The notes under the pieces were generated by a model that was not told where the DNA came from, ran no database searches, and saw nothing but the letters and a program-made list of their open reading frames with translations. From positions 1 through 20,032 of the forward strand of contig WJIO01000367.1 of NCBI GenBank assembly GCA_014730235.1: a stretch of DNA of 20,032 nucleotides. Reading direction: 5' to 3'. Shown piece after piece: positions 1-20,032 of the stretch (position 1 is the first letter of the stretch; each line of letters starts with the position of its first letter). Both the position numbers and the translations under genes were made by a program. This DNA is from Candidatus Poribacteria bacterium (GTDB taxonomy: Bacteria > Poribacteria > DTPJ01 > WJIO01).

Positions 1-869
1 ACACGACGTTCTGGTCGTCTTACATAATAAACTTTCAGATAATCATTGTAACGTTTTCTTATCTCAACATAGTGAGTTCGGTATCTTGGATAAGTATATC
101 TCACATAATAATAATCACCAAAATGGAATGTAGGACCGGTATAGAAATACCAGTAAGTGTAATTATACCAGGGTTGCCATGTATAATCCCTGTAATATCT
201 TGTAACAACCCTAACTGATGGTAGTGAGGTATACGATTCTACTTCTATATATTTTACGTCAAGTCGCTGTCTACCTTCTGCTACGACATGGAGTTCCATC
301 ATGCCATCCTGCACATGATCATCGGCAGGAATTCTTATTATTTCCAGATGTTTATTAGCTCTAAGGACGTATGTATCACCATAAAGCGGCTCATCTACAT
401 CCTGGTATCTGCCATTGGTGGGATAATATTCCTGGTAATTTCTGTCAATATAAGGTTGTCTTATCCAGATTCTACCTGCTATTTCGTCGCCAAAATTCCC
501 TCTATCTCCTTCTCCATCATAGGATACTTTGATCCTTATAGAGCGAGCATTGTCAGGAATTTCAAAGAAGTAAATAGCACTGGCAAGGGCATAATCATAG
601 TCGTCTTCATAACGGGTGCTCCATGCAGCAAGCCTTATACCATCTGCATAAAGAGGGCTGTCTGTTATGGACGAGGAGCCCCTTTCAACCCAATCATCCA
701 CCTGGTATCCCCGACGGTATTCCGTAGTTATTCTATCGCCATAATAGCTGTAACCGGATCCACCGGAATAACCAAACGATACACCCCAATCAGCCTGGAC
801 TGAGTTTGCAGTAAAGAGCATAGCAATAATCAACACAGGTAATAATGTAGCTAAATGTCTTTTCGTCAT
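1..869 (-). CDS. Exported tyrosine-rich protein, C-terminus outside the window
   Basis: Reading the minus strand from an ATG at 869 gives an uninterrupted frame of 289 codons that runs off the window start, so the protein is incomplete. AGAGG lies about 10 bases upstream of the ATG. The first 26 residues form a signal peptide: a basic start (MTKRHLATLL), a hydrophobic core and a likely signal peptidase I site at SVQA/DW. There is no lipobox Cys, so the product is probably periplasmic or surface-exposed. The middle (about residues 85-205) alternates charged and hydrophobic residues like a beta-sandwich. The last 80 visible residues are very rich in Tyr, Arg and Trp (for example TWQPWYNYTYWYFYTG). 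I recognise no family. A sigma-54-type promoter at 948-964 precedes it, which links it in regulation to the hsp20 operon upstream. The function is unknown; an envelope or stress role is inference. Confidence 0.8.
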   Translation of the reverse strand, partial: MTKRHLATLLPVLIIAMLFTANSVQADWGVSFGYSGGSGYSYYGDRITTEYRRGYQVDDWVERGSSSITDSPLYADGIRLAAWSTRYEDDYDYALASAIYFFEIPDNARSIRIKVSYDGEGDRGNFGDEIAGRIWIRQPYIDRNYQEYYPTNGRYQDVDEPLYGDTYVLRANKHLEIIRIPADDHVQDGMMELHVVAEGRQRLDVKYIEVESYTSLPSVRVVTRYYRDYTWQPWYNYTYWYFYTGPTFHFGDYYYVRYTYPRYRTHYVEIRKRYNDYLKVYYVRRPERR

Positions 870-947
870 TTTAATCAACCTCTTTCCAAAAGTAAGTTGC
901 TTTTAATTACAATAATTATATTAACCAAATAATGCTAATAAACAACT

Positions 948-964
948 TTGCAACTATCATGCCA
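948..964 (-). promoter_or_regulatory. Sigma-54 (RpoN) promoter of the exported protein gene
   Basis: The minus strand reads TGGCATGATAGTTGCAA. This gives the -24 GG and -12 GC dinucleotides with exactly 10 bases between them, and it matches the consensus TGGCAC-N5-TTGCA except at the last base of the -24 box. Transcription would start near 938, leaving a leader of about 70 nt. A nearly identical element precedes the hsp20 operon (2626-2642). Confidence 0.8.
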
Positions 965-1050
965 GATATGTAAAGCCTTGCAATTGCTTGATTTACCCAG
1001 TAAACACTTGCAATTACGTATATTATCAGATATATAAAATTCGGTGTAGG

Positions 1051-1086
1051 TGTATCATTTTTTCCACAGTGTATCATAGATGATAC
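1051..1086. promoter_or_regulatory. Possible enhancer (upstream activator) site: GTATCAT repeats
   Basis: GTATCAT occurs at 1052-1058 and again at 1071-1077, where it forms a perfect dyad with ATGATAC at 1080-1086 (GTATCAT-AG-ATGATAC). The dyad lies about 140 bases upstream of the predicted sigma-54 start, the usual distance for an enhancer-binding activator. A second small direct repeat, CTTGCAATT, sits at 977-985 and 1007-1015. The rest of 870-1161 shows no gene. The enhancer role is inferred from position and symmetry only. Confidence 0.4.
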
Positions 1087-1105
1087 TATTCAATATTGTA
1101 TAATA

Positions 1106-1142
1106 AAAAAGGAGTGGTATATTAAATATACCACTCCTTTTT
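1106..1142 (-). terminator. Intrinsic terminator of the hsp20 operon
   Basis: GGAGTGGTATATT at 1111-1123 is perfectly repeated in inverse at 1125-1137 with one base between. It is flanked by A-runs on one side and T-runs on the other, so the minus-strand transcript ends in a hairpin followed by U's, 20 bases after the last hsp20 stop. The symmetry would allow termination from either side. Confidence 0.85.
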
Positions 1143-1161
1143 AAATCTTTCCGGTGTATTT

Positions 1162-1557
1162 TTATTCAGGCTTAATTTCTATTTTTTTAGGTTTTACTCT
1201 TTCCTGTTTTGGTAATGTCAGAGTTAAAACACCGTTTTCCATTTGTGCGGATATTTTGTCTTTGCTAATCGTATCAGCTAAAACGAATGTGCGGAAATAT
1301 TCACCATAAGGACATTCGCTGATCAATTTTTCGCCTTCAGAATCAGGTTTTGGAAAAGTACCCTTGATAGTCAGTTCATCTTTATCTATATTCAGTTCGA
1401 CGCTATCTTTATTTAAGCCAGGTACATCGGCTATTAAGACCACTTCATCGGTTGTCTCATAAATATCAACTGGTGGTACAATCTGTCTTAAATCCTGTTT
1501 TACATCTTCAATAGTTTCTATTTCTTCTTTTTTTTCTTCATTTACTTCAGCAGTCAT
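1162..1557 (-). CDS. Small heat shock protein, Hsp20 family (third gene of operon)
   Basis: ATP-independent holdase chaperone of the alpha-crystallin family, cytoplasmic, 131 aa. The alpha-crystallin domain runs from about residue 30 (PPVDIYETTDEVVLIADVPG) to the hallmark NGVLTLTLPK. A C-terminal I-x-I anchor (KKIEIKP) docks to neighbouring subunits in oligomers. The N-terminal arm is short and very acidic (EVNEEKKEEIETIED), unlike its two neighbours, so it may co-assemble with them or recognise different clients. The start is taken at ATG 1557: a longer reading from GTG at 1566 would put the start codon inside the strong GGGAGGTGG ribosome site. It is the last gene of the operon and is followed by a terminator. 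Confidence 0.93.
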   Translation of the reverse strand: MTAEVNEEKKEEIETIEDVKQDLRQIVPPVDIYETTDEVVLIADVPGLNKDSVELNIDKDELTIKGTFPKPDSEGEKLISECPYGEYFRTFVLADTISKDKISAQMENGVLTLTLPKQERVKPKKIEIKPE

Positions 1558-1605
1558 TATCTCCACCTCCCTGCTGTATGCAGATATGTTAAAAATGGAT
1601 TAAGC

Positions 1606-2022
1606 TTATTCTCCTACAGTAATCTTTCTGGGTTTAGCTTCTTCAGCCTTTGGTAAAGTAATAGTCAGGATTCCATCCTTATATGATGCTATAACTTTCC
1701 CCGGATCAACTGAATAGGGTAAATCAATTAACCTGCGAAACTGACCATTTGGCCTTTCATGTCTAATATAAGTAACTTCTTCTTCTGTGGGCAGTTTCTT
1801 TTCACCCGCTATAGTAAGGGTTTCTCCTAATACTGTCAGTTCTACTTCTTCCTTGTTTACCCCGGGCACTTCAGCAGTGATTACCAGGGCATCACCTTTA
1901 TCAAGCATTTCAACAGGCGGATAAGCCGGTCTGGTGCGTCTCAGTGGATTAAAAAACAGAGAATTTACAGTTTTATTAAAAGCGTCCAATTCTCTGAATG
2001 GATCCCATACTGTAAGTCTCAT
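1606..2022 (-). CDS. Small heat shock protein, Hsp20 family (second gene of operon)
   Basis: Holdase chaperone of 138 aa. The N-terminus MRLTVWDPFRELDAF is the WDPFREL-type arm of classic bacterial Hsp20 proteins. The alpha-crystallin domain follows (PPVEMLDKGDALVITAEVPG, about residues 35-55, to DGILTITLPK), and the C-terminal anchor is I-x-V (RKITVGE). The start is ATG 2022, 6 bases after GGAGGTGG; an upstream in-frame ATG at 2037 overlaps that ribosome site and is unlikely. It lies 75 bases after the first hsp20 gene and 48 bases before the third, all on the minus strand, so the three are probably cotranscribed from the sigma-54 promoter at 2626-2642. Confidence 0.95.
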   Translation of the reverse strand: MRLTVWDPFRELDAFNKTVNSLFFNPLRRTRPAYPPVEMLDKGDALVITAEVPGVNKEEVELTVLGETLTIAGEKKLPTEEEVTYIRHERPNGQFRRLIDLPYSVDPGKVIASYKDGILTITLPKAEEAKPRKITVGE

Positions 2023-2097
2023 GATTGCCACCTCCATAGGAATTCATTTTCTACTATTGAATCCCCATTAATAACGGGAATTCACTAAACATATAAA

Positions 2098-2547
2098 TTA
2101 TTCAACATTAATCTTTATTTGCTTTGGTTTAGCTTCCTCCGATTTGGGAATATTTACATGAAGAACACCATCCTTATATGAAGCTTTGGCCTTATCAGCT
2201 ACAACGCCTGCCGGTAATGCAACAGAACGCTGGAAACTTCCATAACTTCTTTCAATACGATGGTAATTTTTCTCTTTTACTTCTTTTTCTTCTTTCTTTT
2301 CACCTTTCAGAATTAATGCATCTTCAGTAATAGTAATGTCCACATCGTCTTGGGTTATACCGGGGAGTTCTGCTGTAACAACAATTTCATTTTCAGTTTC
2401 TGCAATATCAATAGTTGGTGCCCATTCTCCTTCCAGCAACCCCTTTCGTCTTTCCGGTAATCCAGCAAAGAAATTATCAAATAATCTATTCATCTCATCT
2501 CTAATACCCAGCACATCTCTTGTAGGTCTCCATCGTCTAAGTGACAT
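2098..2547 (-). CDS. Small heat shock protein, Hsp20 family (first gene of operon)
   Basis: Holdase chaperone of 149 aa, first in a three-paralogue operon. The N-terminal arm contains IRDEMNRLFDNFFAGLPERR, typical of the longer bacterial class. The alpha-crystallin domain begins near residue 44 (WAPTIDIAETENEIVVTAELPG). It includes the charged L57 loop (GEKKEEKEVKEKNYHRIER) and ends with DGVLHVNIPK. The tail IKINV carries the I-x-I motif. The ATG at 2547 has AGGAG 9 bases upstream. The three paralogues differ mainly in the N-terminal arm, which sets client choice and oligomer form in this family. Expression from a sigma-54 promoter about 70 bases upstream is unusual for hsp20, which more often uses sigma-32 or CIRCE/ROSE control. 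Confidence 0.95.
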   Translation of the reverse strand: MSLRRWRPTRDVLGIRDEMNRLFDNFFAGLPERRKGLLEGEWAPTIDIAETENEIVVTAELPGITQDDVDITITEDALILKGEKKEEKEVKEKNYHRIERSYGSFQRSVALPAGVVADKAKASYKDGVLHVNIPKSEEAKPKQIKINVE

Positions 2548-2625
2548 ATCCTCTCACTCCTCTCAAATTCATTATTTTTCAATCATTTTCTAGCTTTTCT
2601 CTTTTCGATTTCAATAATTGATAAT

Positions 2626-2642
2626 TTGCAACAAGCATGCCA
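2626..2642 (-). promoter_or_regulatory. Sigma-54 (RpoN) promoter of the hsp20 operon
   Basis: The minus strand reads TGGCATGCTTGTTGCAA, with GG and GC separated by exactly 10 bases. The predicted start is near 2616, giving a leader of about 70 nt before the first hsp20 gene. The -24 and -12 boxes are identical to those of the promoter at 948-964; only the 5-base spacer and flanks differ. I saw no good sigma-70 or CIRCE element nearer the gene. Confidence 0.82.
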
Positions 2643-2794
2643 ACTATATAAAACCCCTGAAGAACATTATAAATATGAAATATATATAACCCATAAACGC
2701 CTGATATAACTAGATTTATATCCCCACTAATATAAATCAAAACATCTGTTCTTTATATACTTCTTATCATGTAAATAGGAAATTGGCAGTCTGC

Positions 2795-2840
2795 TGGTAT
2801 GTCAATATGGCATAAAGGGATGTTGGTATGTCAAAATGGC
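2795..2840. repeat. Direct repeats upstream of the hsp20 promoter, possible activator sites
   Basis: TGGTATGTCAATATGGC at 2795-2811 recurs as TGGTATGTCAAAATGGC at 2824-2840, one mismatch and a period of 29 bases. A third, looser version (TGTCGAATTTGGC) follows at 2842-2854. The block lies about 180-240 bases upstream of the predicted sigma-54 start, on the far side from the gene, as expected for an enhancer. The rest of 2548-2895 is AT-rich and holds only the promoter and the terminator of the next gene. Confidence 0.4.
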
Positions 2841-2857
2841 GTGTCGAATTTGGCAAT

Positions 2858-2886
2858 AAAAAAGGCGGGATATTGCATCCCGCCTT
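2858..2886 (-). terminator. Intrinsic terminator of the TIM-barrel isomerase gene
   Basis: GGCGGGAT (2864-2871), a 5-base loop and ATCCCGCC (2877-2884) form a perfect GC-rich stem, extended by AA/TT. The minus-strand transcript continues into six U's. It lies 10 bases after the stop of the gene at 2896-3750. Confidence 0.9.
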
Positions 2887-2895
2887 AGCTGCATT

Positions 2896-3750
2896 TTAAC
2901 TGATAAGCACTTTACGCAGATAATTCCCACATATAGTAAAACCTTCGTTCCTTCTTTCACCATCGAAGATCGGATCTTCATGCTCGATGACCATGTTACC
3001 TTTGTAACCAGCTTCGTAGAGAATTGTAAAGAACCTGTGCCAGTCCAGTTCACCAAAGCCTGGAAGCCTGTAGGTCCACCATCCTCGGGCATGGTTCCCA
3101 ACGCGTTCCAACTTGTCATAGAATATCTGAGTGTCTTTCAGGTGAACCATGTGGAAGTGATCAACAAAATCTTTTGCTGCCTTATAAGGATCAATCCACT
3201 GCCACATCAGGTGGGATGGGTCAAATTCAAGACCGATATTTGATGAAGGAACGGCTTCAAACATAAGTTCCCAGGCCTTAGGTGTAATAGGCAGGTTTGC
3301 ACCATCGCCAAAGGCCCTTCGTCCAGGCCAATTTTCAAAACCGATATTTACGCCTTTTTCCTCGGCCAGTTCAGCCACCTGAGAGTAAATCTCCTTATAC
3401 ATGGCGACATTATCTTCCAGACTTTTGTTGATGTTATAACCTGAAGGGCCTGCACCGGTATAAACAGCACCGTTCATATCGTTACATACATCCATAACCG
3501 CAGCCATTTTTTCAAGATGAGATTCTATCTCATCTTTGGGAGTAGTCAAAGGCGGCAAAGCTTCCATGATAGAAGCTATAAAGATATTGCTTTCATTAAG
3601 TACCTTTTTTGCTTCTTGCCTGGCTTTATGAGCTTCATCTGTATCGCCTATCCATTCCTTTGGTGGTCTGACTTCCAGACAGTCGAAGGAATTATCAGCG
3701 GCGAACTTAACCACTTCTTCTGAAAATCCTGTAAGAAATCCCAGTTTCAT
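2896..3750 (-). CDS. Sugar phosphate isomerase/epimerase (xylose-isomerase-like TIM barrel)
   Basis: A protein of 284 aa of the AP-endonuclease-2/xylose-isomerase-like superfamily, which isomerises or epimerises sugars with a divalent metal. Family landmarks are in order: MKLGFLTGFSEEVVKFAADNS (first strand), GFENWPG (metal-ligand Glu near the middle), LEFDPSHLMWQ (Asp and His ligands), FHMVHLKDT (His ligand) and MVIEHEDPI (C-terminal Glu). There is no signal peptide, so it is cytoplasmic. The ATG at 3750 has AAGGAG 10 bases upstream. It is transcribed alone from the sigma-70 promoter at 3791-3819 to the terminator at 2858-2886. The substrate cannot be read from sequence. The rhamnosidase operon further along suggests a carbohydrate role, but the two are not adjacent. 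Confidence 0.88.
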   Translation of the reverse strand: MKLGFLTGFSEEVVKFAADNSFDCLEVRPPKEWIGDTDEAHKARQEAKKVLNESNIFIASIMEALPPLTTPKDEIESHLEKMAAVMDVCNDMNGAVYTGAGPSGYNINKSLEDNVAMYKEIYSQVAELAEEKGVNIGFENWPGRRAFGDGANLPITPKAWELMFEAVPSSNIGLEFDPSHLMWQWIDPYKAAKDFVDHFHMVHLKDTQIFYDKLERVGNHARGWWTYRLPGFGELDWHRFFTILYEAGYKGNMVIEHEDPIFDGERRNEGFTICGNYLRKVLIS

Positions 3751-3790
3751 GCTATTTTTCTCCTTTCAAAGTTAAGTAAATTGCTTTGAA

Positions 3791-3819
3791 ATCATAACAT
3801 ATATGGTATTTTTCGTCAA
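3791..3819 (-). promoter_or_regulatory. Sigma-70 promoter of the isomerase gene
   Basis: On the minus strand, TTGACG (3819-3814), a 17-base spacer and TATGAT (3796-3791) make a strong -35/-10 pair about 40 bases upstream of the ATG at 3750. The composite mobile element at 3836-4087 begins just behind the -35 box. Confidence 0.8.
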
Positions 3820-3835
3820 TAATGGTTTATCCTGA

Positions 3836-4087
3836 TCAAGCATAAAATTTATGTCCCTATGTTATTGCGAAGAACGGGGTAACAAATAAAGTTTGGTTCC
3901 TTCGGGTTCAATGTGTTAAAAATAAGAAACCTCTATATGCTGTCATTCCTGCTTCAAGCTTTTTGAAAAAGCTTGAGCAAAAAGGAATAAGAATTTCGCA
4001 GGAATGACAAGCTGAGAAAATTTTCAAATTATTACCATACTCAAACCGGAAGAGCCAAAGTTTTCATGGAATAAATTTTATACTTGG
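3836..4087. mobile_element. Composite MITE-like element, copy 1 (outer inverted repeats)
   Basis: The left end TCAAGCATAAAATTTATG matches the reverse complement of the right end, CCAAGTATAAAATTTATT, giving inverted repeats of about 18-20 bases. Between them are about 40 bases with GTTATTGCGAAGAACGGGG and GTAACAAATAAAGTTT, then the inner element (3895-4056), then a short right arm. The same arrangement with the same inner insertion point recurs at 5950-6244. Without the inner element the outer one would be about 85 bp. No clean target duplication is visible for this copy. A further fragment like the left end (GCATAAATTTTATA) follows at 4089-4102. Confidence 0.65.
3895..4056. mobile_element. 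ISL3-like MITE, copy A (inside the composite element)
   Basis: It starts GGTTCCTTCGGGTTCAATGTG and ends with the diverged inverse (CATACTCAAACCGGAAGAGCC). AAAGTTT stands immediately before it (3888-3894) and immediately after it (4057-4063), a 7-bp target duplication. The core is TGTCATTCCTGC...GCAGGAATGACA around a second perfect hairpin, CAAGCTTTTT-G-AAAAAGCTTG. It has no coding capacity. The ends and duplication length resemble ISL3-family insertion sequences, so a non-autonomous derivative is likely. Confidence 0.7.
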
Positions 4088-4103
4088 AGCATAAATTTTA
4101 TAA

Positions 4104-4132
4104 TTGAAATTGATCAAAACCTATGTTATACT
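4104..4132 (+). promoter_or_regulatory. Sigma-70 promoter of the first lipoprotein gene
   Basis: TTGAAA (4104-4109), 17 bases, TATACT (4127-4132). The predicted start near 4139 leaves a leader of about 240 nt before the ATG at 4378. That leader contains the mobile element at 4232-4331. Confidence 0.6.
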
Positions 4133-4231
4133 ACGCATACTTAATGCTATAGAATTTTCAGTAAATAGTTGGGATTTGAAGTGGATACTCTATATCTATA
4201 TATAAGTCTTCCATTTTATTTTATGTTATTT

Positions 4232-4331
4232 GGCTCTTCAGGGTTAAGCGTAGTAAAAATGAAAAATAAAGTGGATTTTTCCTGTGTAATTTGTGATTTT
4301 TCTTCATTATCACGCTAAACCCAGAAGAACC
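4232..4331. mobile_element. ISL3-like MITE, copy F, core-less, with 8-bp target duplication
   Basis: A 100-bp element with ends GGCTCTTCAGGGTTAAGCGT and, inverted, GGTTCTTCTGGGTTTAGCGT. TGTTATTT directly precedes it (4224-4231) and directly follows it (4332-4339), a perfect 8-bp direct repeat. Unlike the other copies it lacks the TGTCATTCCTGC hairpin, which shows that the ends alone define the mobile unit. It has no ORF. It lies in the presumed leader of the lipoprotein gene at 4378. Outside this element, the elements at 3836-4087 and the two sigma-70 promoters, I see nothing else in 3751-4377. Confidence 0.75.
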
Positions 4332-4377
4332 TGTTATTTTAAAGCAATAGAGTCGAAGTTAAGAAAGGGGCATAGTG

Positions 4378-5091
4378 ATGCGTAGATTCTCTTATTTTGC
4401 TTTATCAATAATGCTGCCGCTAATGGTTATTTATATTTGTTCATGTGTAGGTACTGGCGGCATAGCTGATCCGGGTGACCCTATTTTTCCAGCACCGGAT
4501 TTAGAAGAGGGCACAGTTGATCCCATAACCCGCGCTATAACAATCACCAAAGAAGGTATCACCGTAACAGTTGAACACTGGTCGAGACGAAGGCTAAATA
4601 GAAAATATACTTCTATTGACATGCGTTCACCTTTTTACTATCTGGAAACGTGGGAACAGTCTTTTAAAGCTGAGGTTTTCCACGTAACCATAACAAATAA
4701 TACCCCCAGGGGTGTCGTGGTAAACTTTGAAAGATCAATTCTCGAAGATGAGCGTGAATACATATATCAGCCTTTAAGAGAGGATTATTACAGATATAAG
4801 TTTGTTACAAAAAAGATGATGGATTTGAGAACCAAAAGGGGACTTGAAATAGTACCCCAGATAACTCTTGAGGGTGTATTAGGTGAGAGTGCTGTTGTTC
4901 CTGCTGGACAAACAAAAGAAGGATTCCTACCATTTACAATTCCAAATCCCCATGCAGAAAAAGTCTGGTTAACAATAAATCTTGAAAAAGAACCAGAACT
5001 GGCAACTCAATCTTATGAACCTGTGGAATTTAAATTTAATTTCATCCAGGACCCAATTCTTCTCAGCAAACAACCGCCAATGCGGCGTTAG
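4378..5091 (+). CDS. Predicted lipoprotein of unknown function
   Basis: 237 aa. Residues 1-22 form a lipoprotein signal (MRRFSYFALSIMLPLMVIYI) ending in the lipobox ICS-C23, so the mature protein would be lipid-anchored, probably in the outer membrane. A Gly/Pro/Asp-rich linker follows, then an all-beta region: alternating segments such as FHVTITNNTPRGVVVNFE and, near the C-terminus, FTIPNPHAEKVWLTINLEKE resemble an Ig-like sandwich. I recognise no named family. AGGGG precedes the ATG; a GTG one codon upstream (4375) is a possible alternative. A strong terminator separates it from a second lipoprotein gene, but both share direction and an envelope location. Confidence 0.8.
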   Translation: MRRFSYFALSIMLPLMVIYICSCVGTGGIADPGDPIFPAPDLEEGTVDPITRAITITKEGITVTVEHWSRRRLNRKYTSIDMRSPFYYLETWEQSFKAEVFHVTITNNTPRGVVVNFERSILEDEREYIYQPLREDYYRYKFVTKKMMDLRTKRGLEIVPQITLEGVLGESAVVPAGQTKEGFLPFTIPNPHAEKVWLTINLEKEPELATQSYEPVEFKFNFIQDPILLSKQPPMRR

Positions 5092-5108
5092 CTCAACAGA
5101 TGTTTTGT

Positions 5109-5145
5109 GCAGATAACCTTGGTCAACCAAGGTTATCTGCCTTTT
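5109..5145 (+). terminator. Intrinsic terminator between the two lipoprotein genes
   Basis: GCAGATAACCTTGG (5109-5122), loop TCAA and the perfect inverse (5127-5140), followed by CTTTTAT. A 14-bp perfect stem 17 bases after the first lipoprotein stop. The short U-tract may allow some readthrough into the gene at 5167, which has no obvious promoter of its own. Confidence 0.85.
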
Positions 5146-5166
5146 ATCCAAAAGGCATGATGCAAA

Positions 5167-5901
5167 ATGATCAACAGAAAGGTAATTTGCTTATCTGGTA
5201 TACTGTTATATGTTTTTCTGTTTTTATTGACTGGATGTGATTTTGAAGACCCATACGTTCCTGATTACGCAGGTTCCAGCACCTTGACCGGCGGATTAAC
5301 ATCAAACCCACCTATTAATTTAGATAAAACCCAGGTACTTTTGAGAGGCGAAGATTCCTTTTCTACCATAACAGATACGAAAGGGGAATTCAGCTTCCGG
5401 GACTTACCGCCTGGTGATTATATCCTCTTTGTTCAGAAAAGCCCATATATTCAGGAAAACTTCCAGATCAGTATTCCTAAGTCCAGAGAAATAGACCTGG
5501 GTAAATTTCAAGTCAGCCTTAAAGGTGCAGTTACAGGCTACATACCTGACGAAAAATTGGCTACCCTTGAAGGTGAGTTAGAAATCGTAATATACATTGA
5601 TGGAACTCCACTTATTATAGACCAATCCGAAGATAGAGATTTTATCATCGATCTGAAATCAACAAAAAGTGATATAGATATACAAGCAGAGACGAAGATT
5701 AATGTTTATATAGACGATGAATTCTATTCAGCAAAAGTCAATGAAGATGGAAATTTTATTATAGATTTTATTCCACCGGGTATATACAATAGAATCTGGA
5801 TCAGACTTAATTCAACCGGTAAAATTATACCCATCGCCTCTGATAGTCCCATAATCATCAGAAGTGGAGAAACTCGCCTTTTAAAAACCCCCGCTAATTA
5901 A
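5167..5901 (+). CDS. Predicted lipoprotein with carboxypeptidase-regulatory-like beta domains
   Basis: 244 aa. The signal MINRKVICLSGILLYVFLFL ends in a classic lipobox LTG-C24. Residues about 38-105 (LTGGLTSNPP... to FSFRDLPPGDYILFVQKS) have the pattern of carboxypeptidase regulatory-like/transthyretin-type sandwich domains, in which a G-x-F-x-F-x-x-(I/L)PPGxY turn is typical. A second copy of that turn occurs near the end (DGNFIIDFIPPGIYNRIWIRL), so two such domains are likely. These domains usually serve binding or structural roles at the cell surface; the ligand is unknown. The ATG at 5167 has only a weak AAGG about 11 bases upstream, suggesting low or coupled translation. It lies 75 bases after the other lipoprotein gene. 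Confidence 0.8.
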   Translation: MINRKVICLSGILLYVFLFLLTGCDFEDPYVPDYAGSSTLTGGLTSNPPINLDKTQVLLRGEDSFSTITDTKGEFSFRDLPPGDYILFVQKSPYIQENFQISIPKSREIDLGKFQVSLKGAVTGYIPDEKLATLEGELEIVIYIDGTPLIIDQSEDRDFIIDLKSTKSDIDIQAETKINVYIDDEFYSAKVNEDGNFIIDFIPPGIYNRIWIRLNSTGKIIPIASDSPIIIRSGETRLLKTPAN

Positions 5902-5949
5902 AAAAATCCAATCCCTTCTACAGATTTAAATTCCCCATAGCTGATGGAA

Positions 5950-6244
5950 CCAAGCATAAATTTTACATCCCTGTGTTATTGCGAAGAAGGGAGTAACAAA
6001 TAAAGTTTTTAGTCTGTATCAAAATTTTTGGTTCATCCAGTTTAAGTGTGGAAGTGTAAAAGACATTGTCCAATTAAGAAAAAAATATCCTCCATTTGTC
6101 ATTCCTGCTTCAAGCTTTTTGAAAAAGCTTAAGCAAAAAGGAATAAGAGTTTCGCAGGAATGACAAGCTGAGAAAATTTTTAAATTATTACCATACTCAA
6201 ACCGGAAGAGCCAAAGTTTTCACGCACATAAATTTTATACTTGG
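5950..6244. mobile_element. Composite MITE-like element, copy 2, with near-perfect 9-bp target duplication
   Basis: The left end CCAAGCATAAATTTTACAT and the right end inverted (CCAAGTATAAAATTTATGT) match the copy at 3836-4087. CTGATGGAA (5941-5949) precedes and CTAATGGAA (6245-6253) follows, a 9-base direct repeat with one mismatch that looks like a target duplication. The inner ISL3-like element sits at the same point as in copy 1, next to AAAGTTT, but about 21 extra bases lie between AAAGTTT and the inner left end. With the promoter and dyad at 6261-6337 this accounts for most of 5902-6390; no gene is present there. Confidence 0.7.
6030..6212. mobile_element. ISL3-like MITE, copy B (inside the composite element)
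   Basis: The left end GGTTCATCCAGTTTAAGTGT and the right end (inverse GGCTCTTCCGGTTTGAGTAT) flank the TGTCATTCCTGC...GCAGGAATGACA core with the same inner CAAGCTTTTTGAAAAAGCTT hairpin as copy A. The right half is almost identical to copy A. The left half instead resembles the copy at 16366 (shared AATATCCTC before the core), so it may be a mosaic. Confidence 0.65.
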
Positions 6245-6260
6245 CTAATGGAATATATCC

Positions 6261-6290
6261 TTGATGCCAACAATTGTATGATGCTATAAT
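6261..6290 (+). promoter_or_regulatory. Sigma-70 promoter of the carbohydrate operon
   Basis: TTGATG (6261-6266), 18 bases, TATAAT (6285-6290, perfect -10). The predicted start near 6297 gives a leader of about 95 nt before the first gene at 6391. It lies 17 bases after the end of the composite mobile element. Confidence 0.72.
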
Positions 6291-6316
6291 GGCGAAAAGG
6301 ATACTGAATAAATTGA

Positions 6317-6337
6317 GGTTTTGAGATTATCAAAACC
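6317..6337. promoter_or_regulatory. Dyad at about +20 to +40, possible operator or leader hairpin
   Basis: GGTTTTGA (6317-6324), GATTA, TCAAAACC (6330-6337) is a perfect 8-bp inverted repeat just downstream of the predicted transcription start. Its position suits a repressor operator for the rhamnosidase operon; a leader hairpin is the alternative. A related half, GATCAAAACC, occurs within the lipoprotein promoter spacer at 4112-4121. Confidence 0.4.
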
Positions 6338-6390
6338 CCAAATTCTTAGTTTAGCTTCTACAGATGATAATTAAATACAAGGATTCCAAT

Positions 6391-7377
6391 ATGACACCAC
6401 ATGATATAATTTACGCCAACGTAAAACACCAGAACCCGGAACGGCCGGGATTGACTTTTTCAGGCAATAGAATAAACGATAATACAGGCATCGGTCTGGG
6501 CGGATCGGAAAAATACAAGCCCAAACGCTGGGTTGAAGGCAACATGGAATATTACGACGACGAATGGGGCAATATATGGTATCGTATCCAGGGCCTTAGC
6601 AAGGGCGGCGAAATATACGAACCTATCTTAAAAGACTGGAGCCAGCTTGATACCTTTGAACTGCCTGACTATGATAACCCCAAAAGATTTGAAAAGGTGC
6701 GGGAGCATTTTTCCAAACCCACAGATAAATTCAAGATGTTTTCCATGCCCGGATGGATATTTGCATCCAGCCGCTACCTGAGGAAGATGGAAATATATTT
6801 CATGGATTTAATCGAATACCGGGAGGAAATTGATAAGCTCCACGATATGGTTACGGATTTATTTGTGAACGTGATACACATGGCAGGAGAATGCGGAGCG
6901 GATGGAGTTTTCTACTGTGAAGACCTGGGAACTCAACACCGGGCGTTGATGAGCCCAAAAATGTGGCGGGATGTTTTTAAACCCCATTACACCAGACTTA
7001 CCAGCGCCGCCCATGAGCATGACATGCTGGTGTTTATGCACTCCTGCGGATATAACTGGGAGCTTATTGACGATCTGGCAGAATCGGGTATTGATTGTTT
7101 CCAGTTTGATCAGCCGGCGGCCTATGATATGCCGGCCCTGGCCGAAAAATTCAAAAAATATAAGGTAGCCCTGTGGTCGCCTGTGGATATTCAAAAGGTA
7201 ATGCCCACCGGCGATAAAGCGTTTATTGAGTCCGAAGCCAAAAGGATGGTAGACCTTTTTCGGGGATTTTTTATAGGTAAAAATTACGGTGATTTGCATG
7301 GTATTGGAGTTAAGCCGGAATGGGATATGTGGGCTTATAATGCTGTATTGAGAGCTTCGGGTATCGAACCTGAATAA
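6391..7377 (+). CDS. Uroporphyrinogen decarboxylase-family (MtaA/CmuA-like) protein
   Basis: 328 aa, URO-D superfamily TIM barrel. The N-terminus MTPHDIIYANVKHQNPERPG matches the usual opening of this family, and AAGGA lies 7 bases before this ATG, so it is preferred over an in-frame ATG at 6364 that has no ribosome site. H217-S-C219 (in LVFMHSCGYN) is the H-x-C zinc motif of the corrinoid:thiol methyltransferase branch (MtaA, MtbA, CmuA) rather than of true haem-pathway HemE. The product is therefore probably a zinc methyltransferase or an uncharacterised relative. Such proteins are often found in bacterial sugar-degradation clusters with unknown function. It is first in an operon with an alpha-L-rhamnosidase 10 bases downstream. 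No corrinoid protein is encoded in the window. Confidence 0.85.
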   Translation: MTPHDIIYANVKHQNPERPGLTFSGNRINDNTGIGLGGSEKYKPKRWVEGNMEYYDDEWGNIWYRIQGLSKGGEIYEPILKDWSQLDTFELPDYDNPKRFEKVREHFSKPTDKFKMFSMPGWIFASSRYLRKMEIYFMDLIEYREEIDKLHDMVTDLFVNVIHMAGECGADGVFYCEDLGTQHRALMSPKMWRDVFKPHYTRLTSAAHEHDMLVFMHSCGYNWELIDDLAESGIDCFQFDQPAAYDMPALAEKFKKYKVALWSPVDIQKVMPTGDKAFIESEAKRMVDLFRGFFIGKNYGDLHGIGVKPEWDMWAYNAVLRASGIEPE

Positions 7378-7387
7378 AGGACAAAAC

Positions 7388-10006
7388 ATGTCAGATGATC
7401 TGAAGGTAACAGGCTTATTGTGCGAATATGCTAAAAATCCTGTGGGTGTTGATACTCCGACCCCAAGATTTAGCTGGGAGTTAGTTTCTGATCGAAAGGA
7501 ACTGAAGCAGAGGGCTTATCGGGTAATGGTATCATCATCTCTGGATGATATTTCCAGGGGTGTTGCAGATAAATGGGATACGGGTGTTGTGGAATCCAGC
7601 CAGTCTGTCCATTTGGAATATGCCGGTGAATCATTATCAAGTGGTGTCCGGTATTTCTGGAAAGTGGGGTGTTGGGATGATAAAGGCAATAAAAATACAA
7701 CTTTTGAAACCGCATGGTTTGAAATGGGTCTTTTAAACTTTGGAGACTGGCAGGGAAAGTGGATAGGTGCAGATGAGTCAATTTCCGCTCCCATGTTTCG
7801 CAAAGATTTTAACACAAAAGGCGAGATTGATTATGTAAGGGCTTATATATGTGGTCTTGGTTATTATGAATTATACATAAACGGACAAAAAATCGGCCAG
7901 AATGTTCTATCACCCAACTGGACTAATTATGATAAGCAGGAGATGAAAGACCTGGCCTATCCTTATGACGATAAATCCCGCAAGCGTGTGCTTTATGTTA
8001 CCCATAATGTTACCCGTTTTATTAACAATGGTGAAAATACTATAGGTGTTATCCTGGGCAATGGCTGGTATAACCAACGAGAACGGCTGGCCGAGGGTAA
8101 GTTGTGGTATGATACCCCCCGATTGATAGCCCAGATTAATATACAATATATGGATGGAAGCTCTGAAAGCGTATTCACTGATTCATCATGGAAAAGCTCA
8201 AGCTCCCAGATAATTTTCAATAATATCTTCTACGGTGAAGTTCTGGACGCACGTCTGGAAAAAGAAGGCTGGAACACAACGGGATATGACGATTCGGATT
8301 GGGAAAATGCCCAAATTGTGAAAGCTCCTGAGGGAAAATTAAGCTCTCAGACATCACCACCGGATAAAATTATATCAGAGATTAAGCCTGTAAGTATGAA
8401 CCAACCCGAACCGGATGTATTTGTCTATGACATGGGGCAGAATATCTCCGGCTGGGTTCGTCTTAAAGTCATGGGAAATACGGGGGATAAGGTTTTGATG
8501 CGCTTTGCTGAAGAACTGGATCCCAAAGGTATGCTGGAGTTTAACTCCGCCGGTGGAGAACGACAGATACAAAGCGATATATACTGCCTGCGGGGTGATG
8601 AGGATTTTGAATATTACGAACCCAGATTTACATGGCACACCTTCCGATATGTGGAGATAACAGGATTTCCCGGTGAACCGGATATGGAAACCATACTGGG
8701 GAAAGTTATACACTCGGATGTGGAAGAATCCGGCAGTTTCCAGTGTTCTGACGACCTGTTGAATAAAATCCAGCATATATACCGATGGGCACATCTCAAT
8801 AATATGCATAGCTCCATACCTTCCGACTGTCCTCACAGGGAAAGGCTGGGTTATACCGGCGACGGTCAATTGACGGCTGAGACTTCCATGTATAACTTCT
8901 GGATGCCCGGTTTCTACACCAAATGGATAACGGATATGGCCGACGCGCAGAACAGCAAGTCGGGCTTTGTGCCTCATACCGCGCCTTTCTACGGCGGCGG
9001 AGGCGGACATGCATGGGGTGCGGCTTTTGTTATTGTTCCCTGGGCCATGTACCAATTCTATGGGGATAAGAGAATACTGGAAATACATTACAATGGCATG
9101 AAAAGATGGCTGGAATACATGGGTAAATGCACCGAAAACAAGCACATCATCGTCAGGGAAGAACCGGGTAGCTGGTGTCTGGGCGACTGGTGCGTTCCAA
9201 AGATGGAGGATGATGATAAAGCCGAAGTACCTAAACCCCTGGTAAATACCTTTGTGTATGCTGTTGTGGCCAGACTCATGGGCCATATCGCAAATGTTAT
9301 GGATAACAAAAGCGATTCCGAACGCTTTAACAGGCTGGCTGATGATATTGGAAAGACCTTTCACAATCATTTCTTTGATAAAGAAGCAGGATATTATTCA
9401 ATAGGTCGTCATGGAACTGATGCCCTTGGTCTGGCCCTGAATCCACCGGAAAAAATACGGAAGAAAGTCCTGGAAAACCTGCTTTATACCATAAAAACCG
9501 TAAATGATGGACATCTGGATACAGGTATTGTAGGCACTCCTGTATTACTGGACATTCTGACTGAATACGGCTATGAGGATGTTGTCCTGGATATGCTGAA
9601 AAAGGAGACTTATCCGGGCTATGGCTATATGATCGCCAACGGTGCTACTACCATGTGGGAAACGTGGTCTGGAAGCGGATCCCATTGTCATCATATGTTT
9701 GGGACTGTCAGCGGTTGGTTTTTCAAAACCTTAGCCGGTATACAACCCGGCGTTCCGGGGTTTGAGAAGATTATTATAAGGCCAGTGATGCTTAACGGTA
9801 TAAACTGGGTAAAAGCCCATATAAAAATACCTTATGGCAAAGTCGCAGTTGACTGGAAAAAAGAGAATGGCAAATTCAGCATGAAAGTTTCCATACCCGG
9901 AAATACCACAGCGAAAGTTTTTGTACCCCAATTTGATGGCTCAGACGTAGTAGTTTATGAAGTCGGTTCCGGGGATTATTATTTTGATACAGATTATGAA
10001 GAATAG
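7388..10006 (+). CDS. Alpha-L-rhamnosidase, glycoside hydrolase family 78
   Basis: 872 aa, releasing terminal alpha-L-rhamnose from oligosaccharides or glycosides. Order of parts: an N-terminal fibronectin-like domain (CEYAKNPVGVDTPTPRFSWE, about residues 10-110), the rhamnosidase N-terminal beta domain (WIGADESISAPMFRKDF, then GYYELYINGQKIG... near 155-310), and the (alpha/alpha)6 catalytic domain with the GH78 signature SDCPHRERLGYTGDGQ (D480 the presumed acid region). A C-terminal beta domain follows TMWETWSGSGSHCHHMFGTV and GVPGFEKIIIRPV. There is no signal peptide, so it acts in the cytoplasm on imported substrates. AAAGGA precedes the ATG. No transporter is encoded nearby. Confidence 0.95.
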   Translation: MSDDLKVTGLLCEYAKNPVGVDTPTPRFSWELVSDRKELKQRAYRVMVSSSLDDISRGVADKWDTGVVESSQSVHLEYAGESLSSGVRYFWKVGCWDDKGNKNTTFETAWFEMGLLNFGDWQGKWIGADESISAPMFRKDFNTKGEIDYVRAYICGLGYYELYINGQKIGQNVLSPNWTNYDKQEMKDLAYPYDDKSRKRVLYVTHNVTRFINNGENTIGVILGNGWYNQRERLAEGKLWYDTPRLIAQINIQYMDGSSESVFTDSSWKSSSSQIIFNNIFYGEVLDARLEKEGWNTTGYDDSDWENAQIVKAPEGKLSSQTSPPDKIISEIKPVSMNQPEPDVFVYDMGQNISGWVRLKVMGNTGDKVLMRFAEELDPKGMLEFNSAGGERQIQSDIYCLRGDEDFEYYEPRFTWHTFRYVEITGFPGEPDMETILGKVIHSDVEESGSFQCSDDLLNKIQHIYRWAHLNNMHSSIPSDCPHRERLGYTGDGQLTAETSMYNFWMPGFYTKWITDMADAQNSKSGFVPHTAPFYGGGGGHAWGAAFVIVPWAMYQFYGDKRILEIHYNGMKRWLEYMGKCTENKHIIVREEPGSWCLGDWCVPKMEDDDKAEVPKPLVNTFVYAVVARLMGHIANVMDNKSDSERFNRLADDIGKTFHNHFFDKEAGYYSIGRHGTDALGLALNPPEKIRKKVLENLLYTIKTVNDGHLDTGIVGTPVLLDILTEYGYEDVVLDMLKKETYPGYGYMIANGATTMWETWSGSGSHCHHMFGTVSGWFFKTLAGIQPGVPGFEKIIIRPVMLNGINWVKAHIKIPYGKVAVDWKKENGKFSMKVSIPGNTTAKVFVPQFDGSDVVVYEVGSGDYYFDTDYEE

Positions 10007-10021
10007 GGAGGTAGTTTTACA

Positions 10022-10660
10022 GTGAGAAAAGTCGTTCCGTCAGTGCTTACCAGAGATCCAAAAGAACTTGAAGAAAAGGTAAGGATACTGGAGCCATTGG
10101 TTGAAGTAATACAGATAGACATAATGGACAACGTGCTGGTTCCTAACACCAGCATCAACGTTAAAGACGTGGAAAAGGCTGCACCTCAAAAGCCTATGGA
10201 GATTCACCTGATGGTGAATCATCCTGTGGAATACGTTGAACCTTACGCATGTATCGGGGCTTTCAGGATCATCTTCCACATAGAATCAGCCGATGATCCG
10301 GCCGAGGTTATCAAGGAAATCAAATCCTTCAACATGAAAGCCGGTATCGCCATAAATCCGCCCACTCCGGTGGAAAAGCTTGACCCATACCTGGATATGG
10401 TTGACCTGGTTCTGGTGATGGGTGTTAATCCGGGATTCCAGGGCCAGAAATTCATACCGGATGTTCTGGATAAAGTCAGGTACATAAAGAAATCCCATCC
10501 CGACATGACTGTGGAGGTTGACGGAGGCGTAAATCCTGAGACCGGGCCCTCACTGGTGGAAGCTGGCGTGGATATTCTCAACGTGGGTTCTTACCTGTTC
10601 AAGCAGATGCCGGTGGAGGACAACTGGGAGACTATGCAGAAGATAGCCAGAGGTGAATAG
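10022..10660 (+). CDS. Ribulose-phosphate 3-epimerase family protein, atypical metal site
   Basis: 212 aa TIM barrel. Family motifs: PSVL (residues 6-9), QIDIMDN (31-37), IHLMV (61-65), VMGVNPGFQGQKFIP (phosphate-binding loop) and EVDGGV with D167. In true Rpe the first of these is H-x-D-x-M-D-(G/N), where the His binds the metal; here it is Q31, while D33, H62 and D167 are kept. The intact phosphate loop argues for a phosphorylated sugar. The enzyme may be a paralogue acting on another ketose phosphate (compare allulose-6-phosphate 3-epimerase) rather than the housekeeping Rpe. The start is GTG 10022 with GGGAGG 10 bases upstream. It sits between the rhamnosidase and an oxidoreductase gene in the same operon. 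Confidence 0.85.
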   Translation: MRKVVPSVLTRDPKELEEKVRILEPLVEVIQIDIMDNVLVPNTSINVKDVEKAAPQKPMEIHLMVNHPVEYVEPYACIGAFRIIFHIESADDPAEVIKEIKSFNMKAGIAINPPTPVEKLDPYLDMVDLVLVMGVNPGFQGQKFIPDVLDKVRYIKKSHPDMTVEVDGGVNPETGPSLVEAGVDILNVGSYLFKQMPVEDNWETMQKIARGE

Positions 10661-10672
10661 AAAGGAAATCTA

Positions 10673-11881
10673 ATGAGTTCCACACAAAATAAGCTTAAAG
10701 TCGGTGTTCTTGGTTTGCGTCGGGGTATAACCCATCTTCGGAATTTTCTGAATGTGGAGGACGCAGAGGTTATCGCCTGCGCGGATCGGCTGGAAGCACC
10801 CCGGGAACGGGCAAAGGAAGTTATTGGCGACAGGCCTGTGAAGATCGTAAAAGAGTATGAGGAAATGCTGGAACTGAAGCCCGATGCTGTGGCCATAGCC
10901 AGTAACGGGCGTTTGCAGGCAGAGCACTCTGTAATGGCTATGGAAGCCGGATGTCATGTCCTTTCGGAAGTTCCCGGAGCTTATACACAGGAGGAGATCG
11001 TCCATATAGTATCCGTAGCCGAACAGACGGGAAAGCAGTATATGCTGGCTGAAAACTCGTGCTTTCTGGATTTCCTCAGATACTGGCGTAAATGGGTCAT
11101 GGAAGACCGTTTTGGATCAATATCCATTGCCGACGGTGAATATCTTCATTACCTGCCGGCATCCTTGCACGCTCCTGACGGTGTAAGATACACGCCAACC
11201 CGGGCCAGGGAGAAGGGGTTAAAAGATCTGAAACCCATCTGGAGAGCCGATCAGCCGCCTATCCAGTATCTTACCCACGACCTGGGCCCGCTTTTGAACG
11301 TAATGGATGACCGGGTGGTTTCCGTAACCTGCAAGGAAGGCCCATGGTGGCAGGTTAATGCTCCTCTGCGCTCTGATGGTCAGATTGCGTTATTTCAGAC
11401 GGCCAAAGGAAGCCTTATCAGAATACTTGTAACCCTGAATACCCGACGACCCGGAGCCCATAATTACCGCCTGTTCGGTACGCTGGGAAGCGTGGAATGG
11501 TACAGCCACGAAGGTTTCTGCCGGCGTTTTGACCGGAACAGGGAAGAACGGGAAGGCTGGGAATGTGTGGATATTGGATCAGCCGCTCGCGGTGATGATA
11601 AGACATCCGGACACGGCGGAACGGATATAAAAACTGCCTATTACTTTACAAAGGCCATACTTGAGGGAAAAACCGTCCCTATTGATGTATACCGCATGTG
11701 CGATATAACCCTTCCGGGGATAATCGCCGCCAGATCAGCAGAACTTGGTGGACAGCCTGTTGATGTGCCGGACATACGCCGGAAACCCTTTGATGGAACG
11801 GATTTCTGGGAACATGTGGGTCTGCCTGAAGAAGAACCTGAAGGTTATACTTATAGGTCTAATATGGGAACGAATTTCTAA
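10673..11881 (+). CDS. Gfo/Idh/MocA-family NAD(P)-dependent oxidoreductase
   Basis: 402 aa, sugar or cyclitol dehydrogenase superfamily. An N-terminal Rossmann fold (LKVGVLGLRRGITHLRNF, residues 8-25; acidic ADR after the second strand suggests NAD) is followed by the alpha/beta C-terminal domain. The usual catalytic E-K-P motif is E99-V100-P101 (LSEVPGAYT), so the lysine is missing, as in some subfamilies of uncertain activity. QYLTHDLGPLLNV and GHGGTDIKTAYYF are landmarks of this branch. The ATG has AAAGGAA upstream. It is last in the rhamnosidase operon; no terminator hairpin is visible after it. It would oxidise or isomerise a sugar from this pathway; the substrate is unknown. Confidence 0.88.
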   Translation: MSSTQNKLKVGVLGLRRGITHLRNFLNVEDAEVIACADRLEAPRERAKEVIGDRPVKIVKEYEEMLELKPDAVAIASNGRLQAEHSVMAMEAGCHVLSEVPGAYTQEEIVHIVSVAEQTGKQYMLAENSCFLDFLRYWRKWVMEDRFGSISIADGEYLHYLPASLHAPDGVRYTPTRAREKGLKDLKPIWRADQPPIQYLTHDLGPLLNVMDDRVVSVTCKEGPWWQVNAPLRSDGQIALFQTAKGSLIRILVTLNTRRPGAHNYRLFGTLGSVEWYSHEGFCRRFDRNREEREGWECVDIGSAARGDDKTSGHGGTDIKTAYYFTKAILEGKTVPIDVYRMCDITLPGIIAARSAELGGQPVDVPDIRRKPFDGTDFWEHVGLPEEEPEGYTYRSNMGTNF

Positions 11882-11953
11882 TCAAACTCAATAAAAATGT
11901 ATTCAGCTTTTCCTCTAATGGTAAGGGTCTGTCATAGTCCAGAGAAAAATTTC

Positions 11954-11982
11954 TTGACGGTATACACCTTTTCTGGTACAAT
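11954..11982 (+). promoter_or_regulatory. Sigma-70 promoter upstream of the acetyltransferase-cimA leader
   Basis: TTGACG (11954-11959), exactly 17 bases, TACAAT (11977-11982). It points towards the amino-acid gene cluster, but about 600 bases of non-coding sequence, including a mobile element and a terminator, lie between. It may make the long leader, or it may be an ancestral promoter displaced by the insertion at 12058. Confidence 0.6.
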
Positions 11983-12057
11983 ACAGCTTAATAAGCCAGA
12001 TATTTAATATAAAAGCATTTCTATTCAATTTATTAATTAAGTTTAACAAATAATTTT

Positions 12058-12177
12058 GGTTCTTCCGGGTTTAGTGTGATAAAGATAAGAAACTTCTTTA
12101 TGCTGTCATTCCTGCGAAAGCAGGAATGACAATCTGGAAGATTTTTCAATTATAACCACACTAAACCCGGAAGAACC
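12058..12177. mobile_element. ISL3-like MITE, copy C, complete, with perfect 8-bp target duplication
   Basis: The best-preserved copy, 120 bp. The left end GGTTCTTCCGGGTTTAGTGT is perfectly inverted at the right end, with 21-22 identical bases. ATAATTTT occurs immediately before (12050-12057) and immediately after (12178-12185), a perfect 8-bp direct repeat. The core is the short hairpin TGTCATTCCTGC-GAAA-GCAGGAATGACA. It has no ORF. GG...CC ends with 8-bp duplications are what ISL3-family elements produce; no transposase gene is in the window. Confidence 0.8.
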
Positions 12178-12281
12178 ATAATTTTAGAACTTTTGATGAG
12201 ATTCTTGGCCTTGCTCAGAATAACGAATTTCACTTAAAATCATTATCGAATTTTGCTCAGGATATTCTTTAATTATGTTTT

Positions 12282-12311
12282 TTGGTTATTTTTATAACAA
12301 AGAAATATCAT
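12282..12311 (+). promoter_or_regulatory. Possible sigma-70 promoter of the structured leader RNA
   Basis: TTGGTT (12282-12287), 18 bases, TATCAT (12306-12311). The predicted start falls at about 12318, just where the first strand of the closing stem of the leader RNA begins. A degenerate direct repeat TTGCTCAG(A/G)ATA lies upstream at 12211-12222 and 12253-12264. The rest of 12186-12281 shows nothing recognisable. Confidence 0.45.
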
Positions 12312-12317
12312 ATTTTG

Positions 12318-12495
12318 TAGCCCCTGCATGCGATGGTAGTTCACTGTGTCTATGCAATTTAATTAATATTATATTGATACAGTCTCCTTGCAGTGGGCAG
12401 AGGAAGTGATTTTTCTAAGTTAGAAATAACCTGACTTGAACAACAAGAAAATTCCCAAGCCCACAACCAGAAATCCTGGTGGTGGGCTTTTTTTA
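12318..12495 (+). ncRNA. Candidate structured leader (attenuator or riboswitch-like) or small RNA
   Basis: About 178 nt from a plausible promoter start to a strong terminator. A closing stem pairs 12320-12328 (GCCCCTGCA) with 12389-12398 (TGCAGTGGGC), nine pairs with one bulge. It encloses a second stem, 12343-12350 (ACTGTGTC) with 12376-12383 (GATACAGT). A small hairpin TTTCTAA-G-TTAGAAA follows near 12412-12426, then the terminator. GTGGGC occurs both in the closing stem (12393-12398) and in the terminator (12482-12487), and both can pair with GCCCAC at 12459-12464, so two exclusive folds are possible. It matches no T-box, SAM, TPP or other motif that I know. The length and rod shape also allow a 6S-like small RNA. 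No convincing leader peptide with Leu or Ile codons is seen. Confidence 0.4.
12457..12494 (+). terminator. Intrinsic terminator (or attenuator) before the acetyltransferase-cimA operon
   Basis: AAGCCCAC-A-ACCAG (12457-12470), loop AAATC, then CTGGT-G-GTGGGCTT (12476-12489) and a run of seven T's. A 13-bp stem with one mismatch and a good U-tract, ending 20 bases before a small ORF and about 90 before the first acetyltransferase gene. Confidence 0.88.
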
Positions 12496-12514
12496 TATCT
12501 TTCAGGAGAAATAA

Positions 12515-12583
12515 ATGGATTCAAAACCCCAATTTCAAAAAGAAGTTTCAAACAGGATTAAGAAAAGCTTTCAGGAGAGGTAA
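12515..12583 (+). CDS. Possible 22-residue upstream ORF
   Basis: ATG 12515 with CAGGAGA 6-7 bases upstream opens a frame of 22 codons ending at TAA 12581-12583, two bases before the acetyltransferase ATG. The peptide is basic and polar (it begins MDSKPQFQKEV and ends KKSFQER). The ribosome site of the next gene lies inside its last codons, so translation of the two could be coupled. The sequence around its start (TTTCAGGAGAAATAAAT) nearly repeats that before the next gene (TTTCAGGAGAGGTAAAT), so a chance duplication of the initiation region is the alternative. No homologue is recognised. Confidence 0.35.
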   Translation: MDSKPQFQKEVSNRIKKSFQER

Positions 12584-12585
12584 AT

Positions 12586-13140
12586 ATGATAAATCCGTTT
12601 ATTGTCGGTGACAGGATATATTTGAGACCGTTAAATGTGGATGATACAGACAGGTATGTTTCCTGGCTCAGTGATGCGGAAATAAGAAGTTATCTCGGAA
12701 ACGCATTTCCCTGCAATAATCTGAGGGAAAAGGAATACCTGGAAGGTTTATATAAGAATGATAAAGACGTAATTCTGGGTATTATCCTGAATCGGGATGA
12801 CAAACATATAGGCGGAGTGGGTCTACATGATATATCTCTGCCCAACAGCCGGGCGGAACTGGGAATTATGATCGGAGAAAAAGACTGCTGGTCAAAGGGA
12901 TACGGAGTTGAGGCAATAAGACTTATGCTGGAATATGGCTTCGCGCAACTTAATCTTAACCGGATTTATCTAAGGGTAATGAGCTATAATAAAAGGGCTA
13001 TACGCTGTTATGAAAAAACGGGTTTCAAGCATGAAATAGTTATGCAACAGCATATATACAAAGACGGACAGTATTTTGATGATTATGTTATGGGGATTTT
13101 AAAGGAAGAATGGCTGGAAATGAAAGCTAAGGAGAGTTGA
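12586..13140 (+). CDS. GNAT N-acetyltransferase, RimJ/RimL type (first of tandem pair)
   Basis: 184 aa. Acetyltransferases of this family move acetyl from acetyl-CoA to an amine (protein N-terminus, polyamine, amino sugar or antibiotic). The start INPFIVGDRIYLRPLNVDD and the early strand RYVSWLSDAEIRSYLG are typical of the Acetyltransf_3 group. The acetyl-CoA loop is CWSKGYGVEAIRLMLEYGF (near residues 104-122), followed by LNLNRIYLRVMSYNKRAIRCYEKTGF. AGGAGAGG precedes the ATG. One base separates its stop from the next gene, a close paralogue. It is first of the large ORFs in an operon with cimA and leuB. The substrate is unknown. Confidence 0.9.
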   Translation: MINPFIVGDRIYLRPLNVDDTDRYVSWLSDAEIRSYLGNAFPCNNLREKEYLEGLYKNDKDVILGIILNRDDKHIGGVGLHDISLPNSRAELGIMIGEKDCWSKGYGVEAIRLMLEYGFAQLNLNRIYLRVMSYNKRAIRCYEKTGFKHEIVMQQHIYKDGQYFDDYVMGILKEEWLEMKAKES

Positions 13141-13141
13141 A

Positions 13142-13702
13142 ATGCAGACACCATTTTTGATCGGTGAAAAGATTTACCTGCGTCCTGTGGATATGGAAGA
13201 CATAGACAATTTTGTGGAATGGCTTAACGATCCAGAAGTGCGGCAATACCTTAGTTTGGTTTCACCCTTTAACAAAACCAGAGAGAAAGATTTTATTGAT
13301 GACCTTTACAAGGATGAACGTAAAACAGTTCTGGGAATTGTAATGAAAGAAGATGACAGGTTAATTGGTAATATAGGCTTGAGTAAAGTTTCTCTTTCCA
13401 ATAGAAACTGCTGTCTAGGAATAGTCATAGGTGATAAAAGCTGCTGGTCTCAGGGATGCGGCACAGAAGCCTTGAAGCTTATGCTGGGGTATGCCTTTGA
13501 TCAATTAAATTTACATAGAGTTTACCTGACTGTGCTGGATTTTAACTCAAGGGCCATAAGGGCTTATGAAAAAGCGGGATTCAAAAAAGAAGGAACGTAT
13601 CGAAAACATATGTACAAAAACGGAAAATACTGTGATTTATACTATATGGGTATATTAAAAGACGAATGGAGGAAGATGAACCATGAAAATCCTGATCTAT
13701 GA
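13142..13702 (+). CDS. GNAT N-acetyltransferase, RimJ/RimL type (second of tandem pair)
   Basis: 186 aa, clearly a duplicate of its neighbour: TPFLIGEKIYLRPVDMED, then FVEWLNDPEVRQYL, the acetyl-CoA loop CWSQGCGTEALKLMLGYAF and LNLHRVYLTVLDFNSRAIRAYEKAGF line up without gaps. AAGGAGAG lies 7 bases before the ATG. Its last 20 bases overlap the start of cimA, so the cimA ribosome site (GGAGGAAG) is inside this gene and translation is probably coupled. Duplication followed by divergence of the substrate site is the likely history. The link to branched-chain amino acid synthesis is by operon only. Confidence 0.9.
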   Translation: MQTPFLIGEKIYLRPVDMEDIDNFVEWLNDPEVRQYLSLVSPFNKTREKDFIDDLYKDERKTVLGIVMKEDDRLIGNIGLSKVSLSNRNCCLGIVIGDKSCWSQGCGTEALKLMLGYAFDQLNLHRVYLTVLDFNSRAIRAYEKAGFKKEGTYRKHMYKNGKYCDLYYMGILKDEWRKMNHENPDL

Positions 13703-15254
13703 TACAACTCTCAGGGACGGAGCACAGACTGAGGGTGTATCATTTTCCATAGAAGATAAGTTAAGAATAGTGCAGGAACTGGATCAAATGGGTATCCACT
13801 ATATCGAAGGAGGCTATGCCGGTTCCAACCCCAAGGATGAAGAATTCTTTGACAGGGCAAGGGAGCTGAAACTCAATCAGGCAAAACTTACAGCTTTTGG
13901 AAGCACCAGGAGAGCCAACAGAAAAGCCGTTGAGGACAGCAACATGCATCACCTGCTGGAGGCTGGAACAGAGGTTGTTACAGTGGTGGGAAAAAGCTGG
14001 GATCTGCATGTAAAGGATGTTCTCAGGGTACCTCTCGGGGAAAACCTGGCCATGATTGAGGATTCCGTTAAGTTTCTTAAAAGGAACGAAAAAGAGGTTA
14101 TATTCGATTCCGAACACTTTTTTGACGGCTACAAGGAAAATCCCGAATATGCCTTGAAGACTTTGGAAGCAGCGGCTAACGGTGGAGCAGATTGTATAGT
14201 TCTATGCGATACCTGCGGAGGCGCTATGCCTATAGAGATCAAAGAAATAGTGGAAGCTACGAAGGCCAGAATAAATGCACCTCTGGGAATTCATGCCCAT
14301 AACGATTCAGGTGTTGCTGTGGCTAATTCTATTATAGCTGTCCAGGCCGGCGCGGTTCATGTGCAGGGAACATTTAACGGTTACGGCGAAAGATGCGGAA
14401 ATGCCAATTTATGTACCATAGTACCAAACCTGAAGATCAAGATAGGCTTTGACTGTATCAGCGACGAGAACATGAAACGATTGACAAATCTATCCAGACT
14501 GGTAAGTGAACTGGCCAATCTTCCCCATGATGAGCAAAAGCCTTTTGTGGGTAAAAGCGCATTTGCCCATAAAGGTGGTTTGCATATTGATGCGGTGCAG
14601 AAAAATCCCCGAACATATGAGCATATTGAACCGGAACTCGTGGGAAATGAAAGGCGAATTCTTGTATCGGATCAATCGGGTAAGAGCACTGTATTAACCA
14701 AGCTGATGAGGGATTATCCCCATCTGGAAAAAGACTCACCGGAAGTAAAGGAGATTTTTGATCTTCTAAAAGAAGGTGAAAGAGACGGCTATCAATACGA
14801 AGGTGCAGAGGCATCCTTTGAATTGATGATGCAGAGGGTTATGGGGAACCTGGAGAGTTTCTTTGAATTAAAAGGCTTTACTGTGCTGGTAGAGCGATCA
14901 GAAAATCATGAAATGCGTTCCCAAGCCACTATAAAACTTGTAGATGTAAACGAGAAAATAGAGTACGAGGCTTCGGAGGGACATGGCCCTGTTGATGCCT
15001 TAAGCAAAGCCCTCAAAAAAGCACTACTTAACTTTTTCCCTGAGCTTGAATCAGTGAGACTGACTGACTTTAAGGTAAGGGTTCTGGATGCAAAAACAGG
15101 AACAGCGGCAAAGGTAAGGGTTTTAATTGAATCCAGCGACGGTGAAGAGGTCTGGGGGACAGTAGGTGTTTCGGAGGACATTATTGAAGCCAGTTGGGAA
15201 GCATTGGTAGATAGTATCCAGTATAAGCTTTTTATGAATAAAAACGGGGATTAG
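13683..15254 (+). CDS. cimA: (R)-citramalate synthase
   Basis: 523 aa. It condenses pyruvate and acetyl-CoA to (R)-citramalate, the first step of the threonine-independent route to 2-oxobutanoate and isoleucine. The N-terminal HMGL-like TIM barrel begins YDTTLRDGAQTEGVSFS (catalytic Arg and metal Asp) and carries the metal motif H204-A-H206-N-D. The run ECGNANLCT-like GERCGNANLCTIVPNLK and KPFVGKSAFAHKGGLHIDAV are standard. The C-terminal LeuA-type allosteric domain (about residues 385-515, with EASEGHGPVDALSKALKKAL) usually binds the feedback inhibitor isoleucine. The length and the TTLRDGAQTEG start fit the long CimA clade rather than LeuA or homocitrate synthase. It is followed 9 bases later by leuB, which also acts in this pathway. 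Confidence 0.95.
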   Translation: MKILIYDTTLRDGAQTEGVSFSIEDKLRIVQELDQMGIHYIEGGYAGSNPKDEEFFDRARELKLNQAKLTAFGSTRRANRKAVEDSNMHHLLEAGTEVVTVVGKSWDLHVKDVLRVPLGENLAMIEDSVKFLKRNEKEVIFDSEHFFDGYKENPEYALKTLEAAANGGADCIVLCDTCGGAMPIEIKEIVEATKARINAPLGIHAHNDSGVAVANSIIAVQAGAVHVQGTFNGYGERCGNANLCTIVPNLKIKIGFDCISDENMKRLTNLSRLVSELANLPHDEQKPFVGKSAFAHKGGLHIDAVQKNPRTYEHIEPELVGNERRILVSDQSGKSTVLTKLMRDYPHLEKDSPEVKEIFDLLKEGERDGYQYEGAEASFELMMQRVMGNLESFFELKGFTVLVERSENHEMRSQATIKLVDVNEKIEYEASEGHGPVDALSKALKKALLNFFPELESVRLTDFKVRVLDAKTGTAAKVRVLIESSDGEEVWGTVGVSEDIIEASWEALVDSIQYKLFMNKNGD

Positions 15255-15263
15255 GAGGAAATA

Positions 15264-16325
15264 ATGAAAAGAATTGTTGTTATACCCGGTGATGGCATAG
15301 GGCCTGAGATTATGGCCCAGGCCGTTAAGGTGCTTAAAGCTATCGAAAATAAATATAACGCCAGCTTTCAAATGGATGAAGCCCTAATGGGCGGCGTTGC
15401 TTATGATGAATTTGGAACGTGCCTGCCTGACAGCACTATGAAGATGTGCAAAGAATACGACGCTGTACTTTTTGGTGCCAACGGTGGGCCTAAATGGGAT
15501 TTTCTGACCGGGGAAAAGAGACCGGAAAGGGCCCTGGCCGTTCTGAGGAAGGAACTGGAACTTTTCATAAACCTTCGCCCGGTAAAAGTCCGTAAATCCC
15601 TGGCTGGAACAATACCTCTGAAGCCTGAGATTGTGGGTGATGGGTTTGATATTACACTCATAAGGGAACTAATCGGGGGGATTTACTATGGCCTTCCAAA
15701 AGAGGGTGATTCGGAACGGGCTGTGGACAGCATGATATACACTAAAGGCGAAGTGGAAAGAATTTCACGTTATGCCTTTGAATTAGCCCGGGCAGAATCC
15801 AAAAAGCTGACATCTGTGGATAAGGAAAATATGATGGAAGCATCCAAACTCTGGCGATCTGTGGTTATGGATGTATCAAAGAATTATCCTGATGTAAAGC
15901 TGAATCATATACTTGTTGATAACTGCGCCTACCAGATAGTTATGGATCCTCGGCAGTTTGAGATCATAGTCACAGGCAATATGTTTGGCGATATTCTCAG
16001 CGACGAACTAGGCGCTCTGGCCGGTTCTCTTGGACTTTATCCCTCAGCCAGTATTGGATATGGCAAAAAAGGTCTGTATGAACCCATACACGGAACCGCC
16101 CCGGATATTGCCGGCAAGGGAATAGCAAACCCTATCGGAACTATACTCTCCGCCGCCCTGATGCTGCGACACTCCTTCGACATGAACGAAGCTGCTGATG
16201 ACATGGAACAGGCCGTTGAGGCTGTTCTGGATAAAGATTTCAGAACAGCCGACATAGCGGAGAAAGATAAGAAAACAGTCAGTACTGGTGAGATGGGCGA
16301 TCTCATTGTGAAAGAAATAGAATAA
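15264..16325 (+). CDS. leuB: 3-isopropylmalate dehydrogenase
   Basis: 353 aa, decarboxylating dehydrogenase of leucine synthesis; in organisms with CimA the same enzyme oxidises 3-methylmalate to 2-oxobutanoate. Motifs: KRIVVIPGDGIGPEIM at the start, INLRPVKV (substrate arginine), TGNMFGDILSDELGALAGSLG (metal-binding aspartates) and EPIHGTAPDIAGKGIANPIGT, whose APDI pattern indicates NAD use. The family's usual length is about 350-360. AGGAGGAA precedes the ATG, 9 bases after cimA. leuA, leuC and leuD are not in the window, so pairing with cimA rather than leuA suggests that isoleucine synthesis drives this operon. No clear terminator follows; a mobile element begins about 40 bases downstream. 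Confidence 0.95.
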   Translation: MKRIVVIPGDGIGPEIMAQAVKVLKAIENKYNASFQMDEALMGGVAYDEFGTCLPDSTMKMCKEYDAVLFGANGGPKWDFLTGEKRPERALAVLRKELELFINLRPVKVRKSLAGTIPLKPEIVGDGFDITLIRELIGGIYYGLPKEGDSERAVDSMIYTKGEVERISRYAFELARAESKKLTSVDKENMMEASKLWRSVVMDVSKNYPDVKLNHILVDNCAYQIVMDPRQFEIIVTGNMFGDILSDELGALAGSLGLYPSASIGYGKKGLYEPIHGTAPDIAGKGIANPIGTILSAALMLRHSFDMNEAADDMEQAVEAVLDKDFRTADIAEKDKKTVSTGEMGDLIVKEIE

Positions 16326-16365
16326 ACCAAAACTGATGTTTTCAATACGTAATCGTTAAAAATGA

Positions 16366-16483
16366 GGTTCTTCTGGGTTTAGTGTGGAAATGAAAAAATA
16401 TCATCTAAATAAGAAGAAATATCCTCTGTTTGTCATTCCTGTTGTCATTCCTGCTTTCGCAGGAATGACAACTAAATTATATC
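16366..16483. mobile_element. ISL3-like MITE, copy D, right end decayed
   Basis: The left end GGTTCTTCTGGGTTTAGTGT is well preserved. The core is TGTCATTCCTGCTTTCGCAGGAATGACA, preceded by an extra half copy TGTCATTCCTG (16431-16441). The loop is TTTC, the complement of the GAAA loop in the copy at 12058, so the core is inverted relative to that copy. No matching right end is found. AATCGTTAAAAATGA (16351-16365) on the left is inverted at 16483-16498 on the right, so the insert lies inside an older palindrome or was rearranged. Between here and leuS I see only short repeats, such as GATCTGTAA at 16573-16581 and 16592-16600. Confidence 0.55.
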
Positions 16484-16636
16484 CATTTTTCAACGATTAA
16501 AATACAGAAAAATGAAAAGTCATAAACAAGCAATGAAAATAAGATGGACTCTGGATTTTCGCTTGCAGAACGTGATCTGTAAGCCATGATCACCGATCTG
16601 TAAAATTTAAAATCGAAAATCTATGAGGTGCTTAAA

Positions 16637-19063
16637 ATGAGAAAATATGATTTTGCCGGAATTGAGAGCAAGTGGCAGAAGATATGGTCTGAAAAGGGCT
16701 TTTACAGGAAACCTGATAATGCAAATGAAAGTGAAAAGTTCTACGCTCTGGATATGTTCGCATATACGTCAGGTAGTATGCACATGGGTCATGCCAGAAC
16801 CTATACCATGGGCGATGTGGTAGCCCGTTATAAGAAGCGTCAGGGTTATAAACTGCTTCATCCTATGGGCTGGGATGCCTTTGGACTGCCGGCGGATATG
16901 GCCGCGGTAAAACACAATGTAGATCCGGCGGAGTGGACAGAGCAGAACATGGCCAAATGGCGGGGGCAGTTTACACGACTGGGGATGCCCTTTGACTGGT
17001 CGGAGGAAATCGTCACCTGCTATCCTGAATATTATCGCTGGACTCAGTGGCTGTTCCTGAAATTCTTTGAGAGAGATCTGGTCTATAGGAAGTATGCCTA
17101 TGGTAATTGGTGTCCAAGCTGCAACACCGTCCTTGCCAATGAGCAGGTTATAGCGGGAAAGTGTGAGAGATGCGATTCTACTGTAGAACAAAAACCCCTG
17201 GATCAGTGGTTCTTTAAAATTACTGACTACGCCGACAGACTTCTGGAAGGACTTGACAGGCTGGAAGGATGGCCTGAAAAGGTCAAGATAATGCAGAGGA
17301 ACTGGATCGGCAAAAGCGAAGGGACAAAGCTGCTCTTTCCTGTAAAAGACAAAACTATCGAAGTCTTTACCACAAGACCTGATACTGTATACGGCGCAAC
17401 CTATCTTATACTTTCCCCGGAACATCCCATGCTGAAGGAACTGGTCAGGGGAACAGAATATGAAGATAAAGTAATTAACTTTGCACAGAAGATGATACAA
17501 ACCGACAGGATAGAAAGGGAATCGGAGGAAGCAGAAAAAGAAGGCATATTCACAGGCACTTATGCCATAAATCCCTTTACTGGTGAGGATATTCCTGTAT
17601 GGATTGCCAACTATGTCCTTATGGACTACGGAACAGGTGCTATCATGGCCGTGCCAGCCCATGATCAGAGGGATTTTGAATTTGCCAGAAAATACGATCT
17701 GCCGATCAGATTAGTAATCCAGCCGCAGTATTCTTCTTTAGATGAAAACCTCATGAAAGAAGCATATGCAGAAGAAGGGGTTATGACAAACTCCGGTCAA
17801 TTCAACGACCTGAACAGCACAGATGCCCTTGATGCTATTATCAAATATGCCGAATCAAAGGGAATAGGTGAGAGAGCGGTAAGCTATCGGCTAAGGGATT
17901 GGTGCGTTTCCCGTCAGCGTTACTGGGGAACACCTATACCTATCATCCACTGCGAAAAATGCGGCATGATTCCAGCATCGCGACTACCGGTTGAACTTCC
18001 TCCTGATGTGGAAATTACGGGAATGGGGCCTTCACCTCTCGCGCTTGTGGACGATTTTGTAAATGTAGACTGTCCAGAATGCGGCGGGAAGGCCAGAAGG
18101 GATACGGATACGCTGGATACCTTCGTCTGTTCGTCATGGTATTTTCTGCGGTTTGCCAGTCCAAAACATACGACAAGCCCATTTGACGAAAAAGCTGTTA
18201 AAACATGGCTTCCGGTGGATCAATACTTTGGCGGCGTTGAGCACGCTATACTGCATTTGCTTTATGCCCGTTTCTTTACGAAGGTTCTGTATGATATGAA
18301 CATGATTGATTTTGATGAACCTTTTGCCAATCTCTTTACACCGGGAATGGTGACCAAAGACGGTCAGAAGATGTCCAAATCCAAAGGTAATGTGGTGGAG
18401 GTAGATGAGGCAATTAAACAATACGGCGCGGATACACTAAGGCTGTTTGTGCTTTTCGCTGGCCCACCTGAAAGAGACTTGGAATGGGATGACGGCGGCA
18501 TAGAGGGGATGAATAGATTCCTGAAGCGTTTGTGGCGGATGGCCTTTGATATGGTGGATAATGAGGTTATCCAGACTGATTCCGATGCCCTTAAAAGACA
18601 AATCCACAGGACTATTAAAAAAGTTACTGAAGACATTGATCGTATCCATTATAATACAGCCATAAGCTCAATCATTGAGCTTATGAATTCCGTATATACT
18701 CATGATAAAATAGATAATGCTGCTCTGGAAGCTGTAGAAACCATTATTCTCCTGCTCTCACCCTTTGCACCCTATATTACCGAGGAACTCTGGCAGGTTA
18801 TAGGACATAATGACAGTGTGCATGAACAGCCCTGGTCGGATTATGATCCCGAAATGACAACTGAAAAAGTGATTACTGTGGTCATCCAGGTTAATGGCAA
18901 AGTGCGCGACAGGATCAAGGTACCAGCCGGAACTTCGGAAGAGGAACTCAAAAGGCTAGCCCAGAAAAGCGATCGGGTGCGCAGATGGATTGACGATAAA
19001 AAGATACAACGTATTATAGTCATTCCTGATAAGCTGGTTAATGTTGTTGTTGATAATCAATAA
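16637..19063 (+). CDS. leuS: Leucyl-tRNA synthetase
   Basis: 808 aa, class Ia enzyme that charges tRNA-Leu, cytoplasmic and essential. Landmarks: HIGH motif as H49-M-G-H52 (TSGSMHMGHARTYTMGD), a zinc-type knuckle CPSCNTVL...GKCERCDS near residue 160, the editing domain CP1 with TTRPDTVYGATY and GTGAIMAVPAHDQRDFEFARKYDLP, catalytic RDWCVSRQRYWGTPIPIIHC, the KMSKS loop at 578-582, an anticodon-binding helical domain, and the C-terminal domain VVIQVNGKVRDRIKVP. The length fits bacterial LeuS. The start is ATG 16637, 6 bases after GAGGTG; an in-frame GTG at 16628 lies inside that ribosome site. No T-box is visible upstream. The usual MFPYPSG before HIGH reads MFAYTSG here. Confidence 0.97.
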   Translation: MRKYDFAGIESKWQKIWSEKGFYRKPDNANESEKFYALDMFAYTSGSMHMGHARTYTMGDVVARYKKRQGYKLLHPMGWDAFGLPADMAAVKHNVDPAEWTEQNMAKWRGQFTRLGMPFDWSEEIVTCYPEYYRWTQWLFLKFFERDLVYRKYAYGNWCPSCNTVLANEQVIAGKCERCDSTVEQKPLDQWFFKITDYADRLLEGLDRLEGWPEKVKIMQRNWIGKSEGTKLLFPVKDKTIEVFTTRPDTVYGATYLILSPEHPMLKELVRGTEYEDKVINFAQKMIQTDRIERESEEAEKEGIFTGTYAINPFTGEDIPVWIANYVLMDYGTGAIMAVPAHDQRDFEFARKYDLPIRLVIQPQYSSLDENLMKEAYAEEGVMTNSGQFNDLNSTDALDAIIKYAESKGIGERAVSYRLRDWCVSRQRYWGTPIPIIHCEKCGMIPASRLPVELPPDVEITGMGPSPLALVDDFVNVDCPECGGKARRDTDTLDTFVCSSWYFLRFASPKHTTSPFDEKAVKTWLPVDQYFGGVEHAILHLLYARFFTKVLYDMNMIDFDEPFANLFTPGMVTKDGQKMSKSKGNVVEVDEAIKQYGADTLRLFVLFAGPPERDLEWDDGGIEGMNRFLKRLWRMAFDMVDNEVIQTDSDALKRQIHRTIKKVTEDIDRIHYNTAISSIIELMNSVYTHDKIDNAALEAVETIILLLSPFAPYITEELWQVIGHNDSVHEQPWSDYDPEMTTEKVITVVIQVNGKVRDRIKVPAGTSEEELKRLAQKSDRVRRWIDDKKIQRIIVIPDKLVNVVVDNQ

Positions 19064-19092
19064 AAACCTGCATTTTCAAGTGAATCAAGGTT

Positions 19093-19120
19093 GTAGTGAC
19101 ATGGCATGCCGTGTCACTAC
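19093..19120 (+). terminator. Hairpin after leuS, probable terminator without a clear U-tract
   Basis: GTAGTGACATGG, loop CATG, then CCGTGTCACTAC: a 28-base near-perfect palindrome (12 pairs including one G-U) 30 bases after the leuS stop. AGATTTATTATG follows instead of a U-run, so it may instead be a stability hairpin or protein-binding site. Confidence 0.5.
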
Positions 19121-19332
19121 AGATTTATTATGCACACTTAATTCTCTAGAAACAAATACTTTCCCATATCTCCCCTTTTGAGTATTTTCACAAATACACA
19201 ATTGAACAGAAATATGTATTATTAGACCTATAAGCATGTAGTATATACGACTAAAATATTGAGGAAGAATATAGTAGAATATTTTGCAAAAATTATTGAA
19301 ATGTAATCATTACTGATATTTCTAAAATTAAC

Positions 19333-19428
19333 GGCTCTTCCGAATTGAGTGTGGAAATAATTTAAAAACTTTCTAAGTATGTCATTCCTGCTTCAAGCTT
19401 TTTCAAAAAGCTTGAAGCAGGAATGACA
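19333..19428. mobile_element. ISL3-like MITE, copy E, with a 49-base perfect palindromic core
   Basis: The left end GGCTCTTCCGAATTGAGTGTG is followed by about 27 bases and then a core at 19380-19428 with 24-base perfect arms around a single C: TGTCATTCCTGC, then TTCAAGCTTTTT, centre, and the exact inverse. The central base is C, whereas the copies at 3895 and 6030 have G, so this core is the opposite orientation. The right end is not found. The rest of 19121-19587 is AT-rich; apart from AATACT/AGTATT (19156-19161 and 19180-19185) I see no other structure and no convincing promoter. Confidence 0.6.
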
Positions 19429-19587
19429 TAGAACTATATTTTTTGAGCATTTTCATCCGTTTCTTCATGCTGAATTCCTATAAACATCGGTTTTAGAGAT
19501 TTTTTAGAATTCTCAGTAATATTTGTTTTGAAAAAATACCAGGCACGTATCGGTATGCCTTGGACACATCAAATCAAGGGGAACAAA

Positions 19588-20032
19588 TTGAGAAAGGCTG
19601 AAAATAAAATCCTGGTAGTGGATGATGAGCCTTTGATCTGTGATTTTCTCTATGATGCCCTAAAGTCAAAAGGATATTCAGTAGTTGCAGTAAATAACGG
19701 TCAGGAAGCCATGAACATATTGCGTCATGATGCCGTATCTGCTGTAATAAGTGATGTTAAAATGCCAAAGATGAGTGGGGCAGTACTTTTAAAGAGAGTC
19801 AAGGAGTTATTCCCAAGTCTTCCTGTTATAATGATTACCGGTTATGGCTCTGTTAATGATGCTGTAGAGATAATGAAACAGGGAGCTACAGATTATATTC
19901 CTAAGCCTTTCTCGGTAAGTAAACTTCATGAAGTTGTAGAAAAATCCATAACAAGCAGGATTTTCGAGTATAAATCAAACCGTGAGATAATAACTGAAGA
20001 CAAAAACATGATAAAGATACTGGAAACTATTG
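19588..20032 (+). CDS. Response regulator, probable NtrC-type sigma-54 activator, truncated by window end
   Basis: 148 codons visible. The receiver domain (residues about 7-120) has the acidic pair D12-D13 (ILVVDDEP), phospho-acceptor D56 (ISDVKMP), the switch Thr in VIMITGYGS, and the Lys of DYIPKPF. After a linker, REIITEDKNMIKILETI resembles the start of the AAA+ sigma-54-interaction domain (the usual IGESPAMQKVLE-like segment), so the missing part should contain a GAFTGA motif and an HTH. The start is TTG 19588 with AAGGGGA upstream; an in-frame ATG at 19555 (11 codons longer) has a poor ribosome site. It could be the activator of the sigma-54 promoters at 948 and 2626, but nothing in the sequence proves this. 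Confidence 0.85.
   Translation, partial: MRKAENKILVVDDEPLICDFLYDALKSKGYSVVAVNNGQEAMNILRHDAVSAVISDVKMPKMSGAVLLKRVKELFPSLPVIMITGYGSVNDAVEIMKQGATDYIPKPFSVSKLHEVVEKSITSRIFEYKSNREIITEDKNMIKILETI

Follow-up and report, generated by a model that had tools for sequence, protein, structure and literature searches.

A sigma-54-dependent promoter of an hsp20 operon and a probable heat-shock regulon in Poribacteria

The promoter of a three-gene hsp20 operon in a Poribacteria genome is best read as belonging to a heat-shock regulon that depends on sigma-54 and is typical of that phylum, while a second sigma-54 promoter in the same region, in front of the gene for a Tyr-rich exported protein, would probably be served by a separate activator; we give this reading a probability of about 0.8. 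In this little-studied phylum, the heat-shock response would then probably depend on an activator in place of the regulators that usually control it. The window analysed is a whole contig (C311; 20,032 nucleotides) of a 5.53-Mb Poribacteria draft genome (MAG), and its features are collected in Table 1 together with three regulator genes from relatives.

Table 1. Promoters, genes and candidate regulatory sites in the window, and regulators near hsp20 in family f5
Feature	Position	Strand	Details
Sigma-54 -24/-12 promoter, hsp20 operon	2642-2627	minus	TGGCATGCTTGTTGCA; exact match to TGGCAYN5TTGCW; predicted start about 2616
Sigma-54 -24/-12 promoter, Tyr-rich exported protein	964-949	minus	TGGCATGATAGTTGCA; exact match; predicted start about 938
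hsp20 gene 1	2098-2547	minus	149 aa; PF00011, E 1.2e-24
hsp20 gene 2	1606-2037	minus	143 aa; PF00011, E 2.7e-21
hsp20 gene 3	1162-1566	minus	134 aa; PF00011, E 5.2e-21
Intrinsic terminator at end of hsp20 operon	1106-1142	minus	17-bp stem, then U-rich tail; RNA fold -22.2 kcal/mol, z -7.65
Terminator of upstream gene (2896-3750)	2862-2886	minus	
Heat-shock operator copy 1, putative activator site	2800-2812	minus	TGCCATATTGACA; starts 170 bp upstream of -24 box
Heat-shock operator copy 2, putative activator site	2829-2841	minus	CGCCATTTTGACA; one mismatch; starts 199 bp upstream of -24 box
Inverted repeat	2713-2738	minus	GATTTATAT-N8-ATATAAATC; between operator and hsp20 promoter
Exported Tyr-rich protein, N-terminal 289 residues	3-869	minus	Signal-like N-terminus; cut by contig end
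Candidate operator of Tyr-rich gene	1051-1068	unassigned	TGTATCATTTTTTCCACA; 18 bp; distinct from chaperone operator
NtrC-type response regulator, family f5	L264:15890-17284		
NtrC-type response regulator, family f5	L265:14406-15950		
NtrC-type response regulator, family f5	L266:1516-2931		

The initial annotation had described two promoters with identical boxes and exact spacing, each about 70 bases from a start codon, as the sole matches in the window. This description was confirmed, with the last point holding for exact matches. The pattern TGGCAYN5TTGCW is matched exactly at these two positions only, both times as TGGCAT-N5-TTGCA extending as TTGCAA and with exact GG-N10-GC spacing, and allowing one mismatch adds a single site, at 627-642, within the Tyr-rich open reading frame. 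The number of exact sites expected by chance on both strands is 0.05 under a first-order Markov model of the window (maximum 1 in 300). In each case 79 bases separate the end of the -12 box from the ATG (at 2547 for hsp20 and at 869 for the Tyr-rich gene), and the start predicted 12 bases after the GC lies about 69 bases before the ATG, which corresponds to predicted 5' leaders of about 69 nt. The operon (2547-1162) encodes three Hsp20 proteins, all of which have the alpha-crystallin domain PF00011, and its control region is isolated because the upstream gene has a terminator of its own.

Sigma-54 promoters are normally found at nitrogen or flagella genes, and sigma-54 acts through many activators. 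Two checks had been proposed along with the promoters, namely the presence of an rpoN gene and a genome-wide search for sites with a list of the genes downstream. The genome contains one rpoN gene (C396) with all three domains (AID, core-binding and DNA-binding), and PF00158, the sigma-54 activator domain of AAA+ enhancer-binding proteins, is matched 33 times, about 28 of them strongly. The search returned 32 exact sites, compared with three for a reversed-pattern control, and chaperone genes are among those downstream: the hsp20 operon, groES with groEL behind it (C366), a dnaK preceded by a receiver-domain gene (C134), and clpB (C338) (the last three at loci L029, L233 and L025). Other downstream genes include rubrerythrin, a paralogue of the Tyr-rich gene (C140) and two PRC-barrel genes. 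No sigma-54 site lies in the 374 bp upstream of grpE in the grpE-dnaK-dnaJ operon (C438), and at a second hsp20 gene (C116) a near-exact site occurs without the operator described below. The receiver-domain protein encoded directly ahead of dnaK is a stand-alone one, and this locus (L233:1327-3775) has one sigma-54 promoter and two heat-shock operators. The rubrerythrin gene (L022, C248) combines its exact sigma-54 site with an inverted repeat of its own (GTCGTTGT-N7-ACAACGAC) and has no heat-shock operator. Elsewhere in the genome, contig C377 (L228) carries consecutive cas1-, cas4- and cas3-like open reading frames of a CRISPR system, as judged by eye from the translations.

The proposal that sigma-54 controls the hsp20 operon is supported by the conservation of the site within the phylum. 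In all 29 hsp20 loci (the window's own genome and those phylum relatives having upstream sequence), the 200 bp upstream hold between one and three near-perfect sigma-54 sites, with none in the reversed control, and for groES 29 of 30 genomes have one; family f3 predominates among the relatives, and the loci are therefore not independent. For dnaK and clpB, the sites were examined in one genome, that of the window. When 80 hsp20 loci from many phyla were compared, the site was present in 13 of the 14 named Poribacteria, while among the other 66 a near-perfect site at the typical distance upstream of a clear hsp20 start was present in five (BMS3Bbin03, a Gemmatimonadota MAG, KSB1, Hydrogenedentota and one other bacterium). 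Such a site is missing from all 11 Deltaproteobacteria-labelled loci. The arrangement is thus characteristic of the phylum. The exceptions are families f4, in which the hsp20 site is missing, and f8, in which the groES site is missing. The upstream regions of hsp20 in family f3 (L052-L078) mostly contain two or three perfect sigma-54 sites in tandem, with intervals of about 62-73 bp and 23 bp that recur between species.

A comparison of the chaperone promoters of the window's genome revealed a common palindrome, TGYCA-N3-TGRCA. Within 300 bp upstream there are two copies at hsp20, two at groES, two at dnaK and one at clpB, the last with one mismatch and starting at -275. Across the phylum, 59 hsp20 and groES genes were searched over 450 bp upstream with up to one mismatch allowed, which gave 111 matches, compared with 2.1 in shuffled sequences. 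An unbiased enumeration of 9216 palindromes with five-base arms and gaps of 0-8 ranked its two forms first and second, and the third-ranked palindrome is the sigma-54 promoter itself, read as a palindrome. The element is absent at the other 28 exact sigma-54 sites of the window's genome (Fisher p 2.8e-5), and families f4 and f8 have no operator. Operator-like sites elsewhere in the window's genome lie mostly inside open reading frames and are taken as background. In where it lies and how it is built, this putative operator matches an enhancer of the kind bound by NtrC-type activators, and it was found in no relevant paper of the open-licence literature. Outside the phylum, hsp20 genes of a Gemmatimonadota MAG, KSB1, one other bacterium and Brocadia (L092, L109, L086 and L153) are preceded by a site resembling the sigma-54 pattern together with a palindrome resembling the operator; from these four loci, the circuit of promoter and palindrome may be wider than Poribacteria.

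The usual controllers of these chaperone genes elsewhere are HrcA/CIRCE and sigma-32 (RpoH). Neither HrcA nor the CIRCE operator was found in the window's genome. RpoH was not found among the five long sigma-70 proteins scanned, all of which fall well under the curated RpoH cut-off; the scan covered these five and not all of the remaining, mostly short, sigma factors. Neither system was thus found as a controller in this genome, and enhancer activation would stand in place of systems that control the same chaperone genes elsewhere. HrcA is present in eight of 39 Poribacteria relatives.

The sigma-54 control of the chaperones could instead answer a non-heat signal, such as nitrogen or carbon state, nitric oxide or growth phase, and form a general physiological regulon. 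Known sigma-54 activators are mostly nutrient sensors, the nitric-oxide regulator NorR binds a similar core (GTCA-N3-TGAC), and the rubrerythrin gene is among those with a sigma-54 site. However, every promoter that bears the operator is a chaperone promoter and the searches above gave no alternative heat-shock regulator in the window's genome, and we regard a non-heat signal as unlikely, if a serious contender. For a heat-shock activator, a lead comes from three Poribacteria of family f5, in which an NtrC-type response regulator (REC-AAA-HTH_8) is encoded about 1.4-4 kb from hsp20. The activators of the window's own genome are about equally similar to this regulator (34-50% over the aligned parts), and no partner was assigned.

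The second promoter of the window is judged to be a real sigma-54 promoter, and sites are also present at the Tyr-rich genes of families f2, f5 and f7 and at the own-genome paralogue. The protein has homologues in all 39 Poribacteria genomes searched, with full-length forms of 485-571 aa. The window copy has no Pfam or NCBIfam match, and the full-length homologues tested gave no Pfam match and no relative of solved structure. The proteins of relatives have a long C-terminal tail that is Ser/Arg-rich or charged.

The initial annotation had placed this protein under common control with the chaperones in an envelope-stress regulon, and this part of it found no support. The chaperone palindrome is absent from both own-genome Tyr-rich promoters, which share a different site, and an operator common to the two groups was rejected. 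Sites similar to the 18-bp candidate operator of the Tyr-rich gene lie upstream in L017, L195 and L208 (15, 16 and 14 of 18 positions identical; p <=0.002 each) and the match is not clear in L196, so that three of the four other Tyr-rich promoters have a close match. Further, the Tyr-rich sigma-54 site is absent in f3, the largest Poribacteria family, in which the chaperone sites are retained. A single envelope-stress regulon with the same activator at both kinds of promoter would agree with their common sigma-54 type and adjacency, and with the sigma-54 regulon of Flavobacterium psychrophilum, which also has chaperones and exported proteins (PMC9723704); set against the differing operators and the pattern in f3, it is improbable. 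The chaperones and the Tyr-rich gene most likely use different activators, and the better reading of the region is that of a chaperone regulon for heat shock alongside a sigma-54 gene that stands apart from it. That the sites are chance matches or relics, with transcription from sigma-70 promoters, is very improbable indeed, since sigma-70-type hexamers, one of them overlapping 2643-2614, occur in the region at chance frequency (eight found, 8.9 expected), whereas a chance origin of the sigma-54 sites is rejected by their excess in the window and the genome and by their conservation at hsp20 and groES across the phylum with a linked operator.

In the proposed heat-shock regulon, hsp20, groESL, a dnaK operon and clpB would each have RNA polymerase with RpoN waiting upstream, in a closed complex on TGGCAY-N5-TTGCW. 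Protein-folding stress would be sensed by a single dedicated AAA+ activator of the NtrC type, which would bind the one to three upstream copies of TGYCA-N3-TGRCA, loop to the polymerase and open the promoters, often two or three in tandem, by ATP hydrolysis. This activation would take the role that sigma-32 or HrcA/CIRCE has elsewhere. We infer the stress induction of the regulon from its gene content, and looping by one common activator is likewise part of the model. The wider proposal, that the whole phylum runs its core heat shock by enhancer-dependent activation, with a dedicated AAA+ activator that reads the palindrome and replaces both sigma-32 and HrcA, is a tentative one, to which we assign slightly less than even odds.

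Comparable arrangements are known from other bacteria. The ibpB gene of E. coli has sigma-32 and sigma-54 promoters and is, like the hsp20 operon here, a small heat-shock gene with a sigma-54 promoter; it differs in being a single gene in an RpoH-containing cell and not a whole chaperone regulon. In F. psychrophilum, groESL, dnaK, grpE-dnaJ, lon, htpG and clpB are transcribed from mapped sigma-54 promoters (motif SM4; PMC9723704). The two systems have in common the sigma-54 sites at groESL, dnaK and clpB and the exported proteins in the sigma-54 set; in F. psychrophilum, grpE-dnaJ, lon, htpG and skp also belong to the set and transcript starts have been mapped. In Poribacteria, unlike F. psychrophilum, hsp20 is a main target, grpE-dnaK-dnaJ is without a site and an operator is defined, and the system is known from sequence alone. 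Among the sigma-54 targets that a 2025 survey predicts for Bacteroidota and Planctomycetota (PMC12316311), GroEL, GroES, IbpA (Hsp20), GrpE, DnaJ and DnaK are enriched; these predicted heat-shock clusters, Hsp20 included, resemble the chaperone set described here. The text of that survey does not mention Poribacteria and, unlike the present analysis, its chaperone passages give no operator; the literature passages on the Bacteroidota and Planctomycetota regulon do not name its sensor. Sigma-54 control of small heat-shock genes, which the initial annotation had considered rare, is thus neither a local oddity nor unprecedented (PMC9723704, PMC12316311).

No paper on sigma-54 in Poribacteria was found in the open-licence literature. 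Sigma-54 control of chaperones as such is already known, and the new part is the phylum-wide operator. Bacterial heat shock is usually taught as control by sigma-32 or HrcA. If the proposed reading is true, a stress signal can instead be read by an enhancer-binding protein, with the chaperone genes awaiting an ATP-driven activator. The defined operator provides a handle for finding that activator, and could be looked for directly in Bacteroidota and Planctomycetota.
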